This document shows, piece by piece, positions 1 to 64,000 of a stretch of 64,000 nt of DNA. Both the position numbers and the translations under genes were made by a program. The notes beneath the pieces are model-generated. The model did no database searches and was not told where the DNA came from. It worked only from the letters and a program-made list of their open reading frames with translations. Origin of the DNA: Microbacterium keratanolyticum. Lineage in GTDB: Bacteria > Actinomycetota > Actinomycetes > Actinomycetales > Microbacteriaceae. The stretch spans positions 2,480,001 to 2,544,000 of the forward strand of contig NZ_JAFBBQ010000001.1 of assembly GCF_016907255.1 (NCBI RefSeq), read 5' to 3'. The stretch's first letter is position 1. Each line of letters opens with the position of its first letter.

Positions 1-1257
1 CTTCCCGCCGACAAGGCGCGGCGAGAGCGCGTGCTGGCGATCATCCGCGAGCGCTATCGTGCGCACGGATTCGACGAGATCGAGACCCCGGCCCTGGAGG
101 AGTACTCCCGGCTGCACGCGGGCATCGGCGGCGACAACGAGAAGCTCGCCTTCAACGTCCTGCGCCGCGGCCTGGAAGCGGAGGCGATCCGTGCGGGTGC
201 CGACGACCCGGCGGCTCTGGCCGATCTGGGTCTGCGCTACGACCTGACGGTGCCCCTCGCGCGCTACTACGCGAGCAACCGCGGGCAACTCCCCGGTGTC
301 TTCCGAGCTATTCAGATCGGCCCGGTGTGGCGCGCTGAGCGTCCGCAGAAGGGGCGTTACCGCCAGTTCATGCAGTGCGACATCGACATCATGGGCGATG
401 ACTCCGCACGCGCCGAGGCGGAGCTCATCGCGGCGTCCCTGGATGCGATCGACGCACTCGGACTCGAAGGCGCGACCGTCCGGATCAACGACCGGCGCGC
501 CCTGGACTGGATGCTCGACACCTTCGGGTTCGCTCCGGACGAGCGCGCAGGAGTCCTCATCACGATCGACAAGCTCGACAAGATCGGTCCGGACGGCGTC
601 GCGGCGGAGCTGCGTGAACGCGGTGCTGCCGCATCCGCCGTCGATGCCTTCGAAGCGTTCCTGCGACGTCCGCAGACGCTCGAGTACAACCCGTTCGGCG
701 AGCGTCAGATTCGCAAGGGACTGCCCGAGAACGCGCCGGATGAGATCGTCGCGCACCTCGTCGGGATCGGCGAGGCTGTGGCCGCCTCTCGCGAGCCCGC
801 GCCGGGAATCGACCCTGTCCCGCTCGTCTTCGATCCGTTCCTCGTGCGCGGCATGGGCTACTACACAGGCACGATCTTCGAGCTCGCGCACCCGTCGGTC
901 GACTACTCGCTCGGCGGCGGCGGGCGCTACGACGGCATGATCGGTCGTTTCCTCGGCCAGCAGGTGCCGGCGGTCGGCTTCTCGATCGGATTCGAGCGCA
1001 TCGTCGATCTGGTGGCAGAGCAGCAGGACGCCACGGCCAACGCTGTCGTGCTCGTGCACGACGCGGATGTTCCGGTGGTCGAGCTGCTCGCGCACAAGAA
1101 GGCTCTGATCGATGCGGGCGCGCGGGTGCGTCTGGAGCGTCGCACGAAGAATTTCAAGGCTCTTCTTGAGCGTGCGCAGGGCGACGGCTACACGGCTTTC
1201 GCCGCGGTGCGTGCCGGCGATGCCCCGGGAGCGCTCGAGGTTAAGCCGCTGGGCTGA
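1..1257 (+). CDS. hisS: Histidyl-tRNA synthetase, 5' end outside the window
   Basis: Class II aminoacyl-tRNA synthetase that charges tRNA-His with histidine in the cytoplasm. The reading frame is open from the first base (visible residues begin LPADKARRERV), so the start lies upstream; family members usually have about 15-20 further N-terminal residues. Visible landmarks are the motif-2 stretch WRAERPQKGRYRQF near residue 115, the histidine-binding segment VRGMGYYTGTIFE near residue 290, and motif 3 GFSIGFERI near residue 330. GMGYYTG replaces the commoner GLDYYTG, a variant I recall from related actinobacteria. A short anticodon-binding domain ends the protein. The next gene is convergent. 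Confidence 0.95.
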   Translation, partial: LPADKARRERVLAIIRERYRAHGFDEIETPALEEYSRLHAGIGGDNEKLAFNVLRRGLEAEAIRAGADDPAALADLGLRYDLTVPLARYYASNRGQLPGVFRAIQIGPVWRAERPQKGRYRQFMQCDIDIMGDDSARAEAELIAASLDAIDALGLEGATVRINDRRALDWMLDTFGFAPDERAGVLITIDKLDKIGPDGVAAELRERGAAASAVDAFEAFLRRPQTLEYNPFGERQIRKGLPENAPDEIVAHLVGIGEAVAASREPAPGIDPVPLVFDPFLVRGMGYYTGTIFELAHPSVDYSLGGGGRYDGMIGRFLGQQVPAVGFSIGFERIVDLVAEQQDATANAVVLVHDADVPVVELLAHKKALIDAGARVRLERRTKNFKALLERAQGDGYTAFAAVRAGDAPGALEVKPLG

Positions 1258-1275
1258 CCCCGAGCGCCACGGCGA

Positions 1276-1755
1276 TCACGTGAAGGATGCCGCCCATTCC
1301 TCGACGCGGCGGGCGCTCTCTTCATCGGAGATGTCTTCGATGCGGGTCATGATCGACCACCGCACACCGAACGGGTCGCGAACACTCGCGAAACGGTCGC
1401 CCGAGACGAATGTCGACGGCGCTTCGCGTACCTGCGCACCTGCGGCGACCGCTGCCTCGAACACCCCGTCGACGTCGGGAACGTAGATCCCGATCGAGTA
1501 GCAGTCGTCCTCGCCGGTGGGCGGGGCGACGAGGTGGTACTCGGGGTTGGGTTCGCCGATCTGCATCCCTCCGAACGGGAACACCACATCGGCGTGCACG
1601 ATCATGCCGCCCATCTCGGTCACGCCCTGCACGCTCGCACCGAAGACGTCGCGGTAGAACTCCAGCGCACCGCGCGCGTCGGGGATCGCGAGGAAGGGGG
1701 TGAGGGTGCTGGATCGCAGCGGACGGCCATTGTCTGTGTAGATTCCTGTGGTCAT
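1276..1755 (-). CDS. VOC-family (glyoxalase/bleomycin-resistance fold) protein
   Basis: 159-residue protein with one vicinal-oxygen-chelate module pair. The segments LTPFLAIPDARGALEFYRDV and ASVRDPFGVRWSIMTRIEDI are typical of PhnB/YdeM-like VOC proteins, whose substrates are usually unknown. A -10 hexamer TAGCGT (complement of 1762-1767) lies 6 bases before the ATG, so the mRNA is probably leaderless. It is divergent from the AraC regulator at 1835 across 79 bases that hold both -10 boxes, so the two genes may be co-regulated. The biochemical role cannot be read from the sequence. Confidence 0.85.
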   Translation of the reverse strand: MTTGIYTDNGRPLRSSTLTPFLAIPDARGALEFYRDVFGASVQGVTEMGGMIVHADVVFPFGGMQIGEPNPEYHLVAPPTGEDDCYSIGIYVPDVDGVFEAAVAAGAQVREAPSTFVSGDRFASVRDPFGVRWSIMTRIEDISDEESARRVEEWAASFT

Positions 1756-1834
1756 GGGTCCACGCTAGAAAGGCCCCGCGGCGTCTGCTTGGAAATCTGC
1801 GACATCCTCGGCGCCCACTCTCTACCCTGGGGGA

Positions 1835-2617
1835 ATGATCGATCAGGAACGCGGAGTGCTCTACCCCGCGCAGATGCCGCAGCTTCACCGAATCCCTGCG
1901 CCGGAGGCGGCGTCGGAGCTCATCTCCTGGCTGTGGATCCCGGAGTGGGATCTTCCTGAGGGCGTCACCTCGCGGCAGGAGGTCGTCGCCTTTCCTGCGT
2001 TGAACCTCGTCGTGATGGCAGAGGGGATCGTGCTCGCCGGCGCGACGACCAGGAGGAGTCATCGCGATCTGCACGGGTCCGGATGGGCGGTGGGTGCGCT
2101 GCTCACCCCGGCGGCTGCCGCGGCGCTGAGCGATGCGCCGGCGGAGCTGGTCGATCGGGAGGTCGCGGTGGATGCGGAAGGGCTGCGGGCTGAGGTGGCG
2201 GCGGCGATGTCCGTCGGCGGTGCCGAAGGGCGAACGCGTGCGGCGCAGGAGGTGTCGGCCTGGCTCGTCTCGCGCGTCGGGGAGGTGAGCGAAGCCGCGC
2301 GTCAGGCGAATCGCATGGCGGCGCTGCTGATGACGGATGCCACGGTGCGGCGCGCAGATGACGCCGCGGCCCGCCTCGCGGTGTCGCTGCGCACGCTGCA
2401 GCGCATGGCGCACCGGTACGTCGGCGTTCCTCCTCTTGCGATGATCCGGCGCCGCCGACTGCAGGAGGCGGCGCAGCGGCTGCGTGATGACCCCGGGGCC
2501 GATCTGGCTGGTCTTGCGGCCGAGCTCGGCTATGCAGATCACGCCCACCTGAGTCACGATTTCCGGGCGGTCCTCGGGCTGACGCCGAGCGACTACCGAG
2601 GCCGGGTCTCGGACTGA
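1835..2617 (+). CDS. AraC-family transcriptional regulator
   Basis: 260-residue DNA-binding regulator. The C-terminal third carries the double helix-turn-helix: first helix pair near VSLRTLQRMAHRYVG (about residue 190) and the second near AAELGYADHAHLSHDF (about residue 230), ending in LTPSDYR as is usual for AraC/XylS proteins. The N-terminal region resembles the DUF6597-type sensor found in such regulators. A -10 box TACCCT at 1823-1828 lies 6 bases before the ATG, indicating a leaderless transcript. The divergent VOC gene is the obvious candidate target. The last 25 bases overlap the end of the convergent permease gene. Confidence 0.85.
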   Translation: MIDQERGVLYPAQMPQLHRIPAPEAASELISWLWIPEWDLPEGVTSRQEVVAFPALNLVVMAEGIVLAGATTRRSHRDLHGSGWAVGALLTPAAAAALSDAPAELVDREVAVDAEGLRAEVAAAMSVGGAEGRTRAAQEVSAWLVSRVGEVSEAARQANRMAALLMTDATVRRADDAAARLAVSLRTLQRMAHRYVGVPPLAMIRRRRLQEAAQRLRDDPGADLAGLAAELGYADHAHLSHDFRAVLGLTPSDYRGRVSD

Positions 2618-3846
2618 GCCCTGCGGATGCGCAGCCGCAGCATTCGGTACACGACACCGGCGAGCACCACGCCTGTTCCGACCAGCGAGGCCTCGGTGGG
2701 CAGCGTGCTGACGAGGAGGATGCAGGCCAAAGCGCCGGCGATCTGCAGCGCGCGCGGGTACCTGCGCGCTTCCGGGCGCTGGCGGAAGGCAGCGACATTG
2801 GCGATGAGGTAGTAGAGCAGCACTCCGAAGGAGGAGAAGCCGATCGCCCCGCGCAGGTCGGCGAGCAGGACGATGCCGATCACGAGCACGCCGATCGCGA
2901 TCTCCGCACGCCGTGGCACCTGCCAGCGTTCGTCGATGCGCGCGAAGAAGCGGGGGATGTCGTTCTCGCGCGCCATGGCGAGACTTGTGCGACCGATGCC
3001 GGTGAGCAGCGCCAGAAGGGCCCCGAGCGCGGCGGCCGCGGCGGCCACACGGACGACGGGCGTGGCAGCGGACCAGCCGGCCGCCGCGAGAACGTCGACG
3101 AGTGGTGCCGCGGATATCAACACCGATGCGCCGAGGGTGAGCACGACGGTCGCACCGACGAGGACGTAGACGGTGACGGCACCTGCGAGCGCGAGGATGA
3201 TCGCCCGCGGGATCGTGCGCGCCGGATCGGTGACCTCTTCTCCCATCGTCGCGATGCGCGCATAGCCGGCGAAGGCGAAGAACAGCAGACCCGCTCCCTG
3301 CAGGATGCCGTAGGCGGTCGCGGCAGGAAGTGGCTGGGGGGAGGCTCCTGTCGCGACAGCGGTTCCGCCGGCCGCGACGACGACCGCGAGACCAAGCAGC
3401 GAGACGAGGACCAGGATCCGCGTGAGGAGGGCTGTACGCGTGACGCCGAAGCAGTTCACGGCTGTGAGCATGGCCACCGCGATGACGGCGACGGGAAGCT
3501 GCCACCCTTCCGGAGCGGCATAGGCGGCGAAGGTCATCGCCATCGCGGCGCAGCTGGCGACCTTGCCGACCACGAAACACCAGCCCGCGATGAAGCCCGA
3601 CCAGGGGCCGATCTCGGCCCGTGCGTAGGCGTAGGTGCCGCCGGCCACCGGGTGCACGGCGGCGAGCTGCGCCGATGAGGTCGCGTTCGCGAACGCGACG
3701 AAGGCCGCGACAGCGAGGGCGATGAGGATGCCGGAGCCCGCGGCGCCGAGAGCAGGCGCCCAGACGGCGAAGACTCCGGCCCCGATCATGGAGCCGAGCC
3801 CGATGACTGTGGCGTCGCGCAGGCGGAGAACACGAGCAAGGGGCAT
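2593..3846 (-). CDS. APC-superfamily amino-acid permease
   Basis: 417-residue integral membrane transporter with about 12 hydrophobic segments. The first contains GLGSMIGAGVF (residues 16-26), the unwound-helix substrate site motif of the amino acid/polyamine/organocation family. SSAQLAAVHPVAGGTYAYA near residue 56 fits TM2 of the same family. It presumably imports an amino acid or polyamine with protons; the substrate cannot be called. A GATCCT hexamer sits 6 bases upstream of the ATG. The 3' end overlaps the convergent araC-type gene by 25 bases, leaving no room for a terminator between them. Confidence 0.88.
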   Translation of the reverse strand: MPLARVLRLRDATVIGLGSMIGAGVFAVWAPALGAAGSGILIALAVAAFVAFANATSSAQLAAVHPVAGGTYAYARAEIGPWSGFIAGWCFVVGKVASCAAMAMTFAAYAAPEGWQLPVAVIAVAMLTAVNCFGVTRTALLTRILVLVSLLGLAVVVAAGGTAVATGASPQPLPAATAYGILQGAGLLFFAFAGYARIATMGEEVTDPARTIPRAIILALAGAVTVYVLVGATVVLTLGASVLISAAPLVDVLAAAGWSAATPVVRVAAAAAALGALLALLTGIGRTSLAMARENDIPRFFARIDERWQVPRRAEIAIGVLVIGIVLLADLRGAIGFSSFGVLLYYLIANVAAFRQRPEARRYPRALQIAGALACILLVSTLPTEASLVGTGVVLAGVVYRMLRLRIRRAQSETRPR

Positions 3847-3888
3847 TCGATCAGGATCCCACTTGCGGGTGAACGGCGGGTGACGTGC

Positions 3889-4359
3889 TCAGCGTCGCGC
3901 GTCGGTGACCCGCTTCTTCTCGCGGATGTAGACCTCGCGACGCACCTTCGCGACGACATCGCCATCGCGGTCGGTGATGACCGTCTCGAACCACTCGCGC
4001 ACCGGTGCGCCGGCGTGCGCGCGGTCACGGATCTCCTGCGCCTTCGCCGCCGACACCTCGAACTCAGCGGTCAGCACGCCGCGGCCCGGCTTCAGGAACT
4101 CGATCTCGCCCTTCGTGTCCCAGACGACGTAGTCGCGCCCGAGCTGGTGCATCACGAGCATGAAGAAGTAGGGATCTGTCATCGCCGACATCGAGCCGCC
4201 GAACGCCGTCTTGACGTAGTTGCGCGTGAAGACGTTGACGTGCAACTCCACCGTCGCGTGCGTCCAGTCGTCGCTGAAGCGGCGCACGCGGATGCCGCTG
4301 AAGAGGTTGGGAATCCACAGGCTCATGCCGATCGCGAGGCGGCGGGGTGTGATGCGCAT
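3889..4359 (-). CDS. DUF4442 hot-dog-fold (thioesterase-like) protein
   Basis: 156-residue protein resembling the DUF4442 branch of the hot-dog fold, which is related to acyl-CoA thioesterases such as PaaI. Typical stretches are VNVFTRNYVKTAFGGSMSAM near residue 42 and VVWDTKGEIEFLKPGRG near residue 80. A catalytic role on an acyl thioester is plausible but not shown by the sequence. It stands alone, 42 bases downstream of the permease start on the same strand, and is divergent from the GntR operon at 4457. Confidence 0.75.
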   Translation of the reverse strand: MRITPRRLAIGMSLWIPNLFSGIRVRRFSDDWTHATVELHVNVFTRNYVKTAFGGSMSAMTDPYFFMLVMHQLGRDYVVWDTKGEIEFLKPGRGVLTAEFEVSAAKAQEIRDRAHAGAPVREWFETVITDRDGDVVAKVRREVYIREKKRVTDARR

Positions 4360-4412
4360 GACAGCATCTTCCGCTGACGGAATCGGCTCTTCCGCATCGT
4401 TGGTAGGACTGC

Positions 4413-4437
4413 TATAAATGTTCTAGTTGAACTAGAA
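4413..4437 (+). promoter_or_regulatory. Promoter with perfect palindromic operator of the GntR operon
   Basis: A -10-like TATAAA at 4413-4418 is followed directly by the perfect inverted repeat TTCTAGTT-g-AACTAGAA (4421-4437). The palindrome would cover the transcription start, the usual place for repression. It ends 19 bases before the start of a small GntR-type gene. YtrA-type GntR proteins commonly bind such palindromes and repress their own operon, so autoregulation is the natural reading, though that is inference. The A/T-rich core stands out in this GC-rich sequence. Confidence 0.7.
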
Positions 4438-4456
4438 CTAGCCACGGTGAGGCCGC

Positions 4457-4807
4457 ATGCTACTGACGATGGGTGCTCAGAGCGATCGACCGCTCTTCGA
4501 GCAGGTCGCCGCCTCCGTGCGTGCCGCGATCGCCGCAGGGCGCGTACGGCCCGGCGACAGGCTGCCACCGGCCCGCGAGATCGCCGCTGGCCTGGGCGTC
4601 AACCTGCATACGGTGCTGCACGCCTTTCAAGAACTGCGAGACGAAGGACTGATCGAGGTCCGTCGCGGGAGAGGGGCGATCGTGACGGCTGCGGCCGCCT
4701 CACTCGCCGACCTGCATGCCGACGTTGAGGCCCTCGTCGCACGCGCCCGACGCCTCGGAATCACGCCCGACACCCTGGCCGCATTGATCAAGGAGACATC
4801 CGCATGA
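4457..4807 (+). CDS. GntR-family regulator, YtrA type
   Basis: 116-residue repressor-like protein consisting of an N-terminal winged helix (LFEQVAASVRAAIAAGRVRPGD, then LPPAREIAAGLGVNLHTVLH, residues 14-58) and a short C-terminal dimerisation helix, the architecture of the YtrA subfamily. It opens a three-gene operon: its stop overlaps the next start by four bases (ATGA). The partner genes encode membrane proteins, as is common for YtrA regulators of envelope-stress operons. The start was taken at the ATG with GTGAGG 5 bases upstream; an ATG 12 bases later is possible. The palindrome at 4421-4437 is its likely operator. Confidence 0.88.
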   Translation: MLLTMGAQSDRPLFEQVAASVRAAIAAGRVRPGDRLPPAREIAAGLGVNLHTVLHAFQELRDEGLIEVRRGRGAIVTAAAASLADLHADVEALVARARRLGITPDTLAALIKETSA

Positions 4808-5844
4808 CACACGACCAGCGCCGCGCCCGCACCGCAGCCCTCTGGGTGGGGGTGATCGTGCCGTTGGCGATCCTTGCGCTCGCCGCCGTCGTGGTTCTCG
4901 TGTGGCTCCCGGAGGTGCCCAACCCTTCGGCGATCCACTGGGGCACCGACGGCGCGGACGGCTTCGGTCCACCCTGGATGAACCTCGGACCCCTGCTCAT
5001 CGGCGCCGCACTCGTCATCAGCTTCGCGGTCATGGGTCGTTTCGCCGGGCGGCTTCCGCAGCATCAGGAAGGACCGGCGACGCTGTTGCCCCGTTCCCAG
5101 GACCCGTCGTTCACGGCGCGATTCCTCGCCGCGACGAGCTTGGGCCTTGCCAGCATGATGGGCCTGCTGACCCTCGTGATCGTCGGTTCCCAGCGCGGGC
5201 TCGAGGACGCGCAGGACGCGCCGGACATCGGCGTGGCGGTTCTGATCGCCTTCGCGGTGCTGGTGGGCGTCACCGCCCTCGGCTGGTTCCTGCAGCCCGC
5301 AAGTCCGAAGCCGCAACTGCGCAGCGGTCCCAGTGCGGCGCCGCTTCCCCTGGCGGACGGCGCCAGCGCCGCCTGGTTCGGATCCGCCACGCTGTCGCGA
5401 AGCGGAATCATCACCCTCGGCGTACTCCTTTTCATCACTCTCGCCCTCGGCGTCGGCCTCGTCGCCGTCGATGCCGTGGCGGGGTGGATCCTGGTCGCCA
5501 CGGCAGTCGTGCTGATCCTCCTGATGCTCGCGACCTCCGTCTTCCACGTCCGCGCCGACAGTGCGGGGCTTCACGTTCGCGGTGCCCTCGGCTGGCCTCG
5601 CTACGAGATCCCCGCCGCTGAGATCGCCTCGGTGCGAGCGGTCGCCGTGAACCCATTCGGCGAATTCGGCGGATGGGGAATCCGCTGGGGCGTTGACGGA
5701 CGCTTCGGCGTCGTCCTGCGCACCGGCGAAGGAATCGAAGTGACCTGCAAGAACGGAAAGATCATGGTCGTCACGGTCGATGACGCCACCACCTGCGCGG
5801 CCGTGCTCAGCACCGCCGCATCCGCTCGAAAGGACGACGCATGA
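4804..5844 (+). CDS. DUF1648-domain membrane protein
   Basis: 346-residue membrane protein. The N-terminal transmembrane segment is followed by WGTDGADGFGPPW (about residues 41-53), the mark of the DUF1648 domain also seen in SdpI-like proteins. Five or more further hydrophobic segments follow (around residues 60-80, 105-130, 138-160, 200-220 and 228-245), then a soluble C-terminal domain of about 100 residues with a PH-like pattern. It is translationally coupled on both sides by ATGA overlaps (4804 and 5841). The function is unknown; the pairing with a GntR regulator and a CPBP protease recalls immunity or envelope-stress modules. Confidence 0.8.
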   Translation: MTHDQRRARTAALWVGVIVPLAILALAAVVVLVWLPEVPNPSAIHWGTDGADGFGPPWMNLGPLLIGAALVISFAVMGRFAGRLPQHQEGPATLLPRSQDPSFTARFLAATSLGLASMMGLLTLVIVGSQRGLEDAQDAPDIGVAVLIAFAVLVGVTALGWFLQPASPKPQLRSGPSAAPLPLADGASAAWFGSATLSRSGIITLGVLLFITLALGVGLVAVDAVAGWILVATAVVLILLMLATSVFHVRADSAGLHVRGALGWPRYEIPAAEIASVRAVAVNPFGEFGGWGIRWGVDGRFGVVLRTGEGIEVTCKNGKIMVVTVDDATTCAAVLSTAASARKDDA

Positions 5845-6815
5845 CCGATTCCCCCGCTCACTCTCTTCGGACGGTCCCGTGGGGTGCGGTCGCGCTCTTC
5901 GTCGTGACCGCCTGCGCGCTCGCCTGGCTCGTCGCACTGCCCCTCTGGCTGGGCGAGGGCCTGGCGGCACCCATCGCACCGCTGCTGCTGCCTCTCATGA
6001 TGTGGACCCCTGCGGTCGCGACTCTGATCGTGATGCTCGCGCTCCGCGTTCCCGCGAAGGGGGAGCGGGTGCGGTTCCTGGGGCTGTGGCCCCTGCGCCC
6101 CGCCAAGCGCGTGGTCTGGCTCATCGTCGTCGGATGGCTTGCACCTGTCGTGCTGATCGTGCTCATCGTGGCGGTGTCCGCACTGTTCGGGCTGGCGCAG
6201 CCGGACTTCACCTTCTCGGCGTACGCTGCGCTCCTCGAATCTGCGACACCGGCGCGCACCCCACTCCCGCCCGTTGAAGCGCTGGTCGTCGCACAGCTGG
6301 CCATGGTTCCCCTCGGCGCCCTCATCAACAGCGTTGCCGCCTTCGGAGAGGAGATCGGGTGGCGCGGCTGGCTGCTGCCTGCGCTCCGTCCCCTCGGCAC
6401 CTGGCCGGCGCTCGTTCTGAGCGGCGCGATCTGGGGGCTGTGGCATGCGCCGATCATCCTGCTCGGCTACAACTTCGGCCGTACCGACATCACGGGAGTG
6501 CTGTTCATGATGGGCGGCTGTGTCGCCTGGGGCGTCTTCTTCGGATGGCTGCGCCTGCGTTCGGGATCGGTCTGGCCCGCGGTCGTCGGGCACGGTGCGC
6601 TCAACGCCGCGGCCGGACTCATCCTGCTGCTGCAGCCCATCGGAACCCCGTTCGATCTGGCGATCGTCGGGCCGCTGGGCGTTGTCAGCTGGGGCGTCCT
6701 CGCCGTCGTCGCGCTCGTCCTCGCACTCACCGGTCAGTTCCGCACGCAGCCCGAGCTCGCTCTGTGTCGCGAGCGCGTGGTGGCGCCGCCTGCCGTGGAG
6801 ACACCGGCGCCGTGA
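5841..6815 (+). CDS. CPBP-family intramembrane metalloprotease (Abi/CAAX-protease-like)
   Basis: 324-residue polytopic membrane protein. The three CPBP motifs are present: EEIGWRG near residue 172 (EExxxR), WGLWHAP near residue 200 (FxxxH-like) and the final GHGALNAAAG near residue 250 (HxxxN). These residues bind zinc in Rce1-type prenyl-protein proteases; bacterial members are often immunity or envelope proteins. It is the last gene of the GntR operon, overlapping the DUF1648 gene by four bases. The substrate is unknown. Confidence 0.88.
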   Translation: MTDSPAHSLRTVPWGAVALFVVTACALAWLVALPLWLGEGLAAPIAPLLLPLMMWTPAVATLIVMLALRVPAKGERVRFLGLWPLRPAKRVVWLIVVGWLAPVVLIVLIVAVSALFGLAQPDFTFSAYAALLESATPARTPLPPVEALVVAQLAMVPLGALINSVAAFGEEIGWRGWLLPALRPLGTWPALVLSGAIWGLWHAPIILLGYNFGRTDITGVLFMMGGCVAWGVFFGWLRLRSGSVWPAVVGHGALNAAAGLILLLQPIGTPFDLAIVGPLGVVSWGVLAVVALVLALTGQFRTQPELALCRERVVAPPAVETPAP

Positions 6816-6866
6816 TGCGCCTTTGGCCCCTTGACGGCGATGCGCCCAGCGAGTTGGCTGAGGAGC

Positions 6867-7529
6867 ATGGCGCAACCGACACCGCAGAACTGGGCAGCGG
6901 CCGACGAACTGCTCGCTGACCTCCTCGTAGGGCACGACCCGGCGCTGGAGGCGACGCTCGCGGCGCAGCATGCCGCGGGGCTCCCGGCGATCGAGGTCGC
7001 TCCCGTCTCGGGCAAGCTCCTGAACCTGCTCGCGCGCCTCGGTGGCGCACGTCGAGTCCTGGAGATCGGAACCCTGGGTGGCTACTCCACGATCTGGCTC
7101 GCCCGCGCCGTCGGCGAGGCCGGACGTGTGGTCACGATCGAGGCGGAGGCGCAGAACGCCGCCGTGGCGCGCGCGAACATCGATGCCGCGGGGGTGGGAG
7201 AGCGGGTCGACATCCGCATCGGCCGCGGTGCCGAGGTCCTGCCGACCCTCGTGCCGGGCTTCGATCTGATCTTCATCGACGCCGACAAGGAGTCGAACAC
7301 GCTCTACCTCGACTGGGCCGCGAAACTCGGCCATCCGGGGGCGCTGATCGTCCTCGACAACATTGGTCGCGACGGCGAGATCCTCCACGCCGACAGCACG
7401 GACTCCAAAGTGCAGGGCACTCTCGCAGGCCTGCGGATGCTGGGGGAGGACCCGCGATTCGACGCCACAGCCCTGCAGACCGTCGGCCTGAAAGGCTGGG
7501 ACGGCGTCGCACTCGCCCTGCTCGCCTGA
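6867..7529 (+). CDS. Class I SAM-dependent O-methyltransferase
   Basis: 220-residue protein of the family-3 O-methyltransferase type (related to catechol/caffeoyl-CoA methyltransferases). The SAM-binding motif VLEIGTLGGYSTIWLARAV is near residue 60, the acidic ligand in TIEAE near residue 92, and the metal-binding DLIFIDADKESN near residue 135, followed by LIVLDNIGRDG. These imply a divalent-metal-dependent methyltransferase; the acceptor is unknown. In-frame starts exist upstream (6831, 6840), but the ATG at 6867 gives the family's usual N-terminus. Confidence 0.88.
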   Translation: MAQPTPQNWAAADELLADLLVGHDPALEATLAAQHAAGLPAIEVAPVSGKLLNLLARLGGARRVLEIGTLGGYSTIWLARAVGEAGRVVTIEAEAQNAAVARANIDAAGVGERVDIRIGRGAEVLPTLVPGFDLIFIDADKESNTLYLDWAAKLGHPGALIVLDNIGRDGEILHADSTDSKVQGTLAGLRMLGEDPRFDATALQTVGLKGWDGVALALLA

Positions 7530-7595
7530 GGGCGTCCGCGCACACGGCTAGACTGACCACGGATCGACGTCGCTCCACCACACCCTTCCCCCTGA

Positions 7596-8891
<1,296 letters not shown>

Positions 8892-8939
8892 GGCGAGAAG
8901 AACGCGCGAACGCACTGAGTACTGAACGGAGGGGGAGCC

Positions 8940-9470
8940 ATGTCACGACGACCGGCTCCCCCTTCGTCGTCTCCGCGTACGACGGGCCGCACAGCGGACA
9001 GGTCTCGTCCTGAGACCGGAACGATCGACGTCCGCGGCTGGGTCAGTGGCATCCGCCTGTCGACCTTCATGGTCATCATGCTCTCGCTGGTCGTCCTCGG
9101 CGCCTGGGTGCTGGTGCCCACCCTCGGCACGTACATCGAGCAGCGGCAGAAGATCGCCGCACTGGAGCAGGCCGTCCACGTCAGTGAAGAGCGCATCGCC
9201 GAGCTCAAGGCCGAACGCGATCGCTGGAACGACCCGGCGTACATCACGACGCAGGCGCGCGAGCGCCTCTACTACGTCAAGCCCGGCGAGATCGTCTACC
9301 TCGTCGACAACGACCTCGACCCCGATGCGCTGCCTCGAGAGCAGGAGCCGGTGAGCGGCGAACTGAAAGAGCGTGAGGCCGATTGGATGCCGCAGATCCT
9401 CCGCACGCTCGCCGCATCGGGCCTCGCGCAGACCGCTACCGGGCCCGAGACCGAGGCACCCGCTCCATGA
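8940..9470 (+). CDS. Septum formation initiator, FtsB/DivIC family
   Basis: 176-residue bitopic membrane protein of the cell-division apparatus. Residues 1-35 form a basic cytoplasmic tail, about 39-61 a single transmembrane segment (LSTFMVIMLSLVVLGAWVLV), about 62-95 a heptad-rich coiled coil (IEQRQKIAALEQAVHVSEER), followed by PAYITTQARERLYYVKPGE, the conserved DivIC tail motif. FtsB/DivIC proteins hold FtsL and FtsQ in the divisome that activates septal cell-wall synthesis. The ATG is preceded by a strong GGAGGGGG. It follows enolase, as usual in actinobacteria. Confidence 0.93.
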   Translation: MSRRPAPPSSSPRTTGRTADRSRPETGTIDVRGWVSGIRLSTFMVIMLSLVVLGAWVLVPTLGTYIEQRQKIAALEQAVHVSEERIAELKAERDRWNDPAYITTQARERLYYVKPGEIVYLVDNDLDPDALPREQEPVSGELKEREADWMPQILRTLAASGLAQTATGPETEAPAP

Positions 9471-9541
9471 TGGGCCGCACGGCGGACGCTTTCTGAGTCA
9501 TCTCTGAGAATCGTTCCGCGCCCCTCCCGTACCCTGGAGGG

Positions 9542-10087
9542 GTGACCACGCCTCCCTTCGCCCCGCCCACCGCCCAGGAGATCGCCGTCGTCTCGGCGCA
9601 GCTGGGACGAGAGGCCCGCGGCGTGGTGGGAATCGCCGCGCGCTGCGTCTGCGGCAACCCGACGGTCGTCGCGACGACGCCGCGGCTTCCGGACGGCACA
9701 CCGTTCCCCACCTTCTACTACCTGACCCACCCGGCCGCGACGGCCGCGATGTCGACGCTCGAGGCGACCCAGGTCATGCCTGAGCTCGCCGCGCTGCTGG
9801 AGGACGACGAAGAGATCGCCGCCGCCTACCGGCGTGCGCACGAGGCTTTCCTCGCCGATCGTGCGCCCTTCGGCGAGGTCCCCGAGATCGCCGGTGTCTC
9901 TTCCGGGGGCATGCCCACGCGGGTCAAGTGCCTGCATGCGCTCGCAGGCCACGCTCTCGCGGCAGGACCCGGTGTCAACCCCATCGGCGATGAGGCGCTG
10001 CGCCGCTCACGCTGGAGCCCCGAGCGCTGCGAATGCGTCACACCAGGCGCGGCCCTTGCGGGCGCAGAGACCACGACCACGGGCTGA
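9542..10087 (+). CDS. DUF501-domain protein
   Basis: 181-residue protein of unknown function that nearly always follows the DivIC-type gene in actinobacteria. Typical segments are LGREARGVVGIAARCVCGNP (residues 20-39), LPDGTPFPTFYYLTHPAA near residue 52 and GMPTRVKCLHALAGHALAAG near residue 121. Two cysteines in RCVCGNP, one in KCLH and one in ERCECV could bind metal or be redox active; this is inference. The GTG start lies 6 bases after a TACCCT -10 box (9530-9535), indicating a leaderless transcript, though GGAGGG also sits in that gap. Confidence 0.92.
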   Translation: MTTPPFAPPTAQEIAVVSAQLGREARGVVGIAARCVCGNPTVVATTPRLPDGTPFPTFYYLTHPAATAAMSTLEATQVMPELAALLEDDEEIAAAYRRAHEAFLADRAPFGEVPEIAGVSSGGMPTRVKCLHALAGHALAAGPGVNPIGDEALRRSRWSPERCECVTPGAALAGAETTTTG

Positions 10088-10132
10088 GCCGGCCGCACTG
10101 CCGCAGCGCGCATCGAAGAGCGAGGGGGAGGC

Positions 10133-11434
10133 ATGAGAGCACGACGACTGCACACGCGGTTCTTCGCCGCGCTCGGCGTGCTCACCGTCTCGTTCACGCT
10201 GTTCGCCGCGACACCCAGCCCCGCACCGACGATCCCGGACAAGCCGAGCGACCCGACCCGTGCGCAGGAGTACTGGCTCGACGGCGCGCGCATCCGCGAG
10301 GCATGGAAGACGACCCGCGGTGCGGGAGTGACGATCGCGGTCATCGACACGGGGATCGCCCGGGGCCCGGCGGCTTTCGCAGGTGCGGTCACGGACGGGA
10401 CGGATGTCTCGGGCAACGGCTCCGCGGACGGTCGGACGCCACTCGGGCCGATCGACAGCGACCATGGGTCGCGGGTGGCGTCTCTCGCTGCCGGCCGCGG
10501 TGCGCCGGATGGCACCGGCATGATCGGTGTCGCTCCGGAGGCCAATCTGCTCTCGATCTCGCTCGGCTTCGGTGCCTCCGCCACCGTGCCCTTCACCACG
10601 CAGGTGGCCGAGGCGATCATCTGGGCGGTCGACAACGGCGCCGATGTGATCAACCTCTCGTTCACGATGAACACGCTCGGCTGGGATCCCAGTTGGGACA
10701 AGGCGTTCCTGCATGCGTTCGAGAACGACGTGGTCGTCGTTGTCGCCGCCGGGAACCGCGGGAGCGGCACGACTGTGGTCGGCGCGCCCGCCACGATCCC
10801 GGGTGTGCTCACCGTGGGCGGCGTCGACCAGCACGGCACCGCGAGCCAGTCGGCGTCGACACAGGGAATCACGATCGCCGTCTCTGCGCCCAGCGAAGGA
10901 CTGCTGGGCGTGACGGCGGCGGGCACCGTCGAACGCTGGAACGGAACCAGTGGTGCCGCCCCGATCGTGTCGGGCATCGTCGCACTCGTGCGTGCCGCGC
11001 ACCCCGATATGGACGCCGCGAACGTCATAAACCGCGTTATCTCGACGGCGCGGCCCGCTCCTGCGGCGACCAGCGTGCCTGACCCGCTGTACGGATTCGG
11101 TCTCGTCGACGCGGCCGCGGCGGTCAGCGCCGAGGTGCCGACGGTCGAGGAGAATCCGCTGGGAAGTCTCGCTGAATGGGTGCATCTGCACCGTCGGGCC
11201 CCCTCGGAACCGGTTCCCGTGCCGACGTCTGCCCCCGTCGCTCTGCCGCCTGTTCCGCAGGCGGACCAGCCGACGAAAGCCGACAGCCCCCTCATTCCCA
11301 CCCTTGAGACATTGACATATGGCACACTTCCGCTCTTGGCACTCACCGCGGCTGGTATTCTTATAGCGCTTGGCGTCACTGCAGCTGCCCGGCGCATCCG
11401 ATTGGCGCGCGATCGACGCACGTCTGCCCAATGA
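10133..11434 (+). CDS. S8 (subtilisin-family) serine protease, membrane-anchored, mycosin-like
   Basis: 433-residue exported protease. Residues 1-28 look like a signal peptide (RLHTRFFAALGVLTVSFTLF). The catalytic triad is visible: Asp72 in AVIDTGIA, His111 in DSDHGSRVASLAAG and Ser273 in NGTSGAAPIVSG, with oxyanion Asn in VVVAAGNRG near residue 207. A proline-rich linker (about 350-385) leads to one C-terminal transmembrane helix (about 396-416) and a basic tail. That plan matches mycosins of type VII secretion, but no esx, ecc or WXG100 gene is present here, so a housekeeping surface protease is equally possible. Confidence 0.92.
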   Translation: MRARRLHTRFFAALGVLTVSFTLFAATPSPAPTIPDKPSDPTRAQEYWLDGARIREAWKTTRGAGVTIAVIDTGIARGPAAFAGAVTDGTDVSGNGSADGRTPLGPIDSDHGSRVASLAAGRGAPDGTGMIGVAPEANLLSISLGFGASATVPFTTQVAEAIIWAVDNGADVINLSFTMNTLGWDPSWDKAFLHAFENDVVVVVAAGNRGSGTTVVGAPATIPGVLTVGGVDQHGTASQSASTQGITIAVSAPSEGLLGVTAAGTVERWNGTSGAAPIVSGIVALVRAAHPDMDAANVINRVISTARPAPAATSVPDPLYGFGLVDAAAAVSAEVPTVEENPLGSLAEWVHLHRRAPSEPVPVPTSAPVALPPVPQADQPTKADSPLIPTLETLTYGTLPLLALTAAGILIALGVTAAARRIRLARDRRTSAQ

Positions 11435-11454
11435 CGACGAGGAGTTGTCCCCCT

Positions 11455-12981
11455 GTGCCCAAGATTCTGATTGTCGGTGGCGGCTACGCGGGCTTCTACA
11501 CGGCTTGGAAGCTCGAGAAGCACCTTCGCAAGGGTGAAGCGGAAGTCACGATGGTTGACCCGCTCCCGTACATGACGTACCAGCCCTTCCTGCCCGAGGT
11601 GGCCGCGGGGTCTATCGAGGCTCGCCACGCGGTCGTCGCACACCGTCGTCACCTCAAGCGCACCAACGTCATTACGGCGAAGGTCACCGGCATCGATCAC
11701 GCCAACAAGGTGGCGACGATCACGCCCGAGCTCGGCGAGCCGTACGAGTTCGCGTACGACCAGATCGTCGTGACCGCCGGTGCTGTTTCCCGCACCTTCC
11801 CGATCCCGGGCATCGCAGACAACGCGATCGGTCTCAAGACGATCGAAGAGGCCGTCGCCGTGCGTGACCGTCTCATGTCGAACTTCGACCGCGCAGCGTC
11901 CCTGCCGGCCGGCCCCGAGCGCGACCGCCTGCTGACGGTCGTCGTCGTCGGTGGCGGTTTCGCGGGCATCGAGGCGTTCGCCGAGCTGCGCTCGCTCGCT
12001 TCGGCACTCGTGTCGAAGTACCCGCAGCTGAGCTTCGATGACACGCACTTCCACCTCATCGAGGCGATGGGGCGCATCATGCCCGAGGTGTCGCTGCCGA
12101 CGAGCGAGTGGGTTCTCAAGGACCTCGCGAAGCGCGGCGCATTCGTGCACCTCGACACGCAGGTCACGGGAGCGGTCGACGGCAACGTCGAGCTCTCGAC
12201 CGGCGAGGTCATCCCCACCGATCTCATCGTGTGGACCGCCGGTGTCATGGCGAACCCGACGGTCGTCCGCGGTGGCGACCTTCCCGTGGAAGAGCGTGGT
12301 CGCATCGCGACGCGCGCCGACCTGCGTGTCGGTACCGCTGAGGCTCCCGTCGAGGGTGCCTGGGCCGCGGGTGACATCTCGGCTGTTCCCGACCTCACCG
12401 GTGGCGGTGTCGGCGGCTACTGCGTTCCGAACGCTCAGCACGCGGTGCGCCAGGCCAAGCTCCTGGCGAAGAACCTCGTCGCCGTCCTTCGCGGTGAGGA
12501 GCCCAAGGAGTACTTCCACAAGAACCTCGGTGCTGTCGCAGGCCTCGGTCTCTACAACGGCGTCTTCCAGTCCGGCAAGATCGCGCTCAAGGGCTTCGTC
12601 GCCTGGATCGCACACCGCGGCTACCACGGCCTGGCGATGCCGTCGTGGGAGCGCAAGTTCCGCGTGCTGTGGGGCTGGTGGAACAACCTGTGGCTCGGCC
12701 GCGACCTCGTGAACCTGCAGACCGTGCAGAACCCGCGTTACGTCTTCGAGGAGTTCGCTGCGCGCCCGCGTCCGGCCGTCACCACCGAGACCGTGAAGAC
12801 GGTCGAGGCGAAGCCGGTCGAGAAGGCTGCCGCTCCGGTCGCCGACAAGGCGACGAAGAAGCCGGCCGCCAAGGCCGCTGCGGCCAAGCCCGCGACGGCC
12901 AAGACCGCCGCTGCGAAGCCCGCGACCGCGAAGGCTCCGGCTGCGAAGAAGCCTGCGGCCAAGAAGGTCGCTGCGAAGTAG
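11455..12981 (+). CDS. ndh: Type II NADH dehydrogenase (NDH-2) with Lys/Ala-rich tail
   Basis: 508-residue flavoprotein of the non-proton-pumping NADH:quinone oxidoreductase family, acting at the inner face of the membrane. The FAD-binding ILIVGGGYAGFYTAWKLE opens the protein; VVVVGGGFAGIEAFAEL near residue 165 binds NADH; AAGDISAVPDL near residue 306 is the second FAD contact; the C-terminal part (WGWWNNLWLGRDLVNLQ) is the amphipathic membrane-docking region. About 65 further residues are a tail of repeated AAKPATAK/AAKKPAAKK units, like histone H1. I start at GTG 11455, 10 bases after GAGGAG; the gene overlaps nothing after this correction. Confidence 0.93.
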   Translation: MPKILIVGGGYAGFYTAWKLEKHLRKGEAEVTMVDPLPYMTYQPFLPEVAAGSIEARHAVVAHRRHLKRTNVITAKVTGIDHANKVATITPELGEPYEFAYDQIVVTAGAVSRTFPIPGIADNAIGLKTIEEAVAVRDRLMSNFDRAASLPAGPERDRLLTVVVVGGGFAGIEAFAELRSLASALVSKYPQLSFDDTHFHLIEAMGRIMPEVSLPTSEWVLKDLAKRGAFVHLDTQVTGAVDGNVELSTGEVIPTDLIVWTAGVMANPTVVRGGDLPVEERGRIATRADLRVGTAEAPVEGAWAAGDISAVPDLTGGGVGGYCVPNAQHAVRQAKLLAKNLVAVLRGEEPKEYFHKNLGAVAGLGLYNGVFQSGKIALKGFVAWIAHRGYHGLAMPSWERKFRVLWGWWNNLWLGRDLVNLQTVQNPRYVFEEFAARPRPAVTTETVKTVEAKPVEKAAAPVADKATKKPAAKAAAAKPATAKTAAAKPATAKAPAAKKPAAKKVAAK

Positions 12982-12996
12982 CATCCGCTGATGCTG

Positions 12997-13032
12997 TGAA
13001 GGGCTCGCACTCCTCGGAGTGCGAGCCCTTCA
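12997..13032. terminator. Intrinsic terminator hairpin after ndh
   Basis: A perfect 17-bp inverted repeat, left arm 12997-13013 and right arm 13016-13032, around TGAAGGGCTCGCACTCC. It has only two central bases, so the tip will open to a small loop. It ends 9 bases before the tRNA 3' end and lies between two convergent transcripts (ndh on plus, tRNA on minus), so it may stop both. No long T tract follows, as is common for actinobacterial hairpins. Confidence 0.75.
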
Positions 13033-13041
13033 TCGTCACAG

Positions 13042-13114
13042 TGCCCCCACTGGGACTCGAACCCAGACTGAAGCGATTTTAAGTCGCCTGCCTCTGCCAT
13101 TGGGCTATGGGGGC
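13042..13114 (-). tRNA. tRNA with anticodon UAA (Leu, UUA codon), class I shape with short variable loop
   Basis: 73-base cloverleaf on the minus strand: acceptor GCCCCCA/TGGGGGC (7 perfect pairs), T8, A14, A15, G18G19, anticodon stem GGCGA/TCGCT, loop CTTAAAA giving anticodon UAA, a five-base variable loop TCAGT, T arm CTGGG-TTCGAGT-CCCAG, and discriminator A73. CCA is not encoded. The anticodon reads the leucine codon UUA, and A73 with A14 fits leucine identity. Normal bacterial leucine tRNAs are class II with a long variable arm, so the five-base variable loop is unusual. UUA is a very rare codon in such GC-rich genomes. Confidence 0.9.
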
Positions 13115-13167
13115 GCACCGGCTAGCCTATCGAGCGATCCGACGGCATCAGGCCGTAGGGTGGGGGA

Positions 13168-14430
13168 GTGCTCGACCTCACCGCCGACCAGAGCCACACC
13201 GATCACGGCCGCTCCGGTGCCCCACGTCCTGACCGACATGCCTGGGATGATCCTGCCCGCTGGTGGCCTCGTCTCACAGCCGCCACGGGGCATCTGCCCG
13301 CGCCCGTGGCCGTCATCGATCTCGATGCCCTGCGCTTCAACGCCATGGACATGGTCGTGCGCTCGGGCGGGCTGCCACTGCGGGTGGCGACGAAGTCCGT
13401 GCGCGTGCGCAGCGTGATCGACGCGGTGTTGCGCGTTCCCGGATACCAGGGACTGCTCTGCTTCACGCTGGACGAGGCGCTCTGGCTGTCGGAGTGGCAC
13501 GACGACATCGTGCTCGGATACCCGACGGCCGATCGCGCGGGTCTCGCCCGACTCATGGCGGATGAGCAGGCGGCGAGCCGGATCACGCTGATGATCGACA
13601 GCCTGGAGCAGCTGGATTTCATCGACGAGATCGTTCCCCCGCAGCAACGACCGCGATTGCGCGTTGCGATCGACGCGGATGCGTCATGGCGTTCCGCCGC
13701 ACTCGGTCACATCGGCGTCTACCGCTCGCCTCTGCATTCGGTTGCGGACGTGGCGGCCTTCGCGCGAAAGCTCACCGAGCGTGAGGGCTTCCAACTCGTG
13801 GGCGTCCAGATGTACGAGGCGCAGATCGCCGGTCAGGGCGACCAGACCGGAGCATCCGATGCGCTCATCCGTTTCGTGCAGTCGCGCTCGAAAGAGGAAC
13901 TGCGCGAGCGTCGTGCCGGGATCGTGCAGGCGCTGACCGCGCTCGTGCCGCTGGAGTTCATCAACGGCGGGGGCACCGGCTCGCTCGAGTACACCGGCGC
14001 CGACGAGGTGCTGACCGAGGCGAGCGCGGGCAGTGGGCTCCTCGCCGGTCACCTCTTCGACGGATATCGTTCGTTCCAGCCGGCCCCAGCGACGGCGTTC
14101 GCCTTCGACGTCGTGCGCCGACCGGCATCCGACATCGCGACCGTGCTGGGAGGCGGTTGGATCGCGTCCGGACCGGCCGAGACATCGCGTCAGCCGAGGC
14201 CCGTGTGGCCAGCAGGGCTGCGCACGATGCCGCGGGAAGCGGCCGGAGAGGTGCAGACACCGCTGCAGGGAGCATCGGCGGCGGACCTGAGGGTGGGAGA
14301 TCGCACCTGGTGGCGGCACGCCAAGAGCGGGGAACCCGCCGAGCGGATCACGCACTACCACCTGATCGACGGTTCGGAGATCGTCGATGAGCTGTTGACG
14401 TATCGCGGTGAGGGAAAGGCGTTTCTATGA
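13168..14430 (+). CDS. PLP-dependent amino acid deaminase/aldolase (DSD1/D-threonine-aldolase type)
   Basis: 420-residue fold-III PLP enzyme like D-threonine aldolase and D-serine dehydratase. The PLP-binding lysine is in PLRVATKSVRVRSV (about residue 76), shortly after VAVIDLDALRFNAMDMV. The middle forms the alanine-racemase-like barrel (RLRVAIDADASWR near residue 160; EFINGGGTGSLEY near residue 260), and the last 100 residues the beta domain with a metal-site-like HYHLID. The substrate is uncertain. A TAGGGT -10 box at 13156-13161 lies 6 bases before the GTG start. It overlaps the oxidase gene by ATGA, so the two proteins are made together. Confidence 0.85.
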   Translation: MLDLTADQSHTDHGRSGAPRPDRHAWDDPARWWPRLTAATGHLPAPVAVIDLDALRFNAMDMVVRSGGLPLRVATKSVRVRSVIDAVLRVPGYQGLLCFTLDEALWLSEWHDDIVLGYPTADRAGLARLMADEQAASRITLMIDSLEQLDFIDEIVPPQQRPRLRVAIDADASWRSAALGHIGVYRSPLHSVADVAAFARKLTEREGFQLVGVQMYEAQIAGQGDQTGASDALIRFVQSRSKEELRERRAGIVQALTALVPLEFINGGGTGSLEYTGADEVLTEASAGSGLLAGHLFDGYRSFQPAPATAFAFDVVRRPASDIATVLGGGWIASGPAETSRQPRPVWPAGLRTMPREAAGEVQTPLQGASAADLRVGDRTWWRHAKSGEPAERITHYHLIDGSEIVDELLTYRGEGKAFL

Positions 14431-15740
14431 CGCAGATCGGCGGAACCTGGCAGAACTGGGGCCGCTCGGCGTCGGTGCGCCCGCAGCGGGTGGAGCGTCC
14501 CCGGAGCCCCGAGGGCGTCCAGCGTGCCGTGGTGGCCGCAGCCGCGCAGGGCCTGCGGATCAAAGCGGTCGGCGCAGGGCACAGCTTCACCGGGATCGCG
14601 GTCGCGCCCGACGTGCTGCTGGAACTCGATGAACTGCAGGGGCTGTCGCGGGTTGATGAGCAACGCGGACGGGTCACCCTCCTAGCCGGAACGCGTCTGC
14701 ATCGCATCCCCGCGCTGCTCGCCCCGTACGGTCTGGCCATGGAGAACCTCGGCGACATCGACCGGCAGTCGATCGCCGGGGCGATCTCGACCGGCACGCA
14801 CGGCACCGGGGCCGGGTTCGGTGGCATCTCGACGCAGGTCGTCGGGGCGACGCTCATCACGGCGGCGGGCGACTTTCTCACGATCGACGAGACCCAGAAC
14901 GCCGAACTGCTGCCGGCGGTGGCGCTCGGGCTCGGAGCGCTCGGGATCCTGGTCGACGTCACACTGCAGTGCGTCCCCGCGTTCGTCATGCATGCGATCG
15001 ATCAGCCGGCGCCGCTCGACGACGTGCTCGCAACGCTGAATGATCGTGTGGCGGCATCTGATCATTTCGAGTTCTACTGGTTCCCGCACACCGAGGTCGC
15101 CCTGACCAAGCGTCAGGACCGGCTCCCGGAATCGACTGTTCGCGCACCGCTCCCGGTCGTCGGCAAGTGGGTGGATGAGACGTTGCTGTCCAACGGAATC
15201 TACCGCGCGGTCTGCGCAGCAGGGGTGGTGGTCCCCGCCATCACGCCTGCGTTCAGCCGCCTTGCCGTGAAGCTCACAGGAGACCGCGAGTACACCGACC
15301 ATTCGCATCGGGTTTTCACACAGCACCGGAACGTCCGGTTCCGCGAGATGGAGTACGCGCTGCCGGTGGAGAACGTGGTCCCCGCGTTTCGAGCGGTGCA
15401 GGCCCTCATCCGGAAGCACGGATGGCGGATCGAGTTCCCGATCGAAGTTCGCTTCGCGAAGAGCGATGACATCTGGCTGTCGACGGCCCACGGCCGCGAG
15501 AGCGCATACATCGCTGTGCACCGCTACTGGCGGCACGATCCCCGGGCGTACTTCGATGCCGTCGAGCAGGTCATGCTCGAGCACGGCGGACGTCCGCACT
15601 GGGGCAAGCTGCATTCGATCGGCGCATCTGAACTTCGCGGGCGCTATCCGCGCTTTGATGATTTCGTCGCGCTGCGGGACCGGATGGATCCGGAGCGCCG
15701 CTTTGGAAACCGCTACCTCACTCGTGTCCTGGGTGAGTAG
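14427..15740 (+). CDS. FAD-linked D-arabinono-1,4-lactone oxidase family protein
   Basis: 437-residue oxidase of the vanillyl-alcohol-oxidase superfamily. The N-terminal PCMH FAD domain includes KAVGAGHSFTGIA (residues 46-58), where the histidine is the usual covalent FAD attachment site, then AGAISTGTHGTGAGFGGIST near residue 112. The C-terminal ALO domain ends with RPHWGKLHSI and PERRFGNRYL, matching sugar-lactone oxidases. The likely reaction is oxidation of an aldonolactone or sugar alcohol to product and hydrogen peroxide. It is translationally coupled to the upstream PLP aldolase, a pairing seen in other actinobacteria; the shared pathway is not known. Confidence 0.9.
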   Translation: MTQIGGTWQNWGRSASVRPQRVERPRSPEGVQRAVVAAAAQGLRIKAVGAGHSFTGIAVAPDVLLELDELQGLSRVDEQRGRVTLLAGTRLHRIPALLAPYGLAMENLGDIDRQSIAGAISTGTHGTGAGFGGISTQVVGATLITAAGDFLTIDETQNAELLPAVALGLGALGILVDVTLQCVPAFVMHAIDQPAPLDDVLATLNDRVAASDHFEFYWFPHTEVALTKRQDRLPESTVRAPLPVVGKWVDETLLSNGIYRAVCAAGVVVPAITPAFSRLAVKLTGDREYTDHSHRVFTQHRNVRFREMEYALPVENVVPAFRAVQALIRKHGWRIEFPIEVRFAKSDDIWLSTAHGRESAYIAVHRYWRHDPRAYFDAVEQVMLEHGGRPHWGKLHSIGASELRGRYPRFDDFVALRDRMDPERRFGNRYLTRVLGE

Positions 15741-15824
15741 CGGGCGGACACTGCAACTTCGCAGACGCCATGCAGGGTGTCCGCATAGGATGAAGCAACT
15801 GAGGTGAAAGGGGGGTCGCCCCAC

Positions 15825-16403
15825 ATGGAGGCGCTCATTCCGGTAGTCGTCGTCGTCGGCGTTTTGGTAGTTTTGGTCGCCGCACTCGGGATCTACCTGT
15901 GGTCGACGTACAACGCACTCGTCCAGCTCAACGTGCGCGTTGACGAAGCATGGAGCGGCATCACGGTGCAGCTGAAGCGCCGTGCCGACCTCATCCCCAA
16001 CCTCATCGACACCGTCAAGGGCTACGCGGCTCACGAGAAGGCCGTGTTCGAGAACGTCACCCGTGCGCGGGCAGAGACGCTCAACGCAGCAGGTCCCGCA
16101 GAGGCGGGCGTTGCTGAGGGGCACCTTCAGCAGGCGATGCGCAGCCTCTTCGCCGTCGCCGAAGCCTACCCGCAGCTCCAGGCGAGCCAGAACTTCCTGC
16201 AGTTGCAGCACGCGCTCGTCGACACCGAAGACAAGATCCAGGCTTCGCGTCGGTTCTACAACGGCGGCGTGCGCGAGCTCAACACCAAGATCAAGGTGTT
16301 CCCGAACAACCTGTTCGCACGACGCCTCGGCTTCACCGAGCGCGAGTTCTTCGAGGTCGCCGATGCGGCGGCGATCGCAGAGCCGCCTCGCGTGCAGTTC
16401 TGA
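15825..16403 (+). CDS. LemA-family protein
   Basis: 192-residue membrane-anchored protein. An N-terminal transmembrane helix (residues about 4-25) precedes the LemA four-helix domain with the diagnostic stretches YNALVQLNVRVDEAWSGITV and LIPNLIDTVKGYAAHEK (residues about 28-70) and the C-terminal YNGGVRELNTKIKVFPNNLF. LemA proteins are conserved but poorly understood, probably facing the cell exterior. The ATG at 15825 has AAAGGGGGG about 10 bases upstream; the in-frame GTG at 15804 precedes that site and was rejected. No TPM-domain partner, frequent beside lemA, is present. Confidence 0.93.
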   Translation: MEALIPVVVVVGVLVVLVAALGIYLWSTYNALVQLNVRVDEAWSGITVQLKRRADLIPNLIDTVKGYAAHEKAVFENVTRARAETLNAAGPAEAGVAEGHLQQAMRSLFAVAEAYPQLQASQNFLQLQHALVDTEDKIQASRRFYNGGVRELNTKIKVFPNNLFARRLGFTEREFFEVADAAAIAEPPRVQF

Positions 16404-16412
16404 GCGAGATCT

Positions 16413-17729
16413 TCACTTCACGCGCCCCGTGGCTTCGGCCGCGGGGCGCGTTGCTGTCTCAGGAAGGGCGCGCTCGGCACGCGGATGCTCGTGCCGAGCG
16501 AAGGATCCGAGATGCGCGGTGTGGCCGTCCAGCATGCGGGCGAGATCGTCTGCAGCGTCGCCCCACCGCGACACCGACACATGCTCCAGCTGCTGCCAGC
16601 GTGCGGCGGTGAGCAGCTCGGTGGCGATCGCGGGCGCGTCCGTGGCGGGTTTCGCGCTCGGCTCCCACCACGCAGACTGCACCTGCAGCGTCGAGGTCGC
16701 GCGATCCGCCTTCAGGTCGACGCGGGCGACGATGCGGTCGCCGACGAGAACCGGAAGCGAGTAGTAGCCGTAGCGTCGCAGATGTGCGGGAACGTAGATC
16801 TCGATGCGGTAGTCGAGTCCGTAGAGCCGCAGCGCTCGCTCTCGGAACCACACGACGGGGTCGAACGGAGAGAGCACGCTCGCTGCATCGATGCGCCGGG
16901 GGAGGGCCGCGTCTCTGTGGCGCCAGGCGGGGAGTGGGCGTCCGCCCTTCTCCCACCCGCGAACGACGGTCGGAATGAGCGTTCCCTCGTCGGTGAGGTC
17001 GCGCAGCGCCTGCTGTACCAGCGGACGGTCTTTGATGCGGTAGTAGTCGGCGAGGTCGCTCTGCGTAGCCACCCCCAGGGAGCGCGCGGCACGCTGAACG
17101 AGCTCGCGGATCGCGTCAGCGCGGGGCACGGGTGGAGTCTGCGCCGCAGACGGGATCACATCCGCCGCGAGCGCGTAGCGACGTTCGAAACCCTGTCGTC
17201 CAGCGATCGCCACCTCGCCGATGCGCCAGAGGTGCTCGAGCGCGTGCTTGACCTCATCCCAGTCCCACCAGGGGCCGCGGTTCTTCGGGGCGTCACCGCG
17301 AATGTCGACCGGCCGCGAGGGGCCGCGCGCAGCCAGTTCGTCGCGCACCCACGCGAGCGTGCGTGCGTTGTCGCCTTCGAGCCAGGCGTGGCCGTAGCGC
17401 CGCCGATAGTCCTGCATGCGGAAGTCCCAGAGCGCCCAGTCTGCAACGGGAACGAACGTCGCCTCGTGTGCGAGGTACTCGACGTAACGCCCTCCGCCGG
17501 ACAGGAACGTGCGGTCGAGCAGCGACGGATCGTATGCGCCCAGACGGGCATAGAGCGGCATGTAGTGTGCGCGTGCGAAGACGTTGACCGAGTCGATCTG
17601 CAGGACACCGAGCCGGTGCATCGCGGTGTGCAGGTGTCGCACCTGAGGTGCGGGGGGACGGCGGCGGGAGAACCCTTGGGCGCCCAGAGTCATGCGCCGC
17701 GCCTCTGCGGCTGAGAGAGAATCCGTCAC
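16413..17729 (-). CDS. YcaQ/AlkX-family winged-helix DNA glycosylase-like protein
   Basis: 438-residue protein of the winged-helix YcaQ family (formerly DUF1006). Characterised members (E. coli YcaQ, Streptomyces AlkZ) are DNA glycosylases that unhook interstrand crosslinks. Typical segments are LGVLQIDSVNVFARAHYMPL (residues about 43-62), a start of the conserved core, DWALWDFRMQDYRRRYGHA near residue 107 and LSPFDPVVWFRERALRLYGL near residue 288, plus LRRYGYYSLPVLVGDRIVAR near residue 318. The GTG start lies 6 bases downstream of a TACGCT -10 box, implying a leaderless message. A role in crosslink repair is inferred from family membership. Confidence 0.88.
   Translation of the reverse strand: MTDSLSAAEARRMTLGAQGFSRRRPPAPQVRHLHTAMHRLGVLQIDSVNVFARAHYMPLYARLGAYDPSLLDRTFLSGGGRYVEYLAHEATFVPVADWALWDFRMQDYRRRYGHAWLEGDNARTLAWVRDELAARGPSRPVDIRGDAPKNRGPWWDWDEVKHALEHLWRIGEVAIAGRQGFERRYALAADVIPSAAQTPPVPRADAIRELVQRAARSLGVATQSDLADYYRIKDRPLVQQALRDLTDEGTLIPTVVRGWEKGGRPLPAWRHRDAALPRRIDAASVLSPFDPVVWFRERALRLYGLDYRIEIYVPAHLRRYGYYSLPVLVGDRIVARVDLKADRATSTLQVQSAWWEPSAKPATDAPAIATELLTAARWQQLEHVSVSRWGDAADDLARMLDGHTAHLGSFARHEHPRAERALPETATRPAAEATGRVK
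16420..16451. terminator. UUCG-capped terminator hairpin between lemA and the convergent gene
   Basis: The arms ACGCGCCCCG (16420-16429) and CGGGGCGCGT (16442-16451) continue inward through a T-G pair and GGC/GCC to a C(UUCG)G tetraloop, giving a stem of about 14 pairs. It starts 17 bases after the lemA stop. It lies inside the last codons of the convergent winged-helix gene, so only lemA could be terminated cleanly by it. The UUCG tetraloop makes it very stable. Confidence 0.65.
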
Positions 17730-17812
17730 GTCGTCAGCGTATCGAGTACCTCGGACACCGCTCCGCCGACGACGGATGAAATGTCGCCCTCCTCGCGCCC
17801 TAAACTGAGGTG

Positions 17813-18988
17813 ATGACAGAAGAGAATCGTCCTCGCGTGCGTGATCTCTTCCGCATGCGCACCGTCTCCGGCGAAGTCGAGCAGTCGCTTCCTTCAGGGC
17901 TTCGCATCGCCACGGCCTACGCCTGGCGGCTCCTGATCATCGCCGCCGCGATCGGCGTCGTCATCTGGCTGGTGATCCAGCTCAAGTATCTGGTGATTCC
18001 GCTCCTGATCGGCCTGCTCATCGCCGCACTGCTGTGGCCCGCATTCGAGGCGCTGCAACGTCGACGCGTACCCAAGTGGCTTGCGATCGTGATCGTGGTG
18101 GTGGGAACCATCGCCATCGTCGCCGGACTCCTCTGGCTCGTGATCTGGCAGATCGTGCAGCAGGCGGACGACGTGCGCACGCGCACCGTGCAGGCGCTGG
18201 ATGAGTTCCAGAACTTCCTTGTCACGGGCCCGCTTCAGCTGTCCGCAGAAGAGATCCAGGGCTACATCGAGCAGGGGCTGGCGCTTCTCCAAGAACAGGC
18301 GCAGCTGTTGTGGAGCGGGGCCCTTGCGATCGGGTCCACCTTCGGACACGTCGTCACCGGCGGCCTGCTGGCTCTGTTCATTCTGCTCTGCATCCTCGCG
18401 GATGGTGCCGGAATCTGGCGGTGGACGGTACGTCTCTTCCCCCGCGACGCGCGCCCCGCGATCGACTCCGCAGCACGCAACGGCTGGCGCACCGTCGTGA
18501 ACTACGCACGCACCCAGATGCTCGTCGCCACGATCGATGCGGTCGGCATCGGACTCGGCGCGTTCCTTCTCGGAGTCCCGCTGGCGATCCCCGTCGCCGT
18601 CCTCGTCTTCCTCGGCTCCTTCGTGCCCATCGTCGGTGCCGTGCTCACCGGAACGCTCGCCGTGTTCCTCGCACTCGTCTACAACGGACCATGGATCGCC
18701 CTGTGGATGCTGGTCGTCGTCCTCGGCGTGCAGCAGCTCGAGGGCCACGTCCTGCAGCCCATCCTCATGGGCTCGGCCGTGAAGGTGCACCCACTCGCCG
18801 TCGTCCTCGTCGTCGCCGGCGGTGCGATGATCGCCGGTATTCCCGGCGCGCTGTTCGCCGTGCCTCTCGCCGCGTTCGTGAATGTCGTCGCCGTCACCCT
18901 CAGCAGTGGCGCCTGGCGTACCGGAGCCCCACCGCCTGGGGACCTCATCTGGAGCACCGTGCCGCGCACGAGAAAGGACGCTCGTTGA
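17813..18988 (+). CDS. AI-2E-family transporter
   Basis: 391-residue membrane protein of the TqsA/AI-2E family, with about eight hydrophobic segments arranged as two N-terminal helices, an amphipathic soluble stretch (about 115-165) and a C-terminal helical block containing GVPLAIPVAVLVFLGSFVPI and a VQQLEGHVLQPILMG motif near residue 305, the most diagnostic part. Members export diverse small molecules or ions. The ATG at 17813 is chosen because the -10 box TAAACT (17801-17806) ends 6 bases before it. The stop overlaps the TTG start of ilvA, so transporter and threonine deaminase are coupled. Confidence 0.9.
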   Translation: MTEENRPRVRDLFRMRTVSGEVEQSLPSGLRIATAYAWRLLIIAAAIGVVIWLVIQLKYLVIPLLIGLLIAALLWPAFEALQRRRVPKWLAIVIVVVGTIAIVAGLLWLVIWQIVQQADDVRTRTVQALDEFQNFLVTGPLQLSAEEIQGYIEQGLALLQEQAQLLWSGALAIGSTFGHVVTGGLLALFILLCILADGAGIWRWTVRLFPRDARPAIDSAARNGWRTVVNYARTQMLVATIDAVGIGLGAFLLGVPLAIPVAVLVFLGSFVPIVGAVLTGTLAVFLALVYNGPWIALWMLVVVLGVQQLEGHVLQPILMGSAVKVHPLAVVLVVAGGAMIAGIPGALFAVPLAAFVNVVAVTLSSGAWRTGAPPPGDLIWSTVPRTRKDAR

Positions 18989-20256
18989 CCACTGTCACCC
19001 CTGCCACCGAAACCCAGACTCCGGATGCGTTCATGATTCCCACGCTCGCCGAGATCGAAGAGGCAGCGAAAGGCCTCGCTCCAGTCATCTCGCACACCCC
19101 GGTGCTGCCCTCGCACACCCTGAGCGATCTGCTCGGGTCGCCCGTGCTTCTCAAGATGGAGAATCTGCAGCGCACGGGCTCCTTCAAGGTGCGTGGGGCG
19201 ACGCACCGGCTCTCGCGTCTGACGCCGGAGGAGCGCGCACGCGGAGTTGTCGCAGCATCCGCCGGCAACCATGCGCAGGGTGTCGCTCTCGCGGCCCAGA
19301 TGCTCGGAATCCCTGCAACGATCTTCATGCCGCTCGGGGTCCCCGTGCCGAAGCTCCTCGCGACGCGCGGCTACGGCGCTGAGGTCGTCCTCGAGGGTGA
19401 GACCGTGACGACGTCGCTGCGTCTCGCCGACGAGTTCGCTGAACGCACCGGCGCCGTGCTGATTCACCCCTTCGATCATCGCGACGTGGTCGTCGGTCAG
19501 GCGACGCTCGGACTCGAACTGCTCGAAGACGCACCCGACGTCGACACGATCATCATGGGAATCGGTGGGGGAGGCCTCATCGCCGGCGTCGCGGCCGCTG
19601 CGAAGGCTGCTGCCGCTCGCGCCGGACGCACCGTGCGCATCATCGGCGTGCAGGCCGAGAATGCGGCAGCGATGCCGCCGTCGCTTGCCGCAGGCCATCC
19701 GGTTGACATCGTGACGCGCCCGACGATCGCCGACGGCATCCTCGTCGCCCGCCCGGGCGCGGTGCCGTTCGAGATCATTCAGGAGCTCGTCGACGAGGTC
19801 GTCACCGTGACCGACGACGATATCGCCCGCGCCATCCTCGTGCTCCTCGAACAGTCACGCGTCGTGGTGGAGCCGGCCGGCGCCGTGGGCGTCGCAGCGA
19901 TCCTCGCGGGCAAGGTGAAAGACACGGGCACCACCCTGGCGGTGCTCTCCGGCGGAAACATCGATCCGCTGCTGCTGCAGCGTGTGGTCTCGCACGGGCT
20001 CGCGGCATCCGGTCGTTACCTGACGATCCGCATCCCGCTTCCCGACCGCCCGGGGCAGCTCTCCCGAGTGTCGGAGCTTGTCGCCGAGGCCGGCGCGAAT
20101 GTGATGGAAGTCATGCACACGCGTCACGGACAGGGGCTGCAGATCAGCGAGGTCATTCTGCAGCTCAGTATCGAAACACGCGGCGCAGAGCACTCGGAGC
20201 TCACGCTCGAGACCCTGCGCCGCGCGGGATACAACCCGATCGTCGTACCCGACTGA
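18985..20256 (+). CDS. ilvA: Threonine ammonia-lyase (threonine deaminase)
   Basis: 423-residue PLP enzyme converting L-threonine to 2-oxobutanoate and ammonia, the first step to isoleucine. The PLP lysine is Lys68 in RTGSFKVRGA; the phosphate-binding glycine loop is IGGGGLIAG near residue 190. A C-terminal ACT-like domain (from about residue 345, YLTIRIPLPDRPGQL) suggests allosteric control. The start is TTG at 18985 overlapping the upstream TGA (TTGA) with GAAAGGA about 8 bases upstream; an ATG 51 bases later is the alternative. No other ilv gene is nearby. Single-ACT enzymes of this length include both biosynthetic and catabolic forms, so the role stays open. Confidence 0.92.
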   Translation: MTTVTPATETQTPDAFMIPTLAEIEEAAKGLAPVISHTPVLPSHTLSDLLGSPVLLKMENLQRTGSFKVRGATHRLSRLTPEERARGVVAASAGNHAQGVALAAQMLGIPATIFMPLGVPVPKLLATRGYGAEVVLEGETVTTSLRLADEFAERTGAVLIHPFDHRDVVVGQATLGLELLEDAPDVDTIIMGIGGGGLIAGVAAAAKAAAARAGRTVRIIGVQAENAAAMPPSLAAGHPVDIVTRPTIADGILVARPGAVPFEIIQELVDEVVTVTDDDIARAILVLLEQSRVVVEPAGAVGVAAILAGKVKDTGTTLAVLSGGNIDPLLLQRVVSHGLAASGRYLTIRIPLPDRPGQLSRVSELVAEAGANVMEVMHTRHGQGLQISEVILQLSIETRGAEHSELTLETLRRAGYNPIVVPD

Positions 20257-20266
20257 GCGGGACCTG

Positions 20267-20296
20267 ACGCGGGCTGGGTGCGGACTCAGCCCGCGT
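20267..20296. terminator. Bidirectional hairpin between ilvA and greA
   Basis: Arms ACGCGGGCTG (20267-20276) and CAGCCCGCGT (20287-20296) form a perfect 10-bp stem with a 10-base loop. It begins 11 bases after the ilvA stop and its right arm includes the last bases of the convergent greA gene. It probably ends the ilvA transcript and may act on greA too. No T-run follows on the plus strand. Confidence 0.6.
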
Positions 20297-20774
20297 AGGT
20301 GTCGACCTTCAGCACCTCGACGGCGATCGAACGCCCGTTGGGTGCCTCGTAGGCGGTTTTGTCGCCGACCTTGAGTCCCATAATCGCGGTGCCGAGCGGG
20401 CTCGCCTCGCTGTAGACATCGAGATCGTCGCCGGCGGCGATCTCGCGGCTGCCGAGGAGGAATGTCTCTTCGCCACCGGCGACGATCGCCGTGACGACCG
20501 TTCCGGGCTCGACGATGCCGCGGCTCTCGGGAGCCTCGCCCACCTTCGCCGTCTTCAGCAGGTGCTCCAGCGTGCGGATGCGCGCCTCCTGCTTGCCCTG
20601 CTCGTCTTTCGCGGCATGATAGCCGCCGTTCTCCTTGAGGTCGCCCTCTTCACGGGCAGCCTCGATGCGCTTGGCGATCTCATCGCGACCGGTCGTCGAA
20701 AGCATCTCCAACTCGCTGGCGAGTCGGTCGTACGCTTCCTGCGTAAGGAAGGGAACCTGGGCGTCGTTGGACAC
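20286..20774 (-). CDS. greA: Transcription elongation factor GreA
   Basis: 162-residue factor that enters the RNA polymerase secondary channel and stimulates cleavage of backtracked RNA. The N-terminal coiled coil has the catalytic tip REEGDLKENGGYHAAKDEQG (residues about 41-60) with the acidic Asp and Glu in GDLKEN. The C-terminal FKBP-like domain runs from about residue 85 (VVTAIVAGGEETFLLGSREI) and ends near SPLGTAIMGLKVGDKTAYEA. The GTG start has AAGGAG at correct spacing. It stands alone between hairpins on both sides. Confidence 0.97.
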   Translation of the reverse strand: MSNDAQVPFLTQEAYDRLASELEMLSTTGRDEIAKRIEAAREEGDLKENGGYHAAKDEQGKQEARIRTLEHLLKTAKVGEAPESRGIVEPGTVVTAIVAGGEETFLLGSREIAAGDDLDVYSEASPLGTAIMGLKVGDKTAYEAPNGRSIAVEVLKVDTYAG

Positions 20775-20828
20775 GGCGCAACTCCTTCATTCGTGGCCCC
20801 GCCGTCAGATGCCGCGGGGATATGCCAA

Positions 20829-20854
20829 GACGCCCCGGAGTGTTCCGGGGCGTC
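20829..20854 (-). terminator. Terminator hairpin after the DUF4307 gene
   Basis: A perfect 11-bp stem GACGCCCCGGA / TCCGGGGCGTC with a four-base loop, in the gap between the DUF4307 stop (20871) and greA start (20774). Read on the minus strand it follows the DUF4307 gene by 16 bases and is followed by TTGGCATA, which fits an intrinsic terminator. It would insulate greA from upstream transcription. Confidence 0.7.
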
Positions 20855-20870
20855 GGGTTTCACGATGATC

Positions 20871-21263
20871 CTAAGCGACCCAGCAGGTGTTCACCAAACC
20901 CGTCGTCGCCTCGGCGACGGTGGGGATTCGCTCGGTGAAGGCGCGGGCGCGCGCCTCGGAGGGGGAGTACTCGACGATGCGCCAGCCGACGATGCCGAAC
21001 TCCTCGTCGAGCGCCTCCAGGGCGCAGTAGACGGGGCGGTCGTGCGGAGCGACGATCTGGAAGTCGATCGTGACACTGTGCTCATCGGCGACGTGGAAAC
21101 CGAGATCGGTGATGTCGACGGCGTCGATGGAGCTGCGCACCGTGATCCATCCGCCGATGACGACGGCGATCACGGCGAGAAGGCCGCCGATCACCCAGGG
21201 GAGGCGTCCTCGGCGGACGCGACCGTATCGCTCGTCGAGGTGCTGGCTGGTCGTCACGGACAC
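20871..21263 (-). CDS. DUF4307-domain single-pass membrane protein
   Basis: 130-residue actinobacterial protein of unknown function. A basic N-terminus (DERYGRVRRGR) precedes one transmembrane helix (about residues 20-42, LPWVIGGLLAVIAVVIGGW); the rest is an extracytoplasmic beta-rich domain with three cysteines (VYCALEALDEE, TCWVA end) and the conserved TDLGFHVADEHSVTIDFQIV. The start is uncertain: TTG 21272, GTG 21263 and GTG 21257 are in frame. I prefer 21263 because an AACGAT -10-like box lies about 8 bases upstream. The gene is divergent from the small membrane protein at 21325. Confidence 0.8.
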   Translation of the reverse strand: MSVTTSQHLDERYGRVRRGRLPWVIGGLLAVIAVVIGGWITVRSSIDAVDITDLGFHVADEHSVTIDFQIVAPHDRPVYCALEALDEEFGIVGWRIVEYSPSEARARAFTERIPTVAEATTGLVNTCWVA

Positions 21264-21324
21264 TCGTTCCAATCGTTAGGCTGGTACTTCTAGGCTAAGT
21301 GCTTCGCGCACGGAAGGCGGACAC

Positions 21325-21612
21325 ATGATCGACGCGCTCGTGCGTGCAGTGACCTCGACCCCCACTCCGACGCCCACGGTCGATCCCGACCTGGTGACCC
21401 CGGGTCCGATCGGCTTCGCAGCGATCGTGATCGTGCTGATCGCGGTCATCCTCCTGATCGCCGACATGCAGCGCCGTATCCGCCGCGTGCGCTATCGCGA
21501 AGAGGTGCGCGCCGAACTGGATGCGGAAGAGGCGGCTGCGGCCGAAGGGGCTGAGCCGCCGGCGAAGCCTGCGGATCCCGAGGCGCCGGAGGCACCCGAC
21601 TCCTCACGCTGA
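21325..21612 (+). CDS. Small single-pass membrane protein, unknown function
   Basis: 95-residue protein with a Thr/Pro-rich external N-terminus (TSTPTPTPTVDPDLVTPGP), one transmembrane helix (about residues 30-48, IGFAAIVIVLIAVILLIAD), a basic stop-transfer segment MQRRIRRVRYREEV and an acidic Ala/Pro-rich cytoplasmic tail. GGAAGGCGG is well placed before the ATG. No enzyme motif is seen. It lies between DUF4307 and hemolysin III genes, an arrangement I recall in related actinobacteria, which supports it being real. Confidence 0.75.
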   Translation: MIDALVRAVTSTPTPTPTVDPDLVTPGPIGFAAIVIVLIAVILLIADMQRRIRRVRYREEVRAELDAEEAAAAEGAEPPAKPADPEAPEAPDSSR

Positions 21613-21635
21613 GCGCGAGCCGACGAGACGGCCGC

Positions 21636-22373
21636 TCAGCCGGGGAGTCCGAGCGACGGCGAGAGCGGCGCGAGAGCGATGAGCAGGCAGGCCGTCCAGT
21701 GGCAGAGGAAAGCCAGGACAGTGCACACGTGGAAGATCTCGTGGAACCCGAAGCGACCGGGCCACGGATTGGGCTTCTTGACGGCGTAGACGACGGCCCC
21801 CGCCGTGTAGAGCAGGCCACCCACACAGACCAGCACCATCATCGCCACATTCGCGAGGACGAGATCGACCATGTACATGACCGCAGCCCAGCCGAGCAGC
21901 AGGTACAGGGCGACATAGAGCCAGCGCGGGGCGTTGATCCAGAAGACGCGGAAGAGGATGCCGAGCAGGGCGCCTCCCCAGACCAGGAACAGCAGGAGTA
22001 TGCCCTTCTCCGGAGGGAGTGCGAGCACCGCGATCGGCGTGTACGTGCCGGCGATCAGCAGCAGGATGTTCGCGTGGTCGATCCGCTTCAGGATGACCTT
22101 GACTTTCGGCCGCCAGTCGAAGCGGTGGTACAGGGCGGAGTTTCCGAAGAGGAGAAGCGACGAGGCCATGAACACGGCGGACGCCCACTTCGCCGGCGCC
22201 CCCTGGGCCAGGACGATCAGCACGATTCCCGCGGCGATCGCGGCTGGGAAGGTTCCGGCGTGGATCCACCCCCGCCATGTCGGTCTGATCTCGACGTGCG
22301 CATCGTCCGCTGCCTCATCGAGCAGCGGCAGCTGGGGAACGTCGGGGACCGGGGGATCGTGTCGTCGGGTCAC
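21636..22373 (-). CDS. Hemolysin III / PAQR-family membrane protein
   Basis: 245-residue protein with seven hydrophobic segments. Family markers are RPTWRGWIHAGTFP (residues about 27-40), SALYHRFDWRPKVKVILKRI near residue 80 with the conserved SxxYH and the following DHANILLLIAGTYTPI, and the terminal HEIFHVCTVLAFLCHW near residue 210, which supplies the metal-binding histidines of PAQR proteins. Physiological function in bacteria is unclear; some members (TrhA) affect membrane energetics. I place the start at GTG 22373, because TAGAGT on the minus strand ends 7 bases before it; longer frames run into the divergent uppS gene. Confidence 0.9.
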   Translation of the reverse strand: MTRRHDPPVPDVPQLPLLDEAADDAHVEIRPTWRGWIHAGTFPAAIAAGIVLIVLAQGAPAKWASAVFMASSLLLFGNSALYHRFDWRPKVKVILKRIDHANILLLIAGTYTPIAVLALPPEKGILLLFLVWGGALLGILFRVFWINAPRWLYVALYLLLGWAAVMYMVDLVLANVAMMVLVCVGGLLYTAGAVVYAVKKPNPWPGRFGFHEIFHVCTVLAFLCHWTACLLIALAPLSPSLGLPG

Positions 22374-22445
22374 CTTGCACACTCTATGTCGGCGCGCATG
22401 CCGCGCACGGTACATATCCAGGCATGCGCGCGGTAGCGTGGGAGC

Positions 22446-23228
22446 GTGAATGCGCGTGTGGATGAGGGGCGCGGGCCTCTCTACCGGCTGTACAGCCGAC
22501 GGCTCCGTCGCCGACTCGATCCCGCGACGATGCCACGCCACGTGGCCATGATGATCGATGGCAACAGACGCTGGGCGCGCCAGCTGGGACTTGCCACACC
22601 CGCACACGGTCATCGTGCCGGTGCGGCGAAGATGCGAGAGTTCCTCGAGTGGTGCGACGATCTCGGCATCCCCGTCGTGTCGCTGTATCTGCTCTCCAGC
22701 GACAACGTCACCAAGCGCGACAGTCAGGAGATCGAAGATCTCATCGAGATCATCGCAGAGCTCGCTGACTCGTTGTCACATGCGCGCAATTGGCGGGTCA
22801 AGCACGTCGGACGCACCGACCTGCTGCCACCACCCCTCGCGCGCGTGCTCGCGGAGGCGGAGGAGCGCACTCGCGACAACACGGGGCTGCACGTGAACCT
22901 GGCCGTCGGATACGGCGGGCGTGCAGAGATCGTGGACGCGGTGCGCAGCATCATCGCGCAGCACGAGGCCTCCGGCGGCAGGCTGGAAGACCTTGCGGCC
23001 CACCTGACTCCCGAGATGATCGGCGAGCACCTCTACACGGGTGGGCAGCCCGATCCGGATCTCGTCATCCGCACGAGCGGCGAGCAGCGGCTGAGTGACT
23101 TCCTGCTCTGGCAGAGTGCACACAGCGAGTTCTACTTCGTGGAGGCGCTGGGGCCAGACCTGCGTGAGGTCGACTTCCTCCGGGCGATCCGCGACTATGC
23201 CGACCGTGACCGCCGTTTCGGACGCTAG
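22446..23228 (+). CDS. uppS: Isoprenyl transferase (cis-prenyl diphosphate synthase, UppS family)
   Basis: 260-residue cytoplasmic enzyme that adds isopentenyl units in cis to make the polyprenyl diphosphate lipid carrier for cell-wall and glycan synthesis. The catalytic Asp38 is in MMIDGNRRWARQLG, and the C-terminal signature RTSGEQRLSDFLLWQ (about residues 210-224) with Glu in YFVEALGPD binds IPP and magnesium. The GTG start follows a TAGCGT -10 box (22434-22439) by 6 bases, implying a leaderless mRNA. Product length (undecaprenyl or decaprenyl) cannot be told from sequence. IspH at 30398 supplies the same pathway. Confidence 0.95.
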   Translation: MNARVDEGRGPLYRLYSRRLRRRLDPATMPRHVAMMIDGNRRWARQLGLATPAHGHRAGAAKMREFLEWCDDLGIPVVSLYLLSSDNVTKRDSQEIEDLIEIIAELADSLSHARNWRVKHVGRTDLLPPPLARVLAEAEERTRDNTGLHVNLAVGYGGRAEIVDAVRSIIAQHEASGGRLEDLAAHLTPEMIGEHLYTGGQPDPDLVIRTSGEQRLSDFLLWQSAHSEFYFVEALGPDLREVDFLRAIRDYADRDRRFGR

Positions 23229-23284
23229 ATCTCCGCACCCCTCGACGGCGGCTCTGCGTAGTGCTTCCGTGGGAGAATTGCAGG

Positions 23285-24421
23285 ATGAGCGCTCTTGAGG
23301 AGTATCGGTCGACCTTCGGCGAGGAGTACGGGTACCTGAACTGGGCGGCCTACGGTCTGCTCTCTCCGGCGATCACGGCAGAAGCCGTCGCCGACGCTGA
23401 GCTTCTCGGAAGCCCGCGTCCCGCGTCGCACACGCTCGTGCATGACCGTGTCCCCGAGGCGCGCGAGCTGCTCGCCGAGATGCTTGACGTGTCCGCCGAC
23501 ACGGTGACGCTGCAGCCCTCCGCCACGTACGGCCTCATGCATGCGCTGTACGGGCTGTCCGGCGAGGTGCTGGCCGCTTCCTCGGAGTTCCCCAGCATCA
23601 CGGTCTCGCTCGAGCGCGCGGCCGCGTTCGGCAGGGCACGCGCGCGGTGGATGGACTTCGAGGACGACGACCCGCATGCGGGCTTTGTGACACCGGATGC
23701 TGTCGCGGCGGCCCTCGACGACGATGTGTCGGCGCTTGTCGTGAGCCATGTCGACTTCCGCACCGGATATCGCACGGACCTGTCTGCCCTGCGTGAGGTC
23801 CTCGGCCCGGATCGTCTGCTGATCGTCGACGCGGTGCAGTCCTTCGGCGTGATCGAGGCGGATTACGCCGCGGCGGACGTCATCGTCGGCCACGGCTACA
23901 AGTGGCTGCGGGCAGGTCGGGGAACAGGCTTCGCCACGTTCTCGGCCCGAGCCCGAGAGCGCATCACGCCTGTCCTGTCGGGCTTCGGCGGTGTCGACGG
24001 GGGCCTGCCCCTGGACGTGCTTCCTGCGCCGTCTCCGAGTGCGAACGCCTATACCGTGGCGAGCCCCGACCAGCTCGCGGTGGCCCGCCTTGCGATGGGC
24101 CTCACGACGGCGCGCGATGCTGGTGTCGCCGACATCGAAGCGGCCCTCATGGAACGCACCGATCGCCTGTTCGAGATTGCGGACTCCTATGGGATCGCGG
24201 TCCAGACGCCCCGCGCGCACGAGCAACGCGCAGGCATTGTCAACCTCCTGCCGGAGAACCCGGCGCAACTCGCGGCAAGCCTCGCGAATGCCGGCGTCCG
24301 AGCGACGGCCCGCGGCGCCAGCATCCGCGTCTCGGCCCACGTCGGCACGAGCGATGACACCCTCGCGCAGCTCGACGAGGCCATCGGCTCCGCCGGATAC
24401 GAGAAGTTCACCTCCGAGTAA
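23285..24421 (+). CDS. Class V aminotransferase-fold PLP enzyme
   Basis: 378-residue fold-I PLP enzyme related to cysteine desulfurases, kynureninases and isopenicillin-N epimerases. The internal-aldimine lysine is in VIVGHGYKWLRAGRGTGF (about residue 206), preceded by LLIVDAVQSFGV (Asp that holds the pyridine nitrogen). The desulfurase active cysteine loop is absent, so aminotransferase, lyase or epimerase activity is more likely. The ATG has GAGAAT ending 6 bases upstream, fitting a leaderless start. Two hairpins follow in the gap to phoH. Confidence 0.85.
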   Translation: MSALEEYRSTFGEEYGYLNWAAYGLLSPAITAEAVADAELLGSPRPASHTLVHDRVPEARELLAEMLDVSADTVTLQPSATYGLMHALYGLSGEVLAASSEFPSITVSLERAAAFGRARARWMDFEDDDPHAGFVTPDAVAAALDDDVSALVVSHVDFRTGYRTDLSALREVLGPDRLLIVDAVQSFGVIEADYAAADVIVGHGYKWLRAGRGTGFATFSARARERITPVLSGFGGVDGGLPLDVLPAPSPSANAYTVASPDQLAVARLAMGLTTARDAGVADIEAALMERTDRLFEIADSYGIAVQTPRAHEQRAGIVNLLPENPAQLAASLANAGVRATARGASIRVSAHVGTSDDTLAQLDEAIGSAGYEKFTSE

Positions 24422-24436
24422 CAGATTCGCCGCGTG

Positions 24437-24497
24437 TCGGTCCGAATGCGGACCGGGTGCGCGCCGTACCTTCATGGCATCGGGCACGGTGCCCGAT
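24437..24497. terminator. Tandem hairpins downstream of the aminotransferase gene
   Basis: Two separate inverted repeats lie in the 155-base gap. The first is CGGTCCG-AATG-CGGACCG (24438-24455). The second is the perfect odd palindrome ATCGGGCAC-g-GTGCCCGAT (24479-24497). The first looks like a terminator 16 bases past the stop. The second has a one-base centre, so it may instead be a protein-binding site upstream of phoH (80 bases before its start). The assignments are inference. Confidence 0.5.
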
Positions 24498-24576
24498 CGG
24501 GTCGGCCTTCTGGATCGCGACTCGTGGCCCTGGCCGATTCGCCTAACACCGGGAGAACCCGGGTCGGGAGAGGGTC

Positions 24577-25950
24577 GTGGCCGCACACACCGCACAACAG
24601 GACACTCGTTCAGCACCGCACAGCGCCCGTGACAGGGGCATCGCGGACACCTCCGATCAGCGCCTTCGCACCTACGTGCTCGACACGTCCGTGCTGCTGT
24701 CGGATCCGCGGGCGTTCTTCCGCTTCGCAGAGCACTCGATCGTGGTTCCGGTCGTCGTGATCAGCGAGCTCGAGAGCAAGCGGCACGATCCGGAGATCGG
24801 CTACTTCGCCCGTCAGGCGCTGCGCCACCTCGACGAGCTGCGCGTCGAGCACGGGCGACTCGACTTCCCGGTGCCGGTCGGTGACGGCGGCACGCTGCGG
24901 GTGGAGCTGGCGAACACGGATGCCTCGGTGCTCCCGAGCGGCATCCGCCTGAACGACAACGACAGCCGCATCCTCGCTGTCGCCATGCACCTCTCCCAGG
25001 ACGGGCAGGACGTGACCATCGTCTCCAAGGACCTGCCGATGCGGGTCAAGGCGGCATCGTTGGGTCTTATCGCCGAGGAGTACCTCGCAGAGCAGGCCGT
25101 CGACTCCGGGTGGAGCGGCATCGCGCCGCTGCCGCTGTCGGGCGACGAGATGAGCGACCTCTACGAGAGTGAAGTCGGGGTGAGCGAGGCCGCGCGCGGC
25201 CTGCCGGTGAACACGGGCCTCATCATTCACTCGGAGCGCGGCTCGGCGCTCGGCCGCGTGGTCGGTGACGGCGAGTTCGCGCTGGTGCGCGGTGACCGTG
25301 AGGTCTTCGGCCTGCACGGACGCTCGGCAGAGCAGCGGATCGCCATCGATCTTCTGCTCGATCCGGAGGTCGGCATCGTCTCGCTCGGCGGTCGCGCGGG
25401 CACCGGAAAGTCCGCGCTCGCCCTCTGCGCCGGACTGGAGGCCGTTCTCGAACGGCAGCAGCAGCGCAAGATCATCGTCTTCCGTCCGCTGTTCGCCGTC
25501 GGTGGGCAGGAACTCGGCTACCTCCCGGGCGACCAGGGCGAGAAGATGGGGCCCTGGGGCCAGGCGGTCTTCGACACGCTCGGCTCCGTCGTCTCCGGCA
25601 ACGTGCTCGAAGAGGTCGTCGCACGCGGCATGCTCGAGGTTCTGCCGCTGACGCACATCCGTGGGCGCTCGCTTCACGACGCCTTCGTGATCGTGGATGA
25701 GGCGCAGTCGCTCGAACGCAACGTGCTGCTGACAGTCCTGAGCCGCATGGGCCAGAACTCCCGTGTCGTGCTGACCCACGATGTCGGGCAGCGTGACAAC
25801 CTGCGTGTCGGCCGGCACGACGGTATCGCCTCGGTCATCGAGACGCTGAAGGGCCACGCGCTCTTCGGACATGTCACGCTGACGCGCTCCGAGCGGTCGG
25901 CGATCGCGGCCCTCGTCACGGAACTGCTGGAGGGCGGCGAGCTCAGCTGA
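24577..25950 (+). CDS. PhoH-family protein with PIN domain (PIN-PhoH)
   Basis: 457-residue protein with an N-terminal PIN-type ribonuclease domain ([12 protein letters not shown], Asp36; later acidic residues in SELESK and [12 protein letters not shown]) and a C-terminal PhoH ATPase with Walker A GRAGTGKS at residues 272-279 and Walker [12 protein letters not shown] near residue 370. The mycobacterial PhoH2 of this architecture is an RNA helicase-ribonuclease. The GTG start is preceded by GGAGAGGG. The gene is followed by a strong hairpin against convergent fumC. An RNA-processing role is inferred from domain order. Confidence 0.93.
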
Positions 25951-25962
25951 GGCCGGCAAAGA

Positions 25963-26009
25963 AGAGGGCGGATGCCTCGGAGATCGTCTCTCCGAGGCAT
26001 CCGCCCTCT
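25963..26009. terminator. Bidirectional terminator between phoH and fumC
   Basis: A perfect 21-bp inverted repeat (25963-25983 and 25989-26009) with the five-base loop TCGTC. It lies 12 bases after the phoH stop and 13 bases after the fumC stop on the other strand, so it is well placed to end both convergent transcripts. The arms contain GGATGCC/GGCATCC. Confidence 0.85.
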
Positions 26010-26022
26010 GCGCTTCTCGGGG

Positions 26023-27417
26023 TCAGCCCGGGTGCGTCATCGACAGTAGATCGAGCTTCTCGTCGAGCTGCTCGAGGGTGAGTTCGCCGCGCTCCACGTA
26101 GCCGAGAGCGATCACCGCGTCGCGCACCGTGATGCCTTCGGCGACCGAGTACTTCGCGATCTTCGCCGCCGCCTCGTAGCCGATGAGCTTGTTGAGCGGG
26201 GTGACGATCGAGGGAGACATGCCCGCGAAGGCCGCCGCGCGCTCGAGGTTCGCCTCGAGACCGTCGATGGTCTTGTCTGCAAGGACGCGCGAGGCGTTCG
26301 CGAGCAGGCGGATGGACTCAAGCAGTGCGGTGCCCATGACCGGGATGGCGACGTTGAGCTCGAAGGATCCGGATGCTCCGGCCCAGGCGACCGTCGCGTC
26401 GTTGCCGATGACACGTGCGCACACCATGAGCACGGCCTCGGGGACGACCGGGTTGACCTTGCCCGGCATGATCGAGGAGCCCGGCTGCAGGTCGGGGATG
26501 TGCAGTTCGCCGAGACCCGTGTTGGGGCCCGAGCCCATCCAGCGCAGGTCGTTGTTGATCTTGGTCAGCGAGACCGCGATCGTGCGCAGCGCGCCGGACG
26601 CCTCGACGAGACCGTCGCGGTTGGCCTGTGCCTCGAAGTGGTCCTTCGCCTCAGTGATCGGCAGCTCGGTCTCGGCGGCGAGCAGCGCGATGACCTTCTG
26701 CGGGAAACCGAGCGGGGTGTTGATGCCGGTGCCGACGGCCGTGCCGCCGAGCGGGACCTCCGCGACGCGGGGGAGAGCCGACTGCACGCGCTCGATGCCG
26801 AGACGGACCTGACGGGCGTAGCCGCCGAACTCCTGGCCGAGGGTCACGGGGGTGGCATCCATGAGGTGGGTACGGCCCGACTTCACAGCCGTCTTCCAGA
26901 GCTCTGCCTTCGCCTCGAGCGCGACCGCGAGGTGGTCGAGCGAGGGGATGAGGGTGTCGATGAGGGACTGGGTCACGGCGATGTGCACCGAGGTCGGGAA
27001 CACGTCGTTCGACGACTGCGACGCGTTGACGTGGTCGTTCGGGTGCACGGGGGCGCCCAGGCGACGGGTCGCGAGAGTGGCGAGCACCTCGTTCATGTTC
27101 ATGTTCGAGGACGTGCCTGAACCCGTCTGGTACGTGTCGACCGGGAACTCACCGTCGTGGATGCCCGTGGCGACCTCGTCCGCCGCGCCGGCGATGGCGT
27201 CTGCGATGGCGCCGTCGAGCGTGCCGAGCTCCTTGTTCGCGAGAGCAGCCGCCTTCTTGATCCGTGCCAGGGCTGCGATCTGCGTCGACTCCAGCCCGGT
27301 GCCCGAGATCGGGAAGTTCTCCACGGCACGCTGCGTCTGCGCGCTGTAGAGCGCGTTCACGGGAACGCGCACCTCGCCCATCGTGTCGTGCTCAATGCGG
27401 TACTCGGTGTCGGTCAT
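26023..27417 (-). CDS. fumC: Class II fumarate hydratase
   Basis: 464-residue iron-independent fumarase of the TCA cycle, interconverting fumarate and L-malate as a tetramer. Markers are [18 protein letters not shown] (residues about 95-112), [15 protein letters not shown] near residue 180, and the superfamily signature [17 protein letters not shown] near residue 313 with the catalytic loop serine. The VVPE ending resembles aspartases, but PGKVNP and the whole length fit actinobacterial FumC. It is the last gene of the xseA operon and its ATG overlaps the carbonic anhydrase stop (ATGA). Confidence 0.95.
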
Positions 27418-28088
27418 TCCGATCCCTTCTTCGTGTCGGGGGTGTTCCCCTCCGAGTCGATGCCGACCGTGACGACGGGCACCGCGGTGCCCTCGGCCAG
27501 ACGATAGTTCGCGCCGACGATGCCCAGGCGGCCCTCGGCGACGGCGTTGCTGATGAGTTCAGAGGACTGCAGCAGGTCGTGCACCGTGTTGCGCAGGTGC
27601 TCCGCGCCGACGAGCTCGGCGTCGATCTCGTCGACCGTGGTGCCACCGGTCTCGGCCAGGACCTTGCGGGCGGCCGGGACGATCGGGGCGACGAGCTTCC
27701 AGATGTGCGGCGGGAGGGGAGCGGCATCGATCGCCGTCCCGTCGATCGCTGCCTTCACCGCACCGCAGGAGTCGTGGGCGAGGACGACGATGAGCGGAAC
27801 CTCCAGCACCGCGACCGCGTACTCGAGGCTCGCGACGATCGACTCGCCGATGACCTGGCCCGCGTTGCGGACGACGAAGAGATCACCGAGCCCGAGATCG
27901 AAGATGATCTCGGCCGCGAGGCGCGAATCCGAGCAGCCGAAGAGCGTGGCGACCGGGTGCTGTGCGGCCGCCAGTGTGCGGCGGCGGGCGACGTCCTGGT
28001 TCGGGTGCATCGGGGAGTCGGCGACGAAACGTCGGTTGCCCTCCTGCATCTGGGTCCAAGCGGCCGTAGGGCTGAGCGGGTGCGTCAT
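27414..28088 (-). CDS. Beta-class carbonic anhydrase
   Basis: 224-residue zinc enzyme catalysing reversible hydration of CO2 to bicarbonate. The zinc ligands are visible: Cys52 and Asp54 in [10 protein letters not shown], and His105 and Cys108 in LAHDSCGAV, with Arg56 completing the Asp-Arg dyad. The start is the ATG overlapping the DUF4245 stop (ATGA), which also gives the family's N-terminus [20 protein letters not shown]. It is coupled to fumC downstream. Bicarbonate supply for anaplerotic and biosynthetic carboxylation is the likely role. Confidence 0.95.
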
Positions 28089-28735
28089 GGGGTCTCCGAG
28101 AGGGCGCGAATCTGCGTGGTGAGGGTTGCGGCGAGCTCCGCCGTCGAATCCGCGGAACGCGAACCGTAGAGGAGCACGTAGTCGGGACCGGCCTGCGTGC
28201 CGATCGCGTAGGTGACATTCGCCTGGCCGCGGTCTCCGATCGGGTACACGTCCCAGGTGAGCCCGTCGATCGTGGTCGTGTCCTTCGCGGCGATGCCGTT
28301 GAGACGCTGTGGCGCCCACGAGGAGTCGGAGTCAAACGCCTGCGCGATGCGGATGAACCCGGACTCGTTCTCGGCGGACGGGGCGAGCGTGATGTCCCAG
28401 ACGGCGGGCGATCCGCCCTCCAGCTCGGCCTTGTTCACACGCCAGAAGTCGCCGAGGTCGGGGACGATCGCGGGGCTTCCCACGGTGGATTCGACGTTCG
28501 CCGCGATTGCCGACACATCGATCTCCGGAGCGGCGACGCGTTCGCCGCGCGGCACCATGAGCACGATGATCAGCACCATGCCGAGGGTCACGAGGATCGC
28601 GGCGAGCAGGCTGCGGATTGTCTGACTGGAGCGGTACGCCTTGGTCGCGGCTGCCTTGCGGTCAGCGGTCTCCTGAGGCGTCTCGGGACGGCCGAGCTCG
28701 GCGACGATCGGTGCCGACTTCGGGGTGCGGCTCAT
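28085..28735 (-). CDS. DUF4245-domain membrane-anchored protein
   Basis: 216-residue actinobacterial protein. A basic cytoplasmic N-terminus (about 45 residues, [20 protein letters not shown] region) leads into a single transmembrane helix (about residues 41-59, [19 protein letters not shown]) and an extracytoplasmic domain containing [20 protein letters not shown] near residue 154, the DUF4245 hallmark. Function unknown. It is locked into the operon by four-base overlaps with xseB before it and the carbonic anhydrase after it, a gene order found in several actinobacteria. Confidence 0.87.
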
Positions 28736-28995
28736 GAGGAGCTCACCGCCGAGTCACGGGCGGCGTCAAGGCGGCGCTTCGCCCCCAGGAGCCACTGCTC
28801 GCAGCGCTCAGCGAGTGCCTCGCCGCGTTCCCAGAGGGCGAGAGACTGCTCGAGCGTGGGCGCGCCCTGTTCGAGCTCGGCGACGACGCGAACGAGTTCG
28901 TCGCGCGCCTGCTCGAAGGAAAGAGCGGATGCGTCGGAAGGGGTGCTCGCCGGAACGGCAGCGCCCGGCACGGATTCATCGCTCGGCACGGTCAC
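28732..28995 (-). CDS. xseB: Exodeoxyribonuclease VII small subunit
   Basis: 87-residue helical protein that binds XseA in multiple copies to form exonuclease VII, which degrades single-stranded DNA to oligonucleotides. The conserved core is [20 protein letters not shown] and [20 protein letters not shown] (about residues 27-70), ending with [12 protein letters not shown]. The GTG at 28995 is 10 bases after the xseA stop and preceded by AGAGG; GTG 28989 is an alternative with better spacing. Its stop overlaps the DUF4245 start. Confidence 0.92.
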
Positions 28996-29005
28996 ACCCT
29001 CTATC

Positions 29006-30310
29006 TTACCGGCGGCCATCGACATCGCCGCCGCCCGCTTCCGCGGTGAGGTCCCCCTCCGACGTGGCGCGGAACGAACCGTGTTCGACCGTCACGGTGA
29101 TGGCGGTGCCCGCGGGAGCATCCGCCGAATCGCGCAGGATCGCGCCATCCGCGCGCTGCGCGATCGCATACCCCCGAGCCAGCGTCGCCGCGGGGGAGAG
29201 CGCGCGCAGCGACGCGCGCAGCTCGGCCGTGCGACGACTGCCGCCCTCGATGGCACGGGTGAGCGCATCGCGACTCCGGGCCGACAGCAGGAAGATCTCC
29301 TGTGCGCGCTGCTCGATGATCGGCTCCGGCGAGCGCAGCACGGGCCGGGAGCGCAGCTGGTCCAGCTGGGCGATGTCGTGCGCGATCCGCTGCGACAGAC
29401 GAGTCGTCGCGCGCGAGCGCAGCTGGGCGATCAGGGCGCGCTGCTCGCCGACATCCGGCACCACGCGTTTCGCGGCATCCGTGGGCGTCGATGCCCGCAG
29501 GTCGGCGACGTCATCGAGCAGCGGGTGGTCGTTCTCGTGTCCGATCGCGCTCACGATCGGGGTGGATGCCGCCGCGACGGCACGCACGAGCAGTTCGTCG
29601 CTGAACCCCAGGAGGGTCTGCGGGTCTCCGCCACCGCGGGCGATGATGATGACGTCGACGTCAGGGTCTGCGTCGAGCTTTGCGAGCGCGGCGAGCGTCT
29701 CCGGCACGCAGCGGTCGCCCTGCACCGCGGCGTACTCGGTGCGGAATCGCACCTGAGGCCAGCGCAGCTCGGAATTGCGATGGACGTCTTTCTCGGCGTC
29801 GGACTTCTCGCCCGTGATGAGCCCGATAACGTGGGGGAGGAAGGGCAACGGACGCTTACGGGCCGGATCGAACAGTCCCTCGCGCCGCAGGTCGGCGCGC
29901 AGCTTCTCCAGGCGCTCCAGCTGATCGCCGAGTCCCACGTGCTTCATCGCCGAGACGGTGAAGCTGAAATCGCCGGCCTTGACGAAATAGTCGGCCTTGA
30001 CCGCCGCGACGACGTGGTCGCCGATCCCGAGGTCGGAGGGGATGCGCCCGCGCACGCTCGACCAGATGCGGATCGAGATCGTGGCATCCGACTGCGTGTC
30101 TTTCAGCCGCGCGAAGACGGCGCCGGCGCGCACGTTCCAGGATGTGATCTCGCCCTCGACCCACACCGTGTTCCACCGGCTCACGAAGTCACGGATCGTG
30201 CCGTTGAGGCGGGCGACCGACGTCGGTGCCTCCGCGGTGGAATCGCGGGGCGCGACGGAATCGGCCGGCGGAGCCTCGCCTGCGATCGATTCGGGTTCGA
30301 AAGTCGTCAC
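29006..30310 (-). CDS. xseA: Exodeoxyribonuclease VII large subunit
   Basis: 434-residue catalytic subunit of exonuclease VII, used in DNA repair and recombination. The N-terminal OB fold includes [20 protein letters not shown] (residues about 38-57); the catalytic region includes [14 protein letters not shown] near residue 170 and [20 protein letters not shown] near residue 222, then [14 protein letters not shown] coiled-coil stalk follows. GTG at 30310 is chosen from GAAAGG upstream and because longer frames would run into the divergent ispH. It leads a five-gene operon running to fumC. Confidence 0.95.
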
Positions 30311-30397
30311 CGCGCGAGCCTTTCTGCTGATCTGGCGGGGATGGATGCTGCGCGCGGACTCCGCCTCTGCACAGGTGGGCGCAGATACACTCAAAGA

Positions 30398-31468
30398 GTG
30401 ACTTCTACAGCTGTTTCGCTTCCTCTCCCGCGCGTTCCTCGTGTTCGAGGAGCGGCGGCACCGAAGCGCCTTCAGGATAACCCGGTGGTCGGACAGAAGC
30501 GGGTGCTGCTGGCAGCGCCCCGTGGCTACTGCGCGGGTGTGGACCGCGCTGTCGTCGCCGTCGAGAAGGCTCTCCAGCGCTATGGCGCTCCGGTCTATGT
30601 GCGCAAGCAGATCGTGCACAACATCCACGTCGTCACCGAGCTTGAAGCACAGGGGGCGATCTTCGTCGAGGAGGTCGACGAGGTTCCCGAGGGTGCCCAC
30701 GTCGTCTTCAGTGCGCACGGCGTCTCACCTGCCGTCGTCAGCGCCGCAGCAGATCGCGGCCTGCACGCGATCGATGCGACCTGCCCGCTCGTCACGAAGG
30801 TGCACCGTGAGGCGGTCCGCTTCGCCCGCGACGACTTCGAGATCCTACTGATCGGACATGAGGGGCACGAAGAGGTCGAGGGCACCGCGGGTGAGGCCCC
30901 GGATCACGTCACGATCGTGAACTCACCCGACGAGGCCGACACCGTCCAGGTGAAGGATCCGTCGAAGGTCGTCTGGCTGTCGCAGACGACGCTGTCGGTG
31001 GACGAGACCATGGAGACCGTGAACCGCCTGCGTGAGCGCTTCCCGGAACTGCACAATCCACCGTCTGATGACATCTGCTACGCCACGCAGAACCGCCAGG
31101 TCGCGATCAAGAAGGTTGCGGCGAATGCCGACCTCGTGATCGTCGTCGGATCGGCGAACTCGTCCAACAGCGTGCGTCTGGTCGAAGTCGCGCTGGAGTA
31201 CGGAGCCAAAGCGGCATATCGTGTCGACTATGCGGAGGAGATCCAGCAGGACTGGCTCGACGGCGTGGCCACGGTGGGCGTGACCAGCGGGGCCTCGGTG
31301 CCCGAGGTGCTCGTCGAAGAGGTGCTGGAAGCCCTGGCGGGTGCCGGCTACGGGGATGTCTCCGAAGTGCGCACCGCCGAAGAGGATCTGATCTTCTCGC
31401 TTCCCAAGGAACTGCGTCAGAACCAGGCCGGAGACGACCGGCCGCTGGGTGGGCGGATCACCCGGTGA
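30398..31468 (+). CDS. ispH: 4-hydroxy-3-methylbut-2-enyl diphosphate reductase
   Basis: 356-residue iron-sulfur enzyme for the last step of the MEP pathway, reducing HMBPP to IPP and DMAPP. The three cluster cysteines are Cys45 ([11 protein letters not shown]), Cys129 ([12 protein letters not shown]) and Cys227 ([11 protein letters not shown]); His74 and His107 and the SAxHG motif FSAHGVSP bind substrate. The start GTG is 6 bases downstream of TACACT (30386-30391), a leaderless arrangement, which adds a 30-residue basic N-terminus usual in this group. It is divergent from xseA and its stop overlaps the iclR start (GTGA). Confidence 0.96.
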
Positions 31469-32226
31469 GCGCGCGCGAGACGGAGGCCGCGACCCTGATC
31501 GGGTCAGTACAGCGTGCGCTCCGTCTCGTGGACATCGTCGCGAACTCGGCACGGCCGATTCCTGTCAAAGCACTCGCCACGGCGACATCCCTGACGCCGG
31601 GTACCACGTACAACCTCACCCGCACCCTCATCCATGAGGGCTACCTGCAGGCGCAGCCCGACGGTCTCATTCTCGGTCCGCGCTTCCCGAGTCTGTATGA
31701 GGGGCGGGATGCGCGCGGAGTCTTTCTCGCGCGGGTGCGGGCCGCGCTCAACACCATTACGGATGAGATCGGCGCCACCGCGTACCTGTCGCGCTTCGAC
31801 GACGGCGAGGTGCACCTGATCGACGTCGTCGATGCCGTGCACGACCCCCGTGTGGAGTTCTGGGTGGGCATGGAAGACAGTGCGCATGCGACAGCCCTGG
31901 GCAAGCAGATCCTTTCCGTGGTGCCTGAGGGCGAGCGCCTGGACTACCTGTCGCGGCATCCGCTCGCGGAGCTCACCCCGAGAACGGTCAGTGATCGCCG
32001 ACTTCTGCTGGCGCAACTTGATCACTCAAAGGGGTGGGTTGTCGAGCAGGGCGAGTACTCCATCGGCACGACGTGTCTTGCCGTTCCGGTGATCGCGCCC
32101 GGCGTCACCGCGTCACTGGCGATCTCGCTGCGTGAAGATCGACGACCGGTGGACCCCGAGATCATCGCGAAGCTGCAGGCCGTCGCCCGGACCCTGGCTT
32201 TCGAGCTCGGTGCCACGCAGCTGTAG
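31465..32226 (+). CDS. IclR-family transcriptional regulator
   Basis: 253-residue regulator with an N-terminal winged helix ([20 protein letters not shown], then [20 protein letters not shown], about residues 10-55) and a C-terminal IclR ligand-binding domain (from about residue 80; [20 protein letters not shown] near 137, [13 protein letters not shown] near 197). It is translationally coupled to ispH by a GTGA overlap, which is unexpected for a regulator of catabolism; it may be an autonomous gene using ispH transcription. The effector is unknown. A palindrome at 32304-32313 just downstream is a possible binding site. Confidence 0.9.
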
Positions 32227-32291
32227 GCCGCGCGCCGGTGTTCACTATCTGAAGAAACGCGCTCCCCATCTCCGCTCGGAGCCGATATCTT

Positions 32292-32385
32292 TAGAATGGC
32301 GGTTGGTATACCATCGCCGAGACACACAGCGCAGGCGTCCCCAGCGTCAGCGCTCTGGCCCCGAGGAGTCCCCAACCCTCGGGGC
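32292..32385 (+). ncRNA. Possible small structured RNA or attenuator between iclR and the next membrane protein gene
   Basis: The 220-base gap holds a candidate -10 box TAGAAT (32292-32297), a perfect palindrome TGGTATACCA (32304-32313), a small hairpin around CCAGCG-TCAG-CGCT (from about 32341) and a 9-bp terminator-like stem GCCCCGAGG / CCTCGGGGC (32358-32366 and 32377-32385) with the C-rich loop AGTCCCCAAC, followed by T-rich ATCGTCTTGTC. The downstream gene has its own -10 box at 32435, so this unit seems separate. I could not match it to a known RNA family. Confidence 0.35.
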
Positions 32386-32446
32386 ATCGTCTTGTCTGCG
32401 TGGACCTCCGAGCGACCGCACAGCGCACTCTCGCTACGATGAGCCG

Positions 32447-32977
32447 GTGTCTGATTCCCGACCGCAGTACGGCGAGTACGCAACCCCAGAAGAGCAGAGC
32501 CGGCGTGCAGGGCGAGGCCTTGTATCCCCGGCGCCCGAGGCCGTTCTGTCGCCGGTTCCGGATGCGGTGGCCCCTGTGTCCTCGGAAGTACCGGCACCAC
32601 GCAGGCGACCGTTTGACCGACTGTTGACGATCATGCTCCTCGCCTACGGGCTGGTGACGGTGATCATGTCTGCGATCTCGTATCTCGACGTCGCGAGCGT
32701 CATGAACGAGAGCATGCGGATGCTCGGAATCGACGGCGAGTTCACGAACTATGGGCAGGGCAAGATCTGGGGAGTCGTGGCCGGAATCGTGCTGATCGTC
32801 GGATGGATGCTCACCGCCGCGATGTCGGTGCTGCGGCTGCGCAGCGGACGCCTCACCTGGTGGGTGCCGGTTGCCGGCGCTGTCGTCTTCACACTGCTTG
32901 CCGCCGCCGCTCTGACGGTGCCGATGTTCGGCGACCCCGCTTTCGCGGCCTATCTGTCGCGCGCGGCGGGAAGCTGA
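32447..32977 (+). CDS. Membrane protein with three predicted transmembrane helices (DUF6264-like)
   Basis: 176-residue protein. The first 60 residues are polar and proline-rich (SDSRPQYGEYATPEEQSRRA; VPAPRRRPFDR). Three hydrophobic segments follow, near residues 62-82 (LLTIMLLAYGLVTVIMSAIS), 105-126 (WGVVAGIVLIVGWMLTAAMS) and 137-158 (WVPVAGAVVFTLLAAAALTV). It resembles the DUF6264 proteins common in Microbacteriaceae, an identification from memory. The GTG start is 6 bases after TACGAT (32435-32440), so the message is probably leaderless. Function unknown. Confidence 0.78.
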   Translation: MSDSRPQYGEYATPEEQSRRAGRGLVSPAPEAVLSPVPDAVAPVSSEVPAPRRRPFDRLLTIMLLAYGLVTVIMSAISYLDVASVMNESMRMLGIDGEFTNYGQGKIWGVVAGIVLIVGWMLTAAMSVLRLRSGRLTWWVPVAGAVVFTLLAAAALTVPMFGDPAFAAYLSRAAGS

Positions 32978-33021
32978 CCGACGCGCCAGGAAGCGCGGGG
33001 GACCACCGGTAGCCTCGAAGG

Positions 33022-34251
33022 ATGCCAGCCGAACACGTCGCCTTCCATGTCGTTTACGTCTCGATCGAATCTGCCGCAGACGATGCCACGGCGACAGCCG
33101 AGAGAATCCTGCGCGACGAACGCGTTCTCGCGGGCGTGCGCGCTGCCGACGGCGGCGATGCGCTGGCGCTGATCCCCGTCACGGAAGACGGCACCGTGAT
33201 CGCGCTGGATGCCGAGGGCCGCCTGCGCTTCGACCTATCGGACAGGCGCCTGCGCGAGGCGTTCGCGGCGGAAGGGATCATCCTGCGCCTTGGCGTGGAC
33301 GAGCGGGCCGGCGATCCCGGCGACGGAGGGCCTCTTTCTCCGGATCCGAGCGACAGCGTTGACGATTTCGCAGGCGCGGAGGAGATCCCTGCGCACCTTC
33401 TGGCGGAACCTGAACCGGTGCGCGTCGCCGAGTTCTCCCGCCGCAGTGCCTGGGCGGCGCGGATCACGGCGCATCTTATCGGCGCCCCCGTGCACTACCG
33501 CGAGTCCGGCACCTGGTCGCTCTATCGGTATGCCACGGACCGTGCGCACATGGCCCTCTCCGGCAGTCGCGCGGACGGTGCGATCATCGAGCTCAACATT
33601 CCGCAGCGTGGGCCGATGCAGTACGACGAAGCCTGGGTCGAGGTGACCTCTCCTGCGTCCCCTACGGGGATGTTCTGGCCGAACAGTCAGCGCCTCACGC
33701 GTCCCGTGCTCGATGTGTCGACGATCGCGGTGCCGGAGAGCGCCGAACTCTACCGGCGCATGCTCGTCGAAGCCGACGGCACTCAGGACGAACTCGCTGG
33801 CCTGAGCGGCGGCGTGGGCGTGGATCAGGTTGCGGCGCTGCGCGCCTGCACGCCCGAGGCGATCGGCGGTGTGCCGGGCGAAGTGGAGCGGCTGCGTGCC
33901 TTCCTCACGGCCTTCGGTGTCCCTTCCGAGCTCATCGATGCGGCGCTCGCCGAGGAACCCGGGGGAGAGGTGTTCACCGGCCGTGGGTGGGGACAGGTGA
34001 TCGGAGACCTCCTGCTGAGCGGCTGGAGCGAGACCGTGCCGCTCACCCGCAGACAGCGCCCCCTCGTTCGCGCCGCACGCTGGGTGCGTCAGCGGCCACT
34101 CCTGGGAGCAGCGATCAGCACGAGCGAGCTCGCCGGCGGCGTCGCCTTGACGCGCTCGCGCTCGAAGGTTGCTCGAGGGTTCGGCGTGGTGCTCGTCATC
34201 GACGCGCTCATCGACCTCGTCATCTGGGCGGTGCGGATGCGACGCCGCTGA
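33022..34251 (+). CDS. Protein of unknown function, 409 residues, C-terminal membrane segment
   Basis: I do not recognise a family. Residues 1-90 form an alpha/beta domain starting AEHVAFHVVYVSIESAADDA; 90-125 is acidic and Pro/Gly-rich; 135-240 has WAARITAHLIGAPVHYRESG and a beta-rich stretch ending SPTGMFWPNSQRLT; 265-345 is helical; the last 20 residues before the end (GFGVVLVIDALIDLVIWAV) form a likely membrane segment followed by RMRRR. A TAGCCT -10 box at 33010-33015 lies 6 bases before the ATG, supporting the start and a leaderless transcript. It ends in front of a strong terminator. Confidence 0.75.
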   Translation: MPAEHVAFHVVYVSIESAADDATATAERILRDERVLAGVRAADGGDALALIPVTEDGTVIALDAEGRLRFDLSDRRLREAFAAEGIILRLGVDERAGDPGDGGPLSPDPSDSVDDFAGAEEIPAHLLAEPEPVRVAEFSRRSAWAARITAHLIGAPVHYRESGTWSLYRYATDRAHMALSGSRADGAIIELNIPQRGPMQYDEAWVEVTSPASPTGMFWPNSQRLTRPVLDVSTIAVPESAELYRRMLVEADGTQDELAGLSGGVGVDQVAALRACTPEAIGGVPGEVERLRAFLTAFGVPSELIDAALAEEPGGEVFTGRGWGQVIGDLLLSGWSETVPLTRRQRPLVRAARWVRQRPLLGAAISTSELAGGVALTRSRSKVARGFGVVLVIDALIDLVIWAVRMRRR

Positions 34252-34278
34252 GTCTGCATCGCGCACTTCTGCACGCGA

Positions 34279-34326
34279 GAAGACGGATGCCCCGCTCCTG
34301 AGCTCAGGAGCGGGGCATCCGTCTTC
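34279..34326. terminator. 48-base perfect palindromic terminator between convergent genes
   Basis: Bases 34279-34326 read the same on both strands: a 24-base arm beginning GAAGACGGATGCCCCGCTCC mirrored without mismatch through TGAGCTCA. It begins 28 bases after the stop of the unknown gene at 33022 and ends 14 bases before the fba stop on the other strand, so it should terminate both. With no unpaired centre, the RNA loop must come from opening the TGAGCTCA core. Confidence 0.85.
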
Positions 34327-34339
34327 GTGGTGAGCGAAC

Positions 34340-35368
34340 TCAGCTCTTGGACTGGCCGTACGAGCCCAGCTGCTTCGTCGACTCGACGATGCGAGCGGCC
34401 ATCGCCGTCTCGGCGACCTTGCCCCAGGCGCGGGGGTCATAGAGCTTCTTGTTGCCGACCTCGCCGTCGACCTTCAGGACGCCGTCGTAGTTCTTGAACA
34501 TGTAGTCGGCGATCGCACGCGTGTAGGCGTACTGCGTGTCGGTGTCGATGTTCATCTTGATGACACCGTTCGCGACGGCGAGAGCGATCTCTTCGTCGGT
34601 CGAACCCGAACCGCCGTGGAAGACGAGGTCAAGGGGCTTCGGGCCGGTGCCGTACTTCGCGGCGACCTCGGCCTGGATCTCGCCCAGGAGCTCGGGGCGC
34701 AGCTTGACGCCACCCGGCTTGTAGACGCCGTGCACGTTGCCGAAGGTCAGAGCGGCGATGTAGCGGCCCTGCTCGCCGAGGCCCAGAGCCTGAACGGCCT
34801 GGTCGACGTCAGCGAAGGTCGTGTACAGGGCGTCGTTCGAACCCTCGTGGGCAACGCCGTCTTCCTCGCCGCCGACGACACCGATCTCGACCTCGAGGAT
34901 CGCGTTGATGTTCTTCATGCGGGGGAGCAGCGTCTGCGCGATCTCGATGTTCTCAGCGAGGGGAACGGCCGAGCCATCCCACATGTGCGACTGGAAGATC
35001 GGGTTGCGGCCCGCCTTGACCTCTTCCTCAGAGGCGGCGATGAGCGGCTCGACGAAGCCGGCCAGCGCGTCTTTCGGGCAGTGGTCGGTGTGCAGGGCCA
35101 CCGTGATGGGGTAGTTCTTGGCGACCTCGGTCGCGTAGCGCGCGAAGGCGAGAGCGCCGGTTGCGCGCGCCTTGACGGTGTGGCCGGCGAAGTAGTCGGC
35201 ACCACCGGTCGTGACCTGGATGATGCCGTCGGATCCGGCCTCGGTCAGTCCCTGGAGGACGGAGTTGATCGTCTGCGAGCTGGAGACGTTGAACGCGGGG
35301 TAGGCGAAACCGCCGGCCTTCGCGCGGTCGAGCATCTCTGCGTACTGATCCGGGGTTGCAACGGGCAT
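34340..35368 (-). CDS. fbaA: Class II fructose-bisphosphate aldolase
   Basis: 342-residue zinc-dependent aldolase of glycolysis/gluconeogenesis, splitting fructose 1,6-bisphosphate into DHAP and glyceraldehyde 3-phosphate. The zinc/catalytic motif VALHTDHCPKDALAGF is near residue 94, a second metal-site region is EVEIGVVGGEEDG near residue 160, and LVFHGGSGSTDEEI near residue 248 and IKMNIDTDTQYA near residue 270 complete the site. A TAGAGT box (complement of 35411-35416) would give a leader of about 36 bases carrying the hairpin GGGGGTtgACCCCC at its 5' end. Divergent from glpX. Confidence 0.97.
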   Translation of the reverse strand: MPVATPDQYAEMLDRAKAGGFAYPAFNVSSSQTINSVLQGLTEAGSDGIIQVTTGGADYFAGHTVKARATGALAFARYATEVAKNYPITVALHTDHCPKDALAGFVEPLIAASEEEVKAGRNPIFQSHMWDGSAVPLAENIEIAQTLLPRMKNINAILEVEIGVVGGEEDGVAHEGSNDALYTTFADVDQAVQALGLGEQGRYIAALTFGNVHGVYKPGGVKLRPELLGEIQAEVAAKYGTGPKPLDLVFHGGSGSTDEEIALAVANGVIKMNIDTDTQYAYTRAIADYMFKNYDGVLKVDGEVGNKKLYDPRAWGKVAETAMAARIVESTKQLGSYGQSKS

Positions 35369-35479
35369 GGAATCTCCTGTGCTGAGAAGCGGGGGTCAAC
35401 CCCCACTCTACCGGCGCAGAATTGCGGGTTTCACGGGGTCCATCGCGAGGAGGGGAGGCGAGATCTTCGCGTGTGGCAA

Positions 35480-35491
35480 GAATCGCGATTC
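35480..35491. promoter_or_regulatory. Palindrome in the fbaA-glpX divergent region
   Basis: GAATCGCGATTC is a perfect 12-bp palindrome located about 60 bases upstream of the glpX -10 box TAGTCT (35541-35546) and about 65 bases upstream of the fbaA -10 box. It is central in the 184-base region between the two genes. A shared regulator of the opposing enzymes could bind here; this is inference from position only. Confidence 0.4.
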
Positions 35492-35552
35492 CTTCGCCGA
35501 TCGAGCGCGGAAAACGTCCGGTCTCTGCGCATGAGTCGCCTAGTCTGGCGGC

Positions 35553-36539
35553 ATGGTGAGTCTGACGGCCGATCTGAGCCCCCTGCGTCCTGACCGTAAT
35601 CTCGCGCTCGAACTCGTGCGCGCGACGGAGGCCGCGGCCATCCGCGCCGTTCCCTTCATCGGTCGCGGCGCCAAGGAGGCCGCGGACGGTGCAGCCGTCG
35701 ACGCGATGCGTGCTTTCCTCGGCACCGTGGACTTCGACGGCCAGGTCGTGATCGGCGAGGGCGAGAAGGATGACGCCCCCATGCTCTTCAACGGCGAGAA
35801 GGTCGGCACCGGGCGCGGCCCGGCGTGCGACATCGCGGTGGATCCGATCGACGGTACGTCACTGACGGCTGCGGGTCGCCAGAACGCGCTTTCCGTGATT
35901 GCGGTCTCGGACCGCGGCACGATGCTCGATGCGTCCAGCGTCTTCTATATGGACAAGCTGGTCACCGGCCCCGCCGGCGTCGGCGTGGTCGACATCCGTC
36001 TGCCGATCGGTGAGAACATCCGCCGCCTCTCGGCCGCACTGGAGAAGCCGGTCGATGAGATCGTCGTCTCGGTGCTCAACCGTCCGCGCCACGAGCAGTT
36101 GATCCAGGAGATCCGGGATGCCGGTGCCGGAACCCGGCTGATGTCCGATGGCGATGTCGCCGGCGGGATCAACGCGGCGCGTCATGGCGCTCGCACCGAC
36201 ATGTGCGTGGGGATCGGCGGCAGCCCGGAGGGCATCGTGACGGCCTGTGCGATCAAGGCGCTGGGCGGGCACATCCAGGGTCGTCTCTGGCCACGCGATG
36301 ATGAGGAGCGCCAGCGGGGGATCGACGCGGGTCTCGATCTGGACAAGGTCTACGAGGCCGATGATCTGGTCCGGGGAAACAACACCATCTTCGTGGCGAC
36401 GGGCGTCACCGACGGTCAGCTGGTCGCGGGCGTGCGCCGCGAGAACGGCTACGTGTACACGGAGAGCGTCGTCCTGCGCGGTGCATCGGGAACTCTTCGT
36501 CGCGTGAACTCGGAGCACCTCGTCTCGAAGTGGCTCTGA
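35553..36539 (+). CDS. glpX: Class II fructose-1,6-bisphosphatase
   Basis: 328-residue gluconeogenic phosphatase removing the 1-phosphate from fructose 1,6-bisphosphate. It belongs to the inositol-phosphatase superfamily with the metal-binding motifs VIGEGEKDDAPMLFNGEKVG (about residues 67-86) and IAVDPIDGTSLTAAGR near residue 95, and the substrate region SDGDVAGGINAA near residue 200. Actinobacteria generally rely on this GlpX-type enzyme. The ATG follows TAGTCT by 6 bases, implying a leaderless mRNA. It is divergent from the aldolase gene, which acts on the same metabolite. Confidence 0.97.
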   Translation: MVSLTADLSPLRPDRNLALELVRATEAAAIRAVPFIGRGAKEAADGAAVDAMRAFLGTVDFDGQVVIGEGEKDDAPMLFNGEKVGTGRGPACDIAVDPIDGTSLTAAGRQNALSVIAVSDRGTMLDASSVFYMDKLVTGPAGVGVVDIRLPIGENIRRLSAALEKPVDEIVVSVLNRPRHEQLIQEIRDAGAGTRLMSDGDVAGGINAARHGARTDMCVGIGGSPEGIVTACAIKALGGHIQGRLWPRDDEERQRGIDAGLDLDKVYEADDLVRGNNTIFVATGVTDGQLVAGVRRENGYVYTESVVLRGASGTLRRVNSEHLVSKWL

Positions 36540-36565
36540 GCGGCGCCGGCGGGCTCGTTTCGTTA

Positions 36566-36581
36566 CGGAGTCGGAACTCCG
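36566..36581 (+). terminator. Hairpin downstream of glpX
   Basis: CGGAGT-CGGA-ACTCCG forms a 6-bp stem with a four-base loop 26 bases after the glpX stop and before the next promoter region (CACAAT at 36610-36615). It is modest in length, so its role as a terminator is only likely. Confidence 0.45.
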
Positions 36582-36685
36582 ATCCGCAGGCTTCAGGACC
36601 TATTCAGCCGCGTCCCTGGCACAATGGAACGGATCTATCACGACAGTGATGCCTGCCCAGGGGCGTCGCGAGAGGGGTGCGCGGA

Positions 36686-36898
36686 ATGGCTTCGGAGAAC
36701 ATCTACCGTCAGACCAACATCAGCGACACCGGTACCGTCACGGTGATCGAGATGGACGCCGCCCGACGCACCGACGTGCTGTTCCGTGTGCGCCGTGATG
36801 AGGGGCACGAGGTCAACGCCTGGTGGCTGATCGGCGCCTTCGTCGCGTTCTCGTCGGCGGTCGTGATGCTGCTGAGCTTCATGCCGGGCGGTGCCTGA
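36686..36898 (+). CDS. Small single-pass membrane protein, unknown function
   Basis: 70-residue protein beginning ASENIYRQTNISDTGTVTVI, with a soluble N-terminal half and one transmembrane segment (about residues 46-64, WWLIGAFVAFSSAVVMLLSF). GAGAGGGG about 10 bases before the ATG supports this start over GTG 36677. A CACAAT -10-like box at 36610-36615 and the inverted repeat ATCAC-gaca-GTGAT (36637-36650) lie in the leader, suggesting regulation. No homologue is recognised from sequence alone. Confidence 0.7.
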   Translation: MASENIYRQTNISDTGTVTVIEMDAARRTDVLFRVRRDEGHEVNAWWLIGAFVAFSSAVVMLLSFMPGGA

Positions 36899-36962
36899 GG
36901 ACTGAGAGGTCGTCGCTGCGCTTTGCTCAGCGACGTGCTGCTCTCTGCTCAGCGACTCAGCG

Positions 36963-38342
36963 TCACACCTCGCGGGCTTCCGTGACCTCGGCGTCGTCCA
37001 GGCGCAGGCGCACATCGCCGATCTCTGCGTGGAGATCGTAGAGGTCGTCGCTCTCGATGGCGTCGAGAACCTCGACGTCGCGGAGCCTGCGTTCGACGGC
37101 GCGGGTGCGCCGCCCTGCTTCGGAGACGGTGTTCTGCGCGGTCTGCAGCTGCTTGCCGAGCTTCTCCCACACCTGTCCGTACTTCTGGAACTCCACCTTC
37201 GCTGCGCTCAGCACCTTCCAGACCTCACTGCTGCGCTTCTCGATCGCGAGCGTCCGGAAACCCATCTGGAGGCTGTTCAGCAGCGTCATCAGCACAGAGG
37301 GGCCGGCGACGGTGATGTGGAACTCGTTCTGCAGTCGGCTCGTGAGTCCGGGGCGCCGCACGACCTCGGCGAAGAGACCCTCGGTCGGCAGGTACATGAT
37401 GGCGAAGTCGGTGCTGTAGGGCGGTTCGACGTACTTGTCGGCGATGAGCTTCGCCTGCGCCAGGATCACGCGTTCGATGTTCTTGCTCTGGACATCGATC
37501 TCGTTCTTGTCGCCGCGCTCCTGCGCCTCCAGCAGGCGCTCGTAGTCCTCCTGAGGGAACTTCGAGTCGATCGGGAGCCAGACCGGCTGGTCATCATCGC
37601 GCCCGGGGAGGCGGATCGCGAACTCCACGCGCTCGGACGAACCCGGGCGCACGGCGACGTTCTCGGCATACTGCTCGGGCGAGAGCATGTCTTCCAGCTG
37701 CCGGGAAAGCTGCACCTCGCCCCAGCTGCCGCGATTCTTCACATTCGTGAGCACGCGCTTGAGTCCGCCGACGTCAGAGGCGAGTGTCTGCATCTCGCCG
37801 AGCCCCTTCTGCACCTGCTCGAGGCGGTCACTGACCAGTGCGAAGGACTCTCCCAGACGCTTCTCGAGGGTGCCTTGCAGCTTCTCGTCGACGGTCTCTC
37901 GCATCTTCTCGAGCTTGGCCTCATTGCCGGTGCGCATCTTCTCGAGTTCGTCGCGCAGCAGGGTCTGCATCTCGCCGTGCCGAACGGCGTTCGTCTCGGT
38001 GAGTGCGTGGATGCGTTCGAGCATCCCGGTGAGCGCGTGGGACAGAGACTCCTGCAGTGCGCGCTGCTCTTCCCGCCGTGCGACACGATCGCGCTCCTGC
38101 GACTCGGCCTGGACCTGCGCCTGACCCATCACGCGCTGATCGAGCAGGCTCTGCCCCGTCATGATGGTCTCTTTCAGCTCCATGCGCTGCGCACTCAGCT
38201 CTGCCCGCGTCTCCGCGCCGAGGGAGTCCCCTCCGGCAGCCGAGCTGGCGGAAACCTTGCCGCGCAGAGCGAGCACGAGAACGAGCACCACGATCAGCAG
38301 AATCACCGTGGTGATCCCCAGCAGGGTCGTCAGCGTCTCCAT
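36963..38342 (-). CDS. rmuC: DNA recombination protein RmuC
   Basis: 459-residue protein of the RmuC family, thought to limit inversions between short repeats. An N-terminal transmembrane helix (about residues 5-26, LLGITTVILLIVVLVLVLAL) is followed by a long coiled coil (about 45-190) and a nuclease-like domain containing VKNRGSWGEVQLSRQLEDML near residue 202, VWLPIDSKFPQEDYERLLEA near residue 258 and FAIMYLPTEGLFAEVVRRPG near residue 320. GAAGGAGG stands just before the ATG. Length is usual for actinobacterial RmuC. Confidence 0.95.
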   Translation of the reverse strand: METLTTLLGITTVILLIVVLVLVLALRGKVSASSAAGGDSLGAETRAELSAQRMELKETIMTGQSLLDQRVMGQAQVQAESQERDRVARREEQRALQESLSHALTGMLERIHALTETNAVRHGEMQTLLRDELEKMRTGNEAKLEKMRETVDEKLQGTLEKRLGESFALVSDRLEQVQKGLGEMQTLASDVGGLKRVLTNVKNRGSWGEVQLSRQLEDMLSPEQYAENVAVRPGSSERVEFAIRLPGRDDDQPVWLPIDSKFPQEDYERLLEAQERGDKNEIDVQSKNIERVILAQAKLIADKYVEPPYSTDFAIMYLPTEGLFAEVVRRPGLTSRLQNEFHITVAGPSVLMTLLNSLQMGFRTLAIEKRSSEVWKVLSAAKVEFQKYGQVWEKLGKQLQTAQNTVSEAGRRTRAVERRLRDVEVLDAIESDDLYDLHAEIGDVRLRLDDAEVTEAREV

Positions 38343-38428
38343 GGAGCCTCCTTCAATCGGCGGGGTTCGCGCTGTGCCCTGAGCGTAGCGGGGGCCACAG
38401 ACATCGCCGGAAGGGGCGCCCGAAGGGC

Positions 38429-38836
38429 TCAGCGCGCGGCGTACTCGTCGAGGATCGCGCGCATGCTCGCGAGGCCGAACTGATCGGCGGTCGCGGCCGC
38501 CGTATGCATGCCCGCGTTCTGGTCGGCGCCCGCGTCCAGCAGCATCCGCAAGAGTTCTTCGTTGCGTCGGAAGACCGCGCAGGTCACCGCCGTCTGGCCG
38601 TTGGCGTTGACGACATCGAGCGCAGCACCACGGTGGATCAGGTCGGCAACGGTGGCGGTCTGCTCCGCGTAAGTGGCGACGATCAGCATGGTGTCGCCCC
38701 GCGGGTTCTGCACATCGATCGGCACGCCTGCGTCGATCATCTCGCCCAGCGGCGCCGTGCGCCCCTGTCGGGCAAGGTCGAAGGTGCCCTCGATGACCTC
38801 AAGAGAGAGCGCGGAGTCGTCAGCGGGGCTCGTCAT
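38429..38836 (-). CDS. Ankyrin-repeat protein
   Basis: 135-residue cytoplasmic protein made of about three ankyrin repeats: APLGEMIDAGVPIDVQNPRG (about residue 25), VADLIHRGAALDVVNANGQT (about 60) and ELLRMLLDAGADQNAGMHTA (about 95), each with the turn-helix-helix pattern. Such proteins mediate protein-protein contacts; the partner is unknown. The ATG follows CACAAT by 6 bases, a leaderless arrangement. The neighbour upstream on the same strand is a DnaQ-type exonuclease with its own start signals. Confidence 0.88.
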   Translation of the reverse strand: MTSPADDSALSLEVIEGTFDLARQGRTAPLGEMIDAGVPIDVQNPRGDTMLIVATYAEQTATVADLIHRGAALDVVNANGQTAVTCAVFRRNEELLRMLLDAGADQNAGMHTAAATADQFGLASMRAILDEYAAR

Positions 38837-38872
38837 GATTCCATTGTGCCGCGCGCAGCGGGAGATGCCAGG

Positions 38873-39466
38873 TCAGGCGACGGCTTTTCGAACCTCGTCA
38901 ACGGGCGAACCGGTGACGGTGATCCGGAGCATCCGCGCGAGCTCGTCGATGTCAGCGGCGTCAAGACGGGCCGCGGCATCGATGGCGATCTGCGCGCAGG
39001 CGCGCGCATCCGCCAGCGCATCGTGATGCGCGAAATCGCCGAAGCCTGCCGCAGCGGCCGCAACCGGCAGACGATAGGAATCCAGCGAGTAGGTCTTGCG
39101 GGCGACCTGCAGGGTGCACAGCGAGCGATAGGGCGGAAGGGCGTTGCCCGTGACCTCCGACGCGGTGCGCAGCACCTTCATGTCGAAGCTTGCGTTGTGA
39201 GCGACCAGGACGTCGGCGCCTGCGAACGCGCAGAGCCGGTCGAGCTGCTCGCTCCAGGTGGGGGCATCGACGACCTGGTGGGGTTCGATGCCGTGGATGC
39301 GCACGTTCCACTCCTGGAACTCGTCGTGCCCCGCGGGCGGACGGATGAGCCATCCGGCCGACGCCACAACCTGGCCGTCACGAACCCGCACGAGGCCGAC
39401 AGCACAGGCGGATGCCGGAGAGGAGTTCGCCGTCTCGAAGTCAATAGCGGTGAAGTCCAGTGGCAC
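38873..39466 (-). CDS. DEDDh-type 3'-5' exonuclease (DnaQ-like)
   Basis: 197-residue exonuclease of the RNase T/DnaQ superfamily. The DEDDh residues are visible: Asp and Glu in FTAIDFETANSSPASACAVG (residues about 5-24), Asp in LVAHNASFDMKVLRTA near residue 97, and His and Asp in FAHHDALADARACAQIAID near residue 154. A role in nucleic-acid proofreading or repair is likely; it is too short to be a polymerase subunit with extra domains. GAAGG is a few bases upstream of the GTG start. Confidence 0.9.
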   Translation of the reverse strand: MPLDFTAIDFETANSSPASACAVGLVRVRDGQVVASAGWLIRPPAGHDEFQEWNVRIHGIEPHQVVDAPTWSEQLDRLCAFAGADVLVAHNASFDMKVLRTASEVTGNALPPYRSLCTLQVARKTYSLDSYRLPVAAAAAGFGDFAHHDALADARACAQIAIDAAARLDAADIDELARMLRITVTGSPVDEVRKAVA

Positions 39467-39525
39467 GCATCTACCTTCTCTCGCGCTCTCCTGACCAGCG
39501 CGCAGGCACGCCGTAGGCTGGTCTC

Positions 39526-40266
39526 ATGACTGATGAGCGCGCAACGTCCTTCGGTTCTCAGGCCCGCAGCTACGAGGCGGGCCGGCCGGAGTATCCGTTC
39601 GCGGCGGTGGCGTGGATGCTCGAGACGCTGCCGGCAGGTGCGAGCCGCGTCGCCGATGTCGGGGCGGGAACGGGAAAGCTCACGCGTGCGCTCGTGGGCG
39701 CCCCGAGCGCGGAGATCGTGGCGATCGATCCTGATCCCGCGATGCTTGAGAGCCTCCGCGTCAACGTGCCCGGTGTGCCCACCTTCATCGGAACCGCGGA
39801 GCAGCTGCCGCTGCCGGATGCCTCTCTGGACGCCGTCGTGCTCGGACAGGCGTGGCACTGGGTCGAGCCGGTCGCAGGGTCGCGCGAGGTCGGCAGAGTC
39901 GTGCGTCCCGGTGGGACGCTCGGGCTGATCTGGAACATCCGCGACGAGAGCGTCGAGTGGGTGACCCGCCTCACCGAGATCATGCATGCCAGCAGTGCGG
40001 AGGAGACCCTCGCCGATGGTGGTCCGGTGGTGCATGCGCCGTTCGGCCCGCTGGAAGAGAGCGAGTGGCCGTGGACGCGCACGATGACCCGTGCGCAGCT
40101 GCACAGCATGGCCGCCTCGCGGAGCTACGTCATCACGGCATCCGACGAAGAGCGCACACGGATTCGGCGCGAGATGAACGCGCTGTTCGACGACCTCGGA
40201 ATCGATGCGGAGGGCACGATCGAGTTGCCGTACGTCACTCGGGCTTTCCGCGCGACACGTCTCTGA
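39526..40266 (+). CDS. Class I SAM-dependent methyltransferase
   Basis: 246-residue methyltransferase of the UbiE/COQ5-like Methyltransf_11 type. It opens with SFGSQARSYEAGRPEYP, typical of this family; the SAM-binding VADVGAGTGKLTRALVG is near residue 40, the acidic ribose ligand in IVAIDPDPAML near residue 65, and motif LDAVVLGQAWHWVEP near residue 103. The acceptor is not known. A TAGGCT -10 box at 39514-39519 ends 6 bases before the ATG. The following gene, ychF, has its own promoter. Confidence 0.88.
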   Translation: MTDERATSFGSQARSYEAGRPEYPFAAVAWMLETLPAGASRVADVGAGTGKLTRALVGAPSAEIVAIDPDPAMLESLRVNVPGVPTFIGTAEQLPLPDASLDAVVLGQAWHWVEPVAGSREVGRVVRPGGTLGLIWNIRDESVEWVTRLTEIMHASSAEETLADGGPVVHAPFGPLEESEWPWTRTMTRAQLHSMAASRSYVITASDEERTRIRREMNALFDDLGIDAEGTIELPYVTRAFRATRL

Positions 40267-40336
40267 GGACGCGGGAGCTCCTGTCTGGTGAGCGGAGAGC
40301 CGCTGCACGGGCGGCATCCGCGTAGACTTGCACCCC

Positions 40337-41410
40337 GTGGCTCTTACTATCGGAATCGTCGGCCTGCCCAACGTCGGCAAGTCCACCCTTTTCAACGCTC
40401 TGACCAAGAACAACGTGCTCGCGGCGAACTACCCGTTCGCGACGATCGAGCCGAACGTCGGGGTCGTGAACCTGCCCGACGAGCGGCTGAAGACGCTCGC
40501 CGAGATCTTCGGCAGCGAGCGCATCCTCCCGGCGTCCGTGTCGTTCGTCGACATCGCGGGCATCGTGCGTGGCGCGAGCGAGGGGGAGGGTCTGGGCAAC
40601 CAGTTCCTTGCCAACATCCGTGAGGCTGACGCGATCGCGCAGGTCGTGCGCGGCTTCGTTGACGATGACGTCGTGCACGTCGACGGTGCGGTCAACCCGA
40701 AGAACGACCTCGAGACGATCAACGCCGAGTTGATGCTCGCTGACCTGCAGACCATCGAGAAGGCGCTTCCGCGCTACGAGAAGGAGGTCAAGCGCAAGAC
40801 TCTCGACCCCTCGGTGCTCGAGGCCGCGACCGCAGCGAAGGATGCACTTGAGCGTGGCGAGCTGCTTTCGCAGACCGGTCTCGACCTGGCGCCGATCCGT
40901 GAGCTGGGCCTCCTCACCGCGAAGCCGTACATCTACGTGTTCAACGTGGACGAGTCGGTGCTGACGGATGCCTCGCGCAAGGCGGAGCTGGAGGCACTTG
41001 TCGCCCCCGCCCAGGCGGTCTTCCTCGATGCGAAGATCGAGTCCGAGCTGATCGACCTCGACCCCGAAGATGCCGCCGAGCTCCTCGAGGCGACGGGACA
41101 GACCGAGTCCGGTCTTGACCAGCTGGCACGCATCGGCTTCGCGACCCTCGGCCTGCAGACCTACCTCACCGCAGGACCCAAAGAGTCGCGCGCATGGACG
41201 ATCCCGCAGGGCGCCAAGGCTCCGCAGGCCGCCGGCGTCATCCACACCGACTTCGAGAAGGGCTTCATCAAGGCGGAGGTCATCTCGTTCGCGGACCTCG
41301 TCGAGACCGGTTCGGTCGTCGAAGCCCGCGCCAAGGGCAAGGCGCGCCTCGAAGGCAAGGACTACGTCATGCAGGACGGCGACGTCGTGGAGTTCCGCTT
41401 CAACGTCTGA
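40337..41410 (+). CDS. ychF: Ribosome-binding ATPase YchF (Obg family)
   Basis: 357-residue Obg-like P-loop protein that hydrolyses ATP rather than GTP and associates with ribosomes. Motifs are G1 GLPNVGKSTLFNALT (residues about 8-22), switch region YPFATIEPNVGVV near residue 33, G3 SFVDIAGIVRGASEGEGLGN near residue 66, the coiled-coil region near 130-180, and a C-terminal TGS domain ending DVVEFRFNV. The GTG start lies 8 bases after TAGACT (40323-40328). The last 25 bases are repeated at 42778-42802, on the far side of the AraC/VOC pair. Confidence 0.97.
   Translation: MALTIGIVGLPNVGKSTLFNALTKNNVLAANYPFATIEPNVGVVNLPDERLKTLAEIFGSERILPASVSFVDIAGIVRGASEGEGLGNQFLANIREADAIAQVVRGFVDDDVVHVDGAVNPKNDLETINAELMLADLQTIEKALPRYEKEVKRKTLDPSVLEAATAAKDALERGELLSQTGLDLAPIRELGLLTAKPYIYVFNVDESVLTDASRKAELEALVAPAQAVFLDAKIESELIDLDPEDAAELLEATGQTESGLDQLARIGFATLGLQTYLTAGPKESRAWTIPQGAKAPQAAGVIHTDFEKGFIKAEVISFADLVETGSVVEARAKGKARLEGKDYVMQDGDVVEFRFNV
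41384..41408 (+). repeat. Direct repeat copy 1 (3' end of ychF)
   Basis: A 25-base sequence starting GTCGTGGAGTTCCGC that encodes the last residues VVEFRFNV of YchF. It recurs with one mismatch (24 of 25 identical) in the same orientation at 42778-42802. The two copies bracket the AraC-type and VOC genes. Confidence 0.85.
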
Positions 41411-41441
41411 GCGTTCCGCGGTTCACCGACTCGCACGTCTG

Positions 41442-41470
41442 TACTCTCTTCGCAAGTGATCATTTGCGAA
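41442..41470 (+). promoter_or_regulatory. Promoter and palindromic operator of the AraC/VOC pair
   Basis: A TACTCT -10-like box (41442-41447) is followed at once by the 22-base inverted repeat TTCGCAA-gTGATCAt-TTGCGAA (41449-41470), which has a single mismatched pair next to its TGATCA core. It overlaps the expected transcription start and ends 8 bases before the AraC-type gene. The position suits repression, and a dimeric regulator is implied by the symmetry. AraC proteins usually bind direct repeats, so the binder may be another protein. Confidence 0.6.
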
Positions 41471-41478
41471 CGGAACGC

Positions 41479-42138
41479 ATGTACGAGGAACGTCACCCCG
41501 ACTCGCGTGTGCTGGAGTGTGTCTGGCAGGCGCGGGCGACGCGAGATGAGCGCTACCTCGTCCCTGCAGTCGAGTACTGGGATCTGTGGTTCGCCCGCGA
41601 GCCGGATGGGGAGATGCTCGCCGGCCTGACGGGTCCAACGTTGGGCCACCGCTGGAACCGCTCGACGGTCGGTGAGCACAGCTGGGGCATCCAGCTGAAG
41701 GCTCACGTCGTCCTGCCCGGAGTGAGCAAGCTGCTCCTGCGTGGCGGCGAGCAGCGCCTCGTCGTACAGGCGGGGAAGGTCACCATCGCGCAGCATGCAT
41801 TACCCGTCCCGGAGTTCGAGGACCTCGAGAGTTTCACTGATCGTCTCCTTGAGCTCGACGTGCTGCGCGACGACGAGCAGGTCAGGCGGATGCTCACTGG
41901 CGATGACGCGGGCTATTCGGAGAGGCACCGTCAGCGCCGGGTTCGCGCCGTGACAGGGCTCACGCGCAAGCAGATCGAGCAGCTGTCGCGAGCGCGTGAA
42001 GCGTTCAGCCTGCTCCTGCAGGGCGTGCCGCCGACCGAATGCGCTGCGCGTTGCGGTTTCGCCGACCAGGCTCACCTGACTCGTTCGCTGAGCGCTTTCC
42101 ACGGCCAGACGCCGGCCCAGGTGCTGTCCGGTCGATGA
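41479..42138 (+). CDS. AraC-family helix-turn-helix regulator
   Basis: 219-residue regulator. The C-terminal AraC domain includes VRAVTGLTRKQIEQLSRARE (about residue 154) and TECAARCGFADQAHLTRSLS (about residue 187), ending TPAQVLSGR. The N-terminal 120 residues (DEPYLVPAVEYWDLWFAREP-like region beginning ECVWQARATRDERYLVPAVE) resemble sensor domains of AraC regulators paired with VOC proteins. It contains a leucine TTA codon at 41800-41802, the rare codon read by the tRNA at 13042. Longer upstream frames would run through ychF and were rejected. A VOC gene follows 80 bases downstream. Confidence 0.85.
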   Translation: MYEERHPDSRVLECVWQARATRDERYLVPAVEYWDLWFAREPDGEMLAGLTGPTLGHRWNRSTVGEHSWGIQLKAHVVLPGVSKLLLRGGEQRLVVQAGKVTIAQHALPVPEFEDLESFTDRLLELDVLRDDEQVRRMLTGDDAGYSERHRQRRVRAVTGLTRKQIEQLSRAREAFSLLLQGVPPTECAARCGFADQAHLTRSLSAFHGQTPAQVLSGR

Positions 42139-42218
42139 TGGCGGAAATGTTCAATACCGGAGGTTCGTCCGGTGGTGGACTGAGGACATCGCATCCATCC
42201 CCAGGAGAGGACCAGACG

Positions 42219-42749
42219 ATGTCCATACCAGCCGCCCCCGAGGGCTACGCCACCGTCAACCCGTTCATCATCACGACGGGCGCCGATGAGTTGACCCGGT
42301 TCGTGATCGAAGTTTTCGACGGCGAGGAGCGGACAGACGCACGCACCATTGACGAGGACGGGCTTCTGCTCCAGGCCGAGGTGAGAGTAGGCACGACCAC
42401 CATCATGCTGGCCGAACGCAAGCCGGACTGGCCTTTCACGCCGAGTCTGCTTCAGGTCTATGTCGATGACCTCGACGCCGTCGTCGAGCGAGCTCTCGCA
42501 CGCGGGGGCCGACTGGTCACCAAGCCCACCGACTTCTTCGGAACGCAGTTCGCCCGAGTGCAGGATTCGAGCGCGAACCTCTGGTGGATCTGGCAGCACG
42601 GCGATGCCGCCTGGGACGCCGATGACGAGGAGAGCGAGTGGACGGCAGAGGGCGTCGATCAGGGATGGGGTGAGGTCTCGCCTGAGCTCGCCTACATCCA
42701 CGACACGCTGCTCGAGGCGATGACCGCCCTGCGCGACCCCAGAGCCTGA
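42219..42749 (+). CDS. VOC-family (glyoxalase-like) protein
   Basis: 176-residue protein of the PhnB-like VOC group, with VNPFIITTGADELTRFVIEV (residues about 13-32), DWPFTPSLLQVYVDDLDAVV near residue 69 and AARVQDSSANLWWIWQH-like end of the module near residue 115, followed by an acidic, Trp-rich C-terminal extension (DADDEESEWTAEGVDQGWGE). AGGAGAGG is correctly placed before the ATG. It probably forms an operon with the AraC-type regulator upstream. The substrate is unknown. Confidence 0.85.
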   Translation: MSIPAAPEGYATVNPFIITTGADELTRFVIEVFDGEERTDARTIDEDGLLLQAEVRVGTTTIMLAERKPDWPFTPSLLQVYVDDLDAVVERALARGGRLVTKPTDFFGTQFARVQDSSANLWWIWQHGDAAWDADDEESEWTAEGVDQGWGEVSPELAYIHDTLLEAMTALRDPRA

Positions 42750-42777
42750 GCAGCGCGTCGTCGACATGGGCGGGAAT

Positions 42778-42802
42778 GTCGTGGAGTTCCGCGTCAACGT
42801 CT
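42778..42802 (+). repeat. Direct repeat copy 2 (remnant of a ychF 3' end)
   Basis: Repeats 41384-41408 with 24 of 25 bases identical. The frame here reads NVVEFRVNVSAEG and then a stop, so it looks like a displaced fragment of a ychF C-terminus with no gene attached. It lies between the VOC gene and the promoter of the DUF4190 gene. Confidence 0.85.
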
Positions 42803-42846
42803 CGGCAGAGGGATAGTCTCTCGATGTCTGGTGTTGCGGAGCTGCG

Positions 42847-43125
42847 ATGGGGGAACGGTTGACGGGGACAGTCGGGTACCAGAGGACGAACCCATTGGCG
42901 ATCGCTGGCTTCATCACGGCGTTCGTCATTCCGATCGCGGGGTTAGCTCTGGGCGCGATCGCGATCCGACAGCTCAGAGCACCCGGCAACCCCGAGGCGG
43001 GGGCGGGACTCGCTCGGTGGGCTCTCGTCGTGGGCTCGGTGATCGGCCTCTTTCACTTGGCTTTCTTCATCCTCTGGCTCAGCATGTTCGAGGCGGCGCT
43101 GAGCAATGCACCCCTGGGTGGCTGA
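42847..43125 (+). CDS. DUF4190-domain membrane protein
   Basis: 92-residue protein with two transmembrane segments: about residues 16-37 (LAIAGFITAFVIPIAGLALG) and 58-82 (ALVVGSVIGLFHLAFFILWL), separated by the loop AIRQLRAPGNPEAGAGLARW, which is the DUF4190 pattern. Function unknown. A TAGTCT -10 box is at 42814-42819 and GGAG lies 6 bases before the ATG. An ATG at 42824 would precede the expected transcription start and is not used. Confidence 0.85.
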   Translation: MGERLTGTVGYQRTNPLAIAGFITAFVIPIAGLALGAIAIRQLRAPGNPEAGAGLARWALVVGSVIGLFHLAFFILWLSMFEAALSNAPLGG

Positions 43126-43217
43126 TCGCAACAAGGGGCGGGGAGAAGAAGGGGAGCGTCGTCGCAGTGACCGCTTCAAGGTCTGAGCGGTGTGCGGCGG
43201 GAGCCTAAAGTGGAATC

Positions 43218-43766
43218 GTGACCCGCACTCCCGAAGAACCCGCATCCGTTCCCGTCGAGCTTCCGCTCGAGAAGCGACTGGCGGCGGCCGTCGAGCGCTA
43301 CGGCGAGGAGAACGTTGTCGAGCGTGCACTCTCACTGCTCGCGGGAAACTACGAGGGTGAGGACTTCCTGCTCTTCGTCGGCGGCGAGCATGCGCAGGGC
43401 ATCCTGGACGGCGCGCCGGTGCTCTACTGGCCCGAGCTCTGGGGCGCACGTGCGCTTCTCTACGTCTGGGACGAATCGGCAGGCCCGGCCATCATCGAGA
43501 CGCTGAGCAACCCCGCATGGCGTGTCCGAGAGATGGGAGCCCGCGTCGCCGCTGCGCGTGAGCTGCCCGCAGCATCCGCGCTCGCCGGACTGCTCAGCGA
43601 CCAGGTTCCCCGCGTGCGCGCGGCCGCGGCACGAGCGCTGGGAGCTCTCGGCACCGCCGATGACATGGCCAGCATCCGAACGCTGCTGAAAGACCCGGAG
43701 ATCGAGGTTCGCCGCGCCGCGCAGCAGAGCCTCGACGCACTTCGTGCGCGCTTCCCGAAGCCCTGA
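43218..43766 (+). CDS. HEAT-repeat protein
   Basis: 182-residue all-helical protein with two to three HEAT-like repeats in its second half: AGPAIIETLSNPAWRVREMG (about residue 88), ASALAGLLSDQVPRVRAAAA (about 118) and DMASIRTLLKDPEIEVRRAA (about 148). The N-terminal part (EKRLAAAVERYGEENVVERA) is helical without recognised motif. Such proteins are scaffolds or inhibitors; the partner is unknown. The GTG start follows TAAAGT by 6 bases. It converges with arfB, leaving 3 bases between stops. Confidence 0.83.
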   Translation: MTRTPEEPASVPVELPLEKRLAAAVERYGEENVVERALSLLAGNYEGEDFLLFVGGEHAQGILDGAPVLYWPELWGARALLYVWDESAGPAIIETLSNPAWRVREMGARVAAARELPAASALAGLLSDQVPRVRAAAARALGALGTADDMASIRTLLKDPEIEVRRAAQQSLDALRARFPKP

Positions 43767-43769
43767 GCC

Positions 43770-44210
43770 TTACTCCTGGCCTGGTCGTCTGCGCCCGAGC
43801 TTGATCTCGGATCGCTGACGCTTTCCCTCAAGCCGTCGACGCTGCGACCCCTTCGTCGGACGCGTCGCGCGTCGCATGATCGGCGGCACGACGGCGTCGC
43901 GGAGTAGTTCGGCGAGACGCTGGCGCGCGGCGGCTCTGTTCTGTCGTTGCGAGCGCTGCTCAGCGGCGCTGATCGTGATCACCGTGCCGGAGAGTCTCGT
44001 CGCCAGGCGCTCGATGGCTCGTGCACGCTGCGTCTCGGTCAACGCCGTGGTCGTGGCCAGATCGAGGCTGAGCTGCACACGCGAGTCGGTGGTGTTGACG
44101 CCCTGCCCGCCGGGTCCTGAGGCATGAGAGAAGCGTTCGACCAGCTCGCTCGCGGGCACGGTGAAGCCATGCGGCGCCCCAGGGCCCGGAGGTACATGCA
44201 GGTCTGGCAT
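43770..44210 (-). CDS. arfB: Alternative ribosome-rescue factor / peptidyl-tRNA hydrolase ArfB (YaeJ family)
   Basis: 146-residue protein that releases peptides from ribosomes stalled without a stop codon. The catalytic GGQ is at residues 34-36 in ASGPGGQGVNTTDSRVQLSL, the hallmark of class I release-factor catalytic domains. The basic C-terminal tail, rich in Arg and Lys (RRATRPTKGSQRRRLEGKRQ), would enter the empty mRNA channel, as in characterised ArfB. The start is the ATG 6 bases after CAGACT. It is divergent from an ABC-F gene 73 bases away. Confidence 0.93.
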   Translation of the reverse strand: MPDLHVPPGPGAPHGFTVPASELVERFSHASGPGGQGVNTTDSRVQLSLDLATTTALTETQRARAIERLATRLSGTVITISAAEQRSQRQNRAAARQRLAELLRDAVVPPIMRRATRPTKGSQRRRLEGKRQRSEIKLGRRRPGQE

Positions 44211-44283
44211 GTGCTCAGTCTGCCGCAGTGGGTACGCTCGGCGCGGAGCAGTCGGGCTGTGCCGCGACTGACAGGATAGAAGA

Positions 44284-45939
44284 ATGACCGCAACGCTCGT
44301 CGCCAAGGGCCTGGCTGGGGGCTATGGCCACCGCACCCTGTTCGATTCCCTTGATCTGACTGTTGCGCCCGGTGACGTCGTCGGAGTCGTCGGAGCGAAC
44401 GGTGCGGGCAAGTCGACACTGCTGCGCCTGCTCGCCGGCATCGATGAGCCCCAGGCCGGAACGATCTCGTTGGCTCCGGCGGATGCCTTCGTCGGCTGGC
44501 TTCCGCAGGAGCACGAGCGCGTCGAGGGCGAGACGGTCGTCGAGTACATCGCGCGTCGCACCGGGTGCGCGCAGGCGACGGGCGACATGGATGCCGCGGC
44601 AGTCGCCCTCGGGGATCCCTCGCTGTCGACGGTCCCGGGCGCAGATCCAGCCGACGTCTACTCTGCGGCCCTCGAGCGCTGGCTGGCAAGTGGCGCCGCA
44701 GACCTTGATGAGCGCGTTCCCGCGGTGCTTGCCGACCTCGGACTCGAGGTCGAGGGTGCAGCACTGATGACGTCGCTTTCGGGTGGGCAGGCGGCCCGCG
44801 TCGGTCTCGCAGCGCTCCTGCTCTCGCGCTTCGACATCGTGCTGCTCGACGAGCCGACGAACGACCTCGATCTCGAAGGTCTCGAGCGCCTCGAAACCTT
44901 CGTGAAGGGTCTCCGGGGCGGGGTCGTGCTGGTCAGCCACGATCGCGAGTTTCTCGCACGCTGCGTGACCCGAGTGCTCGAACTCGATCTGGCGCAGAAC
45001 TCCAACCGTGTGTTCGGCGGTGGCTACGACGCCTATCTGGGAGAACGGGAGACGCTGCGCCGCCAGCAGCGTGAGAAGTACGACGAGTTCGCCGACAAGA
45101 AAGCCGATCTCGTCGCACGTGCGAGAACGCAGCGCGAGTGGTCAAGTCAGGGCGTGCGCAACGCCATGCGGAAGGCGCCAGACAACGACAAGATCAAGCG
45201 CAAGGCATCCGCGGAATCCAGCGAGAAGCAGGCCCAGAAGGTGCGCCAGATGGAGAGCCGCATCGCACGCCTCGAAGAGGTCGAAGAACCGCGCAAAGAG
45301 TGGCAGCTCGAATTCACGATCGGTTCTGCGCCGCGCTCCAGCTCGGTGGTCTCCACGCTCAGCTCCGCCGTCTTCCGGCAGGGCACCTTCACGCTCGGGC
45401 CGGTGTCGCTGCAGGTGAACGCGGGGGAGCGCATCGGCATCACGGGGCCGAACGGGGCAGGCAAATCGACGCTGCTGCGGGCGCTCCTCGGCACGCAGCA
45501 TCCCGATGAGGGTACTGCGAGTCTCGGCGCCAGCGTGCAGATCGGAGAAATCGATCAGGCGCGCTCGCTGCTGGTGGGCTCCAAGCCTCTCGCAGACACG
45601 TTCGAGGCGATCGTCGGTGACATGACCTCGGGCGACGTGCGCACATTGCTGGCGAAGTTCGGCCTCAAAGCCGACCATGTGAACCGCCCGGTCGAAGAGC
45701 TCTCGCCGGGAGAGCGCACGCGCGCCGGCCTCGCGCTGCTGCAGGCGCGCGGCATCAATCTGCTGGTGCTTGACGAACCGACGAACCACCTCGATCTGCC
45801 TGCGATCGAGCAGCTCGAACAGGCACTGGAATCCTACGAGGGAACGCTGCTGCTCGTGACACACGACCGGCGGATGCTCGCTGCCGTGCAGACCGATCGG
45901 CACTGGCGCGTCGATGCGGGACAGGTCTCGGAGGTGTAG
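44284..45939 (+). CDS. ABC-F family ATPase
   Basis: 551-residue soluble protein with two ABC domains and no membrane segment. Walker A motifs are GANGAGKST (about residue 38) and GPNGAGKST (about 388); signatures are LSGGQAARVGLA near residue 165 and LSPGERTRAGLA near 478; Walker B motifs end LLDEPTNDLDLEG and VLDEPTNHLDL. The interdomain linker (about 250-335) is basic and helical, fitting the P-site tRNA interaction motif. ABC-F proteins act on the ribosomal E site; resistance or housekeeping forms cannot be separated by eye. The start follows CAGGAT by 6 bases. Confidence 0.92.
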   Translation: MTATLVAKGLAGGYGHRTLFDSLDLTVAPGDVVGVVGANGAGKSTLLRLLAGIDEPQAGTISLAPADAFVGWLPQEHERVEGETVVEYIARRTGCAQATGDMDAAAVALGDPSLSTVPGADPADVYSAALERWLASGAADLDERVPAVLADLGLEVEGAALMTSLSGGQAARVGLAALLLSRFDIVLLDEPTNDLDLEGLERLETFVKGLRGGVVLVSHDREFLARCVTRVLELDLAQNSNRVFGGGYDAYLGERETLRRQQREKYDEFADKKADLVARARTQREWSSQGVRNAMRKAPDNDKIKRKASAESSEKQAQKVRQMESRIARLEEVEEPRKEWQLEFTIGSAPRSSSVVSTLSSAVFRQGTFTLGPVSLQVNAGERIGITGPNGAGKSTLLRALLGTQHPDEGTASLGASVQIGEIDQARSLLVGSKPLADTFEAIVGDMTSGDVRTLLAKFGLKADHVNRPVEELSPGERTRAGLALLQARGINLLVLDEPTNHLDLPAIEQLEQALESYEGTLLLVTHDRRMLAAVQTDRHWRVDAGQVSEV

Positions 45940-45941
45940 TC

Positions 45942-46178
45942 GTGTCAGACCCTGTGGAGTTCATCCGATCCGCCGCCCTCGGTACGCGGATGACGGTGCG
46001 CACGCGCATCGAGGGCGGGTACACCGACGCCGTCGGCTACCTGCGTGAGCGCGACGCCCAGCACTGTCTGATTGAGACACGTCGCGGCATGGTGACGATC
46101 GCGTTCGCGGACGTGCACCTCGCGAAAGAGGTGCCGCCGCCTCCGCCGCGGAGACCCCCGCGCGCTGTGCCACGATAG
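45942..46178 (+). CDS. Small SH3-like-barrel protein, unknown function
   Basis: 78-residue protein starting two bases after the ABC-F stop. Alternating hydrophobic strands (TRMTVRTRIEGGYTDAVGYL; HCLIETRRGMVTIAFADVHL) suggest a small beta barrel, similar to the SH3-like N-terminal module of some actinobacterial GNAT proteins (Rv0428c type), followed by a proline-rich tail PPPPPRRPPRAVPR. No acetyltransferase domain is attached. It probably shares the ABC-F transcript. The similarity is from memory and pattern only. Confidence 0.65.
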   Translation: MSDPVEFIRSAALGTRMTVRTRIEGGYTDAVGYLRERDAQHCLIETRRGMVTIAFADVHLAKEVPPPPPRRPPRAVPR

Positions 46179-46182
46179 AGCT

Positions 46183-46869
46183 GTGGCTGTTCATCTTCTC
46201 ACCGGCGCGGGGTCCGGAATCGGTGCTCTTGTCGCGAAACGCTTGATCGCGCGGGGTGACGAGCTCGTTCTTCTTGCCCGGGACGCCGGTCGCGCGCGTG
46301 CGCTGGCAGAGCAGCTTCCGGGGGCGCAGACCCTTGTCGGAGACTTGTCCGAGCCAGGACGCCTGTCGTGGGCGCTCTCGCACCAGAGTCTTCCCGCACG
46401 GCTTGACAGCCTCGTGCATGTCGCAGGGATCGTCGATCTGGGAGCAGTCGCGGATACGCCAGTGAACCTCTGGGAGTCTCAGCTCGCCGTGAACCTCGTC
46501 GGGCCGGCGGAACTCACCCGTCTCCTGCTGCCCCAACTGCGTCTCACGCGCGGGCAGGTGCTGTTCGTCAACTCGGGTGCCGGGTTGCGCACCTCCGCAG
46601 GATGGTCCGCGTACGCGGCATCCAAGCATGGTCTGCGCGCGCTGGCTGATGGGCTGCGCGCAGAGGAAGCCGAGCACGGCATCCGCGTCGGCACGATCTA
46701 TCCCAGCCGCACCGCCACTCCCATGCAGGAGCGCGTGTTTCAGCAAGAGGGTCGCGAGTACACCACAGCAGGACTGATTGATCCGGATGTCGCCGCAACA
46801 ACGATCCTGGCGATGCTCGATCTCCCGCGCGGCGCACAGCTGACGGATGTGACATTGCGCGCAGAGTGA
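46183..46869 (+). CDS. Short-chain dehydrogenase/reductase (SDR)
   Basis: 228-residue classical SDR, a Rossmann-fold oxidoreductase. The cofactor motif GAGSGIGALVAKRL is at residues about 6-19, with ARDAGRA following strand 2 suggesting NADPH preference; the catalytic Ser lies in LFVNSGAGLR near residue 128 and the Tyr-Lys pair in YAASKHGLRAL near residue 145. Asn of the tetrad is in LAVNLVG. The substrate is unknown. The GTG start follows CACGAT (46171-46176) by 6 bases, although it also lies 4 bases after the previous gene. Confidence 0.9.
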   Translation: MAVHLLTGAGSGIGALVAKRLIARGDELVLLARDAGRARALAEQLPGAQTLVGDLSEPGRLSWALSHQSLPARLDSLVHVAGIVDLGAVADTPVNLWESQLAVNLVGPAELTRLLLPQLRLTRGQVLFVNSGAGLRTSAGWSAYAASKHGLRALADGLRAEEAEHGIRVGTIYPSRTATPMQERVFQQEGREYTTAGLIDPDVAATTILAMLDLPRGAQLTDVTLRAE

Positions 46870-46897
46870 GCGTGCCCGCCTTCGCGCGGGGCGGGAT

Positions 46898-47323
46898 CTA
46901 GCTCCGTCGCATCCCCACGGTCGGAGCGGTCTCCACGAATCCGATCTGTTCGTACAGCCGGCGACCAGGAGGATCCGCGAGGAGCGTGATGTACGGGTTC
47001 GCCGGAGCCGTGTCCTGGATCCGCGCGACGAGGGTGTCCATCACGGCCCGACCGAGTCCCATCCGCTGATGGTCCGGATGCGTCGCGATGTCGGCGATGT
47101 GGAAGTACCACCCTCCGTCACCGATCACGCGGCCCATCGCGACGACCTGGGCGGTCGAGCGTTCGCGGATGTGGCAGAAGAACCAGGTGCCTGCGATCGC
47201 GGCGGCTCCCTGTTCGACCGTCTTCGGTGAGAGTCCTGCGTCCGTGCGCAGCGCGACATAGGCGTCCACGGGTGGTGCGTCATGGATCAGTTCGTACCGG
47301 TCGGCGAGAGTCATGGAGAACAT
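46898..47323 (-). CDS. GNAT-family N-acetyltransferase
   Basis: 141-residue acetyl-CoA-dependent acetyltransferase. Motif A appears as IADIATHPDHQRMGLGRAVM (about residues 75-94), with the pyrophosphate loop QRMGLG; motif B as LLADPPGRRLYEQIGFVET near residue 115. Starts at 47323 and 47314 are both possible; 47323 is chosen since the family usually has a short N-terminal strand before VDAYVALRTDAGLS. The acceptor is unknown. It converges with the SDR gene. Confidence 0.88.
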   Translation of the reverse strand: MFSMTLADRYELIHDAPPVDAYVALRTDAGLSPKTVEQGAAAIAGTWFFCHIRERSTAQVVAMGRVIGDGGWYFHIADIATHPDHQRMGLGRAVMDTLVARIQDTAPANPYITLLADPPGRRLYEQIGFVETAPTVGMRRS

Positions 47324-47431
47324 TGTTCCAGCACCGGCAGCTGACGCAGCTTGTTCCGGCCGCGCACCGCGCGTTCGCATGTCGGACCCCCGCCCTACGA
47401 TGATGACAACTCACTCTCAGGAGGTTCTCCC

Positions 47432-47788
47432 GTGGCTCACCCTCAGCATCATGCCCTCAGCTACGTCGAGTTCGGCGTGGACGATCTCGCCGCGACGCAG
47501 GCCTTCTACGAAGCCGCGTTCGGTTGGAAGTTCAACGACTACGGTCCGACATACCGAGGGATCCAGGCTCCCGACGGCGAAGGCGAGGTCGGTGGCTTGG
47601 ATGCCGGTGCGCAGCCCGGTCAGGGGCCGCTGGTCCTGCTCTTCTCGACAGATCTGGATGCCACCGTCGACGCGGTTCGTGACGCTGGGGGAGTCATCGT
47701 CACCGGGCCCTACGAGTTCCCTGGCGGCCGACGCTTCGAGTTCGAGGACCCGAGTGGCAATCGACTGGGCGTCTTCGCAGAGGCGTGA
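47432..47788 (+). CDS. VOC-family (glyoxalase-like) protein
   Basis: 118-residue protein with the two halves of a VOC fold: HALSYVEFGVDDLAATQAFY (residues about 6-25) and FPGGRRFEFEDPSGNRLGVF near the end. Members of this branch include antibiotic-sequestering proteins and lyases, but no activity can be assigned. CAGGAGG lies just upstream of the GTG start. It converges with the LtrA gene, 13 bases apart. Confidence 0.87.
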   Translation: MAHPQHHALSYVEFGVDDLAATQAFYEAAFGWKFNDYGPTYRGIQAPDGEGEVGGLDAGAQPGQGPLVLLFSTDLDATVDAVRDAGGVIVTGPYEFPGGRRFEFEDPSGNRLGVFAEA

Positions 47789-47801
47789 CGGCCGACATCC
47801 C

Positions 47802-49004
47802 TCACCCGTCGTGGCGGGCGGTCTCGAGGTCTGACAGTGACCGTGCTCGCGCCCGTTCACGTTCCATGACCGCGACGGCAACGCACAGGAGTGCGGCGGT
47901 GCCGGCGACGGTGAACACGGGGGCGATGGCACACAGCAGCACTCCTCCTGCGCAGACGAGGAAGATCGCGGATGCTGCGCCCGACACCTGCCCGCGCAGC
48001 AGCACCGCCCACGCCATGACCATGTAGACCGCGACGGGGATCGTGAAAGCGAGAGAGGCCGTCGCGACGGTGAGATGCTCAGCCCCTCCGGTGAGCAGGT
48101 CGAGTTCGACCTCGATGCCCGCGGAGACAGCTCCGATCGCCGCGAAGATGAGGTAGTGCGCGTACCCGAAGGCGAAGCCGCGGGAGTTGCGCGTGAGGCG
48201 CTCGCCCTGCGCCCGGGAGAAGTAGACCCACCACAGTGCGGCGGCCGTCACGATGCCCGCGACGGCGAGACCGATCAGGCCGTCGACACGGGCTTCGCCG
48301 TTGCGTGCGCCGATGATCGAGTTCGCGGAGGCGAGTAGGCTCTCGCCGAGCAGGATGAGCGTGAACAGGCTGAACCGTTCCGCGATGTGGTGCGGATGCC
48401 ACGGCGTGCGCCGCTTCCGCTCCGCCCAGACCGGCACGAGAAGCTCCAGCGCGACCATGACCCAGAACGTCCAGAACTGGGCGGGGCCATCGAGCGGCAG
48501 GCGGGCCAGCCACAGCACCTGCACGATCGCGATCCCTGCGGCGTATCGCAGCGCAATGGACCTGTTCTCGGGGTCGGACAGCGCGAGCCGCAGCCACTGG
48601 GTCACGAGGGCCAGTCGCATGATGACGTAGCCCCACGTCACGGTCGCCCAGTCGCCCTCCGCCATCGCATCGTGGACGCCCGCGGCCAATACGAGCACGC
48701 CGGCCATCTGCGCGATGGTCGTCACGCGATACAGCCAGTCATCCGTGTCGAATGCCGAGGCGAACCAGGTGAAGTTCATCCATGCCCACCAGATCGCGAA
48801 GAACACCATCGCGTACGACAGCGTCGTCTCGGCGGCGTGACCCTCCGCGATGCCGTGGTGCAGGCTCTGCGACGCCTGCGAGACCGCGACCACGAAGACG
48901 AGGTCGAAGAACAGCTCCAGGGGGCTTGCGACGCGGTGCGATTGGCGAGGGTCACGCCCCGACATGCGGATCAGGCCGATGCGGTGCAGCAGGTCTGTGG
49001 TCAT
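47802..49004 (-). CDS. Low temperature requirement protein A (LtrA) family membrane protein
   Basis: 400-residue polytopic membrane protein with about 12 hydrophobic segments. Family markers are VASPLELFFDLVFVVAVSQA (about residues 22-41) near the N-terminus and HIAERFSLFTLILLGESLLA near residue 208. LtrA was first named from cold growth in Listeria; biochemical function is unknown. GTGAGGA lies 5 bases upstream of the chosen ATG; a frame 15 bases longer includes the Shine-Dalgarno sequence itself. It follows the S66 peptidase gene by 7 bases, so they probably share a transcript. Confidence 0.9.
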   Translation of the reverse strand: MTTDLLHRIGLIRMSGRDPRQSHRVASPLELFFDLVFVVAVSQASQSLHHGIAEGHAAETTLSYAMVFFAIWWAWMNFTWFASAFDTDDWLYRVTTIAQMAGVLVLAAGVHDAMAEGDWATVTWGYVIMRLALVTQWLRLALSDPENRSIALRYAAGIAIVQVLWLARLPLDGPAQFWTFWVMVALELLVPVWAERKRRTPWHPHHIAERFSLFTLILLGESLLASANSIIGARNGEARVDGLIGLAVAGIVTAAALWWVYFSRAQGERLTRNSRGFAFGYAHYLIFAAIGAVSAGIEVELDLLTGGAEHLTVATASLAFTIPVAVYMVMAWAVLLRGQVSGAASAIFLVCAGGVLLCAIAPVFTVAGTAALLCVAVAVMERERARARSLSDLETARHDG

Positions 49005-49011
49005 GGTGTCC

Positions 49012-50043
49012 TCACGCAAGCGTCTGGGTCAGGGAGCGGATGCTGCGCGTCATGCGCACACGTCCGAGGGCGCCGTTCACGATGGGCATGAACGGCTGCA
49101 CATGCCCACACTCGACATCGCCGATGAGCGGCACCCCGAGTCCGCCGAGTGCATCGAGAACGGCCTCGCGCTGCGTCATGTACTCGGTGTCCGGAGCGCG
49201 GGTGCGTCCGATGAGGACGGCGCTCGCGCGGTCGAAGAAGCCGGCGAGCCGCATGCCGTGCAGGGCGCGGCATGTGGTGAGCGCATCCTTGCTCGACGCT
49301 TCCACGTACACGATGAGCCCCTCGGGTGCGTGCTGATCGACGAATGTCGGGACATCGCCGTAGGGAGTTCCCGCGACGTTGCACAGGGTGTCGATGCATC
49401 CGCCGATCAGCCGGCCGGTCACGTCGACGTCTTCGGGGCCTTCATCGAACCGACTCCAGGTCCCCGGGGTGTCCAGCGTCATCTCGTCGATGTCGGGATG
49501 CGTCAGATAGTTGTCCCAGCCGATCGCACGGAATCGCCCCGGCGGTGTCTGCGTGAAGCTCGCGCCTTCGGACAGCGCCGTGATGTCCTCCCATCCGAAG
49601 AGTCCGTCGGGCGCCCGGTAGGGAGTGTCCATCAGATTGTTGCCGTGCACCGTGGCGACTCCGGTCAGGAGCGTGAGCGGCGTCAGGAGCGTCGAGATGT
49701 CGGAGAAACCGACGAACCACGTGGGCTCTGCCTCGCCGATCACCTCCCAGTCCAAGAGCGGAAGGAGGTCGATCGCCGTCACTCCGCCCCACGGCGGGAC
49801 GACGGCACGGATGCCCGGATCCGTCAGGAACATCTGGAGTTCGCGGGCGCGTTCCCGCGCTGGTGCGCTCACATGGCGCGTGCCATCCATGCAGGAACCG
49901 ACGACGATATTGAATCCACGGTCGCGAAGCCCGGCGATCGCCAACTCCAACCGTGCGCGTTCGCCATTCGTCACCCCGCTGGAGGGCGAGGTGACGGCGA
50001 TCGTGTCACCCGGAACAAGCGGTGCGGGATAGCGAATGGGCAC
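49012..50043 (-). CDS. S66-family peptidase (LD-carboxypeptidase / MccF-like)
   Basis: 343-residue serine peptidase of family S66. The nucleophile serine is in WFVGFSDISTLLTPL (about residue 115), the N-terminal domain begins YPAPLVPGDTIAVTSPSSGV, and the C-terminal domain contains GRLIGGCIDTLCNVAGTPYG near residue 212 and GDVECGHVQPFMPIVNGA near residue 310, which supplies the catalytic histidine. S66 includes muropeptide LD-carboxypeptidases and MccF, which inactivates microcin C-like peptides; motif details lean to the MccF side. GAGGAG precedes the GTG start. Confidence 0.88.
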   Translation of the reverse strand: MPIRYPAPLVPGDTIAVTSPSSGVTNGERARLELAIAGLRDRGFNIVVGSCMDGTRHVSAPARERARELQMFLTDPGIRAVVPPWGGVTAIDLLPLLDWEVIGEAEPTWFVGFSDISTLLTPLTLLTGVATVHGNNLMDTPYRAPDGLFGWEDITALSEGASFTQTPPGRFRAIGWDNYLTHPDIDEMTLDTPGTWSRFDEGPEDVDVTGRLIGGCIDTLCNVAGTPYGDVPTFVDQHAPEGLIVYVEASSKDALTTCRALHGMRLAGFFDRASAVLIGRTRAPDTEYMTQREAVLDALGGLGVPLIGDVECGHVQPFMPIVNGALGRVRMTRSIRSLTQTLA

Positions 50044-50053
50044 GGAACTCCTC

Positions 50054-50833
50054 TCAGGGGGCAGATGTCGGTGCAGCGGCGTGCTTCTGAAGCGCGGCGA
50101 GGTCGTGAGCCCCGTCCACGGGACATCCGTGCACGGACGGGATCGCGCGGAGCGGAACGTGCTCCGCCAGGCGCAGCGGGGAAGCGATGATCCCGCCGCC
50201 CCAGAAGACCACACTGGCCACTCCCCAGGGCATCACCTCGTCGCAGACGACGCTCCCGGCGGTGTCGAGCACCAGCATCCGCTGGTCGTGCTCTCCGGGG
50301 TAGGGGCTCGTCGCGCCGACCGTGACCCCGTCTCGCTCCTCGAGAACGCGGATGATGCCCGCCCGTGCGGCTGCGGCATTGACGAGACTCGCCGACCCGG
50401 ACACGCGACGCCGACGCCCGACCGGTTCCCACGCCGCCAGCGATACGAGGATGTCGGTGGCCTTGGCATCGTTTCCGACGGCCACGACGTCATCCGAGAC
50501 GCGCTGCATCGAGGTGTTGTGTCTGCCGATCTTTGCGGTGAGCTTTCGTGTGACCATGAGGATCGCGAGATCGATCTCGAACAGCCCGTAGTCGGTGAGG
50601 AGGAGAGCGCGGCCTCCGGGGAGCGCCAGCGCGTCACGGAGCATCCCGCGCACCCCCTTGAGGATGCGCCAACTGCCATCTGTGAGGCGGAGAATGCCCA
50701 CGCGCACGGCCGCGATGCCATCCACCCACGACGTCAGGAGAAGGTCCCCCTCGAGAAGCAGCGTCGTCGTGCTGTAGCCGTCCGGATTCTCCCCGCGTGC
50801 CGGAACGGGAAGGTCGAAGGCCTGACTGGACAT
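50054..50833 (-). CDS. Protein of unknown function, repeat-like beta pattern
   Basis: 259-residue soluble protein that I cannot assign. Its sequence alternates short hydrophobic strands and turns in a propeller-like manner (LEGDLLLTSWVDGIAAVRVG; LPGGRALLLTDYGLFEIDLA; VSDDVVAVGNDAKATDILVS; MPWGVASVVFWGGGIIASPL), suggesting a beta-propeller of about four to five blades. No signal peptide or catalytic motif is seen. The ATG follows TAGGAT by 6 bases. It is divergent from the gene at 50890, and probably co-transcribed with the S66 peptidase 10 bases downstream. Confidence 0.7.
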   Translation of the reverse strand: MSSQAFDLPVPARGENPDGYSTTTLLLEGDLLLTSWVDGIAAVRVGILRLTDGSWRILKGVRGMLRDALALPGGRALLLTDYGLFEIDLAILMVTRKLTAKIGRHNTSMQRVSDDVVAVGNDAKATDILVSLAAWEPVGRRRRVSGSASLVNAAAARAGIIRVLEERDGVTVGATSPYPGEHDQRMLVLDTAGSVVCDEVMPWGVASVVFWGGGIIASPLRLAEHVPLRAIPSVHGCPVDGAHDLAALQKHAAAPTSAP

Positions 50834-50889
50834 GACGTCATCCTAGGGCTGCGGACGCGAGCATCTGGCCGCTCGATAGCATGTCGGTC

Positions 50890-51576
50890 ATGGGACTCTC
50901 GAGCGTCGTCACCTATGACGGTCTTCCTGCGTCGTCCGGCGGTGCCCACGCGCTTCGCGTGAAGAAGCCGGCGGCTGCATGGTCCTCGGTCGGGAAGTTC
51001 GTCGACGCGTGCCTCGTGCCGCTGTCCGATCGCGTGACACTGCGCCTCTGGGCGGGCGGCCCCGCAGAAGCGACACAGCACGTCATGGACGTCGCATCGT
51101 CCGCGCTGGGCGGGCCCTCTCGGCGCGACCATGCACGGACCGAATGGAACGTACGCCCCGAAGCGCTCGAGACCGTGCTCAGCGCACTCACGGAGATCGG
51201 CGCAGCCGGCCTCCCCGCGCACGGCGGACATTCCCTTGCTGCGCTCGTACGCACGGTCGAAGGGGGCTTGATCGACCCGCGGACCGGCACCGCCTACGCG
51301 AACATCACCCCCGAGGCTTTCGACGATTTCGCCGTCGACGGCTACGGCCGTCGCCTCGGACGGTCCGGCATCCGCGCATCGGTCGGAACGGCAGGATCCT
51401 CTCTGTCTCTCTGGGTCAATCTCCCCGACACGGATGAGGAACTCGCACGCGCCGCAGGCCATCTGCAAGCGCACCTTCCGTTCCGACTCTCGACGAAGCA
51501 CTGGCGCCGCTGGCAGCAGACCAGGAACGGCCAGAGCTACCGCTCAGCCAAGATCGCATCGCCGCTTGCGAGGTAG
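50890..51576 (+). CDS. Protein of unknown function
   Basis: 228-residue soluble protein without a recognised family. It contains hydrophobic alpha/beta stretches (GLSSVVTYDGLPASSGGAHA; VSLSDRVTLRLWAGG-like region PLSDRVTLRLWAGGPAEATQ; ASVGTAGSSLSLWVNLPDTD) and a basic aromatic C-terminus (LSTKHWRRWQQTRNGQSYRS). The in-frame ATG at 50881 overlaps the -10 box TAGCAT (50877-50882), so the start is taken at 50890, 7 bases downstream, as a leaderless message. It is divergent from the beta-repeat protein across 56 bases, which suggests related regulation. Confidence 0.7.
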   Translation: MGLSSVVTYDGLPASSGGAHALRVKKPAAAWSSVGKFVDACLVPLSDRVTLRLWAGGPAEATQHVMDVASSALGGPSRRDHARTEWNVRPEALETVLSALTEIGAAGLPAHGGHSLAALVRTVEGGLIDPRTGTAYANITPEAFDDFAVDGYGRRLGRSGIRASVGTAGSSLSLWVNLPDTDEELARAAGHLQAHLPFRLSTKHWRRWQQTRNGQSYRSAKIASPLAR

Positions 51577-51723
51577 TTCCGCTGTCGTGTCATCCGCGGT
51601 TCGTCGGCCGCGCCCGCTCCTGCGGGGAGCCGATCGATGTGGGTTAGCCTTGTTCGCAGTGAGGTGACTTCGGCGATGGCGACGAAGACGCGCCGGATGA
51701 CGCCAGAGGAAGGCATACGACAC

Positions 51724-52287
51724 ATGACGCAGCATCGCATCTTCGAGACCGAAGGCCGCGCCATCCCCTACATCGAAGAGGGATCGGGACCGATCGGACT
51801 CGTGCTCATCGCGTCGGAGTCGCTCGAGCGCGACGGCCTCGGAACCGTCACGCACTACCTCGACGAAGAAGCCGGCTTCCGCGTCGTGCGCGTGGGTCAG
51901 AGCGCGGATCGCACTGCTGTCGCCGACCGCATCGCTGACGTCGAGGCGGTCATCGATCACCTCGGATTCGCGACGACGTGGATCGGGGGATACGGCGCAG
52001 GCGGAACGATCGCCCGTGAGTACGCGAACACCCACACCGAGCGCCTCAACGGTCTGCTCCTCCTCGGCGTCGAAGACGTCGACATCCCGCTCGCGCCGAT
52101 GATCCCCGTGCTGATCGTGCAGGCCACCGAAGACGCCACGGCCCCCTTCGCGAACGGCGAGAAGCTGCAGGCCACGGCACCCGATCGTGCCAGCATCAAA
52201 ACGGTCGAGGGAGCTGATCACCTGTTCCCGGTGACGCACCCGATCGAGACCGCCGTCATCATCGAGGAATATCTGGACTGGGACTGA
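51724..52287 (+). CDS. Alpha/beta-hydrolase-fold protein lacking the nucleophile serine
   Basis: 187-residue protein with an alpha/beta-hydrolase pattern: IGLVLIASES (strand 3), a helix around RIADVEAVIDHLGFATTWI, then the nucleophile elbow position, which reads GGYGAGG (Gly at residue 91 where GxSxG has serine). The acid and histidine positions are still present (ATEDATAP, Asp137; GADHLFP, His166). Loss of the serine suggests a non-catalytic or altered enzyme. GAGGAAGG about 10 bases upstream supports the ATG at 51724. Neighbours give no pathway. Confidence 0.75.
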   Translation: MTQHRIFETEGRAIPYIEEGSGPIGLVLIASESLERDGLGTVTHYLDEEAGFRVVRVGQSADRTAVADRIADVEAVIDHLGFATTWIGGYGAGGTIAREYANTHTERLNGLLLLGVEDVDIPLAPMIPVLIVQATEDATAPFANGEKLQATAPDRASIKTVEGADHLFPVTHPIETAVIIEEYLDWD

Positions 52288-52291
52288 CGCC

Positions 52292-52861
52292 TCAGGCGGC
52301 TTCTTCGCGCAGTCGCGGTTCGATGCGGTGCTGTGGGCGGAACCCTGCCTTGTCCGCGTAGAACGCGCGGATGCGGTCCATGTCCGCAGGGATGTCGCCG
52401 GTGAGCTCGATCGTGGGGCCGAGTCCCGTCGTCATGGTCGTGCGATCGACGTATCCGAGAGTGACCGGCATCCCCGTCTCCCGGGCGATGCGATAGAACC
52501 CGCTCTTCCAGTGCGTGTGGCCCTTGCGGGTCCCGTCGGGGGTCACGACCAGGCCGAAGGTCTCGCCTGCGCGCACACGCGCCACGACATCGCCGACGAC
52601 GCGGCTCGGGTCGGATCGATCGACCGGGATGCCCCCGAGACGACGCATGATCGGTCCGCGCCATCCGGCGAACAGGCTGCTCTTGCCGAGCCAGCGCACG
52701 TCGATCCCGAGGCGCCAGGCGATCGCGAGCATGAGGACGAAATCCCAGTTGGACGTATGCGGAGCGCCGATCAGAACAGTCGGACGAGTGGGCGCCGCCT
52801 CCGTCTTCAGAGTCCAGCGGCTGAGCGCCCAATACATCCGGGCCAGGGTACGGCGAAGCAT
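52292..52861 (-). CDS. 1-acylglycerol-3-phosphate acyltransferase-like (LPLAT) protein
   Basis: 189-residue membrane-associated acyltransferase of the PlsC superfamily. The HX4D motif is in IGAPHTSNWDFVLML (about residues 31-45); block III-like GIPVDRSDPSR is near residue 77; and VTPDGTRKGHTHWKSGFYRI near residue 106 is the third block, common in a short glycerol-acyltransferase branch. It likely transfers an acyl chain to a lysophospholipid or related alcohol. The ATG is 6 bases after TAGCGT on the minus strand. Confidence 0.85.
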   Translation of the reverse strand: MLRRTLARMYWALSRWTLKTEAAPTRPTVLIGAPHTSNWDFVLMLAIAWRLGIDVRWLGKSSLFAGWRGPIMRRLGGIPVDRSDPSRVVGDVVARVRAGETFGLVVTPDGTRKGHTHWKSGFYRIARETGMPVTLGYVDRTTMTTGLGPTIELTGDIPADMDRIRAFYADKAGFRPQHRIEPRLREEAA

Positions 52862-52938
52862 CCGTCCACGCTAGGACACCCCGTATGCAGGGTGCGGCAT
52901 GCGTCGACCGGGGGAGAGGCGGATGCCGCGTCCCGGGC

Positions 52939-53373
52939 TTAGTTCGCAGCCGCGCGGATGTACTCCGTGACCTTCTTCTCCGTCTCGGGCGTCCAGGCCA
53001 GCAGCGCGAAGGAGGTCACCCACATGTCTCCGTCGTCGAGGTGCGCGGCCTCTTCGAAGCCGAGCGTCGCATAGCGGGACTCGTACTTCGACGCGGCCTT
53101 GAAGAAGACCACGACCTTTCCGGCCGCATCCGTGTATGCCGGGAATCCGTACCAGGTCTTCGGCATCAGGTGGGCTGCCACCTCGGCCACGACCCGATGG
53201 ATGCCTTCCGCGAGTTCACGATCGTTCGGCGGCATCGCCTCGATCGCTTCGCGGATGGCCTTCTCGCCGGCGTCGCGGTTCTTTCCGGCTTTCTGCTCCG
53301 CGCGCAACTCCGCGGCGCGCTGTTTGACGGCCTCGCGCTCCTGCGCGGAAAGCCCTTCGCTCTTCTCAGCCAT
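52939..53373 (-). CDS. DUF1801-domain protein (YdhG/Fra-type iron chaperone fold)
   Basis: 144-residue soluble protein. The charged helical N-terminus (LSAQEREAVKQRAAELRAEQ) precedes the DUF1801 domain with EGIHRVVAEVAAHLMPKTWY and GFPAYTDAAGKVVVFFKAAS (about residues 56-95), the feature shared with YdhG-like proteins that have been compared to frataxin. No metal-binding function is proven. GAAGGAG is just before the ATG. It may share a transcript with the AgcS symporter upstream, 21 bases away. Confidence 0.85.
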   Translation of the reverse strand: MAEKSEGLSAQEREAVKQRAAELRAEQKAGKNRDAGEKAIREAIEAMPPNDRELAEGIHRVVAEVAAHLMPKTWYGFPAYTDAAGKVVVFFKAASKYESRYATLGFEEAAHLDDGDMWVTSFALLAWTPETEKKVTEYIRAAAN

Positions 53374-53394
53374 GAGTGCTCCTTCGTTCAGGGA

Positions 53395-54855
53395 TCAGCG
53401 GCGGCGCGGCAGGTCGATCGGACCCGTCACGGAGAGCTCATCCTCCCAGACTTCGATCCCCTTCACATCAGGCATCCGTGCCTTCGTGAACACCGGATCC
53501 AGACCTGCGCGGCGTTGCTCGGTGTAGTCCTTGAGCAGTCGGAATGCGATGCCCGAGAGCAGTGCGATCGCGATGAGGTTCACCAGCGCCATGATGCCCA
53601 TCGCACCGTCGGCAAAGTTCCAGACGACATCAGCCGAGACCACCGACCCGACGAACACGGCGAGGATCGCCAGCACGCGATACGACAGCAGCACGGCAGG
53701 ACGCATCGTGATGAACTCGATGTTCGACTGTCCGTAGTAGTAGTTGCCGAGGATCGAGCTGAACGCGAGGAGGAAGATGATCACGCTCAACAGGACGTTC
53801 GACCATTCGCCCAGGGCGCTGACCATCGCACCCTGCGTGAGAGAGATGCCCCGCTCGGCATTCGCAAGATCGGGCACCGAGACGAGCACGATGAACGCGG
53901 TGATCGAGCACACCAGGAACGTGTCGAAGTAGACGCCGAGAGTCTGCACGAGCCCCTGCTTGACGGGGTGCGTGACCGCGGCGCTCGCACCGGCATTCGG
54001 AGCTGACCCGAGACCGGCCTCATTCGAGAACATGCCCCGCTTGACGCCGGTGAGGATGATGTAGCCGAGAGCAGCGCCGACGATCTCGTTCGGACCGAAC
54101 GCCTGGGTGAAGATCGCCCCGAAGACTTCGGGCAGGCGCTCGATGTGAATGGCGACGATCACGAGTCCGACCAGCAGGTACAGCAGCGCCATGAGCGGCA
54201 CGAGCATCTGGGTCACCGACGCGATGCGGCGCACCCCGCCGAAGATCACCGCGGCCATCAGCACGGCGAGCACGCCGCCCACGACCCAGGGCAGCCAGCT
54301 GAGCTCCATGCCGCCGAAGCTGCCGGCGAGCGTTGCCTGAATCGTGTTGGCCTGCAGCGAGCTGAACGCGACGGGGAAACAGACGATAAGGATGACCGCG
54401 AAGAGCACGCCCATCCAGCGGGCACCGAGACCGCGCTGCATGTAGTACGCGGGACCGCCACGGAAGCCGTCGGCATCCCTCGTCTTGTACAGCTGCGCGA
54501 GCGAGGACTCGATGAACGACGACGCGCCACCGACGAAGGCCATGAGCCACATCCAGAACACCGCTCCGGGCCCGCCGATGGCGATCGCCGTGCCGACACC
54601 GGCGATGTTGCCGACGCCGACGCGTGACGCGGCCGAGATCGTGAACGCCTGGAACGCCGACACGGACTGCGGCGTGCCGTCTGCGGTGCGCGGCGTCTTG
54701 TCGGTGAGAGTACGGATCATCTCCGGAATCAGACGGAACTGCACGACGCCCGAGCGCACGGTGAAGTACAGCCCCAGCGCGATCACGACGGGGAGCACCG
54801 CCCACGTCCAGAGATTGTCGCCCCAGGTCAGCAGCCACTCATTCACAGCATCCAT
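53395..54855 (-). CDS. Alanine/glycine:cation symporter (AgcS family)
   Basis: 486-residue membrane transporter with 11-12 hydrophobic segments. Signature stretches are FQAFTISAASRVGVGNIAGV (about residues 67-86), GGPGAVFWMWLMAFVGGASS near residue 92, and GVKRGMFSNEAGLGSAPNAG near residue 268, the AgcS family hallmark. It imports alanine or glycine with Na+ or H+. The ATG is 7 bases downstream of a GATACT hexamer. It is divergent from dps across 157 bases. Confidence 0.95.
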   Translation of the reverse strand: MDAVNEWLLTWGDNLWTWAVLPVVIALGLYFTVRSGVVQFRLIPEMIRTLTDKTPRTADGTPQSVSAFQAFTISAASRVGVGNIAGVGTAIAIGGPGAVFWMWLMAFVGGASSFIESSLAQLYKTRDADGFRGGPAYYMQRGLGARWMGVLFAVILIVCFPVAFSSLQANTIQATLAGSFGGMELSWLPWVVGGVLAVLMAAVIFGGVRRIASVTQMLVPLMALLYLLVGLVIVAIHIERLPEVFGAIFTQAFGPNEIVGAALGYIILTGVKRGMFSNEAGLGSAPNAGASAAVTHPVKQGLVQTLGVYFDTFLVCSITAFIVLVSVPDLANAERGISLTQGAMVSALGEWSNVLLSVIIFLLAFSSILGNYYYGQSNIEFITMRPAVLLSYRVLAILAVFVGSVVSADVVWNFADGAMGIMALVNLIAIALLSGIAFRLLKDYTEQRRAGLDPVFTKARMPDVKGIEVWEDELSVTGPIDLPRRR

Positions 54856-55012
54856 AGCCGTCAGTATCGCGGCACATCCGCGCCTCGAACCAGAGGCGCG
54901 CCCCTGGTAAAGTCAACCCCCTCGTCTCGCACATGCCTTCGTCGTAGCGTCGTGCACGGCGCAGACCAGGCGTCGAGACCGAATCGGCATGACACAGAAC
55001 GAGGAGAGCACG

Positions 55013-55540
55013 ATGGCAAAGACCACCCGTCGACAGAACGCAGAACACGGTTTCACCGCATCCGGAGACCTCGCCACGGCGCTTCAGCGCGTGCTGGTCG
55101 ACCTGCTCGATCTCGCCATGCAGGGCAAGCAGGCACACTGGAACGTCGTCGGACGGAACTTCCGAGACATGCACCGCCAGCTCGACGAGATCATCGACGC
55201 CGCTCGCGGTTTCAGCGACACGGTCGCGGAGCGCATGCGTGCGATCCACGCGGTTCCCGACGGCCGCACCGCGACCGTCGCCGAGGCGTCGAGCCTGCCA
55301 GGGTTCCCCGAGGGGGAGGTGTCGACGGACGATGTCGTCGACCTGATCACCGAGCGCCTGGAGGCGGCCGTGCAGACCATGCGCGACGTGCACGACGGTG
55401 TTGATGAGGAAGATCCCACGTCGGCAGACATCCTGCACGCCGTGATCGAGAGCCTTGAGCAGTTCGCCTGGATGGTGTCTGCGGAGAAGCGCACCCCGGC
55501 GAAGAGTACGGCGCGCGCGAAGGCCGCGTCCAAAGGCTGA
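55013..55540 (+). CDS. dps: Dps-family DNA-protecting ferritin-like protein
   Basis: 175-residue member of the Dps family, which forms a 12-subunit shell that oxidises and stores iron and protects DNA. The ferroxidase ligands lie in GKQAHWNVVGRNFRDMHRQL followed by DEIID (about residues 37-61). The C-terminal tail KSTARAKAASKG is basic and could bind DNA. GAGGAG at 55001-55006 sets the start at 55013 rather than the ATG 24 bases upstream. A TAAAGT box at 54908-54913 would give a leader of about 90 bases. A strong terminator follows. Confidence 0.93.
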   Translation: MAKTTRRQNAEHGFTASGDLATALQRVLVDLLDLAMQGKQAHWNVVGRNFRDMHRQLDEIIDAARGFSDTVAERMRAIHAVPDGRTATVAEASSLPGFPEGEVSTDDVVDLITERLEAAVQTMRDVHDGVDEEDPTSADILHAVIESLEQFAWMVSAEKRTPAKSTARAKAASKG

Positions 55541-55555
55541 CAACGCACGCGACAA

Positions 55556-55597
55556 CAAGGAACGCCGCGGCCCCCTCGGAGGCCGCGGCGTTCCTTG
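55556..55597. terminator. Terminator between dps and the convergent HesB-like gene
   Basis: A perfect 17-bp stem (55556-55572 and 55581-55597; CAAGGAACGCCGCGGCC) with the eight-base loop CCCTCGGA. It lies 16 bases after the dps stop and 8 bases after the stop of the convergent gene, so it serves both strands. Confidence 0.85.
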
Positions 55598-55604
55598 TCT
55601 CAGA

Positions 55605-55904
55605 TCAGACGGTCTGCGCGAGGACGGCGAAAGACACCGCGCCCTCATCGTCGACCGCGGCATCGAGGACCTTGTCGGAGAGAGCGACGGCCGCCTGCTC
55701 CTCCAGGAAGATACGTGCGCCGGACGCCTCGACGATGGCATCGGCGGCCTCCGGTGCGGAGGCGACGTCGACGGCGAATCGTGCTGCGCCGTCTGCTCCC
55801 GGTTCATCCGTCGTGTGGATTCGCAGTCCTGCCTCAGAGGCGCTGCTGCGTCGGCTGACGAGCGTCGAGACGATCGCGGTGGCGTTGTCGGTCAGAGTGA
55901 GCAT
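55605..55904 (-). CDS. HesB-like (Fe-S biogenesis fold) protein without cysteines
   Basis: 99-residue protein resembling HesB/IscA A-type carriers in its overall pattern (MLTLTDNATAIVSTLV at the start; GARIFLEEQAAVALSDKVLD near residue 63; DDEGAVSFAV at the end). A-type carriers use three conserved cysteines to hold Fe-S clusters; this protein has none, so it cannot work that way. Such cysteine-free versions occur in actinobacteria and have unknown function. GGAAGGAC precedes the ATG. A palindrome GCGATGC-ggat-GCATCGC lies 25 bases upstream of the start. Confidence 0.83.
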   Translation of the reverse strand: MLTLTDNATAIVSTLVSRRSSASEAGLRIHTTDEPGADGAARFAVDVASAPEAADAIVEASGARIFLEEQAAVALSDKVLDAAVDDEGAVSFAVLAQTV

Positions 55905-55928
55905 GCTGCTGTCCTTCCGGTTGCGTGA

Positions 55929-55946
55929 GCGATGCGGATGCATCGC
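55929..55946. promoter_or_regulatory. Perfect inverted repeat upstream of the HesB-like gene
   Basis: GCGATGC-GGAT-GCATCGC, seven pairs around four bases, is 25 bases upstream of the minus-strand gene ending at 55904 and about 130 bases before the DUF1345 promoter. It could be an operator or a leader hairpin of the HesB-like transcript. The rest of the 186-base gap shows nothing else clear except the TACCAT -10 box at 56078. Confidence 0.4.
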
Positions 55947-56090
55947 CTGCATTCCACGGTTGTCGAGGCCGAGAGCTCTCACAACCCGCACGCGCCCATT
56001 CGGAGGGCTTTCACACGAAGCCCGGATCGCCCGTGCAAGAATCCGCGCGCGTCCGCACGCGGGCGGGTATCGCGGGCTACCATTCGGGGC

Positions 56091-56729
56091 ATGAAGCACC
56101 CCGAGCGCAGGCAGGTCCGGTGGCGGGCGAGTGCGTCGGCACTGGGCGGAGTCGTCGTCGGGATCGCGGCCGGATCCGTCGGGGGAATCGCCGCGGGCAT
56201 CGTCGCCGGGTGGGGAACGCTGGCGGTCGTCAACGTGGTCTGGGTTCTCCTCGAGGTTTGGCGCATGGATGCGGCCCAGACACGCGCTCATGCGACGGCG
56301 GAGGACCCTGGCCGACGCACAGCGAGATTGATCGCCACGATCGGAAGTGGCGTCAGTCTTGCGGCCGTCGTTCTGGTCGTCGTGCAGGCGCGCAACGCAC
56401 AGGGCATCGACGCGCTCGCGCTCGCGGGAATCGCGATCCTCAGCGTCGTGGCATCCTGGGCGCTCATCCAGGTCGACTACATGCTGAGGTACGCGCGCGT
56501 CTTCTATCAGGACGACCGCGGAGGGATCGACTTCGCGCAGCAGGAGGATCCGGAGTACACCGACTTCGCCTACTTCTCGGTGGGCCTCGGTATGACCTAT
56601 CAGGTGGCGGACACGACGGTGCGTTCGAATGCGATTCGCCGCATCGTGATCGCGCAGACGCTTCTTGCCTACCTCTTCGGGGCGGTCATTCTCGCGACGA
56701 TCATCAATCTCATTGCCACACTGGGCTGA
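56091..56729 (+). CDS. DUF1345-domain membrane protein
   Basis: 212-residue membrane protein with five hydrophobic segments (about residues 15-34, 36-56, 80-100, 105-125 and 185-208). The motifs LIQVDYMLRYARVFYQDDRG (near residue 124) and DPEYTDFAYFSVGLGMTYQV (near residue 152) are characteristic of DUF1345. The function is unknown. The ATG is 7 bases after TACCAT (56078-56083), a leaderless arrangement; in-frame codons upstream were rejected on that basis. It converges with the DUF6328 gene, 5 bases apart. Confidence 0.88.
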   Translation: MKHPERRQVRWRASASALGGVVVGIAAGSVGGIAAGIVAGWGTLAVVNVVWVLLEVWRMDAAQTRAHATAEDPGRRTARLIATIGSGVSLAAVVLVVVQARNAQGIDALALAGIAILSVVASWALIQVDYMLRYARVFYQDDRGGIDFAQQEDPEYTDFAYFSVGLGMTYQVADTTVRSNAIRRIVIAQTLLAYLFGAVILATIINLIATLG

Positions 56730-56734
56730 CGTCT

Positions 56735-57250
56735 CTAGTTGTCGGAGTCGCGTGCGCGCCGGTGTCGGATCGCCATCGGCACGACCAGCCACAGGATGAG
56801 GACGAGCAGGGACGACGCCACGAGAGTGATGAGTGCCGCCGTACGGTGCATCGTGAAGTCGATGATCAGCGTGGTCACGCCCACGCTCAGCGCACCGATC
56901 ACCAGCAGATCGATCCGAACAATCAGCGCCGCATGCCGCACCAGAACGGGTTTCAGCTGCTTCCCGAACAGTGCGCGGTGCAGCCCCACCGGCGCAAGGG
57001 CGAGGACCGTCGCGAGCGCGGCCAGCAGCACCAGGATGACGTAGAGGCTCACCTGCGCGGCATCCAGCTCTGTGAATCGGGGCTGGAACGCAACGGCGAG
57101 CAGAAACCCCGTGAGGATCTGCGTACCGGTCTGCATGACGCGCAGTTCTTGAAGGAGCTCCTCCCAGTTGCGGTCGGCGCGCTCGATCGCCGTCTCCTGG
57201 CGGCCGTCATCGCGATCGTCGTGCCTGTGTTCGTCCGACTCCGAGGTCAT
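56735..57250 (-). CDS. DUF6328-like membrane protein
   Basis: 171-residue protein with a charged N-terminus (SESDEHRHDDRDDGRQETAI) and the stretch NWEELLQELRVMQTGTQILT (about residues 28-47), then four transmembrane segments (about 46-62, 70-92, 108-128 and 135-158). The pattern matches DUF6328 proteins of actinobacteria as I recall them. The ATG follows CAAGAT by 6 bases. Function unknown. Confidence 0.78.
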   Translation of the reverse strand: MTSESDEHRHDDRDDGRQETAIERADRNWEELLQELRVMQTGTQILTGFLLAVAFQPRFTELDAAQVSLYVILVLLAALATVLALAPVGLHRALFGKQLKPVLVRHAALIVRIDLLVIGALSVGVTTLIIDFTMHRTAALITLVASSLLVLILWLVVPMAIRHRRARDSDN

Positions 57251-57324
57251 GCCCTTATCTTGCCAGCGCATGGCGCGTCCGACGAGATGGTCTGGCGCTT
57301 GGCCCATGTGCGGAGGGAGCGGCG

Positions 57325-57330
57325 TAGCAT
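57325..57330 (+). promoter_or_regulatory. -10 box of the cysteine-rich peptide gene
   Basis: TAGCAT ends 6 bases before the ATG at 57337, the same spacing as at many confirmed gene starts in this window. It predicts transcription beginning at the start codon and so a leaderless mRNA. No clear -35 hexamer is visible. Confidence 0.6.
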
Positions 57331-57336
57331 GGGGGG

Positions 57337-57474
57337 ATGACCACGCCGACCCCTCCTGCATCCGCACCCCTCACGACCCCGCTTCAGGCGCCGCCGGGGT
57401 CGCTGAACCTGCTGCCGGTCGATGAGACGGCAGGCGGATGCTGTGGCGGAGGCGCCTGCAGCACAGGCCTCTGA
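57337..57474 (+). CDS. 45-residue cysteine-rich peptide, unknown function
   Basis: A short frame read as MTTPTPPASAPLTT, then PLQAPPGSLNLLPVDET and the tail AGGCCGGGACSTGL. The first half is Thr/Pro/Ala-rich and disordered; the end carries CC-x4-C within a glycine run. It has all the parts of a gene: a TAGCAT -10 box 6 bases upstream, an ATG, a stop, and a terminator 16 bases after the stop. No same-strand gene follows, so it is not a leader peptide for attenuation. Metal binding or a peptide-maturation precursor is possible, but no modifying enzyme is adjacent. Confidence 0.65.
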   Translation: MTTPTPPASAPLTTPLQAPPGSLNLLPVDETAGGCCGGGACSTGL

Positions 57475-57489
57475 GCCCATGACGACAGA

Positions 57490-57519
57490 GAACCCCCGCA
57501 CACGGATGTGCGGGGGTTC
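57490..57519 (+). terminator. Intrinsic terminator after the cysteine-rich peptide gene
   Basis: GAACCCCCGCACA (57490-57502) and TGTGCGGGGGTTC (57507-57519) form a perfect 13-bp stem with a CGGA loop, followed by TTTCG. It is 16 bases after the peptide stop and 15 bases from the stop of the convergent MFS gene. Confidence 0.85.
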
Positions 57520-57533
57520 TTTCGTGTGCGCGG

Positions 57534-59021
57534 TCAGTGACCGTGGCCTGCAGGAGCCTCAGCGGGGTTGTCGGCGGGCTTGCGGATGAAGAACGCGCCG
57601 ACGATCGTGATCGTCGCGATGATCGCACCCAGCACGAAGGCCAGACGCGAGCCGTGCGCCACGGCCTCTGGGACGTGGCTGCCGCCGCCGGCGTTCACGG
57701 CGACCGTGAACACGGCCATCATCACGGCGATGCCCGCGGCACCGGCCACCTGCTGTACGGTGCCGATCACCGCGCTGCCGTAGGAGTAGAACTTCGGCTG
57801 CAGCGAGGCCAGCGCTGCCGTGAACAGCGGCGTGAACGACAGCGCGAGTCCGACCGAGAGCGCGGTCTGCGCCACGACGACGAGCCAGAGAGGCGTCGCC
57901 TCGGTGAACGACGTGAACAGCCACAGCATGCTCGCTGCCATGATCGCACCGGGAACCAGGAGGATCCGCGTGCCGTGCAGGTCGTAGATCCGGCCGATGA
58001 GCGGACCGAGCAGACCCATGGCCAGGGCGCCCGGCAGCGCGACGAGGCCTGCGTCCATCGCCGGCAGACCCATGGCGTTCTGCAGGAACAGCGGCACGAC
58101 CGTGATCGATCCGAAGAAGGCGAGGGCCAGCAGGAACATCTGTGCCATCGACAGCGTGAAGTCGCGAGAGCGGAACACGCGCAGGTCGAGCAGCGCGTCA
58201 TCCTTCTTCTGCAGTACGACCTGGCGCCAGAGGAACAGGGCGAGACCCACGACCCCGACACCCAGAGCGATGAGCAGCGGGGCGGGGGAGACGGCGGTGC
58301 CCGCGAGCGCGCCGATCTGGCTGAGGCCGAAGACAAGACCTCCGAAGCCGAGAGCCGACAGCAGGATCGAGAGCACATCGATGGGAGCATCCATCGTCTC
58401 GCCGACATTCGTCAGCCAGCGCCACCCGATGAAGAGCGCGACGAGCGCGATCGGGAGCACGATGAAGAAGATCGAGCGCCATCCGAGGTGGTCGAGCAGG
58501 AAGCCGGACAGCGTCGGGCCGATCGCCGGGGCGAGCGACATCACGATGCTCACCCGGCCCATCATGCGACCGCGCGCCGCGGGCGGCACGAGGTTCATGA
58601 TGGTCGTCATAAGCAGCGGCATCATCATCGCGGTGCCCGCCGCCTGCACGACCCGTGCGACGAGGAGCATTTCGAAGCCGAAGGCGAGTGCCGCCATGAG
58701 CGTTCCCACTGAGAACAGCGAGAGCGCGGCGAGGAAGATCTGACGCGTCGTGAAGCGGCGCAGCAGGAATCCGGTGATCGGAATCACGACGGCCATCGTG
58801 AGCATGAAGGCGCTCGTGACCCACTGGGCGGCAAGCGGCGAGATGCCGAGGTCGTCCATGAGGTGCGGGATCGCGATGCCCATGGTCGTCTCGTTCAGGA
58901 TCGCGACGAAGGCCGCGGTCAGCAGTACCCAGATCACGCGCATATCGCGACGCGGGATCAGGGTCTTGGGCTCCTCGGCGGAGGAGATCACGGGGGTCGC
59001 CCCGGTGTCGACAGCAGACAA
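57534..59021 (-). CDS. MFS multidrug exporter, DHA2 family
   Basis: 495-residue transporter with 14 predicted helices. DHA2 features include AILNETTMGIAIPHLMDDLG (TM1, about residues 41-60), WVTSAFMLTMAVVIPITGFL near residue 66, motif A-like LLRRFTTRQIFL and motif C in TM5 (SIVMSLAPAIGPTLSGFLLD, about residue 155). It likely exports drugs by proton antiport. The start is TTG at 59021 with GGAGGA at good spacing; longer frames run far into the ABC exporter's region. No TetR or MarR regulator lies next to it. The divergent neighbour is also an exporter. Confidence 0.92.
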   Translation of the reverse strand: MSAVDTGATPVISSAEEPKTLIPRRDMRVIWVLLTAAFVAILNETTMGIAIPHLMDDLGISPLAAQWVTSAFMLTMAVVIPITGFLLRRFTTRQIFLAALSLFSVGTLMAALAFGFEMLLVARVVQAAGTAMMMPLLMTTIMNLVPPAARGRMMGRVSIVMSLAPAIGPTLSGFLLDHLGWRSIFFIVLPIALVALFIGWRWLTNVGETMDAPIDVLSILLSALGFGGLVFGLSQIGALAGTAVSPAPLLIALGVGVVGLALFLWRQVVLQKKDDALLDLRVFRSRDFTLSMAQMFLLALAFFGSITVVPLFLQNAMGLPAMDAGLVALPGALAMGLLGPLIGRIYDLHGTRILLVPGAIMAASMLWLFTSFTEATPLWLVVVAQTALSVGLALSFTPLFTAALASLQPKFYSYGSAVIGTVQQVAGAAGIAVMMAVFTVAVNAGGGSHVPEAVAHGSRLAFVLGAIIATITIVGAFFIRKPADNPAEAPAGHGH

Positions 59022-59156
59022 GGATTCCTCCGGGAGAAAGTGTGGGATGGTGCACGAATGTGCGAAGACTTTCGAGGATAACGGCTCCGGGCGACATTTC
59101 ATTCCGTCCTGAGCGAACCGCGTCACGACGTCCGACGGCCTGGCTACGCTGAAGGA

Positions 59157-61067
59157 ATGAGCATGCATGGCGGCCCGGGCGGACGCGGCGGAGGATTCCG
59201 CGGAGTCGACGAGGCGGCGCAGAAGCGAGAGAACGCCGCCGCACCCGTGATCGAGAGACTCGGCGCGCGGGTCGTCGCGCTGTTCCGTCCCTACCTCGGA
59301 CGCATCGTCATCACCGGTCTGCTCGTCATCGTCGGTGCAGCGATCGCTGTGATTCCGCCGTTGCTCGTCCAGCGCATCTTCGACGACGCGCTCTTCCCGG
59401 TCGAAGGCGGCGCGCCGCAGCTCAACCTGCTGGTGGTGCTCGTCTCCGTGATGATCGGGCTCTTCCTCCTCTCGGCCGGCCTCGGCGTCGCGCAGACCTG
59501 GTTCACCTCGACCGTCGGAAACAGCGTCACGGGTGACCTCCGCGTACGTCTGTTCGAGCATCTGCAGGCCATGGAGCTCGGGTTCTTCACGCGCACGAAG
59601 ACTGGCGTCATCCAATCCCGGCTGCAGAACGATGTGGGCGGCGTCGCCGGTGTGCTCACGAACACCGTCACCAGCATCCTCGGCAATGTGGTCACCGTGA
59701 TCGCATCGCTGGTGGCGATGATCCTCATCGACTGGCGCCTCACCCTGATCGCCGTCGTCCTGATGCCCTTCCTTGTGCTCGTGCAGCGCAAGGTCGGGCA
59801 GGTGCGTGCGCGCATCGCGGGCGAGACGCAGGAGTCGCTGTCCGAGCTCACCTCGATCACGCAGGAGACGCTGAGCGTCTCAGGCATGCTGCTGTCGAAG
59901 TCGTTCAACCGGCAGCGCACCGAGTCGTCCCGCTATCAGCGCGAGAACCGCAACCAGGTCGTGCTGCAGGTGCGGCGGGCCATGAGCGGGCAGGGTTTCT
60001 TCGCCGTCGTCCAGGTGATCATGGCGAGTGTTCCCGCTGTCATCTACCTCGTCTCCGGCTACCTGATCACGGGCGGCAGCGATGCCATCACCGCCGGGAC
60101 GATCGTGGCTTTCACGACGGTGCAGGCGCGCCTGCTGCAGCCGCTCATGGGTCTCATGCGCGTCGCGCTCGACCTGCAGACGTCCAAGGCGCTGTTCGCG
60201 CGGATCTTCGAGTACCTCGACATGGTCCCGCAGATCCAGGATGCCCCGGGGGCGATCACCGTCGCCCAGGCTCCGGGGCCCCGTGGTCGCATCGAGTTCC
60301 GTGATGTGGTGTTCCGCTACCCGGATGCCACGGCCGACTCGCGCCCGACGCTGCAGGGGGTGTCGTTCGTCGCCGAGCCCGGACAGCACGTGGCCTTCGT
60401 GGGGCCGTCGGGCGCAGGAAAGACCACGATCCTGTACCTCGCCCCGCGCCTGTACGAGGTGCATGATGGGCAGGTCCTGTTCGGGGGCGCGGACGTGCGT
60501 GCTCTGACTCAGGCGTCGATCATCGACGACGTGGGCATCGTCTCGCAGGAGACGTACCTCTTCCATGCGACGATCCGCGAGAACCTGCTGTACGCGAAGC
60601 CCGACGCGACCGAGGACGAGCTGATCGCCGCGTGCACGGCGGCGAACATCCACCACATCATCGCGGGCTTCGAGCGCGGCTACGACACCGTGGTCGGTGA
60701 GCGCGGGTACCGACTCTCGGGTGGCGAGAAGCAGCGCATCGCGATCGCACGGGTGCTTCTGAAGGATCCGCCCGTGCTTCTGCTCGACGAAGCGACCTCG
60801 GCCCTCGACACGGTGTCCGAGCGCGTGGTGCAGGAGGCTCTCGACGAGGCGGCGCGAGGACGCACGACGCTGTCGATCGCGCACCGCCTCTCGACGGTCA
60901 TGGCCGCCGACGTCATCCATGTGCTGGAGGCGGGACGGATCGTCGAGTCGGGGACGCACCGTGAGCTCATCGCGCGGGGAGGGCTCTACTCCGACCTCGC
61001 GGCGCAGCAGCTGGCGGCGTCGCATGTCCTGCAGGACGAGGAACGGATCGCCGCGGAGAGCGACTGA
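59157..61067 (+). CDS. ABC exporter, fused permease and ATPase
   Basis: 636-residue half-transporter that functions as a dimer. Six transmembrane segments lie between about residues 48 and 350; the ABC domain follows with Walker A VGPSGAGKTTILY (about residue 416), Q-loop VSQETYLFHATIREN near residue 462, signature RLSGGEKQRIAIARVLLKDP near residue 519, Walker B VLLLDEATSALD and the H-loop SIAHRLST. The Gly-rich N-terminus (MHGGPGGRGGGFRGV) is cytoplasmic. TACGCT (59145-59150) lies 6 bases before the ATG. The substrate is unknown; lipids or drugs are usual for this branch. Confidence 0.93.
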   Translation: MSMHGGPGGRGGGFRGVDEAAQKRENAAAPVIERLGARVVALFRPYLGRIVITGLLVIVGAAIAVIPPLLVQRIFDDALFPVEGGAPQLNLLVVLVSVMIGLFLLSAGLGVAQTWFTSTVGNSVTGDLRVRLFEHLQAMELGFFTRTKTGVIQSRLQNDVGGVAGVLTNTVTSILGNVVTVIASLVAMILIDWRLTLIAVVLMPFLVLVQRKVGQVRARIAGETQESLSELTSITQETLSVSGMLLSKSFNRQRTESSRYQRENRNQVVLQVRRAMSGQGFFAVVQVIMASVPAVIYLVSGYLITGGSDAITAGTIVAFTTVQARLLQPLMGLMRVALDLQTSKALFARIFEYLDMVPQIQDAPGAITVAQAPGPRGRIEFRDVVFRYPDATADSRPTLQGVSFVAEPGQHVAFVGPSGAGKTTILYLAPRLYEVHDGQVLFGGADVRALTQASIIDDVGIVSQETYLFHATIRENLLYAKPDATEDELIAACTAANIHHIIAGFERGYDTVVGERGYRLSGGEKQRIAIARVLLKDPPVLLLDEATSALDTVSERVVQEALDEAARGRTTLSIAHRLSTVMAADVIHVLEAGRIVESGTHRELIARGGLYSDLAAQQLAASHVLQDEERIAAESD

Positions 61068-61073
61068 GCACCG

Positions 61074-62021
61074 TCACCAGGTGAGGGCGTCCGCCAGGCT
61101 CGGATCCGGTCGGGCTTCTGCGAACTCAGGGAGCGTCTGCAGCCGGGTGAGGAAATCCTGAAGGAGCGCGGGGTACTCCGGGTCCGGATGCGTGTCCGCG
61201 ATCTCGAGCAGCGGCGGGGCATCCATCGCGAGAATCAGGGCAAGCCGTGCACGCACGGCGTCTGTCGCGCCGGCATCCCGCAGCACCTCGATCCCACCCC
61301 ACAGGGCGGTGAGATAGTCACGCAGGACCGCCACCTGGTTCTTGCCCTGAGAGAGGGAAGAGCCGTCGGCTCGCAGACGCCAGTGCACGAGGACGTCCGG
61401 GATCACATCGAACGCCCGCGCCCGCGTGTACATCAGCTGCGCGACGACCTGGTCCTCATAGGCGACCCCGGTGGGAAACCGCAGGTCCTGCCAGAACTCG
61501 GTCCGGCTGACCTTCGACCAGGCGACGATGTTCGCCGACGCATCCGGATGCTGCATCAGCGTGGTGGCGCGACGCTCGGGTGCGGTCGCAGCGGCCGTCC
61601 ACGGCTGCACGCGTCCGGGGCGGTAGGCGATGCCGTCCCACCGCGAGCGCACGTAGGCACCGGCGACGAAGTCGCTGCCGGTTTCGCGGAGCGTCTGCGT
61701 CGTGCGTGCGATGGCGTCGCGGGTCAGCTCGTCGTCTGCGTCCAGAAACCCGAGGAACGGGGTGTCGACGTGTTCGAGTGCGAGGTTGCGTGCCGCACCC
61801 AGCCCGCGGGATTCACGATGTGACAGCAGAGTGAAACGGGGATCCCGCGCCGCGGCCTCGGCGAAGATCTCGCCGGTGGTGTCGACGGACCCGTCGTCGA
61901 CCAGGAGTGCTCGCCAACGCGGCTCGGTCTGCGCCCGCAGTGAGTCGAGGGCGGCAGGGGCGAAGGGGGCGATGTCGCGACCGGGCACGATCATCGTGAC
62001 GATCGGGGCAGAATCGGGCAC
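61074..62021 (-). CDS. Family 2 glycosyltransferase
   Basis: 315-residue GT-A-fold enzyme. The nucleotide-sugar binding start is TMIVPGRDIAPFAPAALDSL (about residues 9-28) with DDGSVDTTGEI; the metal-binding DxD appears in FLGFLDADDELTRD near residue 91. The C-terminal 120 residues are helical with RWRADGSSLSQGKNQVAVL-type end. It likely transfers a sugar for cell-wall teichoic acid or surface glycan. The GTG start follows TACACT by 6 bases. It converges with the ABC exporter, 6 bases apart. Confidence 0.9.
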   Translation of the reverse strand: MPDSAPIVTMIVPGRDIAPFAPAALDSLRAQTEPRWRALLVDDGSVDTTGEIFAEAAARDPRFTLLSHRESRGLGAARNLALEHVDTPFLGFLDADDELTRDAIARTTQTLRETGSDFVAGAYVRSRWDGIAYRPGRVQPWTAAATAPERRATTLMQHPDASANIVAWSKVSRTEFWQDLRFPTGVAYEDQVVAQLMYTRARAFDVIPDVLVHWRLRADGSSLSQGKNQVAVLRDYLTALWGGIEVLRDAGATDAVRARLALILAMDAPPLLEIADTHPDPEYPALLQDFLTRLQTLPEFAEARPDPSLADALTW

Positions 62022-62050
62022 GTTTCGAGTGTAGGCCGCTGAGGCGACGG

Positions 62051-63184
62051 TCAGCCGACGGCGGCGACGGATTCCGCGACGAGGCGTGCGAGCTGCAGAG
62101 GGGCGTCGGGGGAGAGCTGCTCTCGCCCGAACGTGAAGCGCAGAGACGTGTGCGCGACTTCGGGGGCGATGCCGAGAGCCAGCAGGACGGGGGAGGGCTC
62201 ATCGCTGCCGGCGGCGCACGCCGAGCCGCTGGAGGAGACGACACCGCGTCGCTCGAGCTCCAGCAGAACGGACTCTCCGCTGGTTCCTGCGATCGTGAAG
62301 CTCGCCGTGGCGGGCAGCCGATGCACGGGATCGCCCGTGAGCCGGGCGGTGGGAACAAGACGCAGCACCTCGGTGATGAAGGCGTGGGTCGCCGCACGGA
62401 CCCGATCGGCGACGTGCTCGCGCTCGATCTCCGCGAGCTCCAGTGCGGTGGCGAGACCCACAGCGCCCGCGACGTTCTCGGTGCCGGAGCGACGTCCGCG
62501 CTCCTGACCGCCGCCGTGGAGCAGCGGCTCCAGCGGCACGCGTCCACGCACGATGAGTGCGCCGATGCCCTGGGGGGCGCCGAGCTTGTGCCCGGCGATC
62601 GAGATCGCATCCGCACCGATCCCGGCGAGCGGCAGCCAGCCAGCGGATTGCACGGCGTCCAGATGGAGCGGAACGCGATGCTCCCGGGCGATCGCGGCCA
62701 GGGCTGTGGCATCCTGCACGGTGCCGATCTCGTTGTTCGCGTGCGCGAGCGAGATGAGTGCGGTGTCCTCTCGCACCGCGCCGCGGAGCGTATCCGGTTC
62801 GACACGACCGTGTGCGCCGAGCGGAAGGAGCGTGATCTCGACGCCGTGGAAACGACGCAGATACGACGCCGATGCCCGCAGCGATTCGTGCTCCATCGCG
62901 GTCGTGATGAGGTGCCGATGCCCGGATTCGAGCGCCGCCAGCACGATCCCCTTCATCGCGAGGTTGTTGGCCTCGGTGCCGCCGGAGGTGAAGACCACAT
63001 CGCTCGCGCGCATCCCGAGGACCCGCGCGACGCGCGTCCTGGCATCGGAGAGGACCGCCGCCGCCGCCTCGCCCACGGTGTGATGGCTGGAGGGGTTGCC
63101 CACCGGACCTGTGAGGTGCGGCGCCATCGCGGCGAGCACCTCCGGGCGCAGAGGCGAGCTGGCGGCATGGTCGAGATAGAGCAC
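62051..63184 (-). CDS. Cysteine desulfurase (NifS/IscS-like)
   Basis: 377-residue PLP enzyme that removes sulfur from cysteine for Fe-S assembly. The start MLYLDHAASSPLRPEV is typical; PLP is held by Lys200 in SIAGHKLGAPQG, with SGGTEANNLAMKG near residue 67 and HLDAVQSAG near residue 174. The persulfide cysteine is Cys323 in VSSSGSACAAGSDEP. It lies one base after nadC. In several actinobacteria nadA-nadB-nadC is followed by a NifS-like gene that serves the NadA cluster, the most likely role here. Confidence 0.95.
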   Translation of the reverse strand: MLYLDHAASSPLRPEVLAAMAPHLTGPVGNPSSHHTVGEAAAAVLSDARTRVARVLGMRASDVVFTSGGTEANNLAMKGIVLAALESGHRHLITTAMEHESLRASASYLRRFHGVEITLLPLGAHGRVEPDTLRGAVREDTALISLAHANNEIGTVQDATALAAIAREHRVPLHLDAVQSAGWLPLAGIGADAISIAGHKLGAPQGIGALIVRGRVPLEPLLHGGGQERGRRSGTENVAGAVGLATALELAEIEREHVADRVRAATHAFITEVLRLVPTARLTGDPVHRLPATASFTIAGTSGESVLLELERRGVVSSSGSACAAGSDEPSPVLLALGIAPEVAHTSLRFTFGREQLSPDAPLQLARLVAESVAAVG

Positions 63185-63185
63185 G

Positions 63186-64000
63186 TCAGTCGATCCGGAT
63201 GTCCAGGCCGAGGTCGAGCGCCCGGGCCGAGTGTGTGAGTGCTCCGACCGAGATCACCTGCACACCGGTCTCGGCGATCGCCCGCACGGTGTCCAGGTTC
63301 ACGCCGCCGGATGCTTCCGCTGTCGCCCGTTCACCGATCAGCGCGACGCCTGCGCGCAGGTCGTCGAGCGTGAAGTTGTCCAGCAGCACGGTGTGCGCGC
63401 CGCCCGCGAGGACATCCGGGATCTGGTCGAGACGATCGACTTCGATCACGATGTGCGTGGTGTGCGGAAGTTGAGCGAAGGCGGTGCGCAGAGCCTGCGC
63501 GAGGTCGTCTCCGGTCCGTCGGATCACGGCGAGATGGTTGTCTTTCGCCATGACGGCGTCCGACAGCGTTGTGCGGTGATTGCTGCCTCCACCGCTGCGC
63601 ACTGCGTGGCGTTCGAAGGCGCGGAGTCCCGGCGTCGTCTTGCGGGTGTCGGCGATGCGCACCCCTGTGCCCTCGACCGCGGCGACGTAGGCGGCCGTCA
63701 AGGTGGCGATTCCGCTCATCCGCTGCGCGAAGTTGAGCCCGATGCGTTCGGCCGTGAGCACGCTGCGCGCGGAGCCGGTGACTGTTGCGAGCACATCACC
63801 GGCGACGAAGGAGTCGCCATCGGCGAAATGCAGATCGACCGCGACATCCGGATCCGTCAACGTGAAGGCGGCCGCGAACACCTCGCCGCCGCTGAAGACG
63901 CCGGGCTCGCGGGCGACGAGATCGGCAACGGCCTGCGTCTCGGCGGGGATCAGCGCCGTGCTGGTGACGTCGCCCCACGGGGCGTCTTCCTCCAGGGCGG
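63186..64000 (-). CDS. nadC: Nicotinate-nucleotide pyrophosphorylase (carboxylating), 5' end outside the window
   Basis: Quinolinate phosphoribosyltransferase: converts quinolinate and PRPP to nicotinate mononucleotide, CO2 and pyrophosphate in de novo NAD synthesis. The visible first codons read ALEEDAPWGDVTSTALIP, so the start is beyond the window; about 15 residues should be missing. Markers are NFAQRMSGIATLTA (catalytic region), ADTRKTTPGLRAFERHAVRS, GGGSNHRTTLSDAVMAKDNH, and near the end EASGGVNLDTVRAIAETGV. Next on the same strand is the desulfurase; nadA and nadB would be expected just outside. Confidence 0.95.
   Translation of the reverse strand, partial: ALEEDAPWGDVTSTALIPAETQAVADLVAREPGVFSGGEVFAAAFTLTDPDVAVDLHFADGDSFVAGDVLATVTGSARSVLTAERIGLNFAQRMSGIATLTAAYVAAVEGTGVRIADTRKTTPGLRAFERHAVRSGGGSNHRTTLSDAVMAKDNHLAVIRRTGDDLAQALRTAFAQLPHTTHIVIEVDRLDQIPDVLAGGAHTVLLDNFTLDDLRAGVALIGERATAEASGGVNLDTVRAIAETGVQVISVGALTHSARALDLGLDIRID

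Follow-up and report, generated by a model that had tools for sequence, protein, structure and literature searches.

Within the 64,000-nucleotide stretch of Microbacterium keratanolyticum DNA analysed here (the window), a 45-codon gene lies on the plus strand at positions 57337-57474, with its ATG at 57337 and its TGA stop codon at 57472-57474. A -10 box, TAGCAT, is read from the sequence at 57325-57330 and is followed by six bases and then the ATG, i.e., the arrangement of a leaderless-type promoter. The encoded 45-residue peptide, MTTPTPPASAPLTTPLQAPPGSLNLLPVDETAGGCCGGGACSTGL, ends in GGCCGGGACSTGL and carries three cysteines, C35, C36 and C41, the last two forming a C-x4-C dithiol within the segment CCGGGAC (57439-57459); a hydrophobic segment SLNLL (residues 22-26, 57400-57414) is found ahead of the cysteines. 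A predicted 13-bp hairpin with a perfect stem (57490-57519; arms 57490-57502 and 57507-57519, loop CGGA) separates the 3' end of the peptide gene from that of a convergent MFS transporter gene on the minus strand (57534-58964, start codon uncertain, upstream of 58964). A DUF6328 membrane protein gene (56735-57250, minus strand) is divergently oriented upstream and is regarded as a neighbor only, and the nearest same-strand gene downstream of the peptide, according to the gene calls, is an ABC gene at 59157. The first-pass annotation had described the -10 box, its spacing to the ATG, the codon count, the stop, the hairpin and the cysteine-bearing tail, all of which were confirmed in the sequence. 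It had also called the hairpin a terminator, a role that is probable given the predicted stem, although the terminator scan (rule: five T in eight) does not list it; the promoter scan likewise lists nothing at this gene, and both scans are silent because of their consensus rules. Its view that no same-strand gene follows, so that the product is stand-alone and not an attenuator in this genome, agrees with the convergent MFS gene being next in line, and its remark that gene finders would easily miss such a gene is supported. The peptide is matched by no Pfam or NCBIfam family. Rfam detects only a tRNA in the window and nothing at the peptide gene, and a reading of 57325-57519 as an RNA element was rejected on that ground.

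The first relatives, all from the same genus, were selected by eye from a search of 58 genomes, and a profile of 19 rows was constructed afterwards. This profile matches 260 of 366 Microbacterium genomes at E<=0.01, the weakest matches being counted uninspected, and all but three of the 260 hold a single match. In a database search many members named Microbacterium were present among the best 120 of 289 rows. From fetched loci we gathered 124 distinct members, every one of which starts with ATG. A TANNNT box is located 6-7 bases before the ATG in 123 of them, in a set where the choice of start favored such ATGs; the exception is L148 with TTGCAT. In a logo of the 124 promoters, TAnnAT hardly varies and the bases on either side of it are conserved, and the -35 region, rich in C/G, is only weak. 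The constant TAGCATGGa of the -10 region and the weak C/G-rich -35 (window 57320-57340 and the 124 loci) would make a good leaderless-promoter model for the genus. When TANNNT, a spacer of 6 or 7 bases, ATG and an ORF of 30-60 amino acids were searched as one pattern on both strands of the 124 loci (872,608 bases, chosen for containing the family), 125 occurrences were found, 123 of which correspond to the family gene and end in C-x4-C; no such tail is present at the others. The coding sequence itself is under purifying selection, with a dN/dS of 0.26 over 46 independent pairs of equal length (DNA identity 72-99%) and pN below pS in 45 of the 46, while both shifted frames of the same pairs give pN/pS of 1.6 and 2.4. 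C-x4-C is kept near the C-terminal end in each of the 119 distinct peptides; they have two to five cysteines apiece (only two in 9 of the 119), and every cysteine lies within the last 20 residues. Judged by these comparisons, the mini-gene in the window is a real gene, as the first-pass annotation had held on its leaderless layout; loss of the frame or of the cysteines and frameshifts in relatives, which it had named as grounds for doubt, were looked for, and the gene passed these checks.

We also inspected, beside the MFS gene, 24 of the 106 genus genomes that were negative with the profile. Diverged C-x4-C peptides in the same leaderless layout, ending for example in ..LCVDGFCRLPGAKD and ..VCADGVCGWPGAQPS, are present in 20 of the 24 (12 at first, three more, another three within 10 kb and two by HMM); none was found in the remaining four, G026, G064, G098 and G099. 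By sequence, then, the family extends beyond the reach of the 19-row profile.

Of the 124 loci, 113 have an MFS gene downstream in the opposite orientation, often with intervening genes. In other genera, the 1.5 kb next to the 3' end of related MFS genes showed no such peptide in 28 loci, and because of this absence the adjacency is treated as synteny and the MFS transporter was dismissed as a partner. Other genera of the family repeatedly have, close to MFS genes, a different leaderless-type ORF, acidic, 43-53 amino acids long and ending in DGPAPAP (L241, L242, L243, L256 and L259, on the minus strand as those loci were oriented in the MFS survey). The survey of neighbors in the 124 loci sought eight reference neighbors. 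A conserved 167-aa membrane protein with no Pfam match (L032:7928-8431) is encoded on the same strand behind the peptide in 42 loci, and the Fpg gene in four. Genes for oxidative-damage functions recur nearby and vary among loci, namely Fpg, the iron-storage protein Dps (7 of the 124 loci), DJ-1/PfpI and CMD; such neighbors are compatible with an oxidative-stress setting.

Beyond the genus, the related small peptides that came up first sit directly behind a gene of the DsbA family. In loci located by way of the peptide, FrnE, a cytoplasmic oxidoreductase of that family, is encoded just upstream of it in three of three genomes of genus g100, in four of four Leucobacter genomes and in nine of nine named Leucobacter loci (the two Leucobacter sets overlap). 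In two Leucobacter loci, L198 and L200, a tandem pair of FrnE paralogues precedes the arm peptide. The FrnE of the window genome (G000) was searched in 80 chosen genomes with a match in 77, and the 3' end of frnE was examined in 78 genomes, G000 included. A CX4C arm is fused to FrnE in six of the 78 (G035, G038, G039, G041, G052 and G099), the first five being half of the ten sampled genomes of other families. The 27 other Microbacteriaceae genera were represented by one genome each, picked regardless of the peptide. Among these 27, a fused arm was found in none, and a small same-strand C-x4-C ORF lies at or near the frnE stop in 21 by rule, or in 24 when the reading of frames by eye is included (G392, G421 and G423); by eye, G395 shows a C-x5-C variant in the same place, and neither the rule nor the by-eye frames gave such an ORF behind frnE in G437 and G439. 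The start of the ORF falls exactly on the FrnE stop (ATGA or GTGA) in 17 of the 27 by rule and in 21 with four by-eye cases. As a control, nearly the same rule was applied to 524 other genes, and 35 were followed by such an ORF, with exact overlap in five, three of which are family members. Outside Microbacteriaceae, the rule picks up an Arg-rich ORF in G036 that is unlike the family, and a C-x5-C reading lies behind frnE in G047.

The peptides linked to frnE resemble known FrnE arms. When a profile of 26 such peptides was compared with 177,635 PDB sequences, the top match was residues 206-238 of SCO1869 (E 1.8e-5) and the second was residues 221-249 of DrFrnE (E 2.2e-4). In a single hhalign comparison the free peptides of the genus matched the FrnE-linked peptides with a probability of 95.5 and E 1.4e-8. 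An HMM of the FrnE-linked peptides recovers, among 5,729 ORFs, 56 of the 80 that belong to the family and no others (E<=0.01), and a version made without the CCGG peptides found the G085 and G094 peptides, which the pattern rules had missed. No direct profile match was obtained between the genus peptides and fused arms, and the window peptide itself, compared directly, matches FrnE arms only weakly.

Many FrnE proteins are reported to end in a C-terminal CX4C, at residues 239-244 in DrFrnE of Deinococcus radiodurans, and FrnE proteins lacking the arm are also named (PMC8945050). In the DrFrnE crystals described there, the arm of one molecule is positioned at the active site of another, and under one condition an intermolecular disulfide joins Cys244 to Cys22. 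According to the same report (PMC8945050), changing the arm cysteines lowered DTNB reduction with NADPH and thioredoxin reductase, insulin reduction with DTT was independent of them, and DrFrnE is induced by cadmium. The arms of DrFrnE (PDB 5cnw) and of its relative SCO1869 (3gl5) share with our peptide a flexible linker, a hydrophobic lead-in and a C-x4-C near the extreme C-terminus; SLNLL is the proposed counterpart of PLTML, which precedes the cysteines in the DrFrnE arm, and may serve in docking. The peptide differs from these arms in being a separate polypeptide, here made from an unlinked leaderless gene, and in usually reading CCGGGxC instead of CGPDGC or CEDGQC. No split FrnE arm was described in the literature searched, which mostly did not extend to subscription journals.

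In the window genome, FrnE matches DrFrnE in the PDB with E 5e-57 and ends before the arm; the free peptide gene is 373 kb away from frnE, so that covalent linkage to FrnE is absent. In the genus, 32 examined genomes encode a FrnE that shares 66.8% identity or more with the G000 protein, and all 32 have the CPWC site, no fused arm and a free peptide; 21, counting G000, had been pre-selected as peptide-bearing, and 11 are profile-negative genomes in which the diverged peptide was found. FrnE-like proteins only 34-36% identical to the G000 FrnE are encoded in G098 and G099, where no peptide was detected within 10 kb of the MFS gene, and the G099 protein has its own arm, CGPDGC. Behind no genus FrnE examined was there a family-like ORF. 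A 25-residue ORF behind FrnE in G004 does fit the C-x4-C rule, and it is taken as a chance occurrence because in G085 both Cys of the equivalent reading are replaced by Ser.

We propose that the peptide is probably the C-terminal CX4C arm of FrnE, detached as a separate small protein. The sequences themselves establish the conservation of the gene, purifying selection, the constant promoter, the coupling to frnE elsewhere, the likeness of the coupled peptides to arms and the arm-less FrnE of this genome; a physical partnership with FrnE and a redox role in this organism are inferred. Since it is encoded by a separate gene and the G000 FrnE has no arm, we class the peptide as one that works like the arm and probably descends from it, not as a FrnE protein. 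In the simplest history, a fused arm would have become an ORF overlapping the frnE stop within the family and then a free, unlinked leaderless gene in the genus, an order taken from the distribution and not from a tree. The flexible Thr/Pro-rich half of the peptide would bear the SLNLL segment that docks on FrnE, the C36-x4-C41 dithiol would exchange with the CPWC site, and the thioredoxin system could thereby recharge FrnE in trans. Since the arm in the published crystals extends from one molecule to another, an arm acting as a free peptide makes mechanistic sense.

Some other explanations should be weighed against this one. The peptide might descend from a FrnE arm and now work with another partner or a wider set of them, as a small dithiol carrier or redox sensor for thioredoxin-fold proteins such as DsbH/YyaL, a reading suggested by the unlinked gene with its own promoter, by the oxidative-damage genes nearby and by the stretch DCRAFVCRLP near the C-terminus of the G000 DsbH, in which C-x4-C-x2-P occurs as it does in diverged members; we hold it to be unlikely, the 32 of 32 co-occurrence with arm-less FrnE favoring FrnE as the partner. 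The DsbH/YyaL-type protein concerned is encoded at L262:1498-3339 (G000:C1 near 2410871), and C-x4-C-x2-P is also seen in some FrnE arms. A thiol-rich, metallothionein-like peptide binding Cu, Zn or Cd, which the first-pass annotation had offered, is not the best reading, as the sequence and gene order point to a detached FrnE arm, and we rate it as quite unlikely; it keeps some weight because a very similar stretch, NSLNLLGDQSAAGGCCGGGACMCGHG, makes up the extension at the N-terminus of HMA copper chaperones from two loci (L087 and L088) beside a P-type ATPase gene, and it would suit the cysteines crowded into the last 20 residues and the cadmium induction of DrFrnE (PMC8945050). Yet C-x4-C is the only invariant feature, in nine members with no further Cys, no copper or zinc transport gene is prominent among the recognized neighbors (annotation not exhaustive), and the copper chaperone of G000 is without the extension, for which reason a copper link by this route was abandoned. 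HMA chaperones with an N-terminal extension of the same kind were seen at L087:1438-1869 and L088:1438-1872 and in L082, L178 and L180 (stretches NSLNLLGDQSAAGGCCGGGACMCGHG and EQAGGCCGGGCCST), with a P-type ATPase gene adjoining in L082, L087, L088 and L180; the extension is possibly the arm module reused, or a convergent feature. The mycobacterial MymT is a small bacterial metallothionein. Our peptide is likewise small and contains Cys, but only two of its Cys are invariant and no metal context was recognized.

Leaderless Cys-rich ORFs have been reported to act as attenuators in mycobacteria (PMC4633059, PMC9031893), and the present gene shares with those polycysteine short ORFs its leaderless start, tiny size and Cys codons near the end. 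Control of a downstream gene through the Cys codons might fit the loci with a same-strand membrane-protein or Fpg gene behind the peptide, but in the window and the remaining loci no close same-strand gene was recognized among the eight neighbors sought, so there is no constant attenuation target, and the amino acid sequence is itself under selection (dN/dS 0.26), all of which makes attenuation very improbable. Equally improbable is a modified natural product (lanthipeptide or thiazolyl peptide) matured from this peptide, the first-pass annotation having suggested a peptide precursor in more general terms, in spite of the leader-like N-terminus, the Cys-rich C-terminus and the automatic UniRef names of a few members: the conservation across the genus is very broad, no modifying enzyme is among the recognized neighbors, and among 99 sampled genus genomes YcaO is found in eight and a lantibiotic dehydratase in three (two over the cut-off), with neither YcaO nor Lant_dehydr_N found in G000. 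The 'hypothetical proteins' of Microbacterium and Leucobacter in UniRef are the same peptides as those described here. The names 'FxLD family lantipeptide' and 'Thiazolylpeptide-type bacteriocin' given to a few members look wrong, and such automatic names are not borne out by the enzymes in the sampled genomes.

Returning to the detached FrnE arm, we lean, with some reserve, toward the wider proposal that most of the genus runs a split oxidoreductase, composed of FrnE and an unlinked, diffusible mini-redoxin arm of about 36-74 residues made from a leaderless gene, after a stage of stop-start overlapping ORFs seen in sister genera. If true, a family of small proteins present in the majority of genomes of this large genus, so far called hypothetical or misnamed as lantipeptides, would gain a function open to testing. 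The proposal also suggests that a redox enzyme may part with its regenerating arm stepwise, from fused arm to overlapping ORF to unlinked gene. The question of whether the arm works in cis or in trans, raised by the DrFrnE crystals, would become directly testable, and a separate arm would permit regeneration of the reductase to be set independently of the enzyme.
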